From contig JAHBXB010000003.1 in the NCBI GenBank assembly GCA_019636655.1, positions 310,001-374,000 of the forward strand: a stretch of DNA of 64,000 nucleotides, written 5' to 3'. Shown here piece after piece: positions 1 through 64,000 of the stretch. How positions within the stretch are numbered: the first letter of the stretch is position 1; the number at the start of each line of letters is the position of its first letter. Source of the DNA: Phycisphaeraceae bacterium. Lineage in GTDB: Bacteria > Planctomycetota > Phycisphaerae > Phycisphaerales > UBA1924. The translations under genes and the position numbers were made by a program. Under the pieces are notes generated by a model. That model was not told where the DNA came from, searched no databases, and worked only from the letters and a program-made list of their open reading frames with translations.

Positions 1-1320
1 CACAAACACGACCCGCCGCAGTTCGCGGATGTCCTCGATCGGGCTCCTGGTTGTGGCAATGATGTCGGCCGCCTTTCCGGACTCGATCGTGCCTGCATCA
101 GCCAGGATCCCGCACAGGTCGGCCGCCGCGATCGTCGCCGACCGGATGGCCTCGGCGGGTGGCATCCCGGCTTCGACCATGTACTCGAACTCGCGGGCGT
201 TGTCGCCGTGGGCGCTCACGCCGGTATCGGTTCCGAAGGCGATCCGGACCCCGGCCCGGTACGCCTTTCCGAATGTCTCCTGGATGATCGGGCCGACCGT
301 ACGGGCCTTGACGACGACCTTCGGCGGGTAATACCCGGGGGTCTCGGCGTGCTCGCCCACCGTCTTCCCGGCGAGGATCGTCGGGACGAGGTAGGTCCCT
401 CGCTGCTTCATCATCTCCATGGCCTCGTCGTCCAGGAATGTGCCGTGCTCGATCGAGTCCACCCCCGCACGCACAGCCGCCTTGATCCCGCCGACTCCGT
501 GGGCGTGGGCGGCCACCTTCCTCTTCAGCAAGTGCGAGGTCTCGACGATCGCGACGAGTTCATCGTCCATGAACTGCTGCTCCATCCCCGCGGCCGTGTT
601 GCTGAGCACCCCGCCGGTCGCCGTCACCTTGATCACATCGGCCCCTCGCTTGACCTGCGAACGCACCGCCTTGCGGCACTCGTCGGCGCCGTCAGCAATC
701 CCCTGCATCGCCCCGGGAACCGCGAACAGGTCCTGCCGGTACCCAAGCGTCGAATCGGCGTGCCCACCGGTCGGCGTGATCGCCCGCCCAGCCTCCAGGA
801 TGCGCGGCCCCGGCACCTCCCCGGACGCGATCGCGTCCCGAAGGGCAAACCCCGCGTCCCCGATGGAACCGAGATCCCGCACCGTCGTGAACCCCGCCTC
901 GAGCGTCTTGCGGGCGTTCACCACCGCGTGAATCGCGACATCCGCTTCAGAGCTCTGCACCGCCCGCAGCCGCATGTCGGGTGTGAACTCCATCGTGATG
1001 TGGGTGTGGCAGTCGATGAGTCCCGGGAGAACAAACCGGTCCCTGAGATCGACCACGCGGACACCCGATACCTCGCCTGCCGGGACGACCTCCGCCGGCT
1101 CGGAATAGCCCGGCCTGACTTCGGCGATCCGCCCACCCTTGACGACAATCGTCGCCTGCCTGACAGGCTCGCCCCCCGGCACCGCCAGGAGTTCCCCGCA
1201 GTGAAGAAGCGTCCACGCCGGAGCCTCGCTCCCGGAGTCCTGAGACCGTACCCGTGTGACGCCCAGGCTCCACACGACGGCGACAACCGCGAGCACTCCA
1301 ACAACCGATCTTCGCGGCAT
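1..1320 (-). CDS. Secreted metal-dependent amidohydrolase (imidazolonepropionase/prolidase-like), C-terminus cut by window edge
   Basis: The reading frame is open from an ATG at 1320 to the first base of the window, giving 440 residues without a stop, so the C-terminus is missing. Residues 1-27 form a signal peptide or membrane anchor. The amidohydrolase superfamily metal site is visible: H105-T-H107 on the first strand, K231 in GADVIKVTATGG (the lysine that is usually carboxylated in this subfamily), H272/H274 in AHAHG, H292 in IEHGT and D365 in FGTDTG. Family members with this pattern hydrolyse X-Pro or N-acyl dipeptides or related cyclic amides; the substrate cannot be told from sequence. 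It is the last visible gene of a leftward run, 107 bases beyond the MFS gene. Confidence 0.88.
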   Translation of the reverse strand, partial: MPRRSVVGVLAVVAVVWSLGVTRVRSQDSGSEAPAWTLLHCGELLAVPGGEPVRQATIVVKGGRIAEVRPGYSEPAEVVPAGEVSGVRVVDLRDRFVLPGLIDCHTHITMEFTPDMRLRAVQSSEADVAIHAVVNARKTLEAGFTTVRDLGSIGDAGFALRDAIASGEVPGPRILEAGRAITPTGGHADSTLGYRQDLFAVPGAMQGIADGADECRKAVRSQVKRGADVIKVTATGGVLSNTAAGMEQQFMDDELVAIVETSHLLKRKVAAHAHGVGGIKAAVRAGVDSIEHGTFLDDEAMEMMKQRGTYLVPTILAGKTVGEHAETPGYYPPKVVVKARTVGPIIQETFGKAYRAGVRIAFGTDTGVSAHGDNAREFEYMVEAGMPPAEAIRSATIAAADLCGILADAGTIESGKAADIIATTRSPIEDIRELRRVVFV

Positions 1321-1427
1321 GTCCTGGTCCCTCGTCGACTCCCGGTGATTCTCGGCCGATGCCGGTGACGTTCGGCGTCTGCAGGTTACCGATCTCCCAT
1401 CGTGCCCGCCAGAGCGTCGATTCTCAA

Positions 1428-2747
1428 TCACTGCACCGTCACCGGGTCTGCTGGCCGCGCGGGCGCCTTCCGCGGCTTGGCGCCCTCGGTGGCCGCGATC
1501 TCGTCCAGCGGTCCCAGCCGCCGAATCTCCGGCCAGAGCCAGGCGATGCCCGCGACCACCAGAATCGTCCCGATCCCTCCCGACACGACCGAAACCACGG
1601 GGCCGAACGCCTGGGCCACCGCGCCGGATTCAAACGCGCCGAGTTCGTTGCTGCTCTCGATGAAGACGCTATTGACCGCCCCGACGCGGCCGCGGATCTC
1701 GTTTGGCGTCCGGACCTGCACCAGGATGTGCCGGATGACGACCGAAACGTTGTCGACCGCCCCGGCGAACGCCAGCGCGCCCAGCGACAGCCAGAACCAC
1801 TGGGACACCCCGAACACAATCGTCGCCCCGCCGAACGCGGCGACCGACAAGAGCAACGCCCGACCCGCCCGGCGGAAAGGGGGCTGGTGCGCGAGGATGA
1901 TCGCCATGGCGAACGCCCCGGCATACGGAGCCGCCCTCAGTGCTCCATACCCGACAGAGCCGACATGCAGGATCTCCGCGTAGATGGGCATCAGCGCCGT
2001 TGCCCCACCCAGGAGCACCGCGAACATATCCAGCGAGATCGCCGCCAGAACGGTCTTTTCCCTCCACACATGCCCCATGCCGGCCACCATGGACTCGACG
2101 GTCATGCCGCCCGTCGTGCGCGGGGCCTCGACGGGCTTCACCAACGACGCCGAGACCGCGAAGATAAGACACCCCGCGGACGCGGCGGCGTAGACGGGCC
2201 AGGCCTGGCCTGTCACGTGAATGATGCCGCCGGCAAGGAGCGGCCCGGCCACCGCCGAGAGCTGGAACACGCCGCTGTTCCACGCCACGGCGTTCTGGAA
2301 CACATCCGGCGGGACAATCAGTGGCAGCAGAGCCGATCGTGCCGGTCCATTGCAGGAGCGGACACAACCGGTCAGGGTGATCAGCAGGAACAGGCACCAC
2401 ACCGGCGCGTGTGTCCACGATGCCACGGCAAACGCCGCGCAGAGAATCGCGAACCCGCCCTGCGTGAGCGACAGAACCCGCCGCCGGTCGTACAGATCGA
2501 TCGCATGTCCGGCCGGGAGCGCCATCAGCACGACCGGCAGAGCCCGGGCGAGCCCGGCAAGCCCCAGCGCCATCGCCGATCCGGTTCGCTCATAGATCTC
2601 CCACGCAATGGCGGCGGAGAGCATCTGCAGAGCGGTCGAGGAGAAGACCCATCCGCCGACAAAGCGGCGGTAGTTCACCGATTTCATCGCGGCGTACGGG
2701 TCATGACGCGGCGGCATGTCGTCCCAAGCGTAGCGACCGCCGCGCAT
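1428..2747 (-). CDS. Major facilitator superfamily transporter (EntS/MFS_3-like)
   Basis: The 439-residue product is an inner-membrane protein with about twelve hydrophobic segments in two halves, the usual MFS length. The loop after the second segment reads DLYDRRRV, matching the G-x-x-x-D-R-x-x-R/K signature, and the N-terminal YRRFVGGWVFSSTALQMLSA is typical of the MFS_3/enterobactin-exporter-like branch. A purine-rich GGGGAGG about eight bases before the ATG at 2747 supports this start; an internal ATG at 2717 (MPPRHD) is an alternative. Substrate is unknown; family members export siderophores, drugs or metabolites. It lies upstream of the amidohydrolase on the same strand. Confidence 0.85.
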   Translation of the reverse strand: MRGGRYAWDDMPPRHDPYAAMKSVNYRRFVGGWVFSSTALQMLSAAIAWEIYERTGSAMALGLAGLARALPVVLMALPAGHAIDLYDRRRVLSLTQGGFAILCAAFAVASWTHAPVWCLFLLITLTGCVRSCNGPARSALLPLIVPPDVFQNAVAWNSGVFQLSAVAGPLLAGGIIHVTGQAWPVYAAASAGCLIFAVSASLVKPVEAPRTTGGMTVESMVAGMGHVWREKTVLAAISLDMFAVLLGGATALMPIYAEILHVGSVGYGALRAAPYAGAFAMAIILAHQPPFRRAGRALLLSVAAFGGATIVFGVSQWFWLSLGALAFAGAVDNVSVVIRHILVQVRTPNEIRGRVGAVNSVFIESSNELGAFESGAVAQAFGPVVSVVSGGIGTILVVAGIAWLWPEIRRLGPLDEIAATEGAKPRKAPARPADPVTVQ

Positions 2748-2857
2748 TCATCCGCCCTCCCCGCTCTCACCGACCGGGAAGACACGAGCCGGCGGGCGCG
2801 TGCATCGTGTAATACCGCGTCAACCCGCATCGGCTGCGGGCGCCGCGGCTGTGGCCG

Positions 2858-3562
2858 CTACTTCTTCGGCGGCGTGTCCCAGATGTTCCGTGGAACGGGC
2901 GTGTCGCTCTGCATCTCTTCTACCTCGATCAGGAACGCGTCCGCCGACATGCCCGCGGCCTTGACCTCGCGTTCCAGCAGCTCCTCCCACAACTGGAACA
3001 GCGACGTCTCATCCATCTTCCACACATCGTCCTCCAAGTAGAAGCGGACGTTGTACGTGCGGCGAGTGTCCTCCAGCCAGCGGCGGCCAGACCGCGTCAC
3101 CCGCCGATCGGGCTCCCGTACCTCCATCCAGCCCGTGTTCCCGCTCACCCTGATCTTGCCGTATTCCTCGACGCCGTTATCGATCCCCCACCACCCGCGG
3201 TCGGCCATCAGGGCGATGGTGCCGGCGCCATCGAGCTGCCTGAGTTGCGCCCCGGTGAGCCGGTGCCGGAGCATCAGGATGATCCCGCGGTCGTTGACCG
3301 ATCGCTTTGCGATCTGCTCGCGCTTTCCCTCCCTCGCGAGCTTCACGAGTTCGCCGTAGTGGTCAACGGTGCTCTTGGAATACAGCGACGCCACTGTGCG
3401 GCCATCCTGACCCTCAACAGCCTCGACAAGCTGCTTGAGCGACTCTCGGATCTGCGATGCGCGGCTGTCACATCCGGACATCGCCGTGACCAGGAAGGAC
3501 GTAACCAGCACGCCCAACACAGCCGAAACAGCAGACCCAATACGACTGAGAGTTCCGCGCAT
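2858..3562 (-). CDS. Predicted lipoprotein, paralogue of the upstream gene
   Basis: Starting at the ATG at 3562 gives 234 residues beginning with a signal peptide that ends in a lipobox (MSGC, Cys near residue 37), so it is probably a lipid-anchored periplasmic protein. The mature part is mixed alpha/beta without a family I recognise. It shares a colinear set of patches with the next gene upstream: QIRESLKQL.EAVEGQDG versus EVKESLFALGTAIENQDG, a D-G-x-G-x-I-x-L stretch, GWW followed by NDGV/NGVE, a GKI+VSG patch and an ending of V..xWD.P. The two are therefore a tandem duplication. The reading frame stays open upstream of 3562 but that part is antisense-like low-quality sequence and lacks a signal peptide. 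Confidence 0.75.
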   Translation of the reverse strand: MRGTLSRIGSAVSAVLGVLVTSFLVTAMSGCDSRASQIRESLKQLVEAVEGQDGRTVASLYSKSTVDHYGELVKLAREGKREQIAKRSVNDRGIILMLRHRLTGAQLRQLDGAGTIALMADRGWWGIDNGVEEYGKIRVSGNTGWMEVREPDRRVTRSGRRWLEDTRRTYNVRFYLEDDVWKMDETSLFQLWEELLEREVKAAGMSADAFLIEVEEMQSDTPVPRNIWDTPPKK

Positions 3563-3623
3563 CACGATCACCCCTGAGTCTGGTTTACCCCCACCCGTCT
3601 CTCCCCACCTACCACCACTGCCC

Positions 3624-4319
3624 CTACCGCGGCGGATCCCATACCGTTGGAGCAACCTGCTTTCCAGACATCCTCTCCTCCAACTCCGCCAACACCTGCT
3701 CGATATTCCCGTTGCCTTGCGCCTTGATGATCTTGGCGAGCAGTTCGTTGGTGGTGTCGTGCGTGGAAGTGGTGTCCACCTTCCATAGTCCTTCTTCGTT
3801 TGTGAGGCGAAGGTATCGCTTTCGGTCGGCGTGATCGAAGATGTACTTCGCGGCGTAGTTTGAGCCCGCATCGAGTTCAAGGTCAACCCACGCCGTCGCG
3901 CCGCTCACCTTGATCTTGCCGAGCTCGTCCTCATCCGAAACCCCGTCGTTGCTTCCGAACCACCACCCCTTGGAGACCGTTAGCCTGATCATCCCCTTGC
4001 CGTCCAGTTTCTTGAGTTCCGCGGACGGGACGCGGTTTCGCAGCAGCAGAATCTGCATGCGGTCCAGGGGCTTCAGCGACGCGATATCGGCCCGCTTCGC
4101 CGTCTTCGCGAGCTTGACAATCCGGTCGCAATACTCAATGGAGGACTGTGAATACAGGTTCGATGCGGCCTCGCCATCCTGGTTCTCGATGGCGGTGCCG
4201 AGGGCGAACAGGCTCTCTTTCACCTCAGCCGCCCGCCGATCGCAGCCTGAACCGGCGATCGCCAGAACGGCGAGGATCGAGAGCAGGAACCAGCTTCCTC
4301 TCGGCAGGGCGTGCAGCAT
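3624..4319 (-). CDS. Predicted lipoprotein, tandem paralogue
   Basis: From the ATG at 4319 the product has 231 residues with a signal peptide and lipobox (AGSGC) followed by charged sequence. No known domain is recognised. It is related along its whole length to the neighbouring lipoprotein 61 bases downstream (shared ESL..L..AIENQDG-type helix, GWW patch, GKIKVSG and C-terminal VWDPP), so the pair arose by local duplication. A promoter-like TTGACG-17-TAGGCT lies directly upstream and its -10 ends seven bases before the ATG, with no Shine-Dalgarno sequence. Function unknown; the helical N-terminal part and lipid anchor suggest an envelope role, which is inference only. Confidence 0.75.
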   Translation of the reverse strand: MLHALPRGSWFLLSILAVLAIAGSGCDRRAAEVKESLFALGTAIENQDGEAASNLYSQSSIEYCDRIVKLAKTAKRADIASLKPLDRMQILLLRNRVPSAELKKLDGKGMIRLTVSKGWWFGSNDGVSDEDELGKIKVSGATAWVDLELDAGSNYAAKYIFDHADRKRYLRLTNEEGLWKVDTTSTHDTTNELLAKIIKAQGNGNIEQVLAELEERMSGKQVAPTVWDPPR

Positions 4320-4326
4320 GGCGGCA

Positions 4327-4355
4327 AGCCTAACAAATCCGAACCACGCCGTCAA
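4327..4355 (-). promoter_or_regulatory. Promoter for the tandem lipoproteins, leaderless layout
   Basis: On the minus strand TTGACG (4355-4350) and TAGGCT (4332-4327) are separated by exactly 17 bases, a good sigma-70-type promoter. The -10 box ends seven bases before the ATG at 4319, so transcription would begin at or next to the start codon. Confidence 0.45.
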
Positions 4356-4435
4356 CTTCCCACATATTGCTCACAAAGGCACGTTCGAGGCCGCCGCCGG
4401 GTGAATGCAACACGGCTTTCGGTGTACGAAACCAC

Positions 4436-5728
4436 CTAGCCCGCCGCCACCGCCCAGTTTCGACCCTCCCGAACAACCGGACGATACAAGGTATCTCGCT
4501 CGATAGGTTCGAAGCCCGCCTCGCGGATCGCCCGTTGAAGCGTCCAGACGTTCACCTCCTGGTGTGTCGAGGCGCCGCCGACCTTCGTGATGTCGTACCA
4601 GACGACGGTTCCATCGACGTCATCCGCCCCGGCCTGCAGCATCAGTTGCGCCATCGGCAGCGTCTGCATGATCCAGAAGGCCTTGACGTGTGGGAAGTTG
4701 TCGAGCATCAGCCGCGAGACCGCGAGAGTCCTGAGGTTTTCCAGCCCTGAAGGCCCCGGAAGGTGCTCAAGGTCGCTGCCATCGGGAAAGAACGGCAGCG
4801 GGATGATGGTTTGGAAGTAACCGCCCCGTGCAGTCATCGCCGGCGTCGGCAACCGCTCGCTCGTCGGGCTGGTCAGCGTAATGACACCGTCGTCCGCTGC
4901 GGCGTAGCCCACGCGTGAGAGCGCCTCGTCCTGGGCCCTGCGGAGCATGTCCATATGGACCAGTCGCTCCCGCCGATCCTCGATATGGCCATACAGGATG
5001 GTCGCATTGGTGTTGAGACCCAGTTCATGGGCCACCCGATGGACATCGAGCCAGACATCCGACCGGATCTTGCCCTTGAACACCTCGTCGTGCACCCGGT
5101 CGTCAAAGACCTCCGCGCCCCCGCCCGGGAGCGACCCCAGCCCGGCCTCCTTCAGCCTCTCGAGCACCCAGCGAATCCCCGCCTTCCGATCGTCGGCCCG
5201 ATAGACCTTGGCGATCTTGGCGAGATGCACGACCTCCACGGCGGTGAACGCCTTGACGTGCAGATCACTGCCGAGCGACCGGGCGGTGTCGCGGATGGTC
5301 CGGACCAGGTCCGGGTAGTAGTCCCACGGCAGATACGGGTGCAACCCGCCGACGCTGTGAATCTCCGTCGCCCCCGCCTCGACCGCCTGGCGCACCTGGT
5401 CGGCCACATAGTCCATGTCCCGCGTGTAGGCGCCCGCATCGTCCTTCTTGCGGTAGAACTCGCAGAATTTGCACGAGAGCGCGCACACATTCGAATAGTT
5501 CAGATGGCGGTTGATGTTGTAGTACGCGGCGTTCCCGTGCAGCCGGCGGCGCACCTGGTCCGCCATCTCGCACACGGACCAGATGTCGGTGGTTTCAAAG
5601 AGCGTCTCACCCTCGGCAAGTGTCAATCTCTCGCCGCGATCGACCTTGACTCGGATGGACTCCAGACCGGCGTCAACCCGCGGTCGACGGGACGATTGAC
5701 GGCGATTCTCGTAGGCGATCGTGGTCAT
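4436..5728 (-). CDS. mqnE: Aminofutalosine synthase (radical SAM), menaquinone biosynthesis
   Basis: MqnE joins the enolpyruvyl product of MqnA to S-adenosylmethionine to give aminofutalosine, a step of the futalosine pathway to menaquinone. The radical-SAM cluster motif C-x3-C-x2-C appears as CALSCKFC near residues 82-89, followed by the family patches EIHSVGGLHP, SLPGGGAE and NTNATILYGH. Length (430 residues from the ATG at 5728) fits the family. Other in-frame starts lie at 5746 and 5767; a TATAGT box just beyond 5767 makes 5746 possible too. No other mqn gene is in the window. The presence of this gene implies a menaquinone respiratory chain made without the classical men pathway. Confidence 0.93.
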   Translation of the reverse strand: MTTIAYENRRQSSRRPRVDAGLESIRVKVDRGERLTLAEGETLFETTDIWSVCEMADQVRRRLHGNAAYYNINRHLNYSNVCALSCKFCEFYRKKDDAGAYTRDMDYVADQVRQAVEAGATEIHSVGGLHPYLPWDYYPDLVRTIRDTARSLGSDLHVKAFTAVEVVHLAKIAKVYRADDRKAGIRWVLERLKEAGLGSLPGGGAEVFDDRVHDEVFKGKIRSDVWLDVHRVAHELGLNTNATILYGHIEDRRERLVHMDMLRRAQDEALSRVGYAAADDGVITLTSPTSERLPTPAMTARGGYFQTIIPLPFFPDGSDLEHLPGPSGLENLRTLAVSRLMLDNFPHVKAFWIMQTLPMAQLMLQAGADDVDGTVVWYDITKVGGASTHQEVNVWTLQRAIREAGFEPIERDTLYRPVVREGRNWAVAAG

Positions 5729-5801
5729 TGGCGCTGCCGTGCACATGGGGTCAGGGGAACTAGCCACTATAGTCGCCGGGCGTATACCGTGACCGCGATC
5801 G

Positions 5802-6389
5802 CTACGGCCGCTTCTCCCACGGGGTTACTGTACCGACCGTGTTTTCTGCTGATTCCGACTCACACGCCCCAAGAACCCCATCGCAGATCTCGGCGTCGGT
5901 CAGCCAGCGTGAACCCCAGCGCTCGACGACGAACCCCAGGCAGACTCGCCTGCAGACGATGTCTCGACGAAGATCCAACCCGGCGACTCGCAGCGATGGC
6001 CCGGTCGGATCCGCCGAGGAACTGCCGAGCACGTGGACCATGATGGGCGGCCGCGAGTCATCGGCGATCAGATCCGCCACGGCCCGCACCACGTCCGCAG
6101 ATGGAGCGTGGACCCAGCACACCGCAAGGGCAAAGGGACCGCGGGCTGCCGCGGCCATCCGAACCGCCGTCGCGAGTTGCCCGAGGTCGGTGTAGTCCGC
6201 TGACAGTGGATGGATTGTCGAGGCTGGATCGGCCTGCGCGGCGAGGGACGCCAGCTTCTTATGGGAGCGGGCGATGACGGTGACCACGCACCCTCTCCCG
6301 GCAAGGGCAAGGCACAGGCCGCGGAGCATTCCCGTGCCGCCGATGACAAGGCAATGCCGCGAACTCGGTGCACCGGTGGCCATGGCCAC
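5802..6389 (-). CDS. Short Rossmann-fold protein (short-chain dehydrogenase-like)
   Basis: The 195-residue protein opens with LVIGGTGMLRG, a GxxGxxxG nucleotide-binding loop of the short-chain dehydrogenase type, followed by VTVIARS at the second strand, which suggests NADP binding. It is shorter than classical SDR enzymes (about 250 residues) and I see no clear YxxxK catalytic pair, so it resembles the small Rossmann proteins found in Firmicutes and others that carry only the nucleotide-binding half. It sits between mqnE and a methyltransferase on the same strand. Function is unknown. Confidence 0.7.
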   Translation of the reverse strand: MAMATGAPSSRHCLVIGGTGMLRGLCLALAGRGCVVTVIARSHKKLASLAAQADPASTIHPLSADYTDLGQLATAVRMAAAARGPFALAVCWVHAPSADVVRAVADLIADDSRPPIMVHVLGSSSADPTGPSLRVAGLDLRRDIVCRRVCLGFVVERWGSRWLTDAEICDGVLGACESESAENTVGTVTPWEKRP

Positions 6390-6443
6390 CCGAGGCTAGG
6401 GCTCAACGGGCTCAGTGGATGGTCAAAACAGCTCAGAGGCTCG

Positions 6444-9365
<2,922 letters not shown>

Positions 9366-9464
9366 AACTCGCCGGATTGCGGCGCGTATCCCCGCCCGGC
9401 GCCCAATTGACCGGTGGATCGCAGTTGACGATCCGGTCCGGCAATCCAACCATGCACCACCACC

Positions 9465-9551
9465 GGAGAGGTGGCAGAGCGGTTGAACGCGCCGGTCTCG
9501 AAAACCGGTATGGCCTCCGGGTCATCGGGGGTTCGAATCCCCCCCTCTCCG
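9465..9551 (+). tRNA. tRNA-Ser (anticodon CGA)
   Basis: A complete class II tRNA of 87 bases: acceptor stem GGAGAGG pairs with CCTCTCC (9544-9550), the D arm is present, the anticodon loop CTCGAAA sits between a CCGGT/ACCGG stem and carries CGA, a long variable arm follows, and the T arm is GGGGG-TTCGAAT-CCCCC. The discriminator base is G, as expected for serine. The 3' CCA is not encoded. Confidence 0.96.
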
Positions 9552-9557
9552 CTTCCA

Positions 9558-9585
9558 GGCCCCGAGCCCGCCTCGGGGCTTTTTT
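9558..9585 (+). terminator. Rho-independent terminator after tRNA-Ser
   Basis: The stem GCCCCGAG/CTCGGGGC with a five-base loop is followed at once by a run of six T (9580-9585), seven bases beyond the tRNA. It would end the tRNA transcript and any read-through from dnaK. Confidence 0.9.
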
Positions 9586-9641
9586 CGTGAAGTGCGAGCG
9601 TTTCCCGGCCGGCCACGTCGATCAGCGGATCGAATCCGCCG

Positions 9642-10232
9642 CTACGAAGCGGCATGCTGGGACACGTAGAGCGAGAGTCGATTCCAGAGTGATGGAAATC
9701 GCCGACGCGTCTCCTCCGGAGAGGCCAGCTCCCGATCACGCATGTCGAAGCCCGGCGCCACGACCTCGCTGAGCAGCCCGAATCTCCCGGCGTGCAAATG
9801 GGTTGCCTTCCAGGTTCCTCCGGGCACCACGAGTTGAAGCGATTCCAGGCGAGACGGATCCCGTCCGAGCGTCCGTGTTTCGAGCACGCCTTCGGGGGAA
9901 ACAAGGATGTAGGTGAGTGGAGAACCGCCGTGAAAGTAATGGACGATGTCGGAGCGATTGCGGTGCAGCCGGCCAATCGGCCTGTCCTCCGTGAGCAGGT
10001 AGTAGATCGTGTTCATTCCCACCCGTGTCGCGCCGTCGCGGCCCGAGACCGGAGTGGTCCAAGAAGACTCGTACGTCTGGCGAAAGTACCCACCCTCGTC
10101 GTGCGGCGTGAGCCGGAGGAGCCGAACGATCTCGGCAGGCTCGAAATCGTCGAGGCAGCGGCCGGTGATCAAGGCCGAACTCCCGGAGTTGATCGATTCA
10201 GCTGATCCACCGCACGGCACGCACCCGCACAT
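9642..10232 (-). CDS. Cupin-superfamily protein (DUF985/cupin_5 type)
   Basis: The 196-residue protein has the features of the DUF985 cupins: L.PHDEGGYFRQTYES near the start, TIYYLLTEDRPIGRLHR, then H-x-F-x-G-G-S-P-L in the metal/ligand-binding strand region, VVPGGTWKATHL and a conserved VAPGFDMRDRELA tail. Structures of this family are double-stranded beta-helix barrels of uncertain function. It is convergent to the tRNA and divergent to the topoisomerase VI genes. Residues 1-20 are poorly conserved and contain several cysteines, so an internal start is possible. Confidence 0.82.
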   Translation of the reverse strand: MCGCVPCGGSAESINSGSSALITGRCLDDFEPAEIVRLLRLTPHDEGGYFRQTYESSWTTPVSGRDGATRVGMNTIYYLLTEDRPIGRLHRNRSDIVHYFHGGSPLTYILVSPEGVLETRTLGRDPSRLESLQLVVPGGTWKATHLHAGRFGLLSEVVAPGFDMRDRELASPEETRRRFPSLWNRLSLYVSQHAAS

Positions 10233-10391
10233 GGACTTCCTGATCAGTGGGCTAGTGTATCCGCCGGAGTGAGGACTCAGGGCTCAAGGAGACTCCAATG
10301 TGCTCTGCGTCGTTTCAGCGGGGATCGGCTGATTCCCGATGAAGCCGGTATGAGCATGCTCTTTGCAGCACCGGGCGGATCGGGCATTGGC

Positions 10392-10397
10392 TATCCT
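10392..10397 (+). promoter_or_regulatory. -10-like box for topoisomerase VI subunit B
   Basis: TATCCT ends six bases before the ATG at 10404 and no Shine-Dalgarno sequence is present. This is the TANNNT-N6-8-start layout seen at several genes in the window and favours this start codon. No -35 box is clear. Confidence 0.4.
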
Positions 10398-10403
10398 CCA
10401 AGT

Positions 10404-12659
10404 ATGACCACGACTCAGGCACGGAAGCCGCGGGAGGGACCCGTTCCCACTGTCTCGAACGGCGAAGTCGACATGCCCCGATCCACTTCCTCTCGCAAAC
10501 AGTCTGCACGGGTGACGGCCGAGACGATGGCCGGGCGGCAGCGGGATATCTCCGTTTCGGAGTTCTTCGCCAAGAATCGGCACCTGCTGGGGTTTGACAA
10601 CCCCCGGAAGGCGTTGCTGACCACCGTCAAAGAGGCGGTGGACAACTCGCTGGATGCGTGCGAGGAGGCGGGGATCCTCCCGGACGTGACCGTGGTGATC
10701 GAGGATCTGCAGCCGGAGCGGCCGACAACGCTGAAGTCCTCGCGGTACCGGCTGACGATCGTGGACAATGGGCCCGGGATCGTGAAGAAGCAGGTCGAGC
10801 ACATCTTCGGCCGGCTGCTCTACGGGTCGAAGTTCCACCGGCTCAAGATGTCGCGGGGCCAGCAGGGGATCGGGATCTCCGCCGCGGGGATGTACGGGCT
10901 GATCACCACGGGCAAGCCGATGGTGATCCACACGCGGCCCAGCGCCAACAAGCCGGCGCACCACATCGAACTGGCGATGAATACAAAGACCAACCGTGCC
11001 GAGGTCACGGTTGACACGGAGACGAGGGATTTTCCGCCCGAGCGTTTGCGGGGGCTGAGCCCGGGCACTCGCGAGGAGTGGTTCCTGCGGGCGGCGGACT
11101 ACCCGACGGGGACGAGCGTTTCGATCGAGCTGGAGGGCCGGTACCAGAGGGGACGGGGGTCGGTCGACGAGTTCCTGGAACTGACGGCGATTGCGAACCC
11201 GCATGCACGGATCACGTTTGTCCCGCCGTCCAAGGAGAGCGCAGCGGAGGAGGATGACATCCCCCTGCTCAAGGATGGCAAGTCGGCGGAGGCACCCGCC
11301 GCGCCCGAGCCGGAGAAGACCCTCGAGGCGAACGGGGTGACGCTGTTTCCGCGCGGAGTGTCGGAGCTCCCTCCGGAGACGAAGGAGATCCAGCCGCACC
11401 CCAAGGGGATCGAACTGGGGATCCTGCTGCAGATGCTCAAGGAGGCGGAAGAGGAGCGGCGGGGGTATTCGCTGTTCAGTTTCCTGCAGGACAAGTTCAG
11501 CCGCGTGTCCGCGGCGACCGCGAGCAGCCTGTGCGCGAAGGTGAAGCTGACGAGCAGGACCAAGGTGACGGATGTCGACCACGCGCTGGCGGAGAAGCTG
11601 TTCCGCGAGTTGCAGGACGCCAGGCTTCCGCCGCCGCCGACGGATTGTCTGGCGCCGATCGGGGTGCGGCAGTTGCTGGCGGGGATGCTTAAGGGCGTGA
11701 AGGCCGAGTTCTACGCGGCGTCGTCCAGAGATGCTGCCGTGTACCGGGGTCGGCCGTTCCAGATCGAGGCGGCGATCGCCTTCGGCGGGGAACTGGTGGC
11801 GGAGGAGACCGCCCGGGTGATCCGCTTTGCCAACCGGGTGCCGCTGCTGTTCCAGCAGAGCGCGTGCTCGTCGTTCAAGGCGGTCGTCGAAACCTCGTGG
11901 AAGAACTACAACCTGCAGCACCCGCGGGGGAGCCTGCCGGTCGGGCCGCTGGTCATCATGATCCACATGGCGAGCGTGTGGGTGCCGTTCACGAGCGAGA
12001 GCAAAGAGGCGATCGCGGACTACGACGAGATCCGCAAGGAAATGAAGCTCGCGCTGATGGAGTGCGGACGCAAACTGGGGACCTACCTGCGCAAGCGGCA
12101 GGCGATGAGGCGGCAGAGCGAGCGGAGGGACGTATTCGAGCGGTATATCGGCGAGATCGCGAAGGCAGTCCACGCCATCAACGGCACGGATGCGAAGCGG
12201 TTATACGACGCGCTGCTCGAGCAGGCTCGGGTGCGGACGGCGGTGGCGGATCAGGTACTGGACGATGAGGGCAAGGTAGTAAAGGACGACCCGGGCGAGC
12301 AGGATGGGGTGATCATCGTCGAGAGCGCGATCGCAGGCAGGCAGGGAGGTGATGAGGGGGATTCGCCGCCGCTGTCGCTCAGCAAGGCGGAGAGGGCGAA
12401 GCTGAAGGTGACCGGAATGGCGCGGGAGGACGAGGACCCGTCGCTGCTGGATGTCGAGCCCGCGAAGCGGTCGGCTCGTTCGGGGCGAGCCCGGCAGCCG
12501 AAAAGCCCGGTTAGAGAGAAGCGGGCCGCTGCGAGGGAGGCTGCCGAGCCGGCCGGGCAGACGCCGAAGAAGATCGGAACGTCACCGAAGGGCACGAAAC
12601 CGAAGATGCGGCTGGTGAACGGGAAACTGGTGCCGGCGGATGAGCCCGGGCTGTTCTAG
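10404..12659 (+). CDS. top6B: DNA topoisomerase VI subunit B (type IIB)
   Basis: This is the ATPase subunit of topoisomerase VI, which opens and reseals double-stranded DNA with the Spo11-like A subunit encoded just downstream. The GHKL ATPase motifs are clear: EAVDNSLDACEE (residues 77-88), DNGPGI (121-126) and RGQQGIGISAAGMYG (151-165). An H2TH-like segment (LAPIGVRQLLAGMLKG) follows, then the transducer domain with WKNYNLQHPRGSLPVGP, containing the ATP-contacting switch lysine region, and ASVWVPFTSESKEAIA. The last 100 or so residues are basic and low in complexity. The chosen ATG at 10404 gives 751 residues; GTG at 10269 and ATG at 10473 (MPRSTS) are in frame, and conserved sequence begins only after 10473. 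Confidence 0.93.
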   Translation: MTTTQARKPREGPVPTVSNGEVDMPRSTSSRKQSARVTAETMAGRQRDISVSEFFAKNRHLLGFDNPRKALLTTVKEAVDNSLDACEEAGILPDVTVVIEDLQPERPTTLKSSRYRLTIVDNGPGIVKKQVEHIFGRLLYGSKFHRLKMSRGQQGIGISAAGMYGLITTGKPMVIHTRPSANKPAHHIELAMNTKTNRAEVTVDTETRDFPPERLRGLSPGTREEWFLRAADYPTGTSVSIELEGRYQRGRGSVDEFLELTAIANPHARITFVPPSKESAAEEDDIPLLKDGKSAEAPAAPEPEKTLEANGVTLFPRGVSELPPETKEIQPHPKGIELGILLQMLKEAEEERRGYSLFSFLQDKFSRVSAATASSLCAKVKLTSRTKVTDVDHALAEKLFRELQDARLPPPPTDCLAPIGVRQLLAGMLKGVKAEFYAASSRDAAVYRGRPFQIEAAIAFGGELVAEETARVIRFANRVPLLFQQSACSSFKAVVETSWKNYNLQHPRGSLPVGPLVIMIHMASVWVPFTSESKEAIADYDEIRKEMKLALMECGRKLGTYLRKRQAMRRQSERRDVFERYIGEIAKAVHAINGTDAKRLYDALLEQARVRTAVADQVLDDEGKVVKDDPGEQDGVIIVESAIAGRQGGDEGDSPPLSLSKAERAKLKVTGMAREDEDPSLLDVEPAKRSARSGRARQPKSPVREKRAAAREAAEPAGQTPKKIGTSPKGTKPKMRLVNGKLVPADEPGLF

Positions 12660-12694
12660 ACGCGGTGAACACGCGGATTCGAGGGAGTATGGCT

Positions 12695-13165
12695 ATGGGA
12701 TACATGAGCGGACTCTGGACGCGAGTCGGTGCCACAGTGCTGGCGATCGCCGTGACTGCGTGGCTCGCGGCGTGCGCCTCGTCACCGTCGATGACACCGG
12801 GCTCGGGGTCGAGCATCTTCGGAACGTGGCGGCTCACGCAGATCGAGGGGGTCGACGTCAAGGCCGTTCAGGATGAAGGGGGCAGGGCGCCGACGCTGAC
12901 CGTTTCGGTGGACGGGATGATCTTCGGGTTCACCGGGATCAACCAGCTGAACTCGTCCGTGGACCTGGAGGCCCTCGCCCGCGGCGAGTTCGAGATGGGC
13001 CTCGCGGCGACAACACGGATGGCCGGTTCGCCCGCGGCGATGGCGATGGAGTCCAGGTTTGTCAGCGGACTTGCGGATGCGACGCGGTACACCGTGTCAA
13101 ACGGTGAACTGACGTTGTCGAATAGCTCACGGGACCTGCTGAGATTTGTGCGCGTAGAGGAATGA
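12695..13165 (+). CDS. META-domain (HslJ-like) lipoprotein
   Basis: A 156-residue predicted lipoprotein: hydrophobic signal, lipobox LAAC with Cys27, then a META domain running from GTWRLTQIEG through PTLTVSVDGMIFGFTGINQ, LAATTRMAG and a final LRFVR strand. META domains occur in HslJ and related secreted proteins of uncertain function. The family's two usual cysteines (in GCN and TxMAC) are replaced here by Ile and Gly. GAGGGAG seven bases upstream supports the ATG at 12695; ATGs at 12665 and 12689 are in frame. It lies between the two topoisomerase VI genes, with 35 and 36 bases on each side, and so is probably co-transcribed with them. Confidence 0.8.
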   Translation: MGYMSGLWTRVGATVLAIAVTAWLAACASSPSMTPGSGSSIFGTWRLTQIEGVDVKAVQDEGGRAPTLTVSVDGMIFGFTGINQLNSSVDLEALARGEFEMGLAATTRMAGSPAAMAMESRFVSGLADATRYTVSNGELTLSNSSRDLLRFVRVEE

Positions 13166-13201
13166 TCGCGAGCGGTCGCCCCAGATCCGAGAGAGGCCCA
13201 A

Positions 13202-14350
13202 ATGGCGAAGAAGACCCAGTCGACGACGGCCCGCGCGGGAACCTCGAAACGCTCCAAGGAGCGAGATGTTGTCACGCTCAAGAAGATCGTGTCGCTGGCG
13301 GACGACCTCGCCAAGCGGACGTTCGCGGGAAAGGAGCCGACGCTGGAGGTGCCGACGCGGGCGAGGTCGAACACGATCTGGAACAGAAAGAAGGGAATCC
13401 TGCAGATGGGCGAGGCCGCCCAGGATCGGCAGCTGTTCAACCTGAACCAGGCGAAGCTGTTCATGCAGACGATGCTCCACTCCAACAGCATCCGGGAACT
13501 GATCGGGGCGGACAAAACGCTGAGCCTGCGAGCGATGTTCTACAAGGGGCTGCACACGGTGGCGGGGACGTCGGAGAAGACGTTCGGCGACCAGGGGGAA
13601 TCGGACGGCATTCTCGAGGACCTGGAGGTCACGATCGGGGCGCTGCGGGAGGAACTGCACATCTTCGCCAAGAAGGCGGGGACGATCGTCGGGAACATCA
13701 CGCTGGTGGACACGGGGGACGAGATCGACTGCAGGAGGATGGGATCGGGCGGGTACGCGATCCCGAGCATCGTCGAACCGGACATCATCCAGTTCAAGAA
13801 GTGCGAGGCGAAGTTCGTGCTGCACGTCGAGAAGAACACGGTGTGGAGCCGCTTCAACGAAGACCGATTCTGGGAGAAACACAACTGCATCCTGACCGAA
13901 GGGGGCGGGCAGCCGCCACGCGGGGTCCGGAGACTGCTGAGACGCCTGAACGAGGAACTGGGGCTTCCAATCTACTGCCTGCTCGACTGCGACCCGTGGG
14001 GGCACTACATCTACAGCGTCATCAAGCAAGGATCGATCTCGCTGGCATTCGAATCGGAGCGGCTGGCGATCCCCGAGGCGAAGTTCATCGGCATCCGGGC
14101 CAAGGACTACAAGGAGTGCGACCTTACCGATGACGTTCAGATTTCGCTCAACGACACGGATATCAAGCGGGCGAAGGAGATCGCCGCGTACCCGTGGTTC
14201 GAGCACCACAAGGGATGGCAACGGGAAATCTCGGGGTTGCTCGGCAACGGGTTCAAGATGGAAGTCGAGTCGCTCATTACGAAGGACATCTCGTACGTGA
14301 CGGAGACGTACGTACCGCAGCGGCTTCGGGCAAAGGACTGGCTGGAGTAG
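13202..14350 (+). CDS. top6A: DNA topoisomerase VI subunit A (Spo11-like)
   Basis: This is the DNA-cleaving subunit of topoisomerase VI. The winged-helix catalytic region contains LSLRAMFYKG with the candidate nucleophile Tyr114 spaced from Arg110 as in the family. The Toprim fold follows, with Glu210 in LHVEKNTVW and the acidic pair Asp262/Asp264 in LLDCDPWGHYIY that would hold magnesium. The end RLRAKDWLE is also family-like. Length (382 residues) matches archaeal subunit A. The start follows GAGAGAGG. With the B subunit 540 bases upstream it gives a complete A2B2 enzyme, which relaxes and decatenates DNA. Confidence 0.93.
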   Translation: MAKKTQSTTARAGTSKRSKERDVVTLKKIVSLADDLAKRTFAGKEPTLEVPTRARSNTIWNRKKGILQMGEAAQDRQLFNLNQAKLFMQTMLHSNSIRELIGADKTLSLRAMFYKGLHTVAGTSEKTFGDQGESDGILEDLEVTIGALREELHIFAKKAGTIVGNITLVDTGDEIDCRRMGSGGYAIPSIVEPDIIQFKKCEAKFVLHVEKNTVWSRFNEDRFWEKHNCILTEGGGQPPRGVRRLLRRLNEELGLPIYCLLDCDPWGHYIYSVIKQGSISLAFESERLAIPEAKFIGIRAKDYKECDLTDDVQISLNDTDIKRAKEIAAYPWFEHHKGWQREISGLLGNGFKMEVESLITKDISYVTETYVPQRLRAKDWLE

Positions 14351-14682
14351 CGATCACTGCGGCCGAATCGCGGCTCCCCACTTGAGGTCATTCGGCCCGG
14401 TGTGCGACCGCCTACCGAACTGCATTCCGATGGTCTGAAGCGGGCACGTTCAGGTCGGGTTCGTGGAATTGTGCCAGAACAGCAGTTTTTTTTCGGCATC
14501 GGAAGACTGCACTGAGCATGATTGACACGCGCACGATGCTTGACGACCGATGCAGATCCGCGGTAGCCTCAAGCGTTTGCAGGATGCTCCAAGACGAGCC
14601 GTGATCCCAGATCGGCGAATCGTTCGTGTGGCGGCGGGGTGCGCGCGAAAGCGGTGCCGTGAATGGGTGAGGAGAACTTGAC
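14351..14682 (+). other. Non-coding interval between topoisomerase VI subunit A and the ANTAR regulator
   Basis: No gene is supported in these 332 bases. They hold an inverted repeat GGCCGAAT/ATTCGGCC (14361-14368 and 14390-14397) directly after the topoisomerase stop codon, the terminator-like element at 14459-14493, and a purine-rich GAGGAG just before the next start. Confidence 0.6.
14459..14493 (+). terminator. Possible Rho-independent terminator
   Basis: GTTC-g-TGG pairs with CCA-GAAC around a seven-base loop (one bulged G), and eight T follow at 14486-14493 after a five-base gap. It would end the topoisomerase VI transcript. The stem is weak for so GC-rich a genome, so this is tentative. 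Confidence 0.4.
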
Positions 14683-15363
14683 GTGGCACGGCTGGAGTCC
14701 ACTGCAGTGATGTCCAAACACGGTCAGGAATCGAGTCGGAACGATCCGGTCCAGGTTCCCCATGGTCCTTGTCGAGTGCTCGTGGCGGACGATGAGCACC
14801 TCGTTGCGCTCGGGCTGGTGGCGATTCTGAAGGAACTCGGCCACGACGTTGTCGGAGTGGCGGACGACGGGGTGAAGGCGATCGAGCTGGCTCGCAAGCA
14901 CAAGCCCGAGGTAGCCCTGCTGGACATACGGATGCCGAAGATGAACGGCATCGATGTGTCGCTGGTGCTGCACGAGGAACTCGCCATCCCGTCGATCATG
15001 GTGTCGGCCTATTCAGATAACGAGCACCTGGCCCAGATCCGCCAGCACGGCGCCGAGACGGGCATCTATGGGTACCTGCTCAAGCCGGTCTCCGGGGACG
15101 ATGTGCGTGTGGCGCTGAGCATCGCCCGCCAGCGGTCCGCGGTGGATGGCTACCGCAGCCACCGAATCGGACAGCTGGAGGCTAACCTGGCGAACCGCCG
15201 CACCGTCGAACAGGCCAAGTGGCTGATGGTCGAGAAACTCGGGATCACCGAGCCGGAAGCCCACGAGAAACTGCAGCGGCTGGCCAGGGACAGCCGGCGG
15301 CCGCTGATCGACGTGGCGAAGGAAGTGATCGCCGCCGGCGGCGTCATCGGCAAGGCCAACTGA
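14683..15363 (+). CDS. Response regulator with ANTAR RNA-binding output domain
   Basis: The 226-residue protein has a receiver domain (VLVADDEHLVALGL, phosphoacceptor Asp81 in LLDIRMPKMNG, the Ser/Thr position in MVSAYSD and the Lys in YLLKP) followed by a C-terminal three-helix ANTAR domain with the typical EQAKWLMVEKLGITEPEAHEKLQRLA pattern (described here in part). ANTAR proteins of the AmiR/NasT/EutV type bind paired RNA hairpins and prevent transcription termination. The GTG at 14683 has GAGGAG eight bases upstream; an ATG at 14710 is in frame. The cognate kinase is not in the window. Confidence 0.92.
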   Translation: MARLESTAVMSKHGQESSRNDPVQVPHGPCRVLVADDEHLVALGLVAILKELGHDVVGVADDGVKAIELARKHKPEVALLDIRMPKMNGIDVSLVLHEELAIPSIMVSAYSDNEHLAQIRQHGAETGIYGYLLKPVSGDDVRVALSIARQRSAVDGYRSHRIGQLEANLANRRTVEQAKWLMVEKLGITEPEAHEKLQRLARDSRRPLIDVAKEVIAAGGVIGKAN

Positions 15364-15377
15364 GTTGCCTTACTGGC

Positions 15378-18300
15378 CTACGCGGCGAAGGCGAGCGAGT
15401 ATTCCTGCGAGAACCACTGGTCGACGCTGAGCGTGAGCATGCTCAGGGTCAGGCGGCTGGTGCCGTCCTTGGCCCGGCTGGCCACGACCAGGCGGTTGCC
15501 CGCCGCCGCGGAGCCGAGCGGAAGACCCGCCTTCGGAGCCCCTGTGGCGGCGGTGACATTGGTGGAGCGCCAGACACTGCCCGGAATCCAGCGGAACATC
15601 GTGAGGTTGTCGGAGGGATCGATGGCAAAGACATTGATCCCTCCATCGGCCGACACGCCGACTTCGACGCCCTTCGCCATCGCCTGGGTTGATCCCGACG
15701 CTTCGGTGAGATTGGAGATGGCCCAGAGGTTCGGCCGGCCGGCGGCCTCGTTGTCGGCCTTCAGCTGCGGCGACCACCAATACGACCAGACGTCGCCATC
15801 GGCGGTCAGGCCGACAACGTTGAGCCCGCCCCAGGCGGTCACGAATGCATCCAGCTGGCCGACGAATCGCGGACCGTCGAGCACCGCGGTCATGTTCTGG
15901 ACGAGCCACTGGTAGGGATTGCCGCCGTTGAACTGCTCGATCCCGGGGGCCCACCAATAGACGATGATCTCGCCCTGGTCGTTGAGGCCTGCGAGGTTGA
16001 GGCCGTCCCAACCGGTGACAAACCCGGTAAGGCCGCCGGTCAGAACAGGACCGTCGAAGCTCTGCGTGAGGTCGGTGAACTGCCAGGTACCCCACTCTGG
16101 CGCGTACCAGTAGTTGATGGCATGGCCGCGGGCGTCAAGCGCGGCGACGTGGATGGAGCCCCAGGAGGGGAGGTAGGAGGTCAGGTCGCCGCTGACGCCT
16201 GGCGCGCCGATGAGGGCCGTAAGATCGACGGCGTTCCAAGCGCCGGCCTTGATGTCCCCCGTCAGGAACCACATGTGGCTGCGGTCGTCGGTGATGGCGA
16301 GGCGGATGAGGCCGTCGGCGGTCTTCATCGGCGTCATGTCGACCACGCGGCCGCGGAAGTTTGAGAGCGCGGCGACGTCCTGGATGGTGACCAGACCGGT
16401 GGCCGAGTCGACGATGTGGGCAACGGGCTGGCCGTCGAGACCGAGGCTGAAGGTGACGATCGAGCCGGCGGCGTCGATGGAGACGATCTGCTGCGACTGG
16501 GCCTGGACCGGGCGTGCTTTGAACTTGATCGCGACGTCGCGACCGAACGCGGGGAGGTTTATCGACAGGTCGCCGGTTGAAACGAAGATGCCCGGGATCG
16601 TCGCAAGCGGCGCCGTGACACCCGCGGCGGTAGACCAGACCTCGATGTCGAACAGGCGGTTGAGATCGAGGCCCGAGATCGTGAGCACGCCGTTGGTCAC
16701 GGTGCCGGTGCTGACGTTGCCGTTCTGAAGGATGTAGGCGACGCCCTGGGCGCCGTCCGAAACGCCCCAGGAGAGGAGCGAGCGGCCGGGAGCGGAGGCG
16801 GTGATCTGCCCGGCGAGCGACCGAAGCGTGAAGTGCCCGAAATCAAGGCCCAGCGAGCCGGAGTTCACGAAGTTCGAGAAGGTGCGCTGGCTGGTTCGCA
16901 TGGCGGGCGTGAGCAGGTAGTAGTTCCAGTCGAGTTCCTCGGTGTTGATCCGGAGGGCCGTGCCGAACTGGCCGGAGGCGAAGCTCGACCAGATCATCGT
17001 GCGGTACAGGTCCTCGTCCTGCTGCTGGGTGAAGGCAGAGGAGTACTCGGGCCGGTTGTTGGGCCAGGCCACGCGGGTCATGCCCCACTCGCCGTTGAGG
17101 ATCGCGCGGTTGTCGATGCGGTGGGTCATCCAGTACGAGGTGAGGTACCCGCTCTCGATCGCGGCGAGGACCGACTTATCCTGCTGGGGGTTGTAGTAGG
17201 GCCCCTCGTTGGCGTTGCTGTACAGGTGCGGGGTGAGGGCATCGAAGGTGCGGGAGTAGAAGACCTCGCGGGCCTGCGGGCCGCGGGGATCCCGGACGAT
17301 GGTCGAGTTGAAGACCAGGTGGTTGGGGTCGCGCTGCTTGATGAACAGCGCGAGGTCGTCGACCCACTGGGCGCGGCGGCGCATCTCGGTCTCGCGGCCG
17401 GGCTCGCCGTTGCCCTCGGCATTGAGGGTCCACTCGTAGCTGTCCCACTCGGAGACGGGCTCCCAGCCCAGGAGCGAGTCGGCGTAGCCGCTCTGGGCGA
17501 CCCAGCCGATGAGCGTCTGCATCCGGTGCTTGGAGATGGCGAGGGTCTGCGGGGTCTGGAAGAAGTCGTCGATGCTGGTCAGGGGGCCGCCGAAGTTGGT
17601 CGACCAGGGCCCCTCGTTGCCGAACGCCTCGTCGTACGAATACGTGTCGAAGGGACTGAAGATCATCTTGATCCCGCGGGCGGAGGCCTCCCGCAGGACA
17701 TTGACGATGAACTGCCGCATCTCGTCGTTGTACTGCCCGGGGGCGCTCTCGAGCCAGTACATCCCGTCCGGCGGGTTGGGGTTGCCCTCGTAGTACACGT
17801 TCTGCAGCTCGAGGTAGAGCCGCATCGTGTTCACGCCGCTCGCGGCGAGGGAATCGAAGTACGGGCCGTACTCCCCCTCGTATGGGATGTGGGTGGAGAA
17901 GTTCTGGTAGATCTGGTTGATGTCGTCCCAGATCCTGCCCGGGAACAACTGGCGGGTGTACCCCCAGGAGAGGCCGAGGTGGTCGCCCACGACGATGAAC
18001 GGGTCGCCGTTCTCGTACATGAGCATGTTGCCGCTGGGGGCGGGGATGATCCGTCCTCGGTCGCCGGGGGACGACGCGAGCGTGGTGAAGGTGCCCAGGT
18101 TCGACAGGTCGGAATACGAACCGGCGAAGTCGATGGACCGGACGGCAACAAAGTAGGTCGTCGAAGGCGTGAGTTCGGCGATGCGGAGCTGCTCGGGCAG
18201 GCCGGCGAGGCGTGGGGCGTAGGCGTTGATCGCCTCGGTCGCCGCGAGCCACTGGGCATCGGAGGTGATCGGAGTGGTCGAGTACCGGATCTCGTAACGA

Positions 18301-19298
18301 TCGACATTGCCCAGCCCGGTGGTGGTGCCGGCCGGGGAGGAGAAGGCGAGCGTGGCGCCGCGCGATCCAACGTTGAAGACGCTCAGGTCGGAGACGGCCG
18401 CGGGGCGCATGCCGGCGCGCGAGTCGATGAACATCGCCTGTGCGTAGTTGACGGGACCGCGGATGCCGGCCTGGGTGCCGGTATAACTGCTGTGCGAGCC
18501 CTGGATGTGGTCGTCGATGAAGTGCGGCTGGAGGTAGCGGACATTCGGATCCGGGTTGGATCGGTTGTCGATGAGGTTGCGGACCCCCCCATCGTTGTCC
18601 TGGATCATGTCGAAGTTCATCCCGATCGTCGTGCCGTGGGATGCCCCCGAAATGCCAAGGACCTCCCATGGGAGGAACATCTCGATGCTCCAGCCTTGGT
18701 CAATGTCCGACGGGTTGTTGATGGTGCCCCGCACCGATGAGGCATAGACCGTGCCGACCGGGATGTCGCCGCCCGGGATGACGTCGGCGCCGCCGCCGGC
18801 GCCGTTGCCGTTGATGAACTTCCACCGGCGGGCGGCACTGCTGCCCCCACCGTTCACGGCGTCGAGCATCGAGGCAAGGTTGACGCCAAAGGCCCGGTCA
18901 CCCGGCTGGAAGTATTCGTCCGCCGATCGATCGGGATCGAAGTAGAACGTGATGGAGTCGTCGGACTCGACCTCCCACCGCTGGCCCGAGGTGCCACCCA
19001 TGCCGTCGGCCCAGATGTTCTGGTCCTGCACGTCGGCGCTGAGGAACACGCCGGCGTCGGTATACATCATGCGGATGACGGCGAGGCTGTCCGGGCGGGT
19101 TGGCTGCGTGCGCGTGATGGTGAACGCGGCGTCCCAGTCCGCGTCGTTCAGCACGCCGTCCACGACCGCGCTGCCGCGGGGAATGAACCAGACCGGGTTG
19201 TCCTGGGTCACCGGGTCGACAGCGAAGAGCACACGCGGTTCGAGGGCCTCAAAGAACGGGCCCGGCGTGGACGACGAAACGGACGATGTGGGGCGCAT
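15378..19298 (-). CDS. Giant secreted LEPR-motif protein with CBM9-like, FN3 and GH-A glycoside hydrolase-like domains
   Basis: The 1306-residue product starts at the ATG at 19298 behind a GGAGG site. Near the N-terminus FEALEPRVLF is the LEPR-type sorting signal known from planctomycete surface proteins. Next comes a CBM9-like beta-sandwich region (about 35-300: VDGVLNDADWDAAF, DDSITFYFDPD), a fibronectin type III domain (about 310-410), and a TIM-barrel region (about 420-820) that looks like clan GH-A: GWEPVSEWDSYEW carries a candidate acid/base Glu and AILNGEWGMTR a candidate nucleophile Glu. The last 350 residues contain repeated blade-like units with V/LxxWxGLNVxGLxxxG. A polysaccharide-degrading surface enzyme is likely; the substrate is unknown. 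Confidence 0.85.
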   Translation of the reverse strand: MRPTSSVSSSTPGPFFEALEPRVLFAVDPVTQDNPVWFIPRGSAVVDGVLNDADWDAAFTITRTQPTRPDSLAVIRMMYTDAGVFLSADVQDQNIWADGMGGTSGQRWEVESDDSITFYFDPDRSADEYFQPGDRAFGVNLASMLDAVNGGGSSAARRWKFINGNGAGGGADVIPGGDIPVGTVYASSVRGTINNPSDIDQGWSIEMFLPWEVLGISGASHGTTIGMNFDMIQDNDGGVRNLIDNRSNPDPNVRYLQPHFIDDHIQGSHSSYTGTQAGIRGPVNYAQAMFIDSRAGMRPAAVSDLSVFNVGSRGATLAFSSPAGTTTGLGNVDRYEIRYSTTPITSDAQWLAATEAINAYAPRLAGLPEQLRIAELTPSTTYFVAVRSIDFAGSYSDLSNLGTFTTLASSPGDRGRIIPAPSGNMLMYENGDPFIVVGDHLGLSWGYTRQLFPGRIWDDINQIYQNFSTHIPYEGEYGPYFDSLAASGVNTMRLYLELQNVYYEGNPNPPDGMYWLESAPGQYNDEMRQFIVNVLREASARGIKMIFSPFDTYSYDEAFGNEGPWSTNFGGPLTSIDDFFQTPQTLAISKHRMQTLIGWVAQSGYADSLLGWEPVSEWDSYEWTLNAEGNGEPGRETEMRRRAQWVDDLALFIKQRDPNHLVFNSTIVRDPRGPQAREVFYSRTFDALTPHLYSNANEGPYYNPQQDKSVLAAIESGYLTSYWMTHRIDNRAILNGEWGMTRVAWPNNRPEYSSAFTQQQDEDLYRTMIWSSFASGQFGTALRINTEELDWNYYLLTPAMRTSQRTFSNFVNSGSLGLDFGHFTLRSLAGQITASAPGRSLLSWGVSDGAQGVAYILQNGNVSTGTVTNGVLTISGLDLNRLFDIEVWSTAAGVTAPLATIPGIFVSTGDLSINLPAFGRDVAIKFKARPVQAQSQQIVSIDAAGSIVTFSLGLDGQPVAHIVDSATGLVTIQDVAALSNFRGRVVDMTPMKTADGLIRLAITDDRSHMWFLTGDIKAGAWNAVDLTALIGAPGVSGDLTSYLPSWGSIHVAALDARGHAINYWYAPEWGTWQFTDLTQSFDGPVLTGGLTGFVTGWDGLNLAGLNDQGEIIVYWWAPGIEQFNGGNPYQWLVQNMTAVLDGPRFVGQLDAFVTAWGGLNVVGLTADGDVWSYWWSPQLKADNEAAGRPNLWAISNLTEASGSTQAMAKGVEVGVSADGGINVFAIDPSDNLTMFRWIPGSVWRSTNVTAATGAPKAGLPLGSAAAGNRLVVASRAKDGTSRLTLSMLTLSVDQWFSQEYSLAFAA

Positions 19299-19487
19299 GA
19301 AGTCCTCCGCGCAAACGGAAGACTTGGTATCGGCAACCCGCAGGATGGGCGCGAACGCGGAGCGAAAAAGGCCTGCCCGCGGGGTCGGACTGGACCGATC
19401 ACGCAAAGCCGACTTCGCAGGCCAAGTCCGAGAAGCCGCTGAGCGCTGGCCAGGCCATCACTCGTCGGCCGGATCGTGGAAGTCCCG

Positions 19488-21686
19488 CTACTTACCGGCC
19501 GCGGCCTCGCTCGACTCGATCGTCGGAGTGAACTTGAGCGCCCGAACCAGGAAGGCCCACATGTCGGCACGCTCCTCGATGATCTTCGAGGTTGGCTTGC
19601 CCGCACCGTGCCCGGCTTCGGTCTCGATGCGGATCAGCAGCGGATTGTCGCAGCCCTGCGCCGCCTGCAGCGCCGCGGCGAACTTGAACGAGTGCGCCGG
19701 GAAGACGCGGTCGTCGTGGTCGCCCGTGGTAATGAGCGTCGCCGGGTAGCACGTGCCCTTCTTGATGTTGTGGTACGGGGAGTAGGCATAGAGCGCCTTG
19801 AACTCGGCCTCGTCGGTCTCGGCGTTGCCGTAGTCGCTGCACCACGCCCAGCCGATGGTGAACTTGGGAAACCGGAGCATGTCCAGGACGCCGACCGCCG
19901 GAATGGCGGCGCCGAAGAGGTCGGGCCGCTGGGTGATGCAGGCGCCGACAAGGAGACCGCCGTTCGACCCGCCGTGGATCGCGAGCCTGGGGGTCGAGGT
20001 GTACTTCTCCTTGATCAGGTACTCGGCCGCGCTGATGAAGTCATCGAAGACGTTCTGCTTGCGGGTGCGAGTGCCGGCCTGGTGCCACTCCTCGCCGTAC
20101 TCGCCTCCGCCCCGGATGTTGGCGACGGCGAAGACGCCGCCCATCTCCAGCCACACCAGAGTGGCCGGGGAGAACGACGGCGTCAGCGGGATATTGAAGC
20201 CGCCGTAGCCGTAGAGCAGCGTGGGGTTGGACCCGGTCTTCTTCAGGCCCTTCTTGGCCGTAATGAACATCGGGACCCGTGTGCCGTCCTTGGACGTGTA
20301 GAAGACCTGGGCAGTCTCGTAGTCATCGGGGTTGAACTTCACGCTGGGCTTGCGGAAGACCTCGCTCTTGCCCGTCGCGGGGTCATACCGATACACGGTG
20401 CCGGGGGTGGTGTAGCCTGAGAACGTGTAGAACGTCTCGGTGTCGGACCGCTTGCCGCCGAAGCCGCTCGCCGTGCCGATGCCGGGGAGGCTGACGTCCC
20501 GGATGTGCTTGCCCTTGAGGTCAAAGACGCGCACCTGGGTGCGGGCGTCCTTGAGATAGGACGCATGGAAGAGCCCGCCCACGGTGGAGACGCCCTGCAG
20601 CGTTTCGGCCTGTTGCGGGATGATCTCCTGCCAGTTCACCCGCTCCGGGTGGTTGACATTGATGCCGATGACGCGCCCCCGGGGAGCGTCCAGGTCCGTC
20701 TTGAACCAGAAGACAGGGCCGTCGTTGTCGATGAAGTCGTACGACGCGTCGAAATCAGTGAGCAGCGGCATCGCCGCACCGGGCTCATCGGCCTGTCCCA
20801 GCGGCTTGGCCTTCAGGTCACGGTAGAACACGCGGTTCTTCGGGTCCGTGCCGTGACTGGCGGTGATGACGACGTAGCGTCCGTCGTCCGTCACGCCGGC
20901 CCCGAACCCCCACTCCTTCTGGTCGGGACGGTGGTAGAAGAGCGTGTCGGCGGCTTGGTCGGTGCCGAGAGCGTGGAAGTAGACCTTCTGGAAGTAGTTG
21001 ACGCCCTTGAGCGCGGCCCCTTCTTCGGGAGCGTCGTACCGTGAGTAGAAGAACCCGGATCCGTCCTTCATCCAGGATGCGCCGGAGAACTTGACCCAAT
21101 CAAGCTGGTCCGGGAGGTCCTTGCCAGTCTCGACGTCGCACACCTTCCAGACGTTCCAGTCCGAGCCGGACTCGGCGATCCCGTAGGCGAGGCGCTTGCC
21201 GTCGTCGCTGACCGCGAAACCGGCGAGGGACATGGTGCCGTTGGCTTTCCAGGTATTCGGATCCAGCAGCAGCCGGGGCTCGGCGCCCAGCGAGTCGAGG
21301 ACATACAGCGGAGACTGGTTCTGGACACCCGAGTTGCGGGTCACGAAGTAGCGTCCACCGTCCTTGGAGGGGGTGCCCCAACGCTCGAAGTTCCACAGTT
21401 CGGTCAGCCGCTGCTTGATCGCCTCCAACTGTGGCACCCCGCTCAGATAGGACCTGGTCAGGGCGTTCTCGGCGTTGATCCACGCCCGCGAGCCGGGGGT
21501 ATCGGCATCCTCGAGCCAGCGGTAAGGGTCGGCGACTGAGACGCCGTGGTAGGTGTCGACCGTATCGCCAATGGGAGCCTCGGGATAGGCCGGGGGCTCG
21601 GCCAACGCGATGGCTGCACCTGAGAGAGCTCCGCAGAGAACCGCCAAGTGAGAGGCCCTCGGAACGCGACAACGGCGAGTGAACAT
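19488..21686 (-). CDS. Prolyl oligopeptidase (peptidase family S9A), secreted
   Basis: The 732-residue protein has a signal peptide, an N-terminal beta-propeller region opening with the family hallmark DPYRWLED, and a C-terminal alpha/beta-hydrolase domain. The catalytic Ser574 lies in GGSNGGLL, the Asp in GDHDDRVFP near residues 656-659 and the His at about 693 in GHGAGKP, the order Ser-Asp-His of S9. The enzyme cleaves short peptides after proline. GGAGGT just before the ATG at 21686 supports the start. It lies 189 bases upstream of the LEPR enzyme on the same strand; both are exported and may serve polymer or peptide use. Confidence 0.94.
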   Translation of the reverse strand: MFTRRCRVPRASHLAVLCGALSGAAIALAEPPAYPEAPIGDTVDTYHGVSVADPYRWLEDADTPGSRAWINAENALTRSYLSGVPQLEAIKQRLTELWNFERWGTPSKDGGRYFVTRNSGVQNQSPLYVLDSLGAEPRLLLDPNTWKANGTMSLAGFAVSDDGKRLAYGIAESGSDWNVWKVCDVETGKDLPDQLDWVKFSGASWMKDGSGFFYSRYDAPEEGAALKGVNYFQKVYFHALGTDQAADTLFYHRPDQKEWGFGAGVTDDGRYVVITASHGTDPKNRVFYRDLKAKPLGQADEPGAAMPLLTDFDASYDFIDNDGPVFWFKTDLDAPRGRVIGINVNHPERVNWQEIIPQQAETLQGVSTVGGLFHASYLKDARTQVRVFDLKGKHIRDVSLPGIGTASGFGGKRSDTETFYTFSGYTTPGTVYRYDPATGKSEVFRKPSVKFNPDDYETAQVFYTSKDGTRVPMFITAKKGLKKTGSNPTLLYGYGGFNIPLTPSFSPATLVWLEMGGVFAVANIRGGGEYGEEWHQAGTRTRKQNVFDDFISAAEYLIKEKYTSTPRLAIHGGSNGGLLVGACITQRPDLFGAAIPAVGVLDMLRFPKFTIGWAWCSDYGNAETDEAEFKALYAYSPYHNIKKGTCYPATLITTGDHDDRVFPAHSFKFAAALQAAQGCDNPLLIRIETEAGHGAGKPTSKIIEERADMWAFLVRALKFTPTIESSEAAAGK

Positions 21687-21810
21687 TCTGACCTCCGGTT
21701 CGGGGGCGCATGGGCCCGGGAAACAAGTGTACCGGCTGGTCCGGCCCAGGTGTCACCCGGCCGCGGGGCTCCGTTCAAGGTATGCTCCAGAGTCCCAGGA
21801 GCCCCGTCGC

Positions 21811-23760
21811 GTGAGATTGTCGATCCGCTGGAAGTTGCTGCTGTCGACGCTCATCCCGCTGGTGATCATTGCTGGGGCATTCCTGGCCTTCGAGTTTGAT
21901 GCAGGCCGTACCGCAGCGCACGAGCAGACACGAGCGGCGCTGTCCCAGAGAGCAGATTCCCTGGCAGAACGGCTGGACGCCCAGTTTGAGACGGTATCGC
22001 AGACCGCCCGGGCCATGGCGACGCTGATCCAGGAGCGGCCGCTGTTCTCGATCGGAACGCTGTTCCGTATTACCGAACTCAACGTCGACCAGAACTCGTT
22101 TGTGTTCGGGTCATGCATCGCGTTCGAGCCGGGTCAGGGGCCGCCGGGGAAAGACCTGTTCGCCGCGTACTCCTTCAGAGCCCCGTCCTTGCCGGGGGAT
22201 GATTTTACGGGCGACAACCCGATCATCATGAAGGACATCGCGGACTTCTACGACTACACCGATCCACGGTGGTCGTGGTACAGAATTCCCAGGGAGACCG
22301 GCCGGCCCGCATGGACCGAGCCGTACCTCGACGAGGGCGGCGGCGATGTCGTGATGTGCACCTACTCGGCACCGTTCTTTCGTGACGGAAAGTTCGCTGG
22401 GGTCGTGACCGTCGACGTCTCGTTTAACGACCTCCGCCGCCTGGTCGAGCAGGTGGGGACGGATTCGGGGATACACGGCCGGCGCGTGGGCATCCTGAGC
22501 CAACGGGGAGCGTTCCTGGCCTGGCCGGACGAGGAACTGGGTCTGGGCGACACAATCTTCGAGGTGGCCGACCGGCTCGAGCGCGAGGACCTGCGGTCGC
22601 TCGGACGGCGGCTGGCTTCCGGCCAGCGGGACACCATCTCGATGCGAGACCCGACGACGGGCGAACCGTTACTGCTGTCATTTGCGCCGATCATCTCGAC
22701 GGGCTGGAGTTACATCACCGCGGCCCCCGAGGCACAGATCATGGCTCCAGTGCTCGCGGCCCTGCGGGAGCGGGCCGTGCTGGCGCTGGCGGTACTGGCC
22801 ATCATTGCGGGGGTGGTCACGGTGCTGGGCGTTCGGATTGCTCGCCCGATCGAGAGGCTGGCGAGCGCCGTCAAGCAGGTGGGGGTCGATGGATCCATGA
22901 CCGCGTCCATCGACGACACGAGAACGGATGAGATCGGCGACCTTGCCCGCACGTTCAGCGAGATGGTGGCACGAATTCGCGGATACATCGTCGAGCTGCG
23001 GAAAGAGACCGCGGCTCGGGAGGCGGTCCAGGCCGAACTCCGAGTCGCGAGAGAAATTCAGGCATCGCTGCTGCCGCGTCGGTTCCCACCCTTCCCGGAT
23101 CACGACGAGTTCTCGCTGCACGCTGTCAATGCACCGGCTCGGGGCGTGGCGGGAGACTTCTACGATTACTTCCTGCTGCCCAGCGGGCGTTTGATCGTGG
23201 TGATCGCGGACGTCGCGGGCAAAGGGATCCCGGCGGCGATGCTGATGGCCGTGTCGCGGACCGTCATCCGCAACCTCGCGCAGGAGTCCCTGGAGCCGGC
23301 GGAACTGCTGAATCGCGCCAATGCGATCCTCGTTCAGGACAACTCGTCAGGCCTGTTCCTCACGATCTTTCTTGCCCAGTTCGATCCGGCAACGGGCCGG
23401 CTCCTGTACGCGAACGCGGGGCATCCAAGGCCGTACCGCATGGCCGCCGACCGGAAACCCGTGATGTTCGGCGAGGTAACCGGAACCGTGCTCGGGGTGC
23501 TCCCTGAGGCGAGGTACACCCAGGCCGAAACCACGCTGGCGGCGGGTGAGACGATGGTCCTGTTCACCGACGGGGTACCCGAGGGCCGGGGGCCGGATCA
23601 TGCGATGTTCGGCGAGCAGCGGTTCGCGGCGCTCCTCGCGAAATCCAATGGCGAGCCGGTCCGGGAGTTGTGCACCGATATCCTCGCCGCGCTGGACCAG
23701 TTCCAGGTGGACCACCGGGCCGACGACATTACCGTCGTGGCACTGCGGCGGAACCGGTAA
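21811..23760 (+). CDS. Membrane sensor phosphatase: Cache, HAMP and PP2C (SpoIIE/RsbU) domains
   Basis: Starting at the GTG at 21811 (AGGAG nine bases upstream), the 649-residue protein has a transmembrane segment at about 8-26, a periplasmic Cache-type sensor region with WYRIPRETGRPAWTEPYLDEGGG, a second transmembrane segment near 320-340, a HAMP linker (ARPIERLASAV...DEIGDLARTFSEM) and a C-terminal PP2C phosphatase of the RsbU type (VAGDFYDYF, VIADVAGKGIPAAMLM, FTDGVPEGR, DDITVVALRR). Such proteins dephosphorylate anti-anti-sigma factors in partner-switching pathways. No partner is in the neighbourhood. The frame remains open upstream to 21679, overlapping the divergent peptidase start, which is unlikely to be coding. 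Confidence 0.9.
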   Translation: MRLSIRWKLLLSTLIPLVIIAGAFLAFEFDAGRTAAHEQTRAALSQRADSLAERLDAQFETVSQTARAMATLIQERPLFSIGTLFRITELNVDQNSFVFGSCIAFEPGQGPPGKDLFAAYSFRAPSLPGDDFTGDNPIIMKDIADFYDYTDPRWSWYRIPRETGRPAWTEPYLDEGGGDVVMCTYSAPFFRDGKFAGVVTVDVSFNDLRRLVEQVGTDSGIHGRRVGILSQRGAFLAWPDEELGLGDTIFEVADRLEREDLRSLGRRLASGQRDTISMRDPTTGEPLLLSFAPIISTGWSYITAAPEAQIMAPVLAALRERAVLALAVLAIIAGVVTVLGVRIARPIERLASAVKQVGVDGSMTASIDDTRTDEIGDLARTFSEMVARIRGYIVELRKETAAREAVQAELRVAREIQASLLPRRFPPFPDHDEFSLHAVNAPARGVAGDFYDYFLLPSGRLIVVIADVAGKGIPAAMLMAVSRTVIRNLAQESLEPAELLNRANAILVQDNSSGLFLTIFLAQFDPATGRLLYANAGHPRPYRMAADRKPVMFGEVTGTVLGVLPEARYTQAETTLAAGETMVLFTDGVPEGRGPDHAMFGEQRFAALLAKSNGEPVRELCTDILAALDQFQVDHRADDITVVALRRNR

Positions 23761-23774
23761 GCAACGACGCACGC

Positions 23775-24764
23775 CTACTGAACAACACCCTTGGTCAGTC
23801 GCATGAACGCCGTCTCAAGGTTCACCGACTCCTCGGCGAACTTGGTGATGCGGAAGCCGTTGTTGACCAGCAGGTTGGGGATGTCGGAGAGTTCCACTTT
23901 CGCGGCCGGATCGAGCGTAACCTGGATGGTGTGACCATTGCCCGAGAAGCCGTCGACGGCGGTCCGGCCACGCGCGGGACCCGCGGCGTCGAGCACCACG
24001 GCCTTGGCGACACCGCGAGTGCGCTGCAGCAGTGCCATGGCATCGGTCGGTCGGTCGACGACCGAGACGAGAACGACATGCCCGAGGCGGGCCCGGTGGA
24101 CGGCCTGATCGATCGTCCCTTGGAACAGGAGCTGGCCTCGCTCGATGATGCCGACGACGTTGCAGAGTTCGCCCAACTCCGGCAGGATGTGGGACGAGAT
24201 GATGATCGTCTTGCCCATCCGCTTGAGTTCCTTGAGCAGCTCGCGGATCTCGATCCTGGCGCGAGGATCGAGGCCGGAGGCGGGCTCGTCCATCAGCAGC
24301 ACCTTGGGATCGTGGAGCAGGACGCGGGCGATGGAGAGCCGCTGCTGCATGCCTCGCGACAGCGAGTTCACCTCGGCGGTGGCCTTGTAGTTGAGGTCGG
24401 TGAGGTCGAGCACGTCCTTGACGACCTTACGGCGCTGCGGGCCGTGGATGTTGTAGCAGGACGCAAAGAACTCGAGATACTCGGTGACGACCATGTCCTC
24501 GTACGCGCCCATGAAATCGGGGACATAGCCGATGATCGGACGGATCTGGCGGTTCTTGTAGCCGACGGTCAGGCCATCGATCATGGCCTGGCCCGAGGAG
24601 GGCTTGAGAAGGGTCGCCAGGATCTTGATCGTGGTCGTCTTGCCGGCGCCGTTGGGACCGATGAAGCCGAAGCAATCGCCCTCGTTGATCGTGAGGTTGA
24701 GTGAGTCCAGCGCGATCAAGTCGCCGTACCGCTTCGTGAGGTTGATCGTTTCGATCATCGCCAT
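23775..24764 (-). CDS. ABC transporter ATP-binding protein
   Basis: The 329-residue protein has Walker A GPNGAGKT, signature LSRGMQQRLS, Walker B VLLMDEPASGLDP and the switch His in ISSHILPELGE, in the order typical of NatA/gldA-like ABC exporters. A 90-residue C-terminal extension follows. The likely start is the ATG at 24764, with GGAG ten bases upstream; ATGs at 24785 and 24758 are alternatives. It lies 87 bases downstream of the large membrane protein gene in the same orientation and probably works with it. No classical ABC permease is encoded next to it. Confidence 0.9.
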   Translation of the reverse strand: MAMIETINLTKRYGDLIALDSLNLTINEGDCFGFIGPNGAGKTTTIKILATLLKPSSGQAMIDGLTVGYKNRQIRPIIGYVPDFMGAYEDMVVTEYLEFFASCYNIHGPQRRKVVKDVLDLTDLNYKATAEVNSLSRGMQQRLSIARVLLHDPKVLLMDEPASGLDPRARIEIRELLKELKRMGKTIIISSHILPELGELCNVVGIIERGQLLFQGTIDQAVHRARLGHVVLVSVVDRPTDAMALLQRTRGVAKAVVLDAAGPARGRTAVDGFSGNGHTIQVTLDPAAKVELSDIPNLLVNNGFRITKFAEESVNLETAFMRLTKGVVQ

Positions 24765-24851
24765 AGGGTCGCCGCTCCAGTCCAACGCACGAACCGCCCG
24801 AAGGGACAGACCCGGGCTGGAAACACCGTTCCGGCTCGGGCGATGCTCTCG

Positions 24852-27341
24852 CTACTCAAGACGGTACTCCGGCGGATTGTCTTTCAGAGGGTAAATCCAC
24901 CGCACGAGGGTCGACCCCTGGCTGGGCGCCGGCTTGCCGTCGACATACAGCGGGATAGGCGACTGGATCGACCCCTGGATGCGGCCGAGGATGATCACAC
25001 ACGGCTGAGTGAACCAGGCCGACAGGTCCAGCCCATGGGTGAACTGCCGCCGGGCGACGTACGACGGCTCCTGGGCCCGGATATCCGGTGGGGGAAGCAC
25101 GCCAAAGAGGGTGAGGAGGAGCAGGCCGCGATCCACGCTGGGGCCGCTGTCCATGCTCGCCATTCCGCCGAAGGACTGAGTCGGTTTACCGAGTTCGCCC
25201 TCGAGGAACGCGATCATGCTGCTGGACTTCGGATCGGCCGAGGTCTGGCGGTCGAGTCGGCTCTCAAAGTCAAAGACCTCACCGGGGTCCCAGGAACCTG
25301 GAAACCGGTAAGCAAAGGCGTTGCCGACGACCGCCAACTTCGGGTCCGAGGTCATCGCCGACTGCCGCCGCACGACGATGACACACACATCGTTGAGCGG
25401 GCCCGGAAGGCCGTGCGTGAGCGTTCCCTGGAGTTTCCAGGAGCGATCGCCGGCCTTGGCATCGGGGTTCTCGACGATCTGCAGCCCGCCCGGGGCGCCG
25501 TCCGCGTAGGGAACCGGCGTGGGCATCTCCCAACGCGGCGCGCCGGCCCAGTCGAGCTGGAACTGCTTCACCGTCGACCTCGCGGGGACCGTGACCGACT
25601 CCGGGTCGCGTCCGTCCGCGGGATAGCCGCGGGCGTCGGGGAACGCGGAAGAACCGGCGGCGCCATCGTTCGACGGCACCTCCCACGCGGCGACCGCGTT
25701 GTGCCACCCCATCCGGGCGGGCGGTTCGAGAGCATCGCCGATGCTGACGCGCTCCTCGCCGTACTTGGGGAGCAGGACGTTGACCCAGGCCCTCGCCCGC
25801 TCGACGGGCTGCCCGTAAACGTGGTCGATGATGGTCAGGTGGTTGGCGTCGATCTTTCGCGGCTTGACCATTGCCGCGCCCCCCCAAGCAACGCCGGTAA
25901 AGACCGCCGCGGTGGCCAGGAACGCCAACCACGAGTGCTGCGGCCACTTGCGTCGCTTGAGCACAAAGAACCCCAGGGGACCGGCGGTCAGCCAGTAGGC
26001 CAGGAAGACGATGAACGCGAGGAAGAGCCCCTTGGCCGCGGCGGTCGAGGTCTTGTTGGCAATCTGCGACGGGAGTTGCTGCTCGAGCCAGCGATCGTGC
26101 CGGTTTCCCACGAAGACCCCGGGCCCGCTGCCGGACTTGGCCTGCAGGTCGGATTGTGACATGTGCTTGTCGCGCCGGCCCAGAATACGGTTCCAGATGC
26201 GATCGGCCTCTACCAGGCCCGAGGCCAGGAGCGTGCGGTTGGTCAGGTCGATACCGACAACCGTGACCATGCCGGTTCCGATGAGGCGACGGCAGACCAC
26301 GCAGCGGCCGTCGGGGCCGCTGAGCACCCGCTCGACTTCGCCCGGCGCGGCGCCCGGGTCGGGCTCGAAGGTGTTGATCGTGGCGCTGGTGGGCAGCGAG
26401 CCCGTGGAGCGGGACGTCAACAACTGGCGGTAGGGCTCGAGATCGGTCTGCTCCCGTGTCCTGAGCACGACGGCGGGCATGATGTCGGCGAGCAGGTGAT
26501 CCTGCCGGCCGAGCCACGCCTGGCCCTGGGGCGGCAGGACGACGACGAGTTGGCCGCCGCGGTTGATCCACTCCTTGAGGGCCCAGGCCTGGGACTCGCT
26601 GAGTTCCTGCGGCTGCTTCCCGCTCCCCGTCGCGGTCCACACCACGGTTTGGAAGGATGCGAGGCCGAGCCAGCGGTCGGGCAACTCGCCGGGCGTGATC
26701 AGGGCAGACGTGAGGAGTTCATGGCCGGAGGGCGGGTAGTCCTGGGTGAACCCGGGGACAGCGTTGTAGCGGCCGAGCAACGCATCGTTCTCGCCGACCA
26801 CGGCGGCCATGCCGATGGTCGGAGAGAGCAGAGCCGAGGGGCGCACGCTCGTCGAGCCGAGGATCCTGCCGGGTCGCGCCTTGGGCAGGCCGGGGCCGGC
26901 GCCGAGATCCTCGATCGCTTCGTAGACGTTGACGTCAAAGACGCTGGAGCGGCTCACGCCGAACGAGAGGCGCGTGTAGATCCACAGCCGCTGCTTCACG
27001 CCGGGGTTGGCGACAATCACCGCCTCACGCTGGGCGTGGTCGCCGTCGGCATCGGGCTCCGGGAGCCGGACGAGGACCTCCCGCACCTTGTCGGAGCGGT
27101 TGAGCAGTTCAATCTGGACGCCGATCCATCCGCCGGGCCGGACAGCGCCAGACGGCCCGCCCCCAACTCCGAAGTTCAGGACCTTAACGTCCACGATCCC
27201 GGTGCGAGAACCGGTATCCAGCGTCGGGGTGTCCGACTGGGCCGGCACGTGGGTCGCGAGCAGTAGAACCAGCAGCGACGCCGCGACGGCCCGGAACGGC
27301 CGCCACCATCGATACCAGACACCCTGTGAAGGTCCCTTCAT
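24852..27341 (-). CDS. Large membrane-anchored protein linked to the ABC ATPase
   Basis: An 829-residue protein with a signal peptide or anchor at about 15-35, a long extracytoplasmic region, and two hydrophobic segments near the middle (FLAFIVFLAYWLTAGPLGFFVL and LAFLATAAVFTGVAWGGAAMV, near residues 440-500), followed by another 330 hydrophilic residues. The stretch ALKEWINRGGQLVVVLPP resembles the GATase1-like fold common in the gliding/ABC-associated membrane proteins of planctomycetes and Bacteroidetes. I cannot name a family with certainty. The pairing with an ABC ATPase suggests a membrane complex. TACAAT ends eight bases before the ATG at 27341. Confidence 0.75.
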   Translation of the reverse strand: MKGPSQGVWYRWWRPFRAVAASLLVLLLATHVPAQSDTPTLDTGSRTGIVDVKVLNFGVGGGPSGAVRPGGWIGVQIELLNRSDKVREVLVRLPEPDADGDHAQREAVIVANPGVKQRLWIYTRLSFGVSRSSVFDVNVYEAIEDLGAGPGLPKARPGRILGSTSVRPSALLSPTIGMAAVVGENDALLGRYNAVPGFTQDYPPSGHELLTSALITPGELPDRWLGLASFQTVVWTATGSGKQPQELSESQAWALKEWINRGGQLVVVLPPQGQAWLGRQDHLLADIMPAVVLRTREQTDLEPYRQLLTSRSTGSLPTSATINTFEPDPGAAPGEVERVLSGPDGRCVVCRRLIGTGMVTVVGIDLTNRTLLASGLVEADRIWNRILGRRDKHMSQSDLQAKSGSGPGVFVGNRHDRWLEQQLPSQIANKTSTAAAKGLFLAFIVFLAYWLTAGPLGFFVLKRRKWPQHSWLAFLATAAVFTGVAWGGAAMVKPRKIDANHLTIIDHVYGQPVERARAWVNVLLPKYGEERVSIGDALEPPARMGWHNAVAAWEVPSNDGAAGSSAFPDARGYPADGRDPESVTVPARSTVKQFQLDWAGAPRWEMPTPVPYADGAPGGLQIVENPDAKAGDRSWKLQGTLTHGLPGPLNDVCVIVVRRQSAMTSDPKLAVVGNAFAYRFPGSWDPGEVFDFESRLDRQTSADPKSSSMIAFLEGELGKPTQSFGGMASMDSGPSVDRGLLLLTLFGVLPPPDIRAQEPSYVARRQFTHGLDLSAWFTQPCVIILGRIQGSIQSPIPLYVDGKPAPSQGSTLVRWIYPLKDNPPEYRLE

Positions 27342-27349
27342 CGGCGGAC

Positions 27350-27355
27350 ATTGTA
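27350..27355 (-). promoter_or_regulatory. -10 box for the membrane protein/ABC operon
   Basis: TACAAT on the minus strand ends eight bases before the ATG at 27341. No Shine-Dalgarno sequence intervenes and no -35 box is evident, so a leaderless or near-leaderless transcript is suggested. Confidence 0.45.
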
Positions 27356-27397
27356 ATCGGACTCAAGGCCCGGGCGTGGCGGTCCGATCCGGCTTCT

Positions 27398-27652
27398 GTG
27401 GAACTCCCCGCGGAAGCCATCGTGGCCATTGCCGGCGTGATCGCCCTGACCGTGCTGGTGATCCTGTACAGCGTCGCTGGTCTGGCTCGCGACATCCAGG
27501 CCCGGACGGAACTGGTCCGGACGGTCGCCCGCATGCGGAAGGAGTACGACGACCAGACCAGCCAGGTCTCCTTCGAGGAGGACCCGGTCGTCCTCGAAGC
27601 CATCCGCGAGCAGTACGGCGGAGCGGGGCAGGACATCTCCCAGGCCGCCTGA
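27398..27652 (+). CDS. Small single-pass membrane protein of unknown function
   Basis: The 84-residue product from the GTG at 27398 has one hydrophobic segment (IVAIAGVIALTVLVILYSVAG) followed by a charged, coiled-coil-like tail (RDIQARTELVRTVARMRKEYDD). A GTG at 27326 would add 24 residues but overlaps the start of the divergent gene. No family is recognised. Codon use looks coding, with G/C at third positions. It is transcribed away from the ABC-linked gene and toward the convergent M20 peptidase. Confidence 0.55.
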   Translation: MELPAEAIVAIAGVIALTVLVILYSVAGLARDIQARTELVRTVARMRKEYDDQTSQVSFEEDPVVLEAIREQYGGAGQDISQAA

Positions 27653-27683
27653 GCGGCCGACCCGATGCCTCCGGGCGCGGTCT

Positions 27684-29120
27684 CTACATCCGCAGGAGTT
27701 CGTCGATCAGCAGTGCATGGGAGCGGGTTCCCAGGCGGAAGCAGTCGATCTCGAACTTCTCGTTGGGGGAGTGGACGCGGTCGTCATCGAGGCCAAAGCC
27801 CATGAAGATCGTGTCGATCGCCAGGGTGTCCTTGAGCATGCCGGCAACCGGGATGGATCCACCGGACTTGATCAGTGCGGGCGACTTGCCGGTCGCGGCT
27901 TTGACCGCCCGCTGGGCGGCCTGCATGGCGGGGGAATCGATCGGCGTGGTCACGCCAAATCCGCCGTGGTGATCGATGAACTCCCAGCGGCAGCCGGGCG
28001 GGGTGCGATCCTTGCACCAGGTGAAGAACGCCTTGGTGATCTTGCGGGGATCCTGGTCGGCCACGAGGCGGAAACTGACCTTCGCCGTAGCGTGGCTTGG
28101 GATCACGGTCTTCGCGCCCGGGCCGGTGTAGCCGCCGACGATGCCGTTGATCTCCGCGGTGGGACGCCCCCACTCCCGCTCCATGGCGGTATAGCCCGCC
28201 TCGCCGATGTCCGCGGCGGGTGGAAGGCCAATCTGCTTGAGGGCGGCCTTTGAGTTGAACTTGAGTTTCTTCCAGTTGGCCCGCTCGGTCCGGGTGAGGG
28301 GCACGACGCGGTCGTAGAACTTCGGGATGGTGACGCGCCGCTTCTTGTCGTGCAACTGGGCGAGGACGCGTGTGAGTTCGGTGATCGGGTTGGGGCAGCG
28401 CCCGCCCCAGAGACCGGAATGGAGGTCCTGGTTGGCCGCGTGGATCACGACCTCGGTGTAGGCCAGGCCGCGGACGCCGTAGGTGATCGCCGGCTTGCCG
28501 CGGCCGAGCATTCCGGTGTCGGAGATCAGGCAAACGTCCGCCTTGCTGAGCATCGCCTTGTGTTCTTTGACGAAATGCTCGAGGTGGGCGGAACCGGATT
28601 CCTCCTCGCCCTCGATCATCACGGTCATCTTCACGCCGCCGGCGGCCTTGCCTGAGACGGCCTTCCAGGCCCGCATCGCCTCGAGGAACATCATGACCTG
28701 GCCCTTGTCGTCCACGGCCCCGCGGGCGACGATGCGCCGGCCGCCGGCCTCGCCGTCCCGGGCCTCGCGGACGACCGGCTTGAAGGGGTCGCTCTCCCAG
28801 AGGTCAATCGGGTCGACGGGCTGCACGTCGTAGTGGCCGTAGAACAGCACGTGGGGACCGCGGTACGAGGGATCGCCGGGGGCGTGGGCCAGGACGACCG
28901 GGTGGCCGGCGGTGCCCCGCTTGGGATCACCGGTGGGGGCGACGCGGGCCTCGAATCCGGCCTCGCGGAGTTGGCGGGCGCACCACTCCGCGGCGGCCAC
29001 GCAGTCAGGGGCGTGCGCGGGGTTCGTGCTGATGCTCGGGATCTTCAGCCATTCGACGAGCCGGTCGATCGAGCGGGGCTCCTCGGAGGCGAGCATTTCA
29101 AGGACGTGGCGGGTCGACAT
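27684..29120 (-). CDS. M20 family dipeptidase (metallopeptidase)
   Basis: A 478-residue cytosolic peptidase of the M20 carnosinase/PepV-like type. The metal and catalytic residues appear in order: GHYDVQPVDP (His ligand and catalytic Asp), GAVDDKGQ (bridging Asp), EGEEESGS (catalytic Glu and ligand), ISDTGMLG (Asp ligand) and RVHSPNEKF (His ligand). The lid-domain motif NQDLHSG is also present. Family members remove N-terminal residues from dipeptides and small peptides. GGAG lies eight bases before the ATG at 29120. It is downstream of the PEP-CTERM terminator's position, reading in the same direction but with its own start signals. Confidence 0.93.
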   Translation of the reverse strand: MSTRHVLEMLASEEPRSIDRLVEWLKIPSISTNPAHAPDCVAAAEWCARQLREAGFEARVAPTGDPKRGTAGHPVVLAHAPGDPSYRGPHVLFYGHYDVQPVDPIDLWESDPFKPVVREARDGEAGGRRIVARGAVDDKGQVMMFLEAMRAWKAVSGKAAGGVKMTVMIEGEEESGSAHLEHFVKEHKAMLSKADVCLISDTGMLGRGKPAITYGVRGLAYTEVVIHAANQDLHSGLWGGRCPNPITELTRVLAQLHDKKRRVTIPKFYDRVVPLTRTERANWKKLKFNSKAALKQIGLPPAADIGEAGYTAMEREWGRPTAEINGIVGGYTGPGAKTVIPSHATAKVSFRLVADQDPRKITKAFFTWCKDRTPPGCRWEFIDHHGGFGVTTPIDSPAMQAAQRAVKAATGKSPALIKSGGSIPVAGMLKDTLAIDTIFMGFGLDDDRVHSPNEKFEIDCFRLGTRSHALLIDELLRM

Positions 29121-29162
29121 GGATCATCTCCGTGCGGATCGCAGCGTAGCCAGTGGCGCAGG

Positions 29163-29190
29163 AAAAAGCCCGCGGCGGTGTGCCGCGGGC
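29163..29190 (-). terminator. Rho-independent terminator of the PEP-CTERM gene
   Basis: A perfect nine-base stem GCCCGCGGC/GCCGCGGGC with a five-base loop is followed on the minus strand by five T. It begins about 40 bases beyond the PEP-CTERM stop codon and separates that gene from the M20 peptidase gene. Confidence 0.88.
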
Positions 29191-29232
29191 CTGTGGTGTG
29201 AAGGACAGGAGAAGGCGTGCCTGTTCCGGAGA

Positions 29233-29919
29233 TCAGGCGCGGCGGCGGCGAGCGGCGAGGAGGCCACCCATGCCCAGGAGGGCGACGGCGCCAGGGGCGG
29301 GAACGGTGCCGGAGATGATGACGTTGTCGACGCGGTCGGTGCCGGTCGCGGCAACGGTGCCGCCGTTGGCGGAGACGGTGCTGGCCTGAACCAGGCGGAA
29401 GTAGATGGTCGCCTGGTTGTCGAGGGCGGACGTGGCCGCGATCGGGCCGAAGGTGTAGGCCGGCTGGTAGGTGCCGGAGCTCCAGACAGGGTTCGGTGAC
29501 GCGTTAGCGAGCACCGCGTAGGTCGAACCGAGCTGGGTGAAGGTGGTGCCGTTGGTGCTCCACATCAGGTTGTAGTCGCGCGGGCCGGTGTTGCTGGAGC
29601 TCTGGTCAAAGGAGATGGTGATGGAGGTGTAGCCGAGGGTGCTGGTGGTGAACTGGTAGTAGTCGCCCAGCGACCACGCGTTGCTGCTGTACGACTCGGC
29701 GGAGCCGTTGCCGACGGGGTTGGAGTACGTCGTGCTGGTGGCGTGGAAGCCGCTCGCGAAGGAGCTGGCCGCGTTGGCCCCGGCCTCGGCCGCGTAGGGG
29801 CCGGCCGTGTCGGGGAGGCTGGTCTCGAAGGTCCAGTTGGCGATGACGTCGGCGTTCGCCGCGCCAGCGAGGGCGGCGCACACGGCGCCGGCCACGAAAG
29901 CCATCTTCCTGCTGTTCAT
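29233..29919 (-). CDS. PEP-CTERM sorting-domain protein
   Basis: The 228-residue protein has a signal peptide ending near residue 23 (AGAANA), a Thr/Ser/Asn-rich beta-sandwich-like body (VIANWTFETSLPDTAG onward) and a C-terminal VPAPGAVALLGMGGLLAARRRRA tail: the PEP-like motif, a hydrophobic helix and an arginine cluster recognised by exosortase. The P-A-P form is common in planctomycetes. Such proteins are sorted to the cell surface. GAGGAGA lies upstream of the ATG at 29919 and a strong terminator follows the gene. Exosortase is not in the window. Confidence 0.9.
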   Translation of the reverse strand: MNSRKMAFVAGAVCAALAGAANADVIANWTFETSLPDTAGPYAAEAGANAASSFASGFHATSTTYSNPVGNGSAESYSSNAWSLGDYYQFTTSTLGYTSITISFDQSSSNTGPRDYNLMWSTNGTTFTQLGSTYAVLANASPNPVWSSGTYQPAYTFGPIAATSALDNQATIYFRLVQASTVSANGGTVAATGTDRVDNVIISGTVPAPGAVALLGMGGLLAARRRRA

Positions 29920-30023
29920 CTCGTCTCTCCTCGTTCAAAGAAAGTGATCGCGCCCCCGCACTCGGAGTACATCCGCCGACGTGCATCGTCGCTTGGGTCA
30001 CCTTGTTGTCCGGGGAGGTCTCT

Positions 30024-30044
30024 CTCTCCCGGATTGAGGGAGAG
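30024..30044. repeat. Short inverted repeat upstream of the PEP-CTERM gene
   Basis: CTCTCCC and GGGAGAG flank a seven-base spacer. It lies about 105 bases upstream of the PEP-CTERM ATG and could be an operator or a leader hairpin; nothing in the sequence decides between these. Confidence 0.35.
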
Positions 30045-30153
30045 GATAACCGGATCGATCAGCACCGGCAATGGCGGAAGGGGTTTGGAATGATCAAGAT
30101 CGGGTTGTCATTGTGCGAGGCAAGCGTAAGGGCTGCGGTCGCGAAGTGGAAAA

Positions 30154-31167
30154 CTAGGGAAGTTCTTGGTTAGTTTGGTACTTCGCCATCGACTCTGGAG
30201 TCGCCACGCCACCCGGGTTGAACTTCGAGCCGCCGGGGTACCAGGGAACAGCGTCAGTCCAAGCTTGCAGCTTTGTCATCTTTCCCACGTGACCGTCAAA
30301 GTAGCCCGCATTAATTACGCCGCCCTTGTTGTGTCGAAAGGAAAGATTGACATTGGTGGGGGCGCCTCGGAAGCCACGCCCATAGGCAGTGGAATCGTGA
30401 AAGATCGGCCCAGCGTCTGTAAAAGAGCCATAGATCCCCGGCCTGGGGTTGATATCGAAATCGAGCTCTCCGTTCTCAAGATAGCGAGTACCGTCGGCAA
30501 CGAGAACCTTGCTCGCTGGCTGTACACCTACCAAATCAAGTCGCGGCGAGTACTGCTCCGACACCTTCACCGGTGTTGCAAATCCCGTAATCAGCGGAAC
30601 ACTTCGGTATCGGCGGATATTGTTGAAGTTTGTGGGCTGAGCATAATAATGAAAGGCCGCGGGCGAGAGAAAACTGATTTGTCGAATTCGCTCGGTGCCA
30701 AACAGCAACTCGAAGTCGGCTCGGTCCGGAGCCCCCCCCCCCGCAGGAGGGTAAAGGGAATCGTTCGTCACCGTCGCAGCCGGACACCCGTATCGCTCGA
30801 AAATTTGCTTGGTCCGACGGGCGCGTTGGGGTGACAAGCCGGCGCCCTCCCCAAGGGTCGGGCTGATCCAGTCATGCGTGGAGGTTGGTGTTCCTGGGGT
30901 CGTCTCGAAACAGTAGGAAAGTCCGGAGTCGACCAAGCCATCCGCCCCTGACGTGTTCGGCCCCGCAAAGTACTCCTTCTGCTCCGTCCCATACTGGATC
31001 TGGCCAACCGCCATCGACCGCATGTTGTTGGCACAGACGGTGGCACGGGCGACATCCCGCGCCGACGCCAGAGCGGGCAGGAGCATGCTCACCAAGATCG
31101 CGATGATCGCGACGACGACGAGCAGCTCGATCAGCGTAAAGCCTGCGGCGCGGTGCACGGTTTTCAT
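30154..31167 (-). CDS. Type II secretion-type pseudopilin (prepilin N-terminal methylation domain)
   Basis: From the ATG at 31167 the 337-residue product starts with a short leader ending in G before [24 protein letters not shown], the prepilin peptidase site and hydrophobic helix, with the conserved Glu at mature position 5. The C-terminal [18 protein letters not shown] matches the H-x9-DG motif of the large pseudopilin families expanded in planctomycetes. It would be cleaved and N-methylated by a prepilin peptidase and assembled at the inner membrane. ATGs at 31176 and 31197 are in frame. It follows a small membrane protein by 43 bases. Confidence 0.9.
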
Positions 31168-31210
31168 ACTCTGCATACTCGTGGTGGTCCGGGTCATGGT
31201 GGCTTACTTG

Positions 31211-31591
31211 CTACTGCTTGCCTGGAACGTAACGCCGCACCTTGTCCGACGGGGTGAGGACCTTGCCGGTTTCCGGCTCAATTGCCTTGGGGTCGACTCC
31301 GAGATCGCCGACATACGGCCGATCCCGTTCCCGCACGAACCACTCGCCGGTGGCGTCGTCCTTGGTCGCACGCAGCAGGACGTTTTCCTTCCGATCTGGG
31401 TGGGTGCCCGGAAGGATCACAGGGCGTTCGGAGGTATCAGCCTCGAAGAGTTCACCGGTGGTGACGTCCACGAGCAGAACACGGTGCTTGAGTTTTACTT
31501 CGCCGTCGCCGCGAGTCCCCCAGTACACAGCGAACCCCACCGCCAGGATGGCCACGACAAAGACGATGATCTGCTTCGCGTTGGGCTTCAT
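31211..31591 (-). CDS. Small membrane-anchored protein, upstream of the pseudopilin
   Basis: A 126-residue protein from the ATG at 31591: one N-terminal transmembrane segment (IIVFVVAILAVGFAVYWG) and a soluble domain with LLVDVTTGELFEAD and a Pro/Asp-rich end. No family is recognised. Its place just upstream of the pseudopilin and its topology suggest a common membrane system, by context only. The frame extends to 31675, but that section lacks conserved character. Confidence 0.65.
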   Translation of the reverse strand: MKPNAKQIIVFVVAILAVGFAVYWGTRGDGEVKLKHRVLLVDVTTGELFEADTSERPVILPGTHPDRKENVLLRATKDDATGEWFVRERDRPYVGDLGVDPKAIEPETGKVLTPSDKVRRYVPGKQ

Positions 31592-31791
31592 GGGGGACGG
31601 AATCGCCTTGATCACGACCGGCACCGACACGGCTCGGTGAGGGCCATTGTGCACCGACAAACGCCTGACAGTCAACTGAGGGGAATTCCGAGGGTCCAGA
31701 ACTGGGCCGGAGATGATAGGAGGGGGAGGCTGGACCGGGGTATGGCCCGGTCACCTTAGCGCGATGTTGACACACAACCGACAGCAACCGC

Positions 31792-32919
31792 CTATTTATC
31801 CACAGGCGTCAGATCGATCACGACCGGGTAGTGGTCCGAGGCGTAGCCATCCGGCGGCGGCGTGGTCCGCCAATCGACGCCCTCAGGACGCGCCGGGAGG
31901 CTCAGAACGAAGCGGCTGGCGGCGTTGAACTCCTTCGCCGCGGCGGGGTTGAGGAGGATCCGGTCGATCACTCGGCCGGATTCGTGCGTGATGACCTTGG
32001 GGTTGCTCTTTCCCTTGGGAGAGACGGTGTCGCCGAAGGCATCGATGAGGCCGGCGGTGGTGTAGATCGTGGCGGACTTGGAGCCGGGCGTGGCGTTGAA
32101 GTCGCCGACGATGATGATGTTGGCGTCGGGGTTCTCGGTCTGCATCTCGCCGACGAGTTCGACGGTCTTGGCGGCTTCCTTCTCTCGCCAGAACTCGAAA
32201 TCGGAGCCGGACTTCTGATGCACGACGAAGAGCGTGAGGTGGTATGGCGTTTCGGCGGGAGCGGCGGAGCCCTCGGGCTGTTCGGAGGGGGGCACCTCGA
32301 CCGTGACGCGGAGCGGGGAGCGGTGGAAGGTGATCGGCTTGCCGGCATCAGGGTTCGCGCGGCTGCCCGTCCGGGCCGGCTGCTCGCCGCCCAGGGGAAG
32401 TTCCGGCCAGTTGCGAGCATCGATGATCGGGAAGCGGCTCAGGACAGACTGCTCGATGCCGCGGGCGTCGCCGGCGTCCATGGACTCCAGGTAGACGTAG
32501 CCCATGTCGGCGAGGTAGGTATCGCGGAACTGCACCAGAGCTTTGCGGGATTCGACCTCTTCGAGGGCGAGGATGTCGGGGTTGATCCGGCGGATTGCGG
32601 CGGCCGCGGCGGCGCAGTGCTCGGCGGGCTTGGTGGCGTCGCGGTCCTCGTTGCGGTCGGTGAGGGTGGGGTCGTCGTAGTCGTCGAAGAGGTTCTCGAG
32701 GTTGTAGGTGGCGATGCGGATCGTCCCCGCGGGCTTCGCTATGGGCTCACGGAGGCCGAAGCGGTGGAGATCGGGCTGGGGTGCGGAGGCGGGAGCCGCG
32801 GCGGCTGGGGGCGTCTCCAGGGCCTTGGAGGCCGGCGGCTGGGCCAGCACAGCGGTGCAGAAGACTCCCAGCAGAGCGGCCGCGCGGATGAACTGCGATC
32901 TCGACATCTGAGCCTCCAT
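31792..32919 (-). CDS. Secreted endonuclease/exonuclease/phosphatase-family protein
   Basis: A 375-residue protein with a signal peptide, an Ala/Pro-rich linker and a DNase I-like fold: RIATYNLENLFDD, ILALEEVES (metal-binding Glu), VVHQKSGSDFEFW, IIIVGDFNATPGS (catalytic Asp/Asn) and SDHYPVVIDL (catalytic His). The fold includes nucleases, inositol phosphatases and sphingomyelinases, so the substrate is open. The N-terminal export signal places it outside the cytoplasm. ATGs at 32919 and 32907 are both possible; GGAGG lies inside the first codons and would serve the latter. Confidence 0.86.
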   Translation of the reverse strand: MEAQMSRSQFIRAAALLGVFCTAVLAQPPASKALETPPAAAAPASAPQPDLHRFGLREPIAKPAGTIRIATYNLENLFDDYDDPTLTDRNEDRDATKPAEHCAAAAAAIRRINPDILALEEVESRKALVQFRDTYLADMGYVYLESMDAGDARGIEQSVLSRFPIIDARNWPELPLGGEQPARTGSRANPDAGKPITFHRSPLRVTVEVPPSEQPEGSAAPAETPYHLTLFVVHQKSGSDFEFWREKEAAKTVELVGEMQTENPDANIIIVGDFNATPGSKSATIYTTAGLIDAFGDTVSPKGKSNPKVITHESGRVIDRILLNPAAAKEFNAASRFVLSLPARPEGVDWRTTPPPDGYASDHYPVVIDLTPVDK

Positions 32920-32994
32920 CGACCCCACCCCCTTCCGCCCCCCCAGCCCCCCGCTCCTCCCGCCACCCGGCCAAGCCCTCAACCTCGATCTGGC

Positions 32995-34380
32995 TCAGAG
33001 CGTAGCGGACTCGACTCTGCCCCGCGACAGCACTCGGGCCAGCGTGGCCAGGGGGAGAGAGGGAACGAGCAGTGATTCGGCAGGCAGGCCCAGAACGGCC
33101 GCGGCGGCGGCGTAGCCGGAACGGGTGGCCCCTTCCATCGTGGCGGGCCAGCCGGTGGCGGTGTAGTCGCCGGCGAGGATGAGCCCGCCGGAAGAGGACG
33201 GGGCGGCAGCGGGACGCCTGGCCGCGAGCCCGGGGACCGGGGCGAAGGTTGCCCGCTTTTCCTTGACCGACCGGGCGGAGAGGAGAGTGGCCGCAGCCGC
33301 GGCGGGGAGGCAGGCGCGAACGTCGGCAAGGACCCGGTCGGCGATCTGCTGCTCATCGAGGGGCATCCAGTCGTCCGCGGCGCTGATAACGGCGTGAAGG
33401 GACTTCCCATCGTCGTCCTTCCGGAAGAGCCATTGGACGCTGCGCTCGACAAGGACGGCGTGGGGCTGCTCCAGGACTGGACGGTCGAACTCGAGATGGA
33501 CCCCGAGGATCGGGCTGTGGGCGAAGTCATCAAGGGTGGAGAAGCGCGGGTCTTCGACCCGGATGGCCTCGTCGACGACCCGGTTGACGCGCTCGACGGG
33601 CAGGGCGCAGACGACACGGTCGGCCTCGAATGTGCGGCCGTCGGTGGTGGTCGCGGAGCGGGCATCGAGGCGCTCGACGCCGGCGCCGAGGACGATCTCG
33701 CCGCGGCTGGAGATGGCCGCTTCAGCGCGGTCGTAGAGGCGGACGAGGGGCACGGCCGGGACGCCAATATCAGCCGCGCGGGCGTTGGCGAGGAACCCTT
33801 CCTGGAAGACATGCATCGCGGCGCCGGCGGAGACTCGGTCCACCTCCATGTTGCAGGCGCTGACGATGACCGGGGACCAGAACTTGCGGATGAGGGACTC
33901 ACCTTGCCCGTGCCGGGCGAGGAAGGCGCCGAAGGTCTCGTTGTCGTGTTTGGCGCGGTCGGCACGGAGAATGGAGGCGCAGGCGCGGCCGATCGCCGCG
34001 ACCTCTCGAATGGTGAGGAACTTCGCGGCCAGGAACGAGCCCGAGAACTGGAGAGGGGCGGGGAGCGGACCGGGACGGATGACGCTTAGCCGTCCGCCGG
34101 CCTCGATCCAGTATTGCTCGCGGTACCAGCGGATCTGGGTGGAGGCGTCCAGCCGGGCGAGGAGGTCCGCGTAGTTGGTGCAGCAACCGAGCATCACGTG
34201 CTGGCAGTTGTCGAGCACCCGACCGGTGCGGACATCGGTGAACGATGTAGCGCGGCCGCCGAGCTTCTTGCGGGTTTCCAGGAGTGTGACGCGGATGCCT
34301 TGCTCGGCCAGGCGCACGGCCGCGGCGATCCCCGCAATCCCTCCGCCCACGATGAGCACGGCTACCGACGGCCTGCTCAC
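32995..34380 (-). CDS. hpnE: Hydroxysqualene dehydroxylase (FAD-dependent)
   Basis: HpnE reduces hydroxysqualene to squalene. The protein opens with AVLIVGGGIAGIAAAVRLAEQG, the FAD-binding GxGxxG fold, then LETRKKLGGRATSF, and ends with GGLILAGDYTATGWPATMEGATRSG, the C-terminal FAD/phytoene-desaturase-like signature. The GTG at 34380 overlaps the TGA of hpnD by the four bases GTGA, so the two are translationally coupled and this start gives 461 residues. The open frame to 34545 is within hpnD and is not used. It is the last gene of the hpnC-hpnD-hpnE unit. Confidence 0.92.
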   Translation of the reverse strand: MSRPSVAVLIVGGGIAGIAAAVRLAEQGIRVTLLETRKKLGGRATSFTDVRTGRVLDNCQHVMLGCCTNYADLLARLDASTQIRWYREQYWIEAGGRLSVIRPGPLPAPLQFSGSFLAAKFLTIREVAAIGRACASILRADRAKHDNETFGAFLARHGQGESLIRKFWSPVIVSACNMEVDRVSAGAAMHVFQEGFLANARAADIGVPAVPLVRLYDRAEAAISSRGEIVLGAGVERLDARSATTTDGRTFEADRVVCALPVERVNRVVDEAIRVEDPRFSTLDDFAHSPILGVHLEFDRPVLEQPHAVLVERSVQWLFRKDDDGKSLHAVISAADDWMPLDEQQIADRVLADVRACLPAAAAATLLSARSVKEKRATFAPVPGLAARRPAAAPSSSGGLILAGDYTATGWPATMEGATRSGYAAAAAVLGLPAESLLVPSLPLATLARVLSRGRVESATL

Positions 34381-35387
34381 CACCCGCTCCGCCGGGAGCG
34401 GATGGTGGCGGAGAGGGCGATCATCGCCTTCTTGGTCGCCGGGATCCTGACGCGGCGGTCGCCCACGATCCGCTGAGGGTCGCGCTCGATGACGGCGAGG
34501 AGATCGGAGTAGATACGCGTCATGGCCCAGAGGGTCGGCGCACACGCGGGGTCGATCATCGCGAGCAGGGGCTCGGAGTCGTCGTAGGCCCGGCGGGCCA
34601 CGGCGGCCTGCGCGAGCACCAACTCACGGCATGCTTCGGGGCGGCTCCACTGCCGCAGGTCCTGCGGGGTCAAACCGCATCGCTCGAACGCATCAAGAGG
34701 GAGGTACACGCGGCTGGGAGCGGCGTCGAAGTCCTCACCGAAGTCGCGGAGGATGTTGGTTCGCTGGAAGGCCTGGCCGCGGATCACGGCGAGGCGTCGG
34801 GCGGTGGACACGTCGGCGGCGGGCTTGAGTCCCCAGATCGCGATGCAGGTCAGGCCGACGGTGGAGGCAACCTTGTAGCAGTAGCGGGAGAGTTCCTCAT
34901 CGGTGCGGTAACCGCCGTGATCGAGGTCCTCATCGAGTCCATCAAGCATCTCCGCCAGGAGGCGGCGCTCAATCGGGTAGGTGGCCATGGTCGCGGCGAG
35001 AGCGAGCCAGATGGGGGAGAGGCTCGACCAATCGACGGAGCGGGGCTCGCCTCGCCCCTCGAGCGGTCCGAGCACGGCACCGGTGGTCTCGCGGAACGCG
35101 GCCAGGCGGGCCCGCTTCTGGTCCGTGGGCCCCTCGGAGTCGGCTTCATCATCGGCGAGGCGCATCCACGCGTAGATCGAGAAGATCGCGGACCGGCGAG
35201 GCTCGGGAGTCAGTTTCAGGCCGTAGTAGAAGTTCCTGGCGCGGCGGCGGGTAAGGTCGCGGCACGCCGCGTAGGCCTGGGCCAAGGCGATCTCGTCCAC
35301 TCCGGGGAGCGACGCGAGGCGCCCTGCATCGAGCGTCGTGCCACCGGCCGCGTGGTTGCTGGTATTGGACGCCGCCACGATCGTCAA
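34377..35387 (-). CDS. hpnD: Presqualene diphosphate synthase
   Basis: HpnD joins two farnesyl diphosphates to presqualene diphosphate. Both Asp-rich magnesium motifs of the squalene/phytoene synthase family are present: RLADDEAD and NILRDFGED, along with NFYYGLKL near the N-terminus. The likely start is a TTG at 35387, overlapping the hpnC TGA as TTGA, with GGAGG six bases upstream; a GTG at 35378 is the alternative. This gives 336 residues. The ATG-initiated longer frame would lie inside hpnC and lacks family similarity. It is coupled to hpnC upstream and hpnE downstream. Confidence 0.92.
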   Translation of the reverse strand: MTIVAASNTSNHAAGGTTLDAGRLASLPGVDEIALAQAYAACRDLTRRRARNFYYGLKLTPEPRRSAIFSIYAWMRLADDEADSEGPTDQKRARLAAFRETTGAVLGPLEGRGEPRSVDWSSLSPIWLALAATMATYPIERRLLAEMLDGLDEDLDHGGYRTDEELSRYCYKVASTVGLTCIAIWGLKPAADVSTARRLAVIRGQAFQRTNILRDFGEDFDAAPSRVYLPLDAFERCGLTPQDLRQWSRPEACRELVLAQAAVARRAYDDSEPLLAMIDPACAPTLWAMTRIYSDLLAVIERDPQRIVGDRRVRIPATKKAMIALSATIRSRRSGW

Positions 35388-36433
35388 GCACCGCCTCCGA
35401 GACGCCCGGAAGACCCGGACGATACCAGACGAAACATCAACCATGCCGTGCCGACCAGGCACGCCTTCTTCGCTGCCTCCAGCGTAGGACGCTCCCAGAG
35501 CGTTACACACCCCGTTCGCCTGACAGACCCCAGCACCTGGCGACCGCCGACACCGAAGAGCCACACGACGGGACGGATGCGGGAGTCGAGGAGGCGTGGC
35601 AGGTCGCGGCCCTGTTCGAAGAGTTCCGCGGTACGTTCGGCAAGGGGGCGGAGGGCCCGGATGAAAGGGACGCGTGCCTGCGGATCGTCCGGCCGGTGGG
35701 CCCAGTCGCGGAGCTGTTCGGCGCTGATGCCGGTGTCCCGCGATGGGAGGTATACGCGGTCCCGCTCGATGAGGTCCCGCCGTACATCCTGCCAGAAGTT
35801 GGTGAGTTGCAGGGCGGTGCAGGTGGCGTCGGACATGCGATAGCGATCGGCGTTGGCGGGGGTGTCCGGATAGCCGCCGAGGTGGAGCACCAGCCGCCCA
35901 ACGGGGTTGGCGGAGCGCGCGCAGTAGTCGACCAGCTGGTCCCAGGATTCGTAACGGGTGACGCGCTGGTCCTGCTGGAAGGCATCGATCAGGTCAAGGA
36001 AGGGCTGAATCGGAAGGCGGTGGCGATCGATGGTGGAGGCCAGAGCGACGTACACGGGGTGGAGGATCCCAGAACGATCACCGGATTCAGCCGCAGCGAA
36101 GCACGCACGCAACTCCGCCCGCCACCAATCGAGCAGTTGGGTGGCGCGGAGGCGGGCCTCGGGCGTGTTGCCCGTTTCGTCACCAAGGTCGTCCGCCCAT
36201 CGGCAGAACCCGTACACGGCTGCGAAGTCGTCCCGCAGGTCAGCGGGCACCAGGCTCGAGAGCACGGAGAAGTTCTCGTAGTGCGAGACAGCGAGGCCGC
36301 GGACGTACGCCAATGCCTGCTCGGGTGTGGGCGGGGCGCGGGTGTCGTCAGCCTCCGGCCCGACGAGCGGGAGCAGGTCGATCGGCGGCGTGCTCGGGTC
36401 CAGGGTCGCTGAGGATGATCCGCCCGGGTTCAT
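35384..36433 (-). CDS. hpnC: Hydroxysqualene synthase
   Basis: HpnC converts presqualene diphosphate to hydroxysqualene. The squalene/phytoene synthase fold shows VYGFCRWADDLGDE as first and LTNFWQDVRRD as second Asp-rich motif, with HYENFSVLS at the N-terminal substrate region that is typical of HpnC. The length is 349 residues, about 50 longer than the usual HpnC at the two ends. It is the first gene of the three-gene squalene unit; TAGGCT ends nine bases before the ATG. Squalene is the precursor of hopanoids, though no squalene-hopene cyclase is present here. Confidence 0.92.
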   Translation of the reverse strand: MNPGGSSSATLDPSTPPIDLLPLVGPEADDTRAPPTPEQALAYVRGLAVSHYENFSVLSSLVPADLRDDFAAVYGFCRWADDLGDETGNTPEARLRATQLLDWWRAELRACFAAAESGDRSGILHPVYVALASTIDRHRLPIQPFLDLIDAFQQDQRVTRYESWDQLVDYCARSANPVGRLVLHLGGYPDTPANADRYRMSDATCTALQLTNFWQDVRRDLIERDRVYLPSRDTGISAEQLRDWAHRPDDPQARVPFIRALRPLAERTAELFEQGRDLPRLLDSRIRPVVWLFGVGGRQVLGSVRRTGCVTLWERPTLEAAKKACLVGTAWLMFRLVSSGSSGRLGGGA

Positions 36434-36486
36434 CAGGGGGACAGCCTAGCAGAGCATCCACGACGGAACACGGCGACGACTGGCGG

Positions 36487-37884
36487 TCAAGGCTTGCTCC
36501 GGAGCCACTTCGCGGCAGCCTCCACGATCGGGTCTGACTCGGCGAGGGCCTCTGGGGTGGTTGGGACGGCCTGGTCGGGCGTGATTCCGACCCCCTCGAC
36601 CAGCGTGCCGTCGGGCTGGAAGTCCTGCCAGGTCGGGACGTTCACAGTGACGCCGCATCCCAGGTCGATCGGCCGTGGGTTCCCCGAACTGCCGTAGGTG
36701 GTCTCACCGATCAAGGGGGCCTGTGCACCGTGCCGCATCATGAGTGCGAACGACTCGCAGGAACTCATGCAGTAGGGGCCGATGAGGACGCATACGCGGC
36801 CATCGAACGCGGGGTGGTCGGGTGTTGCCGGATCGATGAAGCGATCGTGAAGCGGTCCAAAGCCGTCTGCGGACTCCTGGTCGCGGAACCGGTTCTTTGA
36901 GTACGCCGCCCTGCTGGTGGCAAAGAGAGCCGCGAACTCCCGGGCGAGCAGTTCGTCGCCGCCGGCATTGGCCCGGACGTCGACGATCAGGCCCTTCGAG
37001 CTTTGCGCGAGACGCACGGCCTGGAAAGCGGGCTCGAGTGATTCTCGCGGACCGGACCACGAGAGAATCGCGACGTAGTGAAGGCCGCCGTCCACACGAC
37101 CGGTCAGGACGCTGGGACTTGGCTGGGCCAGGTCCGAGACTACCTTCTTCAGGCCGCGGGGATTCACGTTGGGGGTCACGGAGCGCGAACCCGTGGCCAG
37201 CAGGAACTCGCCGACCTGGATTGTCATGTGGATGTCGGCTGCCGGGCGGAGCAGCTCCGCGGCGATGCGGCCGAAGGCCCCTGGAGTCGGTGCGGACTCC
37301 AGGCGGGGCTGAAACTCCTTGTAGGAAGCGGCCCAGTCGACGGCACCGCCTCGGCAGTCGAGGTCGCGATAGGCGTAGGTGCCATCGATGGCTGACTTCA
37401 AACGGGCGAACGCGGCTCTCGACTGATCTGGTGTGAGGGTGGCAGTGGCCTCACCGGCCCGCGCCGTACGAAACGAGATCGGATACTGCGTCGCTGGAGT
37501 CCCGTCCGCGGCGCGGAAGTTCTGTGCGGCCGAACAGTTGATGCTGAGGTCGTAACGCGTGTCGGGAGTCAGATGAACCGGAAGGATGATCGTGCGGGCA
37601 TCGCTCCAACGGGGCTTGCCGGTGAGTGTCGGGAATGTCGGCCCGCCGCCGCAGATTGAGTGACCCAACGGGCTCATGTCGCGGTCAAACCGGATCACGA
37701 TCTCGGACAGGTCCGGATCGATCCCGATGTCGGCCATGTCGGGACTGGCATGCGCGACGATCGGGGGATCGGCATTGGCTCCCCCCGCGAGGGTCGCGGC
37801 GATCGCCGTTGCGGCGACGAAGGCCCGCCACGGCGAAGGGCGAGCGGCAAACACTGCAGGCTGGGAGGTCGCTGGGTGGGGCAT
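36487..37884 (-). CDS. Secreted protein with Ig-like domain and S41-type peptidase domain
   Basis: From the ATG at 37884 the 465-residue protein has a signal peptide (AIAATLAGGANA), a bacterial Ig-like domain (about 40-150: PDMADIGIDPDLSEIVIRFDRDM, RYDLSINCSA, of the Big_5 type), then a tail-specific protease-like domain with GLIVDVRANAGGDELLAREFA, VLIGPYCMSSCESFALMM (candidate nucleophile Ser in the SSCES stretch) and GETTYGSSGNPRPIDLGCGV. S41 proteases use Ser-Lys; I cannot fix the Lys with certainty, so it may be a non-canonical member. No PDZ domain is seen. It is divergent to ispH with 59 bases between. Confidence 0.82.
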   Translation of the reverse strand: MPHPATSQPAVFAARPSPWRAFVAATAIAATLAGGANADPPIVAHASPDMADIGIDPDLSEIVIRFDRDMSPLGHSICGGGPTFPTLTGKPRWSDARTIILPVHLTPDTRYDLSINCSAAQNFRAADGTPATQYPISFRTARAGEATATLTPDQSRAAFARLKSAIDGTYAYRDLDCRGGAVDWAASYKEFQPRLESAPTPGAFGRIAAELLRPAADIHMTIQVGEFLLATGSRSVTPNVNPRGLKKVVSDLAQPSPSVLTGRVDGGLHYVAILSWSGPRESLEPAFQAVRLAQSSKGLIVDVRANAGGDELLAREFAALFATSRAAYSKNRFRDQESADGFGPLHDRFIDPATPDHPAFDGRVCVLIGPYCMSSCESFALMMRHGAQAPLIGETTYGSSGNPRPIDLGCGVTVNVPTWQDFQPDGTLVEGVGITPDQAVPTTPEALAESDPIVEAAAKWLRSKP

Positions 37885-37931
37885 TTCGGTTCCACTCCCG
37901 TACGGCCGAGCCCCCCACTCCCCGTCGTCCC

Positions 37932-37937
37932 TATCAT
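37932..37937 (+). promoter_or_regulatory. -10-like box for ispH
   Basis: TATCAT ends six bases before the ATG at 37944, without a Shine-Dalgarno sequence. It is one of the start-adjacent TANNNT boxes of this window. Confidence 0.4.
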
Positions 37938-37943
37938 CCGCCC

Positions 37944-39026
37944 ATGCGAATTCTGCTCGCCAACCCCCGCGGATTCTGTGCCGGCGTCCACATGGCCATC
38001 GATGTGGTTGACCAGGTGCTGGACCTGTGTCCGAACCAGACAATCTACGTGTTCCACGAGATCGTGCACAACAAGCATGTCGTGAATCGGTTCAAGCATC
38101 GCGGGGTGGTGTTCGTGGAGGAAGTGAGCGAGGTGCCGGAGGGCTCGATCGTGGTCTTCTCGGCTCACGGGATCTCGCCGGCGGTGCGGGAGGAGGCCAA
38201 GGCCCGGCGGCTGACCACCGTCGACGCGACCTGCCCCTTGGTCACGAAGGTGCACTCCGAGGCCATCCGCTACGCCCAGCAGGGGTACGACATCCTTCTC
38301 GTTGGCCACACCGACCACCAGGAGGTTGTGGGCACGCGTGGCGAGGCGCCGGAGTCCATCCAGGTCGTCGAGTCCCCGGAGGACATTCCCTCCCTGCGGA
38401 TCCGGGACCCCAAGAAGACGGTGTACCTGACGCAGACCACCCTCTCCACCGATGACGCCTCGGTCATCATCGACGCCCTCAAGGCCTCGTTCCCGGGCAT
38501 CAAGGAACCGCCGTCATCGGACATCTGCTACGCCACCACCAACCGGCAGGCGGCCGTCCGGCAGATCGCGCCCGAGTGCGACCTGGTGCTCGTCATCGGC
38601 TCGAAGAACTCCTCCAACTCGGTCCGGCTGACGGAAATCTCCGCCAACGTCGGCGTCCCGGCCTACCTGCTCGACGATGTGAGCGAGATCCGCGATGAGT
38701 GGTTCTCGCCCCCGCACCTGGAACGAGAGCCCCATGAGGTCACCGTGCTGGTGACCGCCGGCGCCTCGGCGCCGGAGGACCTGGTTGCGGAGCTGTGCCG
38801 GCACCTGATCCGTCGGTACGGAGGCTCGATCGAGCAGCGCGATGTGTTCAACGAGGACGTCGAGTTCGGCCTGCCAGCCACGCTCAAGCGGCTGATGCGA
38901 GAGCGAGGCATCGATCCGGACTCCCGCCGCATCCGCGTGGGCCAGTACCACCTGACCGAAGAGGCGTACGGCGCGGCCCCGTCCAAGACGCCGATTACGG
39001 TGCAGGGCAATCCGGTCGCCCAGTAA
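37944..39026 (+). CDS. ispH: 4-hydroxy-3-methylbut-2-enyl diphosphate reductase
   Basis: IspH makes isopentenyl and dimethylallyl diphosphate in the last step of the MEP pathway. The three cysteines that bind its iron-sulfur cluster are Cys12 (NPRGFCAGV), Cys97 (VDATCPLV) and Cys195 (SSDICYATTNRQ). Also seen are FHEIVHNKHVV, SAHGISP, GHTDHQEVVGT, TQTTLS and GSKNSSNSVRL. The product has 360 residues, with a C-terminal extension of about 40 residues over the E. coli form. It supplies the farnesyl diphosphate used by the hpnCDE enzymes encoded nearby. The leader appears to be only a few bases. Confidence 0.97.
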   Translation: MRILLANPRGFCAGVHMAIDVVDQVLDLCPNQTIYVFHEIVHNKHVVNRFKHRGVVFVEEVSEVPEGSIVVFSAHGISPAVREEAKARRLTTVDATCPLVTKVHSEAIRYAQQGYDILLVGHTDHQEVVGTRGEAPESIQVVESPEDIPSLRIRDPKKTVYLTQTTLSTDDASVIIDALKASFPGIKEPPSSDICYATTNRQAAVRQIAPECDLVLVIGSKNSSNSVRLTEISANVGVPAYLLDDVSEIRDEWFSPPHLEREPHEVTVLVTAGASAPEDLVAELCRHLIRRYGGSIEQRDVFNEDVEFGLPATLKRLMRERGIDPDSRRIRVGQYHLTEEAYGAAPSKTPITVQGNPVAQ

Positions 39027-39042
39027 GCGGGATCTTGGAACG

Positions 39043-40617
39043 TTACCGGAGCCCGTATTCCTTCAGTTTGCGGTAGAGCGTCCGTTCGCCGATCCCCAGC
39101 AGTTCGGCTGCCTTCTCGCGGTTTCCAGCGGTGAGCCGCAAGGTCTCGCGGATCGCCCGCTTCTCGATCTGCTCCAGGCTGGTCCCGGCGAGCGAGCCGA
39201 CCGAGCCAGGCGAGGACATTGCATCCGCCTCGTCGGTGTCCCCGGTGACGATCTCGTCGGGGATGTGACGGACGTCGAGCACGACCGCACCCGTCTTACC
39301 ACCGCTTCCCACGCCGCCGCCCGCCTCGCCGAGAGCCATGACAACCATGTTCTGCACCACGTTCAGCAGTTGACGGACGTTCCCCGGCCAGTTGTAGCTG
39401 GTGAGTCTCATCATGGCCACATCCGTGATGTCCGGCGGGATCGCCGCGGCCCCGCCCTTGCCCAGCACCTGCTCGGTGTACCGGGCTATCGCGTGCCGCA
39501 CGATTCGCGGGATGTCCTCGCGGCGCTCCCGCAGCGGCGGCAGATGGACCTGCGAACCCTTGATGCGGAAGTACAGGTCCTCGCGGAAGGCCCCGGTCGC
39601 GCACATGGCCTTGAGGTCCTTGTTGGTCGCGCTGACCAGCCGCACATCAACACGCCGGGGTTCGTTGCTGCCCACCCGCACCACCTCGCCCGACTCGAGG
39701 ACTCGCAGCAACTTCGCCTGCATCTTCAGCGGCATGTCGCCGATCTCGTCGAGGAAAAGCGTTCCCTTGTCGGCGTACTCGAACACGCCCTCCCGGTCCC
39801 GCTCGGCGCCGGTGAATGCGCCGCGGACATGCCCAAAAAGCTGATCCTCAAGCAGTGTCTCGGTCTCCGCCGCACAGTTGAGGGCCACGAAACGACCACC
39901 GGTGCCTCCTTCGGCCCTGGGGCGTCCCCGGGGCGAGTTGCGGTGCACCGCCTGGGCGATCAGTTCCTTGCCCGTGCCGCTCTCACCGGTAATCAGCACC
40001 GGCATGGTGGCGACCGCCACGGTCTTGACGGTCCGCAAGATGCGCCGCATCGGCTCGCTGCCGGCAATGATCCCCTCGAAACCATCGTGCTGGACCAGTT
40101 CATCCGCACCCCCGGCCAGGCCCAGGTCGGCGGACTCGTGCCGCAGCAGGACCGTCTCCGCTGCGCGATTGACCAGGTTGCGGAAAACATCCAGATCGAG
40201 GGGCTTTTCGATGAAGTCGTACGCGCCCTCCTTGAAGGCGGCGCGCGCGGTGGCGACGTCGCCGTGTGCGGTGACCATGATTGTCTCGGCGTTCGGCTGG
40301 AGATGGCGGGCCGCTCGGAGGACGATCAGGCCGGCATCTCCGCCATCGGCCGCGACCACGGCTTCGTGTTCGCCCACTCCGGGCCCGACGGCGACACGCA
40401 CCCCGGCTGACGGGGGCATGCGGAGGTCGGTGATGATCACGTCAAAGGTGCCGTGGTGAAGTTCCTGCATCGCATCGGCCACGCCGTTGACGATCGTGCA
40501 AACGTGACCGGGCTTCTTCAGCGATTCGGCCATGACGTCGGCGTGGTCGGGCTCGTCCTCGACGATGAGGACCTGCGCGGCGAGTCGACGATCTGAGTTC
40601 GTCCGTGAGTCGGCCAT
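39043..40617 (-). CDS. Sigma-54-dependent response regulator (NtrC family) with an insertion in the receiver
   Basis: The 524-residue protein has a receiver domain (phosphoacceptor Asp64 in IITDLRMP, Lys138 in FIEKPL), an AAA+ domain with Walker A GESGTGKE (211-218), the sigma-54-contacting GAFTGA (266-271), Walker B GTLFLDEIGD (285-294) and arginine-finger region FREDLYFRI, and a C-terminal Fis-type helix-turn-helix (REKAAELLGIGERTLYRKLKEYG). Between residues 70 and 95, directly after the phosphorylation site, there is a Gly/Val/Ala-rich insertion of about 20-25 residues that normal receivers lack. It activates sigma-54 promoters; the dnaK promoter in this window is one candidate. The cognate kinase is not present. 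The start is the ATG at 40617. Confidence 0.94.
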   Translation of the reverse strand: MADSRTNSDRRLAAQVLIVEDEPDHADVMAESLKKPGHVCTIVNGVADAMQELHHGTFDVIITDLRMPPSAGVRVAVGPGVGEHEAVVAADGGDAGLIVLRAARHLQPNAETIMVTAHGDVATARAAFKEGAYDFIEKPLDLDVFRNLVNRAAETVLLRHESADLGLAGGADELVQHDGFEGIIAGSEPMRRILRTVKTVAVATMPVLITGESGTGKELIAQAVHRNSPRGRPRAEGGTGGRFVALNCAAETETLLEDQLFGHVRGAFTGAERDREGVFEYADKGTLFLDEIGDMPLKMQAKLLRVLESGEVVRVGSNEPRRVDVRLVSATNKDLKAMCATGAFREDLYFRIKGSQVHLPPLRERREDIPRIVRHAIARYTEQVLGKGGAAAIPPDITDVAMMRLTSYNWPGNVRQLLNVVQNMVVMALGEAGGGVGSGGKTGAVVLDVRHIPDEIVTGDTDEADAMSSPGSVGSLAGTSLEQIEKRAIRETLRLTAGNREKAAELLGIGERTLYRKLKEYGLR

Positions 40618-40677
40618 AGGCCCGATGGTATCGGCCTGCCGCCCGCCGCAGGGTGCCGCCCGGCTCGCCGTCAACTG

Positions 40678-41184
40678 CTATACGCGTTCGAGCGCCGCCG
40701 CGTGCCGGCTCAACATCCGGCGGCCGCAGCACAGGGCGATAGCGATAGCATCCGCCACGTCGGCAGGTTCGGGACGGGTGATCAGGCCCAGCTGCGAAGC
40801 GACGGCGCCCTGCACCTGGGCCTTGCTCGCATGGCCGTTCCCGGTCAGGGACTTTTTGACCTCGGTCGCCCCCAGCTCAACCAGCCGGAGATCTGCGCGG
40901 CGAGCGCAGAGCAGGATGACCCCGCGGGCATGTCCCATGATCGCGGCGGTCGTCGGGTGCCTGGCGTGGGAGAAGACCCTCTCTACGGCGACCACGCTGG
41001 GCCTCAGCCGGCCGAGCGCCTCGACCAGGTCTGTCTCGAGTTCGAGCAGACGGTCGGCGACGGTCGTCTTCTGGCGAAGCCGAAAGACCCCGGCCTCGAC
41101 CACCGAGAGGTCGCCCGGCTCGGGGCATTCCACGCAGGCATAGCCCGTGAGCCGCAACCCGGGATCGATTCCCATTATCCGCAT
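40678..41184 (-). CDS. ruvC: Crossover junction endodeoxyribonuclease RuvC
   Basis: RuvC resolves Holliday junctions in recombination. The 168-residue protein starts MRIMGIDPGLRLTGYA, with the first catalytic Asp in GIDPG, the Glu in VVAVERVFSH and the acidic pair in DVADAIAIALC. K-x-S-L-T-G-N-G-H-A-S-K-A-Q-V is also the family pattern. The start at 41184 is supported by a TACAGT box seven bases before it. RuvA and RuvB are not in the window. It lies 60 bases upstream of the sigma-54 regulator on the same strand. Confidence 0.95.
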   Translation of the reverse strand: MRIMGIDPGLRLTGYACVECPEPGDLSVVEAGVFRLRQKTTVADRLLELETDLVEALGRLRPSVVAVERVFSHARHPTTAAIMGHARGVILLCARRADLRLVELGATEVKKSLTGNGHASKAQVQGAVASQLGLITRPEPADVADAIAIALCCGRRMLSRHAAALERV

Positions 41185-41191
41185 CGCCGGC

Positions 41192-41197
41192 ACTGTA
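41192..41197 (-). promoter_or_regulatory. -10-like box for ruvC
   Basis: TACAGT on the minus strand ends seven bases before the ruvC ATG at 41184, with no ribosome-binding sequence in between; a leaderless layout. Confidence 0.45.
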
Positions 41198-41301
41198 CCT
41201 CGTCATGATTCGTCGTGCGCCGTGACAAAGCCGTGACACGGCCTCCCGGAACCGGGCGGCGAACCATGAGTCCAACTCCATGGCAGCACCAGGAGACTCT
41301 C

Positions 41302-41835
41302 ATGCCGGCCGACATCCCCCTTAGACTCCTGGACCGTGTGCGGATCGCCTCGCCGTGCGACATGCGGTGGGAGGACATGACGGGCGATGACCGCCGACGG
41401 CGCTGCGCCAAGTGTGACCTGACCGTCCACAACTTCTCGAACATGACAGCGGACGAGGCCGAAACCGTCCTCCGCGAGGCGACGGGGCGGATTTGCGCCG
41501 GGTTCTACCGGCGAGCGGATGGGACGATCCTGACCAGGGAGTGCCCGGTGGGTCTGCGGGCCGCGCGAGAACGACTGGTTCGTGCGGCCGTTCGTGTCGC
41601 GGCGGTCGTCGGGCTGATTACGACCGGCGGCACCCTGGCCAGATCGCCCGGGTACTGGGACGGTTGGTTGAGGTCCCTTCCGCCGATCGCATGGCTGGCC
41701 GACTGGGTGGCGCCGTACCTGCCGGGTATGGCGCCGCCGATCAGGGGCAAGGTCTTTGTCGCCGGAGATATCGCGTGTCCGCCAGTTCCAACAGCTCCAT
41801 CCCTCACCAACAGCGGCGAGAGTCGATCGAAGTAG
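41302..41835 (+). CDS. Cysteine-motif membrane protein of unknown function
   Basis: The ATG at 41302 is preceded by AGGAG at seven bases and gives 177 residues. The N-terminal 80 residues hold a cysteine pattern, CDMRWEDM...RRCAKCDLTVHNFSNMT...RICAGFYRRADGTILTRECP, that I recognise as a recurring but unnamed domain in planctomycetes and Bacteroidetes; it may bind a metal. One transmembrane segment follows (VRVAAVVGLITTGGTL), then a Pro-rich tail. Function unknown. The next gene starts 30 bases downstream with a similar AGGAG, so they are probably co-transcribed. Confidence 0.72.
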   Translation: MPADIPLRLLDRVRIASPCDMRWEDMTGDDRRRRCAKCDLTVHNFSNMTADEAETVLREATGRICAGFYRRADGTILTRECPVGLRAARERLVRAAVRVAAVVGLITTGGTLARSPGYWDGWLRSLPPIAWLADWVAPYLPGMAPPIRGKVFVAGDIACPPVPTAPSLTNSGESRSK

Positions 41836-41864
41836 GTGGGGACACCTGCGCAGGAGTTTCACGG

Positions 41865-42527
41865 ATGCTTCGATTTACACTCGGATTGGCGGCTGTGCTC
41901 GGGCTCACGGCCGTGCTGATTTGCAGCCAGACACACGGCGGGCCAGCGTCCCATGCCCGCGTCGCGCTCCTGATGACGGCGCTGCCGTTGACCATCTCGG
42001 TGGTCGTGGCCGAGCTTGGCGCGTGGGTCAGGTGGACTCGAATGTTCGATTCGCGCAGCCGCGCCGGCGCCTGGCCGATCGTCGCGGGCCTGTTCGCCGG
42101 GTTCAGCATCGTCATCCTGATGCTCATTGGGGTCATCTGCTTGGAAAGATCGCTCTCGGACACCGCGATTGTCTCCGCGGCGAGTGTGCTCGGCGCCGGG
42201 CTCACGGTTCTGGCACTCCCGGGCTCGCGGCGCGGGCACTGCGTCCGATGCGGGTACGACGTCAGCGGGATCGGCCCGAGCCCCGCGGCGGCGGTGTGTC
42301 CGGAGTGTGGATCAATCGGCACCGCAGCCGAACTCAGTTCCTGCCGAATCGCTGAAGGTGCCACACCACGGTCTTGGCGATCATGTCCGCCTCAAGGTTC
42401 ACGAGATCGCCGGGCTTCAGGGCCGAGAGCGTGGTCCGCTGCAGAGTGGTCGGGATCAGCGCCACCTCAAACCACGAAGGTGCGCCATCAGTCTCATGCC
42501 TGCCCGGGCCAACCAGGGCGACTGTGA
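41865..42527 (+). CDS. Membrane protein with C-terminal zinc ribbon, tail overlapping ribE antisense
   Basis: With AGGAG nine bases upstream of the ATG at 41865, the 220-residue product has about four hydrophobic segments followed by a zinc ribbon CVRCGYDVSG...AVCPECGS, the planctomycete C-x2-CGYD...CPxCG form. In comparable proteins the chain ends soon after this ribbon; here the frame runs 60-70 residues further through low-complexity Ser/Arg/Pro sequence that is antisense to the last 194 bases of ribE. That tail is probably the result of a lost stop codon or of a frameshift. Function unknown. Confidence 0.7.
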   Translation: MLRFTLGLAAVLGLTAVLICSQTHGGPASHARVALLMTALPLTISVVVAELGAWVRWTRMFDSRSRAGAWPIVAGLFAGFSIVILMLIGVICLERSLSDTAIVSAASVLGAGLTVLALPGSRRGHCVRCGYDVSGIGPSPAAAVCPECGSIGTAAELSSCRIAEGATPRSWRSCPPQGSRDRRASGPRAWSAAEWSGSAPPQTTKVRHQSHACPGQPGRL

Positions 42528-42972
42528 GCGACACACCATCGACAGTGATCGACCCCTTGGGAGCCACATACGGCGAGACCGCCTCGGGCATGCCTATCCG
42601 AAGCCGCCAGCCCCCATCCGGCTCGTCCCTGGCCACTACTGTCACCTGCCCGACACCGTCGATGTGCCCCTGTACAAGGTGACCCCCGAGGAGCGAGTCG
42701 GCCCGCAGCGAGTGCTCGAGATTGACTTGGCTTCCGGGCGTCAGTCTCCCCAGCGTTGTTCGAGTCAGCGTCTCGGGAATGATGTCGAACTCAAAGAGGC
42801 GATCAGGGCCTGGATCGCGGACAACGGTCAGGCAGCACCCTGCAACCGAGATGGAGTCGTCCCGCCGCGGTGTGTGGTTCCAGTCGACGGGATCAACCGT
42901 CAGGCGCCGACCCGCTGTGGTTGGGTGGCACGTCACCACGCGGCCGACGGCTTGTACCAAACCAGTAAACAA
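42334..42972 (-). CDS. ribE: Riboflavin synthase, alpha chain
   Basis: Riboflavin synthase converts two 6,7-dimethyl-8-ribityllumazines to riboflavin and the pyrimidine. The invariant N-terminus MFTGLVQ is present with TTG as start codon at 42972, and GGAG lies seven bases upstream. Two lumazine-binding repeats are visible: repeat one with ISVAGCCLTV and FDIIPETLTRTTLG, repeat two with GHLVQGHIDGVG, GSITVDGVSLTV and FEVALIPTTLQRTTL. Length is 212 residues, as in the family. No FMN riboswitch was recognised upstream. Its last 194 bases are antisense to the extension of the zinc-ribbon gene. Confidence 0.95.
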   Translation of the reverse strand: MFTGLVQAVGRVVTCHPTTAGRRLTVDPVDWNHTPRRDDSISVAGCCLTVVRDPGPDRLFEFDIIPETLTRTTLGRLTPGSQVNLEHSLRADSLLGGHLVQGHIDGVGQVTVVARDEPDGGWRLRIGMPEAVSPYVAPKGSITVDGVSLTVALVGPGRHETDGAPSWFEVALIPTTLQRTTLSALKPGDLVNLEADMIAKTVVWHLQRFGRN

Positions 42973-43202
42973 CGCCGTTCTCCACACTCGCCCTACCGGC
43001 CCCCCGCCGAACAGCGGGATCACGATAGAACCGGCGGTTGGGTCGGGCCTCTCTACCCGAAATCCTGATCGGGCCCGCTTGACCCCTGTCGGAAGGCAAA
43101 CCATACTGCCACCCCTGCGGCGAGTAAGACAATCATCGCCGGGAAGGGAGGCCAGGCGCGCCTCCCCAGACGCCATGCACTTGAACCGGAGAAGTCCCGG
43201 AA

Positions 43203-44339
43203 ATGCCCCAGCCCATTGCCCTCCTCGCCCGGATCGGAATCCTCTCAGCGCTTGCCTTCGGGCTCGCGGCTTGTGCCTCTGGTCCCAGACAGGTATCCGC
43301 GGAGGAGCGGAGCGCTGCCACACCGCTCGACGACATCGACTACGCCACAGCCGGGTATCGGCGCGTATGGCGAGCGTTTCCGGTGCTCAACGCCGGCGCG
43401 AGCGTGACGTCGATCCGGGTGCTGGGCGACGTCATGGCGGTGCAGGAGTCGTCGTCGCAGCTCACGCTTATCGATACCCGGTCGGGCGCCATCCGCTGGT
43501 CGGACCAGCTTGCTGACCCCCTGACCAAGTGCTTCGCCTCCAGCCGGGATGCGACACGGATAATCACGGCAACCGACAACGAAGTCGTTTTCAACGCGAT
43601 TGATACTGGAACCCTCGTAGATCGTGACACGCTGAACGAGGTCATCACGGCTTCCCCTCTGCTTGTCAATAACGTGCTCGTGTGCCCAACCGCCTCGGGC
43701 CACATCGTCGGCCACATGGCGACCGGCCACATGAACGCGTGGACAAACTCGCTGCCCGGCCCGATCATCGGCCCGCCAGTCAGGGTCGGGGCATCGAACT
43801 CGGTGGCGCTGATCAGCCAGGACGGCACCCTCATCGTGCTCGACGCGGCGACCGGCTCGGGCAACGGACGGGCGAGGGTTGGCGGGGGCGTTGGCCCGGA
43901 CGGCGGACTCGCCGCATCAGAAGCGATCGTGTTTGTCGCCTGCCTGGATCAGTCGCTGTACGCCTTCGATGCGGAGACGATGCGGCGGCTGTGGCGGGTT
44001 CGTACCGAGACCCCGCTGAGGAATCGTCCGGTGTACCACGATGGTCGTGTGTACCTCGATATTCCTGGCCGCGGGATCACGGCCTTTGATGCCGGCACGG
44101 GGAATCAGGAGTGGGCCGCGCAGGGGGTCAGCGGAACCGTGTTTGCGATGCACCACGGTCGGTTGCTGGCCTGGGATCCCGCGATGCAGGTCGCCACGTC
44201 GCTCGATCCGGCGACGGGGCAGGTCATCAACCGCGTGACGCTTGAAACAACGACGATGGTTGTGACCGATTCGTTCGTGGACGGGACGGTCTACCTCTGC
44301 TCTTCATACGGGGTCATCACCAAGCTGTTGCCGAAGTAG
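43203..44339 (+). CDS. PQQ-repeat beta-propeller lipoprotein (BamB-like)
   Basis: The 378-residue product has a lipoprotein signal (LAAC, Cys24) and a beta-propeller of PQQ-like repeats with the recurring W-repeat pattern: LIDTRSGAIRW, LVLDAATGSGNGRA, LYAFDAETMRRLWRV, ITAFDAGTGNQEWAAQG and TSLDPATGQVINR. BamB-like proteins scaffold outer-membrane protein assembly, but PQQ-like propellers have many uses, so the role is open. It is divergent to ribE with a 230-base interval in which I see no gene, and 92 bases upstream of purH. Confidence 0.85.
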   Translation: MPQPIALLARIGILSALAFGLAACASGPRQVSAEERSAATPLDDIDYATAGYRRVWRAFPVLNAGASVTSIRVLGDVMAVQESSSQLTLIDTRSGAIRWSDQLADPLTKCFASSRDATRIITATDNEVVFNAIDTGTLVDRDTLNEVITASPLLVNNVLVCPTASGHIVGHMATGHMNAWTNSLPGPIIGPPVRVGASNSVALISQDGTLIVLDAATGSGNGRARVGGGVGPDGGLAASEAIVFVACLDQSLYAFDAETMRRLWRVRTETPLRNRPVYHDGRVYLDIPGRGITAFDAGTGNQEWAAQGVSGTVFAMHHGRLLAWDPAMQVATSLDPATGQVINRVTLETTTMVVTDSFVDGTVYLCSSYGVITKLLPK

Positions 44340-44431
44340 TCGCCATCGGCCCCGACGGCTGTGTGGTAGCATCGGGGTCACCCGTGGAGCCCCCGATCTC
44401 GCCCGGGTTGCCGGGCGTTGAACCCGACGCT

Positions 44432-46039
44432 ATGTCCTCCCTTGTACCCATCAAGACCGCCCTGCTGAGCGTCTCGGACAAGACCGATCTGGTCCCGTTT
44501 GCCGCGGCACTCGCGGCGCGCGGCGTACGGCTGATCTCGACCGGCGGCACGGCGCAAGCGCTCGCCGCTGCGGGACTCGCCGTGACCGGCGTCGATGAAC
44601 TGACGGGATTCCCGGAGGGTCTCGACGGTCGGGTCAAGACGTTGCACCCGAAGGTGCATGCCGGGCTCCTCGCGGTCCGGGACAACACTGACCACGCCGC
44701 GTTCCTGCGTGCCCACGGCATCGAGCCAATCGATCTTGTCTGCATCAACCTCTACCCCTTTCAGCGTGTCATCGCCGACCCGGATGTTTCGCTCGATGAG
44801 GCCATTGAGAACATCGACGTCGGCGGACCAGCGATGCTGCGGGCAGGCGCCAAGAACCACCGCTGGACCACCGTTGTGCCGTCGACTCGCCGGTACGACG
44901 CCGTCATCAGTGAGCTGGATGCCAATAACGGCTGCACAGGCGCCACGCTGCGGTCGCAGCTTGCGACCGAGACGTTCGCGGTAACCAGCGAGTACGACGC
45001 AGCGATCGCGGCGTACCTTTCCCGGCGGTCCCCCGAGGCATTCCCCGCCACCCTCCGATTGACGTACACGAAGGCCGATGATCTTCGCTACGGCGAAAAC
45101 CCGCACCAGCAGGCGGCGCTGTACCGCGACCCTGCGTCCACGGGCCAGACCATTGTCAATGCCCGGCAGTTGCACGGCAAGCAGCTTTCGTACAACAACA
45201 TCAACGATGCGTCCGCCGCACTTGAAACGGTGAAGGTCCTGGCGCTGCGCGGGGAGATGAACCATGTCGCGGCTAGTGTGGTGAAGCACTTGTCGCCTTG
45301 CGGCGCAGCGATTGCCGGCGATGCGGCGGTGGCGATCGACCGGGCGATCGCTGGCGATCCGCTGGCGGCCTACGGCGGCATTCTTGCGGCAAGTGCTGCG
45401 ATCGACGAGCCGGCAGCAGAGCGACTGTGCCGCGATGGCGTGTTCTTCGAGGTTGTCGTGGCTCCGGAATACAGCGACAGGGCACTGAGTATCCTGCGCA
45501 GCCGGTGGGCGAACCTGAGGATCCTTGAGGTTGGGCACAATCACCCTTCCGCGGCTCGCAAGCTCGACTACCGATCGGTGCCCGGCGGCCTCCTGGTGCA
45601 GGATCGCGATCGGCTGTTCGCAGGTCCCACATCATGGACTCACGTGGCAGGCCCTGCTCCAACCTCCGAGCAGCTCGCCGCGGCGGCGTTTCTGGAGATC
45701 GTGTGCAAGGGCGCGATGAGCAACGCGGTGGTGATCGGCGGTGTTGACACATCGACCGGCAGCGCGAGCACGAGGCTGTTTGGTCTGGGCGGCGGGCAGG
45801 TCGACCGCCTCACATCGTGCCGTATCGCCGTACAAAAGGCCGGCGCCCTGTCGCGCGACGCCTTGGCCGTTTCCGACGCCTTCTTCCCCTTTCCCGATGG
45901 ACCGGAAGTGCTGATCGAGGCCGGCGTACGGATGATCGTTCACCCCGGCGGCTCGAAACGCGATATCGAAACCGCCGAACTGTGCAAATCCCGTGGCGTG
46001 ACCCTCCTCACGACCGGCGTGCGACATTTTCGACACTAG
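44432..46039 (+). CDS. purH: Bifunctional AICAR transformylase/IMP cyclohydrolase
   Basis: PurH performs the last two steps of IMP synthesis. The N-terminal MGS-like cyclohydrolase domain is clear: ALLSVSDKTDLV, LISTGGTAQAL, FPEGLDGRVKTLHPKVHAGLL, INLYPF and NIDVGGPAMLRAGAKNH. The transformylase domain has DLRYGENPHQQAALY, QLSYNNINDA, VKHLSPCG, AYGGILA and ends in DAFFPFPDGPEVLIEAGV and the HPGGS motif. The length of 535 residues fits. The start at 44432 is the first ATG matching family N-termini; TAGCAT near 44367 could be its -10 box. Confidence 0.97.
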   Translation: MSSLVPIKTALLSVSDKTDLVPFAAALAARGVRLISTGGTAQALAAAGLAVTGVDELTGFPEGLDGRVKTLHPKVHAGLLAVRDNTDHAAFLRAHGIEPIDLVCINLYPFQRVIADPDVSLDEAIENIDVGGPAMLRAGAKNHRWTTVVPSTRRYDAVISELDANNGCTGATLRSQLATETFAVTSEYDAAIAAYLSRRSPEAFPATLRLTYTKADDLRYGENPHQQAALYRDPASTGQTIVNARQLHGKQLSYNNINDASAALETVKVLALRGEMNHVAASVVKHLSPCGAAIAGDAAVAIDRAIAGDPLAAYGGILAASAAIDEPAAERLCRDGVFFEVVVAPEYSDRALSILRSRWANLRILEVGHNHPSAARKLDYRSVPGGLLVQDRDRLFAGPTSWTHVAGPAPTSEQLAAAAFLEIVCKGAMSNAVVIGGVDTSTGSASTRLFGLGGGQVDRLTSCRIAVQKAGALSRDALAVSDAFFPFPDGPEVLIEAGVRMIVHPGGSKRDIETAELCKSRGVTLLTTGVRHFRH

Positions 46040-46116
46040 GCGACAAACGCCTTCATACGGTGATACGCCTGAGTGTTTGGATCTGACTAATATCGCGTTG
46101 GAGCGCGGAGTCGTTG

Positions 46117-46161
46117 ACCTTCGATGGCGGGGAACACGACGCGATGATCATCATCGAAGGT
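46117..46161. repeat. Inverted repeat downstream of purH
   Basis: Ten-base arms ACCTTCGATG and CATCGAAGGT pair perfectly around 25 bases. No T-run follows on either strand, so it is not a simple terminator. Confidence 0.5.
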
Positions 46162-46260
46162 ACTGAGCCCGCGGTCGATCGGATGTCGGAGACGGAGCGT
46201 TTGGCGTAGCCGGTTCGGCTCTTGGATCGAGCTGAGTGCACCGAACGCCGCCGTGACGTG

Positions 46261-46290
46261 AAAACGGGGCCCAAGCACTCGGCTCGGGCC
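46261..46290 (-). terminator. Weaker second hairpin, minus-strand orientation
   Basis: GGCCCAAGC pairs with GCTCGGGCC (one mismatch) around five bases; on the minus strand CCG and four T follow. It sits just beyond the stronger terminator and could be its backup. Confidence 0.35.
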
Positions 46291-46291
46291 G

Positions 46292-46327
46292 AAAAAACAA
46301 ATCCCCCGTCACCTTTGACGGGGGATT
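46292..46327 (-). terminator. Strong Rho-independent terminator on the minus strand
   Basis: A perfect 12-base stem (46300-46311 with 46316-46327) with a four-base loop is followed on the minus strand by TGTTTTTT. On the plus strand no T-run follows, so it is built to stop leftward transcription. Confidence 0.75.
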
Positions 46328-46580
46328 GAACTCCGCGATTCGAACGGCTTCGAACCGATGGGAACAGCCGGATTCGATGTGAAGGAGCCTCCGAGATAGT
46401 GAGCAGCGATCATCGCGAGCGACCTGCGTGACTCTTCAAAGCGTTGGGTACCGCCACAGGCCCGCGGGAGAAGCCGTATCACTGGTTATGATTTGTCCAG
46501 ATCGGTTCCACGGAGATCAAACAGAATCTGAGGAAGGCTCAGACCCCGCTGGTGTGGCCGAACAGATTCAGGAGATCCTC

Positions 46581-47054
46581 TTGAGTTCAATACCCCGCCC
46601 CGACCTTTCCACGCGACCGCTGCACATGACGTGCGAGCACACCGTCAATGCGAAGCCGAGCAGGGTCTACGCTGCTTGGACAGAGCAATTCGATCTCTGG
46701 TTTGCCCAGGCCGGAACGGTTTCGATGGTGCCGGAGCCGGGGCGGCCGTACTTCTTCTACAACCGGGAAGAATGGGGCAGGCATCCCCACTACGGCCGGT
46801 TCCTCGACGTGATTGAGAACCGACTCGTCGAGATGACGTGGATGACGGGAAACGGGACAGCCGAGGGAACGGCCGGGGCCGAGACCGTCCTACGGATCGA
46901 GCTCGTTCCCAAAGGAGCGGCCACGGAAATCCGCTTGACCCATTCGGGTTTCGTCTCCGAGGAGTCCTGCGCTGCGCACAAGGAGAACTGGCCTTTGGCA
47001 CTCGCGGAGCTGGACGAAGCCCTCGGGGATGAGATCAAGACCGGCAAGTCGTGA
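46581..47054 (+). CDS. SRPBCC (START/AHSA1-like) domain protein
   Basis: The domain runs from EHTVNAKPSRVYAAWTEQFDLWF through GRFLDVIENRLVEMTWMTG, VLRIELVPKGAATEIRLTHSGF to HKENWPLALAELDEALG, the N- and C-terminal helices and curved sheet of the AHSA1/polyketide-cyclase-like SRPBCC group. These bind hydrophobic ligands or assist Hsp90-like chaperones; no specific ligand can be named. The most likely start is a TTG at 46581, with AGGAG six bases upstream, giving 157 residues; the frame is open upstream to 46428 but that part is unlike the family. Confidence 0.8.
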   Translation: MSSIPRPDLSTRPLHMTCEHTVNAKPSRVYAAWTEQFDLWFAQAGTVSMVPEPGRPYFFYNREEWGRHPHYGRFLDVIENRLVEMTWMTGNGTAEGTAGAETVLRIELVPKGAATEIRLTHSGFVSEESCAAHKENWPLALAELDEALGDEIKTGKS

Positions 47055-47452
47055 GCGGCTCACGCTGTGAATCTCAAAGGCTGAGTATCAGGTCCGGGGG
47101 CAATGCGCGTCCGATCGCGTGTTGAACCAACAGAACGCGAGTTAATCGGACCACGACCGTAGAGTCCGAGCGCAGCGCACTCGGTTCTCGCCCCGCTCGG
47201 GACCCACGGTCAGGAGGCTTCGGCGCGACGACCACCATGCACGCAAGAACATGCTGCAAGTCGCCGGGCCCGAAACTAGCGACCCGCCGGTTAGCAGAGA
47301 CCCCCGAGACCAACTCTCCTGCCACGCCCAGCCCACCCGCCACCAGAGATCGCGAGAGTCCGAGAGGGCCGTCGCCGGTGGGCGAGAGCGACCGTCGGGG
47401 TTGCCATCGGCCCCGAGATTCGGCTCCAAGACGGAGAGCGAGGCGGATTGAG

Positions 47453-47468
47453 CTCTCTCTCTCTCTCT
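47453..47468. repeat. (CT)8 dinucleotide repeat
   Basis: Eight CT units in a row lie in the non-coding interval. Runs of this kind can change length by slippage; no start codon or promoter box lies next to it. Confidence 0.8.
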
Positions 47469-47679
47469 CCGGCGTCGGAGAGCCCCATCCTGTCGGAACT
47501 TCTGAGCATCGTCCCGTTCAGGGCCAGCGAGCGTCCAAACGCCTGGCTCGTGAACCCAAACACCCCCGTGGTTCCGCGAGGGCGTCGGCAACTCCGTGCC
47601 GGCTACACAAACCGAGGTACAATCGGCCGTATGCCGCCCCCGGACCGAGTTGAGTTTGGTTTCGATTTGGGTCCAGTAC

Positions 47680-47700
47680 GTTGTCGATTCGTTTGACAAC
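47680..47700 (+). promoter_or_regulatory. Possible operator upstream of the acyl-CoA dehydrogenase
   Basis: GTTGTC and GACAAC form perfect arms around nine bases, a 21-base dyad about 70 bases before the ATG at 47771. Its size and place suit a dimeric repressor such as a TetR- or FadR-type regulator, but no such gene is nearby. Confidence 0.35.
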
Positions 47701-47770
47701 TTTTAACCCAGACAGGGCCTGATGCTGAGCCCAGTCACGGCATTTGGGTGTCCCCCGAGCGAGGATCGAC

Positions 47771-49765
47771 ATGGCTGACCTCAAGAGCATGAAGATGTCG
47801 GACAAGGACCGGAGACTGATCGAGGATGCCGAGGCATTGCTCGGTCCTGAGCCTACGTCCATGGGGTTCATCAAGAACCTCTTCTGGGGAAACCTGCGGG
47901 AGGAGCTGGTCTTCCCGTACCCGGATCAGGATGCGAAGGAGAGCGCCGAGTGCGACCAGCTCCTTGCGCGGCTGGACGAGTACCTGGAGAGCGAGCACCC
48001 GGCGGTCACGATCGATCAAGAGCAGGAGATCCCCAGGTGGGTGATTGATCGTCTGTTCTCGCTCGGTGTGCTGGGGATGACGATCCCCAAGGAGTACGGT
48101 GGGCTGGGACTCGGGATCACGTCGTACAACAGGGTGCTCGAGCGGATCGGCCGGTCGTGCGGCTCGACCGCGGTGCTAGTCTCCGCGCACCAGTCGATCG
48201 GGTGCAAGGCGATCATGCTCTTCGGGAACGAGGAGCAGAAGAAGCTCTGGCTGCCACACCTGGCCAAGGACTGGGTCAGCGCGTTCTGCCTCAGTGAACC
48301 GAACGTCGGGTGCGACGCCGGCGGCCAAGAAACCCGGTGCGAGCTCTCGGCGGACGGGTCGCATTACATCCTGAACGGCGAGAAGAAGTGGGCTACGAGC
48401 GGGGCAATCTCCGGATTGTTTACGGTCATGGCCAAGCAGAGAATCAAGGATCCCAAGACGGGCAAGGAGGGCGACCGGGTTACCGCGCTGGTGTGCATGC
48501 CCGACATGGAGGGGATCGACATCTTCCAGAAGAACCGCAGCAAGTGCGGAATCCGGGGGACGTGGCAGGCCAGGATCAGGTTCCGTGATGTGAAGGTGCC
48601 GAAGGCCCACCTGCTCCACCAGGAGGGACGGGGCCTGAATGTTGCACTGACGTGCCTGAACTACGGGCGCTGCACGCTTTCAGCGGGCATGATCGGCGGG
48701 GCCAAGCGGTGCATGGACCAGGCGATCAAATGGAGCCAGACGCGGTTCCAGTTCGGCCGACCGCTCAGCGACTTCGAACTGGTTCGGACCCGCATCGCGC
48801 ACATGGCGGCGCTGTGCTACGCGATGGACTCGGTGTTGTACATGACCACCGGGATGCTCGACAGGCATGATGAGGACATCATGCTGGAGACGGCTGTCTG
48901 CAAGGTCTTCTGCTCCGAGATGGGTTGGCGGACCGTCAACGATGCTGTCCAGATCATGGGCGGCGAGTCGTACATGACGGAGAACGAAGTCGAGCGGGTG
49001 TTCCGCGACAGCCGGATTAACCTGATCGTTGAAGGCGCCAACGAGGTCATGCAGTCGTTCATCTTTGCCTACGGCGGCAAGCAGCTCGCCGAGCGGATGC
49101 TGGGGGTACAGGAGGCGGTGGGCTGGAGCGATCAGGAAGGGCTGCTCGCGAACCTCACGCGGATCGCCCGGAACATGAGCAAGGGTGCGGTGCGGAAGGT
49201 CGCGATCCCCCTCGGGATCGAGTTATTCCTGGGCGTCCGGCGTGCCGCCCCGACCCTTTCGAACATCCACGCGTCGCTCCGCGACGAGGCGGACCGATTC
49301 TGCCGGCTTGTCCGCGAGCACAGCCACCAGTTCAAGCAGGCTAGCAAGCGGTACCGCGAGGAGATCATCACGCGACAGGCGGTCCAGGCGCGGGTCGCCG
49401 ACACCGCGTTGTGGCTCCACGCATGGGCGTGCACCCTCAGTCGCCTCGATCACGACATCCGCGATGGGAGCGAGGGGCTGGAGTTCGAGCGGGACAAGGC
49501 CGCCGCGAAGCACTTCTTTGACTTGGCGGAAGTCGAGATCCACGACAACTTCCGACACCTGCAGGAAAACACCGACACGTCCATGCAGCCGGCCGCCGCG
49601 GCGGCCCTCAAGCACAACGACTCGCTTCCCAACGAGCTCTTCTCAATTCCGGAACGGTCGCCCATCGCGGCAGGAACGGGCCGCAAACTGAAGCAGGACG
49701 GCATCCGGCAGTTCCCCGGCGACAAGTCCCTTCAGCCCGCCTCAACCAACGGCCGGACGATGTAG
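47771..49765 (+). CDS. Acyl-CoA dehydrogenase with C-terminal extension
   Basis: The enzyme oxidises acyl-CoA to trans-2-enoyl-CoA using FAD. From the ATG at 47771 (GAGGA upstream) it has 664 residues, about 280 more than short-chain enzymes and nearer VLCAD/ACAD9-like forms. Family patches are IPKEYGGLGLG, AFCLSEPNVGCDAGG (FAD/acyl region), YILNGEKKWATSG, RFQFGRPLSDFE and NLIVEGANEVMQSF, whose Glu occupies the catalytic base position of VLCAD-type enzymes. The last 200 residues are helical and charged. It is followed by the pyruvate dehydrogenase genes with 162 bases between. The electron-transfer flavoprotein genes are not here. Confidence 0.93.
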   Translation: MADLKSMKMSDKDRRLIEDAEALLGPEPTSMGFIKNLFWGNLREELVFPYPDQDAKESAECDQLLARLDEYLESEHPAVTIDQEQEIPRWVIDRLFSLGVLGMTIPKEYGGLGLGITSYNRVLERIGRSCGSTAVLVSAHQSIGCKAIMLFGNEEQKKLWLPHLAKDWVSAFCLSEPNVGCDAGGQETRCELSADGSHYILNGEKKWATSGAISGLFTVMAKQRIKDPKTGKEGDRVTALVCMPDMEGIDIFQKNRSKCGIRGTWQARIRFRDVKVPKAHLLHQEGRGLNVALTCLNYGRCTLSAGMIGGAKRCMDQAIKWSQTRFQFGRPLSDFELVRTRIAHMAALCYAMDSVLYMTTGMLDRHDEDIMLETAVCKVFCSEMGWRTVNDAVQIMGGESYMTENEVERVFRDSRINLIVEGANEVMQSFIFAYGGKQLAERMLGVQEAVGWSDQEGLLANLTRIARNMSKGAVRKVAIPLGIELFLGVRRAAPTLSNIHASLRDEADRFCRLVREHSHQFKQASKRYREEIITRQAVQARVADTALWLHAWACTLSRLDHDIRDGSEGLEFERDKAAAKHFFDLAEVEIHDNFRHLQENTDTSMQPAAAAALKHNDSLPNELFSIPERSPIAAGTGRKLKQDGIRQFPGDKSLQPASTNGRTM

Positions 49766-49927
49766 CGGGCCCTTACAGGGGTGTTTTTGCCGGGCGGTCA
49801 CCGCGAATCGATGCCCGGTTTCGGCTAGACTAGGCGGTCAGCCATCGCGACCGGGTGAAATCACCCGGCAGGTCCGGTTCTGAGCCCGCCTCAACAGGAA
49901 ACTGTGGTGGTGGTGGAGTGAGCATCG

Positions 49928-51055
49928 ATGCCCAAGCGTCCCGTGTATACGGCACAGATCGACTACCTGCAGCTCATGGATGAGCAGGGCAACCTTGACG
50001 AGGCCCTCGCCAAGGACACGCTCTCCGATGAGCAGGTGGTACACCTGTACGAGTTCATGATCACCTGCCGGCACCTGGACGAGATCGCGTTCAAACTGCA
50101 GCGTTCGGGGCGCATGGGCACCTACCCGCAGAACAAGGGGCAGGAGGCCGCCGCGCTGGGGTCGGCATTTGCCGCACAGAAGGGCGTGGACCATCTCGTG
50201 CCGTGCTACCGCGAGAACGCGGCTTTGTACTGGCACGGCCTCCCGATGCACTACATCCTGCTGCACTGGATGGGCGATGAGCGGGGCAACCAGATTCCCG
50301 AGGGCGTCAACGTCACCCCGATCTCGATCCCCATCGGCACGCAGATGCTGCACGCCGCGGGGATCGCTTGGGCGTTCAAGATCCGCAAGGAGCCGAAGGT
50401 CGTGCTGACCTACTTCGGGGACGGCGCCACGAGTGAGGGCGACTTCCACGAGGCTATGAACTTCGCGAGCGTGCTGCAGGCGCCTGTCGTGTTCATCTGC
50501 CAGAACAACCACTGGGCAATCAGCGTCCCCCGGGACATGCAGATGGCTTCGGAGACCGTCGCCCAGAAGGCCCTCGCATACGGCATGCCGACCGTGCAGG
50601 TCGACGGCAACGATCTCTTTGCGGTGTACAAGGCTTCGAAGGAGGCGGTCGACCGGGCACGGGCCGGTGGAGGACCGAGCTTCATCGAGGCCGTGACCTA
50701 CCGCCTCGGCGATCACACGACGGCCGATGATGCGCGGCGGTACCGCGATCCGGAAGAGGTCGAGGTGTGGAAGAGCCGCGATCCGATCGTGCGGCTGCGG
50801 AAGTACCTCGAAAGCAAGGGACTCTGGGACGACCAGAAGCAGACCGCGATCGATGAGAAGTCCAAGGCGGTCGTGGCGGAGGTCGTCAAGGCAGCCGAGG
50901 GCATCGAGAAGCCCGTCACGGACGACATCTTTGACTCGACGTTCGCCGGCCCGCTCCCCGCGGAACTCGAACTCCAGAAGCGGACGCTGCAGACCCACTC
51001 GTTGGGGCAGTTTCCCGAGCAAGCGGGGCTGCGCAGTCAGCCGCAGCACGTGTAA
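49928..51055 (+). CDS. pdhA: Pyruvate dehydrogenase E1 component, alpha subunit
   Basis: The E1 alpha subunit binds thiamine diphosphate and decarboxylates the 2-oxo acid with the beta subunit. The ThDP motif runs from GDGATSEGD to FICQNNHWAIS (about residues 164-200), and MITCRHLDEIAFKLQRSGRMGTY, CYRENAALYWHG and the phosphorylation-loop-like YRLGDHTTADDARRY are typical. At 375 residues it matches the Gram-positive/planctomycete heterotetrameric type. The 2-oxoacid could also be branched-chain; the pairing with a lipoyl E2 does not decide this. TAGACT near 49826 may be the operon's -10 box. Confidence 0.93.
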   Translation: MPKRPVYTAQIDYLQLMDEQGNLDEALAKDTLSDEQVVHLYEFMITCRHLDEIAFKLQRSGRMGTYPQNKGQEAAALGSAFAAQKGVDHLVPCYRENAALYWHGLPMHYILLHWMGDERGNQIPEGVNVTPISIPIGTQMLHAAGIAWAFKIRKEPKVVLTYFGDGATSEGDFHEAMNFASVLQAPVVFICQNNHWAISVPRDMQMASETVAQKALAYGMPTVQVDGNDLFAVYKASKEAVDRARAGGGPSFIEAVTYRLGDHTTADDARRYRDPEEVEVWKSRDPIVRLRKYLESKGLWDDQKQTAIDEKSKAVVAEVVKAAEGIEKPVTDDIFDSTFAGPLPAELELQKRTLQTHSLGQFPEQAGLRSQPQHV

Positions 51056-51111
51056 CCGGTCATTGCTCGCCGGAACCTGTTCCTGATCCAACGCTGTTTC
51101 TGAGATCGCCT

Positions 51112-52086
51112 ATGCCCCAGTTGACCCTTGTACAGGCAGTGACCCTTGGCCTCCAGCAGGAAATGGAACGCGATGATCGCGTCGTCGTGCTCGGGGAGGA
51201 TGTGGGCAAGAACGGCGGAGTCTTCCGCGCCACGGAAGGGCTCCAAGCCAGGTTCGGCGAGGACCGCGTCGTCGATACTCCCCTGGCCGAGTCAGGAATC
51301 ATGGGTTCGGCGATCGGTCTTGCGATGGCCGGCATGCGCCCCATTCCCGAGATCCAGTTCGAGGGTTTCCTCGGACCCGCGTACGACCAGCTCGTCAACC
51401 ACGCGGCAAGGTACCGGACTCGCAGCCGCGGCGCGATCACGGTCCCGTTAACGGTGCGTGTCCCGGTCGGCGGCGGAATCCACGCGCCGGAACTCCACAG
51501 CGATTCTCCGGAGTCGATCTACGCCCACACACCGGGTCTCAAGGTCGTAATGCCGAGCACCCCCTACGACGCCAAGGGCCTACTTATCTCTGCGATCCGC
51601 GACCCGGACCCCGTGGTGTTCTTTGAACCCAAGCGGATCTACCGCGCATTCCGCGAGGAAGTTCCGGAGGAGGAATACACGATCCCGATCGGCGAGGCGA
51701 AGATCGTCGCGGAGGGGACGGACCTCACGATCGTGTCCTGGGGCGCCACCGTGCACCAGTGTATGGAAGCGATGGACGATCTCCCCGAGGACGTCAGCGT
51801 CGAACTGATCGACCTGCGGACCATCTACCCGATCGATGTCGATACGATCGCCGCGAGCGTCGAGAAGACCGGGCGGTGCGTGATCGTGCACGAGGCGCCC
51901 AAGACCGCGGGAATGGGTGCCGAGATCGCCACCCTGATCCAGGAACGGTGCTTCCTGAGCCTGCAGGCGCCGGTGCAGCGAGTGACCGGCTTTGACACGG
52001 TAATGCCGTACTACAAACTGGAACTGGATTACCTTCCGGATGCGAAGCGGATTGGGAAGGCCGTTGCGGAGTGTCTGAACTACTAG
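51112..52086 (+). CDS. pdhB: Pyruvate dehydrogenase E1 component, beta subunit
   Basis: The 324-residue beta subunit begins with LTLVQAVTLGLQQEMERDDRVVVLGEDVGKNGGVFRAT (seen in part here), followed by DTPLAESGIMGSAIGLAMAGMRPIPEIQF, RVPVGGGIHAPELHSDSPES and the C-terminal domain with LIDLRTIYPIDVDTI and VIVHEAPKTAGMGAEIA. It completes the ThDP site with the alpha subunit. It lies 56 bases downstream of pdhA and is certainly part of the same operon; the E2 gene follows after 122 bases. Confidence 0.94.
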   Translation: MPQLTLVQAVTLGLQQEMERDDRVVVLGEDVGKNGGVFRATEGLQARFGEDRVVDTPLAESGIMGSAIGLAMAGMRPIPEIQFEGFLGPAYDQLVNHAARYRTRSRGAITVPLTVRVPVGGGIHAPELHSDSPESIYAHTPGLKVVMPSTPYDAKGLLISAIRDPDPVVFFEPKRIYRAFREEVPEEEYTIPIGEAKIVAEGTDLTIVSWGATVHQCMEAMDDLPEDVSVELIDLRTIYPIDVDTIAASVEKTGRCVIVHEAPKTAGMGAEIATLIQERCFLSLQAPVQRVTGFDTVMPYYKLELDYLPDAKRIGKAVAECLNY

Positions 52087-52208
52087 GCCCCTGCCGCGGC
52101 TCTGGAGCCCTGCAACCGGACCGAAACCTGAGAGTCATCGAGCCGAGACGGTACACCTGAATTCCGCTTCCCTGCCGCAAGGAGGGAGGGCTCCCGCGAG
52201 CAAGAACC

Positions 52209-53624
52209 ATGGCCCATTCAAAGAGCACCGCGAATCCCAACGACTTCATCCTCCCCGACCTGGGAGAGGGCGTCCACGAGGCCGAGTTGATCGCCTGGAA
52301 GGTAACCGTCGGACAGAAGGTCGCCGAGCACGACATCCTCGCGGAGATGGAAACGGACAAGGCCCTGGTCGAGGTGCCCAGCCCGAGGGCCGGTGTGATC
52401 GCCGTACTTCACGGAGAGCCCGGCCAGATCCTGAAGGTCGGCAATGCGCTGGTGACCTACGAGGGCGCCGCCCCCTCCGGCGGCGGGCTTCCTGTCACAC
52501 GGGTGAGCGAGGCGCAGGCAAGCCCAGCCGAGCCGAAAGCCGAGCCCGCCCCGGAATCGTCCGACGACTACGAGCGATCCGAGGACGACGGCACCGTTGT
52601 CGGCCGCATGACCAAGATGGAAGCCGCCCCGGGCAAGGTGCTCGCCACACCGGCTGTCCGTCGGCTCGCCCGCGATCTCGGCGTTGACATCAACTCCGTC
52701 CACGGCAGCGGAATCGCTGGACGGGTCACCGAGAAGGACGTCCGCGGTTTGACCGGGAAGTCCAACGGCAAGCGTGGACACGCGCCGGCGCCCACAGTGA
52801 CGGTGGCCCCGGCCGCACGTCGGGCCACGACACCCCCCCCATCAGCCGCGACGCGGACGCCGGCACCGCCGCCACGGGCAGCCGCCGCCATTCCCGCCGG
52901 GGAAGATTCCATCCGTATCCCGTTCCGGGGTGTCCGCCGCACGATTGCCAACAGGCTCAGAGAGAGTGTCAATCAGGCCGTCCACTTCAATGTCATGGAC
53001 GAGGCCGATGTGTCCGAGCTCGACATCCTCCGCCGGAAGCTTGCGGCCGCGAGCGGGGAGAAGGTTTCGTTCCTTCCGTTCGTTGCGTCCGCGGTCTGTC
53101 GCGTGCTGAGCAGCGAGTCGTTCCGTGCCATGAATGCAACGGTCGATGAGCGTGCCGGCGATGAGACCTACGAGGCGGCCATCGTCCAGCACCGCGCTGT
53201 TCACCTGGGGATCGCAACCGATACCGACGCGGGCCTTATGGTCCCGGTGATCCGGGATTGCGATGCCCTCGGCGTGCTCGAGATCGGCAGGCAGATCTCG
53301 GGGATCGCCACCGCCGCGAGGAACCGCAGCATCCCGCGAGAGCAACTGACCGGATCGACCTTTACGATCAGCAACGTCGGCAGCCATGCGGGCCGGTTTG
53401 CCACGCCGATCATCAACTACCCTGAAGTTGCGATTCTCGCGGTCGGCCGTGGTCGGCAGTCGCCGGTCGTCCGTGGCGGCGGCATCTTTGTCGGTCAGCT
53501 GCTCCCTCTGAGCCTCGCCTGCGACCATCGGGTCGTTGACGGTGCAACCGCGGCCCTCGCTCTGGCGAAGGTCATCGAGTTGCTGCAGGATCCCGAGCAG
53601 TTGATGGCACCGGCCCGCGGGTGA
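52209..53624 (+). CDS. pdhC: Dihydrolipoamide acetyltransferase (E2) of the 2-oxoacid dehydrogenase complex
   Basis: The 471-residue E2 has one N-terminal lipoyl domain with Lys51 in EMETDKALVEVPSP, an acidic/Ala-Pro linker, a peripheral-subunit-binding domain (ATPAVRRLARDLGVDINSV, GSGIAGRVTEKDV, near 155-190), a second Ala/Pro-rich linker and the C-terminal catalytic domain with His440 and Asp444 in CDHRVVDG. It accepts the acyl group from E1 and passes it to CoA. No dihydrolipoamide dehydrogenase (E3) gene is in the window. It ends 12 bases from the convergent ftsI. Confidence 0.94.
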   Translation: MAHSKSTANPNDFILPDLGEGVHEAELIAWKVTVGQKVAEHDILAEMETDKALVEVPSPRAGVIAVLHGEPGQILKVGNALVTYEGAAPSGGGLPVTRVSEAQASPAEPKAEPAPESSDDYERSEDDGTVVGRMTKMEAAPGKVLATPAVRRLARDLGVDINSVHGSGIAGRVTEKDVRGLTGKSNGKRGHAPAPTVTVAPAARRATTPPPSAATRTPAPPPRAAAAIPAGEDSIRIPFRGVRRTIANRLRESVNQAVHFNVMDEADVSELDILRRKLAAASGEKVSFLPFVASAVCRVLSSESFRAMNATVDERAGDETYEAAIVQHRAVHLGIATDTDAGLMVPVIRDCDALGVLEIGRQISGIATAARNRSIPREQLTGSTFTISNVGSHAGRFATPIINYPEVAILAVGRGRQSPVVRGGGIFVGQLLPLSLACDHRVVDGATAALALAKVIELLQDPEQLMAPARG

Positions 53625-53636
53625 ACCGCCGCCGAA

Positions 53637-55682
53637 CTATCGCTGGCTGCCCGCCGAGGCCGTCCGAACTTCAGCCGGCGTGTGCCCTTGGGCAACCGCA
53701 TCCGCCTCGCTGGCAAACGACGGCGGCACTCCCAGGTATGCGAGTGATCGCTCCATGACTCGCCGAACGACCGGCCCCGCGGTCTGCGATCCGTAGTGCA
53801 GCCTCCGACGGACTCGATCAGGACCCGGATCGTCGATGACGACGATGCAAACCAGCCTTGGGGACTCGCTCGGCCCCGCCGCAATGAACGACGCGTTGTA
53901 CTGGTTGGGGTAATACCCCTTGAAGCCGCGGGGCTTCTTGATGCCTTTGGGCGCCGGGCCAATCGGGATCTCTGCCGTGCCTGACTTGGCGAACAGATCG
54001 TACTTCGGCAGCGGCTCCTCCTTTGAGCGAGCCAGTCGCAAATCGAGGTTGTGTGCGACGCCCCGCATCGTCTCGCGGGTGAGATTGGCGATCGTCGAGG
54101 GGAGCACGCGAACAACCCGATCCGTTGGGCCATCGATGTCCCGGGCGACCAATCGAACTGGGGGGATCGTCCCGGCGGCGTCTCCTGTACGAGCAAAGGC
54201 GGAGTAGGCGCGGACCATCTGGATTGGCGTCACCGCGACCTCGTGCCCCATGGCGACCGACGTCTGCGTGTACTTGCTCCAACTCTTGAGGCTCGTGACA
54301 ATACCGGGCGACTCCCCTGGGAGTCCGCGGAACTGCCCCGGCTCCGGTTTGTCCGGGAACACGCGGGACCCAAAGCCGAAGCGGACCACGGCGCCACGCA
54401 TCTGTTCATCCGACATTCGCCGAGTGACCTTGGCCATGCCGATGTTCGAAGAGTTGATCAGGACCTCGGCCCATGTCTGGCGGTCCTTCTTGACGACATC
54501 GGCGACATGTCGTCCGTAGGCCGTGTACCAGTTGCCCCCGCCGGTGTCGATCACCTCGCCGGGATCTGCCAGACCAAGTTCGGTCGTGACGGCCCACATG
54601 AACGGCTTGAAGGTCGATCCAGGCTCGTACACGTCCTCTATGCAGCGGTTTCTCGCGAGCTCCGGATGGGCGCGGCCATTCGGGTCCGGACGTATTGTGA
54701 TGTAGCGGCGACCGGTAGCGAGCGGATTGTTCCAATCAAACGGCACGGCATCCGGCAGGTCGCGGACCAGATCGACCATGGCGACGATCTCGCCTGTCAG
54801 CGGATCCAGCATCACGAGACGTCCGCCTGCGGCGTCCGCATCGACAAGCCCCCGCTCCAGCTCCTCGATCGCCATCCGCTGCAGCTCTAGGTCGATCGAA
54901 AGCCGGACATCGCGTCCGCGAGTCGGTGGCACATAGGCGCCCTGCTCGATCCAAAGCGGGTGCGAGAAGGCATCCCGGACATAGGAGAGACGCCCTGGGG
55001 TGGGCGAGACCGCGTTGTCGAGCATGAGCTCGGCGCCGGCAAGCCCCGCGTGATCAACGCCGACCTTGCCGATGATCGACGCGGCGAGCGCAGAGCCCGG
55101 AGTCTCCCGCACCCCGCGGAGTTCCAGGTAAACCCCAGGGATCTTGGCGGCACGGACGGAATCGACACGCCAGTCCTCGAGCACGTCGCCGATTGTCCGG
55201 TACCGGGAGAGCGGCAGCGGCTTTGGCGAGTAGACCGCATTGGTTTCAGGGTCAACCCGCGTGACCTCTCCAGCCGCCATGGCGGCGCGGCGCTCGTTCT
55301 CCGCGATTGTCGGCACCAGGCGGGACGCCAGGTAGCTCATCGGCAGGCCCGATGCATCGGCCAGCTTGATGAGGGCCTCGTCGGGCGGCACAGGGAACCG
55401 CGTCGGATCGACAAAGATCCGGTACCCGAAACGCGTGCCCGCGGCCAGGCGACCTCGGCGGTCCAGGATCTCGCCTCGCACGCCCGGCTCGCGAACGACG
55501 CTTACCCTGTCGTTGAGGTGCTGGCGGAGATCCTCCGACGGTCGGAGTTGAAGCTGCGCGACCCGCCCGAGCATGACCACCAGGAACGCGGCGATGCCGA
55601 AGACGGTGGCGGCGGCGCAGCAGTCGGCCCTGGACCGGGTCGGACGCCACCGAGACGTGTTGGTGGCCGGTGGGGCGATCAT
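53637..55682 (-). CDS. ftsI: Penicillin-binding protein, septal transpeptidase (FtsI/PBP2-type)
   Basis: The 681-residue protein has a transmembrane anchor near 25-42, a PBP dimer domain (REPGVRGEILDRRGRLAAGT) and a transpeptidase domain with Ser356 and Lys359 in PGSTFKP, SSN in INSSNIG and Lys566 in KSGTAEIP. It cross-links septal peptidoglycan. The ATG at 55682 overlaps the stop of the FtsL-like gene by ATGA, so they are coupled. This shows that the cell makes peptidoglycan. No murE follows; the cluster ends here against the convergent E2 gene. Confidence 0.93.
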   Translation of the reverse strand: MIAPPATNTSRWRPTRSRADCCAAATVFGIAAFLVVMLGRVAQLQLRPSEDLRQHLNDRVSVVREPGVRGEILDRRGRLAAGTRFGYRIFVDPTRFPVPPDEALIKLADASGLPMSYLASRLVPTIAENERRAAMAAGEVTRVDPETNAVYSPKPLPLSRYRTIGDVLEDWRVDSVRAAKIPGVYLELRGVRETPGSALAASIIGKVGVDHAGLAGAELMLDNAVSPTPGRLSYVRDAFSHPLWIEQGAYVPPTRGRDVRLSIDLELQRMAIEELERGLVDADAAGGRLVMLDPLTGEIVAMVDLVRDLPDAVPFDWNNPLATGRRYITIRPDPNGRAHPELARNRCIEDVYEPGSTFKPFMWAVTTELGLADPGEVIDTGGGNWYTAYGRHVADVVKKDRQTWAEVLINSSNIGMAKVTRRMSDEQMRGAVVRFGFGSRVFPDKPEPGQFRGLPGESPGIVTSLKSWSKYTQTSVAMGHEVAVTPIQMVRAYSAFARTGDAAGTIPPVRLVARDIDGPTDRVVRVLPSTIANLTRETMRGVAHNLDLRLARSKEEPLPKYDLFAKSGTAEIPIGPAPKGIKKPRGFKGYYPNQYNASFIAAGPSESPRLVCIVVIDDPGPDRVRRRLHYGSQTAGPVVRRVMERSLAYLGVPPSFASEADAVAQGHTPAEVRTASAGSQR

Positions 55683-55996
55683 TCGCGATGGGAATCCTGG
55701 CGTGCGGTGATGACGGCAGCGGATGCGACCTGAGAGGCCGGTACAGCGCCGGGGCGGGCTGGAACCGGCAGGCTCTCGAGCGGACCGATCGCCCGTGCGA
55801 GCTGCTCGACGTTGCCGGGCGTGACGCTGCCTGCAATCTCGACGCGAAGGTGCCACAGGGCCCGGTCGTGCTCTGCAACTCGCTTCTGAAGCACTGCTAA
55901 GTCATGCACCGCCTGGAGGCGGAGCTGCCGGTTGGTCAACAGCACACAGCCGATGACGCCGACGGTGACGATGACAGCACAGATCTTGGCAAACAT
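55679..55996 (-). CDS. FtsL-like small division protein
   Basis: A 105-residue protein from the ATG at 55996: short N-terminus, one transmembrane helix (ICAVIVTVGVIGCVLL) and a coiled-coil-like segment (VHDLAVLQKRVAEHDRALWHL). Its size, topology and position just ahead of ftsI are those of FtsL, though sequence conservation in this family is too low for a firm call. Its stop overlaps the ftsI start. The start lies 20 bases after the end of the LysM gene. Confidence 0.68.
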   Translation of the reverse strand: MFAKICAVIVTVGVIGCVLLTNRQLRLQAVHDLAVLQKRVAEHDRALWHLRVEIAGSVTPGNVEQLARAIGPLESLPVPARPGAVPASQVASAAVITARQDSHRE

Positions 55997-56016
55997 GGGT
56001 GACCCTGCCGGAGCAC

Positions 56017-56922
56017 TCAGCGTGCCGGAAGCTTGAGCTTCATACCGATGGAGAGCGAATCCGCATCGTCGATCAGGTCGGCGTTGAGATCGCGGATATT
56101 CTCCCACCGCGACTTGCTGCCGAGTTGGCGATCGGCGATGCGGGCGAGGGTGTCCCCGGCCTGGACCACATAGAGAGTGCCCGAGGTCGGCTTGGAGGGC
56201 TTCTGCGGCTTCTCTGTGGTCGGTGTCGGAGAGGCAGGCTGGTCGGCCTTGGCCTCAGGCGGGAGCTGGGCGGTTCCGAGCAGAACCTCTCGCGGCGGGA
56301 TGAGCAGGGTCACGCCGATCCGGAGTGAGCCCTCTGATCCAACTCGCCCCTTGTTGTAGGCCATCAACTGCTTCCACAGTCCCTTTTCCGAGTAGTACTT
56401 CTCGGAGATAACAGAGAGGGTGTCTCCCTTTACAACCTCGTGCCGCCTGAGCGAGCCGGTCGAAACCGGAAGGCCGGAGAACTTCAAAGCCGGAACCGGT
56501 TCCGGGGCCTCGCCATTGACCTGCAGGGTGTCGACCCGAACCGCGGGCTGAAGCGAGGAGATCCCCAGCGATCCGGGCGTGCGGTCCGATCCGCCGGCAT
56601 CCGCGATCAGCACTGGCCGGGTGGTCTGCGCGGTCGCGGCCATGTTGATGATCTCGGGCTCATGCCTCCCACCCAGGAGAGGCTCCGAGGCCGGACCCGG
56701 AAGGGTCAACGGAGGAGGAGATGGGAGCGGCTGCAGGTCCGACGCGTCGGCGGTGGATACGAGGACGGCCGGAAGGACGCCGGCAACCGCTACCGGATCG
56801 GTGTTGTTCGCGTCGAGCACACGAGCAGAGCGGGCCTTGGAGAAGTGGTCCGAGATGAGGACCCCGACGACCAAGACCAGCGAGAATCCGACGACGAGAG
56901 CCAGTTTGTGTTCACGTGTCAC
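56017..56922 (-). CDS. LysM-domain membrane protein within the division cluster
   Basis: The 301-residue protein has an N-terminal transmembrane segment (LALVVGFSLVLVVGVLI), a long Pro/Ala-rich region and two LysM domains: RHEVVKGDTLSVISEKYY...IPP (about 158-210) and TLYVVQAGDTLARIADRQLGSKSRWENIRDLN...LKLP (about 247-300). LysM domains bind the glycan strands of peptidoglycan. A LysM protein between rsmH and the ftsL/ftsI pair is not part of the standard dcw order, and suggests an added wall-binding division protein in this lineage. Confidence 0.86.
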   Translation of the reverse strand: MTREHKLALVVGFSLVLVVGVLISDHFSKARSARVLDANNTDPVAVAGVLPAVLVSTADASDLQPLPSPPPLTLPGPASEPLLGGRHEPEIINMAATAQTTRPVLIADAGGSDRTPGSLGISSLQPAVRVDTLQVNGEAPEPVPALKFSGLPVSTGSLRRHEVVKGDTLSVISEKYYSEKGLWKQLMAYNKGRVGSEGSLRIGVTLLIPPREVLLGTAQLPPEAKADQPASPTPTTEKPQKPSKPTSGTLYVVQAGDTLARIADRQLGSKSRWENIRDLNADLIDDADSLSIGMKLKLPAR

Positions 56923-57092
56923 AGTGACGCTTCCCTGCGGTTTGAGGACGTGGTGTGAGCGGCGCGCCGTCCTGGCACGATCCGCTCCTTGAATCGTGCA
57001 TCGCGGCCTCTGGAGTTGAATGCTTCAGCCCGCCACTTCGTGCGCCGGATTTTGGCGCCGCGTTGGCACCGGCAGGACCGCCCCGCGCCCCG

Positions 57093-58046
57093 CTATTCCG
57101 GCGTCGCCGCAGCGAGCTGAATGGCCCGCATCTTGGCAGACCTCGATCGGGGATTTGCGGCCGTTTCGGCCGGAGACGCAACGATCGGCTTGCGAACCAA
57201 ATCTCTCGCATGCCCCCGTTTGACCACCGCGGCGAAGGACCGCTTGACGAGGCGATCTTCCAGCGAGTGGAACGAGATAACTGCGAGGCGGGCGCCAGAG
57301 CCCGCCCAGCCGGCCGGCGAAGAATGCCGACCAATCGCTCGCGCCTGCCGCTCGATCGCATCAAGGAGCGCAGCCAAGTTCCCCATCTCATCGTTGACAG
57401 CAATGCGCAGGGCCTGAAAGGTCCTCGTGGCGGGATCGATTGACGCACCAGGTCTTCTCGCTCTTGAGCCAAGCGCCTCGCGGATGATCGCCGCAAGCCG
57501 CGTCGTCGTGGTTATCGGCGCATCCGCCCGCGACTCTGCTATTTTTTGCGCGATCCGGCCGGCCTGCTTCTCCTCGCCGAACTCATGGATGAGGCGGGCA
57601 AGTTCGTACTGCGGAAGCGAATTGACGAGTTGGGCCGCGGTAACCGGAGAATCGGGGTCAAGCCGCATGTCCAGCGGGCCTTCCCGCGAGAAGGAGAAGC
57701 CGCGGTCGGCCTGATCGACCTGAACAGAAGCGAACCCCAGATCGGCGAGCAGCAAGTTGGCCCGCAAGCCTCGCTCCGTCAGTTGCCGGGGAAGATCTGC
57801 AAAATTTGCGCGAATCGTCACCAGATTCGGGGACTGACACATCTCCTGAATGCGCCTCGCCGCCGCCGAGAGATTGGCCGGATCGACGTCGCAAAGGACG
57901 ACCGTGCCGGCGGACCCCAATCGCGGCGCGATTGCCGCGGCGTGGCCACCGAGGCCGGCGGTGCAATCTACGTACGTCTCGCCGGCCCCGGGATCGAGCG
58001 TCGCGAGCACCTCATTGAGCAGGACAGGAATGTGGCCTTTGGTCAT
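57093..58046 (-). CDS. rsmH: 16S rRNA m4C1402 methyltransferase
   Basis: RsmH methylates N4 of C1402 in 16S rRNA. The 317-residue protein has GHIPVLLNEVL at the N-terminus, the SAM motif YVDCTAGLGGHA, LLADLGFASVQVD, the FSFSREGPLDMRLD patch and the C-terminal VISFHSLEDRLVKRSF and SRSAKMRAIQ, all diagnostic. It begins the dcw-like group here; 16 bases separate it from the M29 aminopeptidase upstream and 170 bases from the LysM gene. Confidence 0.96.
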   Translation of the reverse strand: MTKGHIPVLLNEVLATLDPGAGETYVDCTAGLGGHAAAIAPRLGSAGTVVLCDVDPANLSAAARRIQEMCQSPNLVTIRANFADLPRQLTERGLRANLLLADLGFASVQVDQADRGFSFSREGPLDMRLDPDSPVTAAQLVNSLPQYELARLIHEFGEEKQAGRIAQKIAESRADAPITTTTRLAAIIREALGSRARRPGASIDPATRTFQALRIAVNDEMGNLAALLDAIERQARAIGRHSSPAGWAGSGARLAVISFHSLEDRLVKRSFAAVVKRGHARDLVRKPIVASPAETAANPRSRSAKMRAIQLAAATPE

Positions 58047-58062
58047 GCGGCCTCTGCCGGGA

Positions 58063-59199
58063 TTAGTTGCCCGGCCAATCGGGCCGCGTAAACCGGCCGT
58101 TGCGAAGGATCAGGTCGCCGTCGGCATGGATGGTCCCTGCCGTCCGCAGGTCGCACACCATGTCCCAGTGAAGGCCGGACTGGTTCGTGCTCCCGGACTC
58201 GGGGTACCCGGCCCCGACAGCCGCATGGAACGTGCCGCCGATCTTCTCGTCGAACAGCGTGTTGCGAGAGAACTCCGAGATGGCGTAGTTGGTGCCGATG
58301 GCGATCTCGCCGAGCGTCCTGGCGCCCGAGTCCTGGTCGAGCATCTTGAAGAGAAAATCCTCGTTCTTCCGCGCGGACGCATTGACGACCCGTCCGGCCT
58401 TGAACTCCAGGCGGACACCATGGACCTCACGCCCCTGGTAAACGGCCGGGAACGTGTAGTTGACGTGGCCATCGACACCTTGGGGACCCGCGAAGACCTC
58501 CCCATCCGGAAAGTTCTCTCTCCCGGCACAGTTCACCCACGTGGCCGGCGGAGAAACATCCACGGTGAGATCGGTGCCGTCGTGGTTCTCTGATGCCGGC
58601 GACTGAAACCGCAACGACCGCTTACCCTGGAGGAACTCCCGCACCCGCTCCTGGCAGACGTGGATCTTCTCCCACTCCGCGACCGGGTCGGGAAGATGGA
58701 GCAGCCCGGCGTTGAACACGAACTCCTCGTACTCGCTCAGCGACATCTCGGCGTCCTGCGCCATCGCCTGAGTGGGAAAGGCAGTCCCAACCCAGCGCAG
58801 TTGCCCCGTTGACGCACGGTCCATAAACGTCTTGAGGAGGGGTTTTCGCGACGCCTGGTTCCTGGCGATGCGGAGCGGGTCAACCCGGGACAGGTACTTC
58901 GTGTTGACCTGGGCCCAAAGCGAAATGCGCACATCGATCGTCTCGATCATGTGCTGGGCGACCGGGTTGGCGTACGCGATCTGGTCGTCCGAGCCGTGTT
59001 TCAGAAGGATTTCCGCGAGCGATTCCGCCGCGGGGTAGTAGAACGCATGGGCGCCAGCCCGGATGCACGCCTGCGTGACCGCCTCGACGAGAGGCATCCC
59101 AATCGGGTCGGCCTGGATCGCCACCAGGTCGCCGCGTTTGACGCGAGTGGAGTATCGAACCAGAACGTCCGCCAGACGGTCGAGGCGTGGGTCTCTCAT
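58063..59199 (-). CDS. Aminopeptidase, family M29
   Basis: The 378-residue protein matches thermophilic aminopeptidase (AmpS/AmpT-like) enzymes: an N-terminal helical domain (DRLADVLVRYSTRVKRGDLVAIQ), the metal-binding C-terminal part with NCAGRENFPDGEVFAGP, LGEIAIGTNYAIS, TLFDEKIGGTFHAAVGAGYPESGSTNQSGLHWDMVCDLR (described in part), which supplies the Glu, His and Asp ligands for two metal ions. It removes N-terminal residues from peptides. It is the first gene of the leftward group that continues with rsmH; TATCCT lies eight bases before its ATG. Confidence 0.93.
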   Translation of the reverse strand: MRDPRLDRLADVLVRYSTRVKRGDLVAIQADPIGMPLVEAVTQACIRAGAHAFYYPAAESLAEILLKHGSDDQIAYANPVAQHMIETIDVRISLWAQVNTKYLSRVDPLRIARNQASRKPLLKTFMDRASTGQLRWVGTAFPTQAMAQDAEMSLSEYEEFVFNAGLLHLPDPVAEWEKIHVCQERVREFLQGKRSLRFQSPASENHDGTDLTVDVSPPATWVNCAGRENFPDGEVFAGPQGVDGHVNYTFPAVYQGREVHGVRLEFKAGRVVNASARKNEDFLFKMLDQDSGARTLGEIAIGTNYAISEFSRNTLFDEKIGGTFHAAVGAGYPESGSTNQSGLHWDMVCDLRTAGTIHADGDLILRNGRFTRPDWPGN

Positions 59200-59207
59200 G
59201 AGGGCAA

Positions 59208-59213
59208 AGGATA
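59208..59213 (-). promoter_or_regulatory. -10-like box for the M29 aminopeptidase
   Basis: TATCCT on the minus strand ends eight bases before the ATG at 59199 and no Shine-Dalgarno sequence is seen. Confidence 0.4.
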
Positions 59214-59316
59214 GGGCCGGCGGCAGTGCAACATCGGTCCCACGACCAGACGACGGACACGGCTACACTTGCCGCCTTGACCGAACCAACCCACGACCAC
59301 ACTCGGAGCCTCTGAC

Positions 59317-59943
59317 ATGCGACGTTCGACGCAGGCGGCACTCATCGGGATCCTCGGAGCGGCCTTGCTCGTTCTCCTCATGGATCGGCTCCTGGTCGTT
59401 GGGGGAAGCACAGCCCACGCCTCAGGACACGGCGCCGCGGTTGCCGACCCCGCATCGGACAAGATCGCTACGTGCGACATCTACATGATCTCCGACAAGC
59501 TGATGGAGAGCGACCGGTTCAAGCCCGAGCTGACCGCGGCGGGCGACAAGATGAAAGGTGAACTGGAGACGCTGCAGACCGAACTGCAGACCATGGCCGA
59601 CAAGCTCAAAGGCATGTCTCCTCAGGATGCGGATGCGCAGCAGTTGTACCACGACTTCCAGGAGAAGCAGCGGGCCGCGCAGCAGAAGCAAGCGGAGATG
59701 TCCAGGGACCTTGAGAAGCTCTTCGCGATCAAGTACGTCGAGGCCTACAAGCAGGTGCGTGCTTCGGCCGAGGCGGTCGGCCGGGACCTTGGCTACACGT
59801 ACGTGATCGCGTCCAAACAGAAGGACGATATCCAGACCGAGGCCGTGCAGGTGGTGATCCAGGGCATCCTGGCGAGGCCGGTCATTGTCGCGCCCGAAGG
59901 GACGGACATTACTGAGGATGTCGTCAAAGATCTGAAGCTCTAG
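59317..59943 (+). CDS. OmpH/Skp-family periplasmic chaperone
   Basis: The 208-residue protein has an N-terminal membrane/signal segment (ALIGILGAALLVLLMDRLL), a central coiled coil of about 80 residues rich in Gln, Lys and Glu (ELETLQTELQTMADKLKG..., EKQRAAQQKQAEMSRDLEKL) and a C-terminal part with YTYVIASKQ, the Skp/OmpH layout. Skp carries outer-membrane proteins across the periplasm. Its stop codon overlaps the stop of the convergent lipB. lpxA, often a neighbour of skp, lies just beyond lipB. Confidence 0.85.
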   Translation: MRRSTQAALIGILGAALLVLLMDRLLVVGGSTAHASGHGAAVADPASDKIATCDIYMISDKLMESDRFKPELTAAGDKMKGELETLQTELQTMADKLKGMSPQDADAQQLYHDFQEKQRAAQQKQAEMSRDLEKLFAIKYVEAYKQVRASAEAVGRDLGYTYVIASKQKDDIQTEAVQVVIQGILARPVIVAPEGTDITEDVVKDLKL

Positions 59944-60665
59944 GCGACGTCGGCGTCGCCGGACCGCGCGGCCTGATCTCGCGCGGTCCGCAGCAGGCTG
60001 CTGAGGCTCGCGGCGAGTGCCAGCTTAACGTTGCCCATTGAAGGAGCGGCGGGGCCGAGTTCGTTGCTGAGGCTGGTTACAGGCCTCCCGGCCAGGCCGC
60101 AGGGGACGATCAGCCTGAAGTGCTCCAGGTTCGTGGAGACGTTCAGCGCCAGCCCGTGCATGGAGATCCACTTCCGCACGCGGACACCCATCGCACAGAC
60201 TTTCGCCGCCGGGGCTTCCCCGCCCTGGCCGCTGGTCCACACCCCCGTTGCGCCCAGATCGCGGCCGGTCGCCAACCCAAACCCGTCGCACACCTGAATG
60301 ACCGCTTGCTCGAGCAACCGCATGTAGTCGTGCAGGCCGAGCCTAAGGTAGTTGAGATCCAGAATCGGGTACGCGACCAGTTGGCCGGGGCCATGGTAGG
60401 TAATGTCACCCCCCCGATCGGTCGCGGCCAAAGTCACTCCCGCCGCGGCAAGGTGATCAGCCGTCGCAAGCAAGTGCTCACCGTTGGCGGAACGACGCGA
60501 CAAGGTGATTACCGGCGGGTCGTGCTCGACCAGGAGAAGGGTTCCCATGCGGGGCTCCCCTCGTTCTCGGGCATCAAGGAGCCGATCGACGTGCTCGACC
60601 TGCACGCGGTACGCCTCAGCGTATGGCAGGCTACCGAGATCGATGGTTTCCAGGTTCGGGGGCAT
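59940..60665 (-). CDS. lipB: Octanoyl-ACP:protein N-octanoyltransferase
   Basis: LipB transfers octanoate to lipoyl domains such as that of the E2 encoded in this window. The 241-residue protein has LLLVEHDPPVITLSRRS, TDRGGDITYHGPGQLVAYPILDL, KVCAMGVRVRKWISMHGLALNV (the catalytic Lys lies in AAKVCAMG) and IVPCGLAGRPVTSLS (the acyl-accepting Cys). The start at 60665 is favoured by family N-termini and by a TACGAT box six bases before it; the frame extends further but into lpxA's control region. Confidence 0.96.
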   Translation of the reverse strand: MPPNLETIDLGSLPYAEAYRVQVEHVDRLLDARERGEPRMGTLLLVEHDPPVITLSRRSANGEHLLATADHLAAAGVTLAATDRGGDITYHGPGQLVAYPILDLNYLRLGLHDYMRLLEQAVIQVCDGFGLATGRDLGATGVWTSGQGGEAPAAKVCAMGVRVRKWISMHGLALNVSTNLEHFRLIVPCGLAGRPVTSLSNELGPAAPSMGNVKLALAASLSSLLRTARDQAARSGDADVA

Positions 60666-60671
60666 CGCCGG

Positions 60672-60677
60672 ATCGTA
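60672..60677 (-). promoter_or_regulatory. -10-like box for lipB
   Basis: TACGAT on the minus strand ends six bases before the lipB ATG at 60665. It is one half of a back-to-back pair with the lpxA box in a 59-base interval. Confidence 0.45.
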
Positions 60678-60711
60678 GTGGCGGCGGCCGTACCGCGATC
60701 TGGGTGCGAGA

Positions 60712-60717
60712 TACCAT
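60712..60717 (+). promoter_or_regulatory. -10-like box for lpxA
   Basis: TACCAT ends seven bases before the lpxA ATG at 60725, with no ribosome-binding sequence between. Confidence 0.45.
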
Positions 60718-60724
60718 TGGCACC

Positions 60725-61558
60725 ATGGCGTCAGTGCACCCAACAGCGGTTGTTTCCAGTGAGTGCGAACTCGGCGAGGGCGTCGAGATCGGGCCCTACT
60801 GTTCACTCACGGGGCGGGTCGTGCTTGGAGCGGGCGTTCGCCTGCTGGGCAACAACTACATCAGCGGACCGGCAAGGATCGGGGCGGGCACGATCATCTA
60901 TCCCTTCGCGTGCATCGGTTTCGAACCGCAGGACTACAAGTTCAAGCCCGGCGCACTGACCGCGGGCGTTGAGATCGGGGAGGAGTGCCTGATCCGTGAG
61001 CACGCGACGGTTCACGCCGCGAGCACCGAGCACACCCCCACCCGCGTCGGCAACCGGGTGTTCCTCATGGTGTCGACCCACGTGGCCCACGACTGCACGG
61101 TCGGCAACAACGTGGTGTTCGTCAACGGCGCCGGGGTTGCCGGCCATGGCGAGGTGGGCGACAACGTAACCCTCGGCGGGAACGCGGTGATCCACCAGTT
61201 CTGTCGGATTGGACGCCTGGTCATGATGTCGGGCGACTGCGCGGTGTCGCTCGACGTGCCTCCGTTCTGCATGGTCAACGAGCGAAACCGGATCGGCGGG
61301 CTGAACCAGGTCGGCCTGCGGCGGAGCGGCATGGCCCGGGAGCACATCACTGAGCTCCGGCGAGCGTTCCGCGACCTGCTCAAGCACCCGATGCCCAGGC
61401 ACGAGACCGTGGCAGCAATGCGAGAGAGGGGCTCCTCCTGCCCGCCGCTGCTCGAGATGGCCGACTTCATCGCGGCCAGCAAGCGGGGCATCACACCCGG
61501 GCTGGGCAAGCCGCCTCGGAACCGGGCGAACAGCCTCGCGATCGACGACGGCGAGTAA
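60725..61558 (+). CDS. lpxA: UDP-N-acetylglucosamine acyltransferase
   Basis: LpxA starts lipid A synthesis by acylating UDP-GlcNAc. The 277-residue protein has the left-handed beta-helix hexapeptide repeats (SVHPTAVVSSECELGEGVEIGPYC and so on in part), the catalytic His122 in THVAHDC, GNAVIHQFCRIGRLVMMSG, and the C-terminal helical domain with GLNQVGLRRSGM and ELRRAFRDL. It shows that this cell makes an LPS-type outer leaflet. It is transcribed divergently from lipB. Confidence 0.95.
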   Translation: MASVHPTAVVSSECELGEGVEIGPYCSLTGRVVLGAGVRLLGNNYISGPARIGAGTIIYPFACIGFEPQDYKFKPGALTAGVEIGEECLIREHATVHAASTEHTPTRVGNRVFLMVSTHVAHDCTVGNNVVFVNGAGVAGHGEVGDNVTLGGNAVIHQFCRIGRLVMMSGDCAVSLDVPPFCMVNERNRIGGLNQVGLRRSGMAREHITELRRAFRDLLKHPMPRHETVAAMRERGSSCPPLLEMADFIAASKRGITPGLGKPPRNRANSLAIDDGE

Positions 61559-61584
61559 GCAGCACGCGGGTGGCGGTTTGGTGG

Positions 61585-61590
61585 TACAGT
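61585..61590 (+). promoter_or_regulatory. -10-like box for the FHA-PP2C gene
   Basis: TACAGT ends seven bases before the ATG at 61598; no Shine-Dalgarno sequence is present. Confidence 0.45.
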
Positions 61591-61597
61591 CGCAGCG

Positions 61598-63259
61598 ATG
61601 CCGGAGAGCCGCATGCCCGCTGCGCCAGAGCAGATCACCCTTCGGACCCTGACCGGTCCTGATGCTGCGGTGTTCGTGCTGCCCAGCGACCGTGCCAGCC
61701 ATATCGGCCGCCTCGCCGAGAGCGACATCTGCCTGCTCAACGATGCGGTGTCGCGCCGGCACGCCACGATCTCGCGGCGGAACGACGGCTGGTACATCGT
61801 CCACATCGGGAGCCGAAGCCTCACCTTCCTCAACGGCGTACAACTCGAGCGGGAATCGCCCGCGGTGCTCGACAACGGCGACCTGATCCGCATCGGCCCC
61901 TGGACGTTCATGGTCCGTTTCGGCGTGGACACCTCCCGCCCCGACGCCACGGTCGATGACGCCCCCTCAGGAATGATGCGAGTCGAGCGGGCAGCGGTGC
62001 ATCTCGGATCCAGATCCGACCAACGTCTTCGGCTGCTGACAGCGTGCATCGCGAGGCTGAACGAAGCGGTGGATGAGCGGCTGCTCTCCGAAGCGGCTCT
62101 CGACGCCGCCCTGGCTGGGAGTGGGTACACACGCGGCGGGGTGCTCCGTGCGCTCGATTCAGACGGCGATGTTGAGGTGGTCGCCACCACCCGGACGACG
62201 GCAGGCGACACGACCGAGTTCCAGTTCAGTCGGTCGCTGATCCGACGTGCAGCGGCGGAAGGCACCGTGGCCCTCTTCGAGGGTGGCACACCGCTCACCT
62301 CGGCGACCTACGGGAGCAGCATCGCGGAACTCCAGATCCACTCCGCGCTGTGCACACCGGTGCTGATGGGCGACACGCTGGCCGGCTTCCTGTACCTGGA
62401 CGCACGGGGCGAGGAGTCCCGGGTGCGCACGGATGCGGCGGGTTTCTGTGAAGCCATCGCGACGGCCTACGGGATGTCCCTCGCCGCGCTCAAGAGAGCT
62501 GAACTTGAGCGCCGCCAGCGGGAACTGATGGCTGAACTCACTTCGGCCCGCGATGCCCAGCAGTTCATTCTGCCCGCGGCATTCGGTCAGGTGGGCGTGG
62601 TGCGGTACGCGATGGAAATGCGGCCAGGGCTCTTTGTCGCCGGGGATCTGTTTGACGTGATCGCCCTGGGCGATGGGCGCGTTGGTGTGAGCTTCGGCGA
62701 TGTCGCCGGACACGGGGCCGGCTCTGCGATGCTGATGGCGTCGACCCAGTCCTATCTGAACGCAGAGCTCCGCTCGGCCGGAGACCCCGCCAGGGCGATG
62801 AACGCCCTAAACCGCTACCTGTGCGACCACTCGGTGCACGGCCGGTTCGTGTCGCTCTGGCTCGGTGTCTTTTCCAGCGATGGTTCGCTTGAGTACGTTG
62901 ATGGCGGGCACGGGCACTGGATGCACGTCCGTGGCAGCGAGCCGCTGGTGCTCGACGGGGCCACGTCGAACACGGGTATCCCGGTGGGCATTGATCCGCG
63001 GTTCGCCTACCGCGCATCATCACTGACTCTTCGGCCATCTGACCGCATTATCGCGTACAGTGACGGTGTCCTCGATCAACGGAGCACGATGGGCGAGCGG
63101 TTCGGCAAGGACCGAGTGCTCGCCGCGTTGTCAACGACCAAGTCCGCCGAAGAGGATATCGCGTCGATCTTCGCCGACCTGACCAGATGGGCCAACGGCG
63201 CGATACTCGACGACGATGCGACTGTTGCTTCCATCGAGTTCGAGGGCATTCGGCGGTAG
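61598..63259 (+). CDS. FHA-GAF-PP2C (RsbU-type) phosphatase
   Basis: The 553-residue cytosolic protein has an FHA domain (about 20-110: HIGRLAESDICLLNDAVSRRHATIS, with the phosphothreonine-binding GR and SRRH), a GAF-like domain (about 150-300: LCTPVLMGDTLAGFLYLDA) and a PP2C phosphatase domain (about 330-553: LFVAGDLFDVIAL, VSFGDVAGHGAGSAMLMAS, YVDGGHGHW, IIAYSDGVLDQRS, and DDATVASIEF). The FHA domain would recruit a protein phosphorylated on threonine, so it may couple Ser/Thr kinase signalling to partner-switching. No kinase or anti-sigma factor is adjacent. Confidence 0.9.
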   Translation: MPESRMPAAPEQITLRTLTGPDAAVFVLPSDRASHIGRLAESDICLLNDAVSRRHATISRRNDGWYIVHIGSRSLTFLNGVQLERESPAVLDNGDLIRIGPWTFMVRFGVDTSRPDATVDDAPSGMMRVERAAVHLGSRSDQRLRLLTACIARLNEAVDERLLSEAALDAALAGSGYTRGGVLRALDSDGDVEVVATTRTTAGDTTEFQFSRSLIRRAAAEGTVALFEGGTPLTSATYGSSIAELQIHSALCTPVLMGDTLAGFLYLDARGEESRVRTDAAGFCEAIATAYGMSLAALKRAELERRQRELMAELTSARDAQQFILPAAFGQVGVVRYAMEMRPGLFVAGDLFDVIALGDGRVGVSFGDVAGHGAGSAMLMASTQSYLNAELRSAGDPARAMNALNRYLCDHSVHGRFVSLWLGVFSSDGSLEYVDGGHGHWMHVRGSEPLVLDGATSNTGIPVGIDPRFAYRASSLTLRPSDRIIAYSDGVLDQRSTMGERFGKDRVLAALSTTKSAEEDIASIFADLTRWANGAILDDDATVASIEFEGIRR

Positions 63260-63261
63260 GT

Positions 63262-64000
63262 CTACCGCTTCGCGGTCCGATCCCGCATCGCCTCGGCCAG
63301 GCCCGGCCGGTCCCAAGCGTCGTAGAGCTTGGCAAGCCGACTAATCGCCTTGGTGGTGCGGGGATGGGCCTCACCAAAGAACTTCTCAAGAGCCGGAAGG
63401 CTTGCCTTGAGCTCCGATTCCGCCTCCTCGAACCGCTTCATCTCGGTCAGGCAATCGCCAAGGTTGTTGCGAAAGATCGCGAGGTAGTAGTGGTCTGCGG
63501 GGAGCTGATGGCTCGCGAGCATCAGGGCTTCCCGATACAGAGGCTCGGCCTCGGCGGGCTTGCCGAGCGCCTGCAGGCACATCGCCAGGTTGTTGATCTG
63601 CGGCCAGGCTTCCGGGTCGGCCATCTGGTCGGCTCGACGACGCGCCTCGACCACCTGTCGATAGAGCGGTTCGGCCTTGTCCAACTTTCCCTGGTCCTCG
63701 AGGAGGTAAGCGAGGTTACCCATCATGAGCAGCGTCTTGGGATGGTCCGGACCGAGCTTTCGGGTCTGGAGCCGTACCGCTTCCCGAAGCAGGGGTTCGG
63801 CCTCGTCTAGGCGTTTCTCCCCCACCAAGGCCACGGCAAGGTTCTGCATCGTCACGATCAGACTCGGGTGCTCGGGGTCCAGTTTTTGACGCCGGATCTC
63901 GAGCGCCTTCTTGATCAACTCGATCGCCTCGGCGCCGCGCCCCTGCTTCTGAACCGCGTTCGCCAGCGAGTTCATCGTGAACGCCGTGACCGGATGCTCC
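63262..64000 (-). CDS. Tetratricopeptide-repeat protein (kinesin light chain-like), N-terminus beyond the window
   Basis: The frame is open from its stop at 63262 to the end of the window and shows 246 residues with about five TPR_10/TPR_12-type repeats of 42 residues: EHPSLIVTMQNLAVALVGEKRLDEAEPLLREA, DHPKTLLMMGNLAYLLEDQGKLDKAEPLYRQV and related units (given here in part). The last eight codons before the first internal Met continue the repeat pattern, so the true start is outside. In planctomycetes such arrays are often fused to an N-terminal Ser/Thr kinase; this cannot be seen here. It ends two bases from the convergent FHA-PP2C gene. Confidence 0.85.
   Translation of the reverse strand, partial: EHPVTAFTMNSLANAVQKQGRGAEAIELIKKALEIRRQKLDPEHPSLIVTMQNLAVALVGEKRLDEAEPLLREAVRLQTRKLGPDHPKTLLMMGNLAYLLEDQGKLDKAEPLYRQVVEARRRADQMADPEAWPQINNLAMCLQALGKPAEAEPLYREALMLASHQLPADHYYLAIFRNNLGDCLTEMKRFEEAESELKASLPALEKFFGEAHPRTTKAISRLAKLYDAWDRPGLAEAMRDRTAKR

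Follow-up and report, generated by a model that had tools for sequence, protein, structure and literature searches.

Relationship to described topoisomerase VI enzymes

The structurally characterized topoisomerase VI (topo VI) enzymes most similar to the one described here are those of Methanosarcina mazei (2Q2E, 9O0G) and Saccharolobus shibatae (2ZBK). The M. mazei enzyme shares both subunits, the catalytic residues and the fold, and its B subunit is the best PDB sequence match of our B (1.2e-123), the two A subunits being only about 31% identical. The best PDB match for our A is instead that of S. shibatae (1.7e-77, 40% identity), whose B is far less similar to ours than is M. mazei B (4.3e-69 versus 1.2e-123). 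The B subunits also differ at the C-terminus: M. mazei B has an Ig-like domain (PMC9348778, PMC11302465) and S. shibatae B has no long tail, a short C-terminal helix being found in TACK archaea (PMC9348778), whereas our B ends in a tail that is largely predicted to be disordered and carries an LF motif.

Bacterial topo VI, including that of planctomycetes, has already been published: the 2024 set of Allen and Maxwell includes Pirellulaceae, Lacipirellulaceae, Thermoguttaceae, Sedimentisphaeraceae and Anaerohalosphaeraceae, and outside the Pseudomonadota and Terrabacteria genomes with topo VI are reported to have gyrase but to lack topo IV (PMC11302465), apparently the same combination as here. 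The present analysis adds the type IIA exclusion counts, the conflict between the A and B trees and the tail LF motif. The portion of PMC11302465 consulted contains no mention of this motif, and a limited literature search, with most subscription journals outside it, found no report of either the motif or A/B exchange. Taken as a whole, the locus probably encodes a working topo VI that serves as a decatenase in place of topo IV, is mosaic with respect to A and B, and carries a putative docking tail.

Locus organization and subunit identity

The topo VI locus is intact, with its catalytic residues present (Table 1); "the window" refers to the whole 64,000-nucleotide stretch of DNA that was analysed. 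The order B, lipoprotein, A given in the first-pass annotation is correct, and the lipoprotein carries a META domain (4.5e-18). The top6B start at 10404 is one among several possible start codons.

Table 1. Features of the topo VI locus and their positions in the window.
Feature	Coordinates	Strand	Remarks
top6B, topoisomerase VI subunit B	10404..12659	+	751 aa; GHKL ATPase, H2TH region, transducer, C-terminal tail
Top6B C-terminal tail	12261..12656	+	about residues 620-751; mostly predicted disordered; weak beta hairpin 735-744
Terminal DEPGLF	12639..12656	+	window's form of the LF motif in window-like Top6B tails
META-domain lipoprotein	12665..13165	+	166 aa; between B and A
top6A, topoisomerase VI subunit A	13202..14350	+	382 aa; "type 1" A
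Codon of presumed catalytic tyrosine Y114 in top6A	13541..13543	+	invariant column
ANTAR-domain response regulator	14683..15363	+	downstream of top6A; putative member of the unit

Both subunits of a type IIB enzyme, reported by the first-pass annotation with ATPase and Toprim motifs and tyrosine region intact, are confirmed by family matches and invariant residues. Top6B has Topo-VIb_trans (1.1e-55) and HATPase_c (1.8e-8) domains in Pfam and scores 430.6 bits against the NCBIfam model top6b (cut-off 380.7); Top6A has TOP6A-Spo11_Toprim (2.2e-57) and TP6A_N (1.1e-12) domains and scores 504.8 bits against PRK04342.1-2 (cut-off 465). In alignments that include archaeal enzymes, E77, N81, D121, G123, G125, G152, G155, G157 and K534 of Top6B (21 sequences) and Y114, E210, D262 and D264 of Top6A (19 sequences) are invariant. 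We take these to be the ATPase, switch, Toprim and nucleophile residues, the role of Y114 being assumed from archaeal enzymes. Evidence for the H2TH region of Top6B comes solely from the full-length alignment with M. mazei B, and the position of the region within the subunit is presumed. The best fold match of the Top6B model is M. mazei Top6B (4e-50), and for the Top6A model the best matches are the A subunits of M. mazei and S. shibatae (E 2e-27 to 2e-25, TM about 0.55-0.65). The pair thus has the composition of a type IIB topoisomerase: an A subunit with Toprim and catalytic-tyrosine domains, a B subunit with GHKL, H2TH and transducer regions, and intact ATPase and cleavage residues.

Family and fold matches reject a GyrB/MutL-like identity, and the full Top6B alongside rejects a Spo11 or topo VI-like complex, in which an A-type protein lacks a full topo VI B. 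Neither such a placement nor a loss of activity residues, the two outcomes that the annotation had named as telling against its reading, was found. In topoisomerase VIII, A and B are contained in one polypeptide; that enzyme is ruled out here, as A and B are two genes with another gene between them. Its genes are described on plasmids, both free and integrated (PMC11302465).

The locus product would be an A2B2 enzyme in which one duplex is trapped at the ATP-driven gate formed by B and then passed through the double-strand break introduced by Y114 of the A subunit. Decatenation that depends on ATP, and cleavage leaving two-nucleotide overhangs, would be expected of a topo VI.

Conflict between the A and B trees

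Transfer from archaea, a question raised by the first-pass annotation, holds as far as archaeal descent is concerned but not as one simple event, because the A and B trees are discordant. After removal of 22 near-copies or long branches from each set (A, 91 to 69 rows; B, 89 to 67), the window's A falls inside the DPANN A subunits, and the other (type-2) planctomycete A sampled is sister to that of M. jannaschii. All bacterial B subunits sampled form one clade (100/98) in a B tree that holds no Methanococcales Top6B. AU tests, in which the groupings were chosen after the trees had been seen and the p-values are therefore optimistic, reject congruence: the A data reject a single bacterial clade (dlnL 179) and the B-tree clade of close relatives of the window (dlnL 65, p 4.6e-4), and the B data reject a grouping in which type-1 B joins the DPANN lineages that neighbour type-1 A (dlnL 115, p 1e-10) and the A-tree grouping of the window's close relatives (dlnL 61, p 1.2e-4). 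The test does not reject monophyly of type-1 B (p 0.074), so that a position of type-2 B inside type-1 B is unproven.

A and B seem, from these sequences, to have had different evolutionary histories, and one subunit, either A or B, appears to have been exchanged, as judged with a B tree lacking Methanococcales. Our preferred account is that within bacteria A has been replaced at least once while B remained more stable, the mechanism and direction being read from the trees. An ordinary topo VI, with A and B taken together from archaea in at least two transfers, is a competing account and in our estimate an unlikely one. In that case the conflict would be spurious, produced by gaps in the archaeal sampling or by differential loss of hidden A paralogues. 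At least two transfers, with A and B alike, are indeed inferred in PMC11302465, whereas A and B conflict here. Two A genes in some Thermoproteota indicate that old duplicates exist, and the position of type-2 A as sister to M. jannaschii also fits joint transfer. Methanococcales B could moreover split the bacterial B clade, because its identity to type-2 B, as expected from A-to-B identity ratios, would be about that between type-1 and type-2 B. However, the conflict among the window's close relatives involves no archaea, each data set there rejecting the other's clade, and the B data do not accept type-1 B beside the DPANN neighbours of its A. If exchange is correct, this obligate heterotetramer, with its DNA-cutting subunit replaced, would be an unusual example of mixed subunits.

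The C-terminal tail of Top6B

The first-pass annotation described an extra basic tail of about 100 residues on B. The tail is real and mostly predicted to be disordered, and acidic and basic residues are equally frequent (18% each) over 39 non-redundant tails. In the predicted model most of residues 628-751 fall below pLDDT 50, with helices near the start of the tail and the hairpin near its end; a globular Ig-like domain after the transducer is not seen.

A tail counted as window-like when it was 60 aa or longer and its B subunit was 52% or more identical to that of the window, taxonomy playing no part in the choice; sequences with identical ends were merged, and removal of similar tails reduced the 64 to 39. 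An LF motif, usually preceded by acidic residues, is present in 64/64 and thus in 39/39 after reduction, compared with a mean of 3.9 and a maximum of 11 in 2000 shuffles. It is terminal in 18 of the 39, within 5 residues of the end in 11 and farther in in 10. The strict pattern [DE]xPxLF-stop gave 11 matches in six genomes: five lie at topo VI B (in five genomes), and the other six, which end in TGG, were discounted because TGG is not a stop codon. A clamp motif common to the C-termini of other proteins is thus unsupported, the strict form occurring only at topo VI B in these six genomes.

The tail may be a flexible tether bearing a docking motif, usually acidic residues followed by xx-LF, and this conservation hints at a further partner protein. 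The sliding clamp would be the first candidate, although docking there is a guess from sequence: the beta-clamp-binding consensus is QL(S/D)LF-like and C-terminal (PMC9690074), and LF is found in 39/39 tails, with Q in first place in only 6/39. The motif could also be a remnant of common descent in a fast-changing tail, with no docking site, which we think rather improbable. All 64 tails belong to a single group of B subunits resembling one another, the docking partner is hypothetical and the strict pattern is confined to topo VI B in the six genomes; yet tail length and sequence vary and the place of the motif shifts, while LF is retained throughout.

Distribution and relationship to type IIA genes

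Top6B was found in 191 of the 392 Planctomycetota genomes searched. Together with its occurrence in at least 17 bacterial families (PMC11302465), this contradicts the earlier statement that topo VI is known in only a few bacteria. Type IIA genes were counted by PF00521 (GyrA/ParC) matches only: at least two were present in 19/191 topo VI-positive and 106/201 negative genomes (Fisher p 7e-21, uncorrected for kinship, related genomes being treated as independent). None of the 19 has a type-1 A, and a second PF00521 gene occurs in 0/64 planctomycetes with type-1 A. In the window's order, the Phycisphaerales, none of whose families we take to be in the list of Allen and Maxwell, a single PF00521 match was found in 23/23 topo VI-positive genomes and two matches in 7/8 negative ones.

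The second copies were called ParC because the canonical GyrA-box is missing. The canonical Q-box is carried by just one of the two copies in 10/10 two-copy genomes examined, and it is present in 5/5 one-copy genomes; a Q-less RGGxG near the C-terminus, a looser pattern, was present in 9/10 second copies. In the sister family, which has no topo VI, 7/7 second copies are without the canonical box, as expected of ParC. The window's genome, in which the first-pass annotation had proposed a search for gyrase and topo IV genes, has one PF00521 gene with two GyrA-boxes and no second GyrA/ParC-type gene. The annotation's view that topo VI acts beside gyrase is borne out by the presence of gyrase subunit A, but "beside" understates the pattern, type-1 A occurring only where no second gene of this type was found. 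One genome of the same family (G172, 98% complete) has a single PF00521 gene with GyrA-boxes and topo VI was not found in it; a second type II enzyme may therefore not be strictly needed.

Topo VI most likely performs the job of topo IV, judging from gene content, and would be the chromosome decatenase in a genome with gyrase subunit A and without a second GyrA/ParC-type gene. A side role for topo VI (e.g. DNA repair or transcription relief), with gyrase alone decatenating and the missing topo IV a coincidence, is consistent with G172 and many genomes of families f29, f39 and f49, which have one PF00521 match and in which topo VI was not found, but it is quite improbable given that type-1 topo VI excludes another type IIA gene, a pattern seen again within the window's order and among topo VI-less genomes of families f72 (G274) and f37 (G140). 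The distribution offers a natural series of mutual exclusion between sister families, topo VI on one side and very likely topo IV on the other; the question of topo VI's purpose in bacteria, left open in PMC11302465, therefore becomes testable. A bolder version, which we hold to be doubtful, is that Phycisphaerales topo VI is a replication-coupled decatenase, with A repeatedly swapped onto a stable B and the LF tail docking the sliding clamp, the replisome or a segregation protein.

Plasmid and phage searches and neighbouring genes

There is no sign of carriage of topo VI by known plasmids or phages in the records searched. With A as the tblastn query, 72,556 plasmid records gave three matches, all haloarchaeal, and 50,697 phage records gave none; M. 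jannaschii A found no relative in viral_contigs. The plasmid search with B matched four plasmids (one match short and partial), again haloarchaeal, counting Halapricum as presumably a haloarchaeon.

The META lipoprotein is present in 0/99 related loci (A identity to the window's A of 66% or more; among the 99 are repeats of one genome as well as loci too short for all neighbours). It is accordingly rejected as part of the topo VI system and looks like a local insertion. A relative of the ANTAR response regulator is present in 19 of the same 99 loci.

Topoisomerase VI genes of the window

The topoisomerase VI encoded in the window is real and complete, as the first-pass annotation had proposed: both genes are full-length, the family matches for the A and B subunits (Top6A and Top6B) are far past chance level, and solved topoisomerase VI subunits are the first structural matches for both AlphaFold models. 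The best matches of the Top6B model (21 sequences, mean pLDDT 74) include 9o0g and 2q2e; those of the Top6A model (19 sequences, mean pLDDT 79) are 9o0g and 2zbk, a moderate fit (TM around 0.55-0.65, rmsd near 10). In alignments including Sulfolobales and a DPANN archaeon, residues E77, N81, D121, G152, G155, G157 and K534 of Top6B and Y114, E210, D262 and D264 of Top6A are invariant; their functional roles are presumably those assigned in the archaeal enzymes. Judged from its sequence, the enzyme is probably active. Its presence is ordinary; what is new is that the enzyme with this kind of A (type 1, see below) excludes a second type IIA enzyme, that the A and B histories conflict, and that a docking-like motif is conserved.

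Features of the topoisomerase VI locus (window positions)
Feature	Position	Remark
top6B, topoisomerase VI B	10404-12659	full-length
META-domain lipoprotein gene		between top6B and top6A
top6A, topoisomerase VI A	13202-14350	full-length
ANTAR-domain response regulator	14683-15363	downstream of top6A; relative present in 19/99 related loci

Distribution in bacteria

The initial view that topoisomerase VI is known in only a few bacteria does not hold. Among 392 genomes drawn evenly from the window's phylum, the Top6B transducer was found in 191 and the window's A was matched in 188, and the enzyme occurs in at least 17 bacterial families according to a survey published in 2024 (PMC11302465). These families include Pirellulaceae, Lacipirellulaceae, Thermoguttaceae, Sedimentisphaeraceae and Anaerohalosphaeraceae, and its presence in planctomycetes is therefore not new. 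By identity to the window's A, the planctomycete matches listed fall into two groups, at either 47-84% (type 1; 64 genomes including the window's own, with partial genes in two) or 37% and below (type 2).

At L211, L212, L213 and L214 and in families f72, f81 and f98, the Top6B transducer profile matched in two stretches, suggesting an insert; the holders are Adhaeretor-like planctomycetes and bins titled Deltaproteobacteria and Myxococcota. Adjacent Top6B and Top6A homologues are also present on a very large viral contig (L307; IMGVR_UViG_3300028558_000016, 482,156 bp), with 31% identity to the window's Top6B and 33% identity to a type-2 A, respectively.

Topoisomerase VI and the second type IIA gene

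According to the same publication, bacterial topoisomerase VI is always accompanied by gyrase, and topoisomerase IV is absent outside Pseudomonadota and Terrabacteria (PMC11302465). The search for gyrase and topoisomerase IV genes suggested by the first-pass annotation agrees: the window's genome has a single topoisomerase VI A and a single PF00521 (GyrA/ParC-type) gene, which we take to be GyrA from its two GyrA-boxes, and no second PF00521 gene was found. Across the 392 genomes, two or more PF00521 matches were present in 19/191 topoisomerase VI-positive versus 106/201 negative genomes, a tally that covers the GyrA/ParC side and ignores kinship. By A type, the counts are 0/64 for type-1 genomes (one of which, G219, gave zero PF00521 matches) versus 19/127 for the other positives, where a few second matches may be gene fragments (e.g. 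in genome G298, best E 7.8e-50).

Within the window's order, most likely Phycisphaerales, topoisomerase VI is found in 23 of 31 genomes, each with one PF00521 match (23/23); of the eight without it, all seven members of family f3 have two matches and the remaining genome, G172, has one. The canonical Q-containing GyrA-box is on one copy only in 7/7 f3 genomes and in G274 (family f72), G140 (family f37) and G152, and it is present in 5/5 single-copy genomes. Nine of these ten second copies retain a Q-less RGGxG close to the C-terminus; from the missing canonical box, we read the second copies as ParC. The switch between topoisomerase VI and a second copy thus recurs between sister families and also inside f72 and f37.

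We infer that topoisomerase VI is the decatenase in the window's organism; the authors of PMC11302465 mention, as unpublished, complementation of E. coli parE(ts) by the M. mazei enzyme. Against full necessity for this role, G172 has one GyrA and no topoisomerase VI was found in it, and many genomes of other families likewise have one PF00521 match with no topoisomerase VI found. G172 (loci L293 and L294) is a 98% complete relative of the window's family; two stretches examined held no convincing A or B remnant, with the left flank gene kept and an assembly gap possible. It is a possible natural gyrase-only case.

Conflicting histories of the A and B subunits

Mean identity between type 1 and type 2 is 33% for A and 53% for B (612 pairs). 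In LG+C20 trees (69 rows for A, 67 for B), type-1 A forms its own clade (84/92) nested among DPANN sequences, joining three DPANN rows at 94/77 and 100/100 and further ones at 97/95, with Thermoproteota next; the phylum of these rows is set by one Aenigmatarchaeota record, and they are probably metagenome bins (L238 is on a 3.7-kb contig, L237 in a 221-kb contig). For type-2 A, the sister is M. jannaschii (100/99). The B subunits of bacteria, in a tree without Methanococcales or other group I Euryarchaeota, all group together (100/98), with Methanosarcina and a haloarchaeon as neighbours. In AU tests, for which clades were picked after the trees were seen, the A data reject a single bacterial clade (dlnL 179, p 3e-116) and the B data reject a grouping of type-1 B with those three DPANN rows that adjoin type-1 A (dlnL 115, p 1e-10). 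From the pair identities, type-2 and Methanococcales B would be expected to differ about as much as type-1 and type-2 B do, so either subunit may have been the one exchanged, once or repeatedly. Hidden paralogy of A is a rival explanation of this conflict because some Thermoproteota have two A genes. Two different Top6A matches were observed in the Thermoproteota genomes G406, G416, G424, G440 and G456; one further match in G424 is a fragment.

A and B also conflict within bacteria. Fifteen rows form one B clade (100/98): 13 of the window's order by kinship, L162 (a bin named Phycisphaerales) and L111 (genome G038). The A data reject this clade (dlnL 65, p 4.6e-4), and the B data reject the A-tree clade uniting the Adhaeretor-like L112, L114 and L179 and also L169 with most of the 15 rows, minus G278 and family f2 (dlnL 61, p 1.2e-4). 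B lies directly upstream of A at 29/43 loci (at least 9 kb; A sharing 66% identity or more with that of the window) and at 15/20 other type-1 loci, while 7 and 4 loci of these sets, respectively, are without any B. Some type-2 genomes of the window's class (e.g. G311 and G287) hold A far from B, which would ease exchange.

G038 and G143 (family f43; L111 and L078), placed as same phylum only, have an A that shares about 75% identity with that of the window, nearer than several members of the window's own family; B of G038 is also 75% identical. Joint transfer of A and B, misbinning or an unusual taxonomy could account for this.

A docking-like motif in the Top6B tail

From residue ~628, the window's Top6B has a tail that is mostly predicted to be disordered, with a weak hairpin at 735-744 in the AlphaFold model, whereas Top6B of gyrase-bearing archaea has a globular, Ig-like C-terminal domain, suggested in PMC9348778 to localise the enzyme. 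The tail may serve that purpose by an independent route.

An LF dipeptide is present in 64/64 tails of at least 60 aa from B at least 52% identical to the window's. It is found in all 39 dissimilar tails (2000 shuffles: mean 3.9, maximum 11), where it has the largest observed-over-expected excess among dipeptides; it lies at the very end in 18, within five residues in 11 and farther in in 10, the stretch after it in these last being 40% basic on average. Position -4 is D/E in 25/39 (p 2.5e-10) and position -3 is Q in 6/39 (p 0.002). LF occurs in 5/25 other type-1 tails and is absent from 20/20 type-2 tails, which are short. This pattern suggests a conserved docking-like motif. The nearest known motif is the bacterial clamp consensus at C-termini, QL(S/D)LF (PMC9690074), and QDSLF, QEGLF, QGNLF and QGTLF are found among the tails. 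A clamp-type docking site would be one explanation; however, Q is missing from that place in 33/39 tails, and a search of six genomes for the strict form [DE]xPxLF-stop located it at topoisomerase VI B alone, in five of the six.

Three genomes of one genus in the window's family carry dozens of scattered copies, roughly 75-89% identical, of a repeat some 160 bp long (L035:1917-2078), which is also present upstream of top6B in genome G002.
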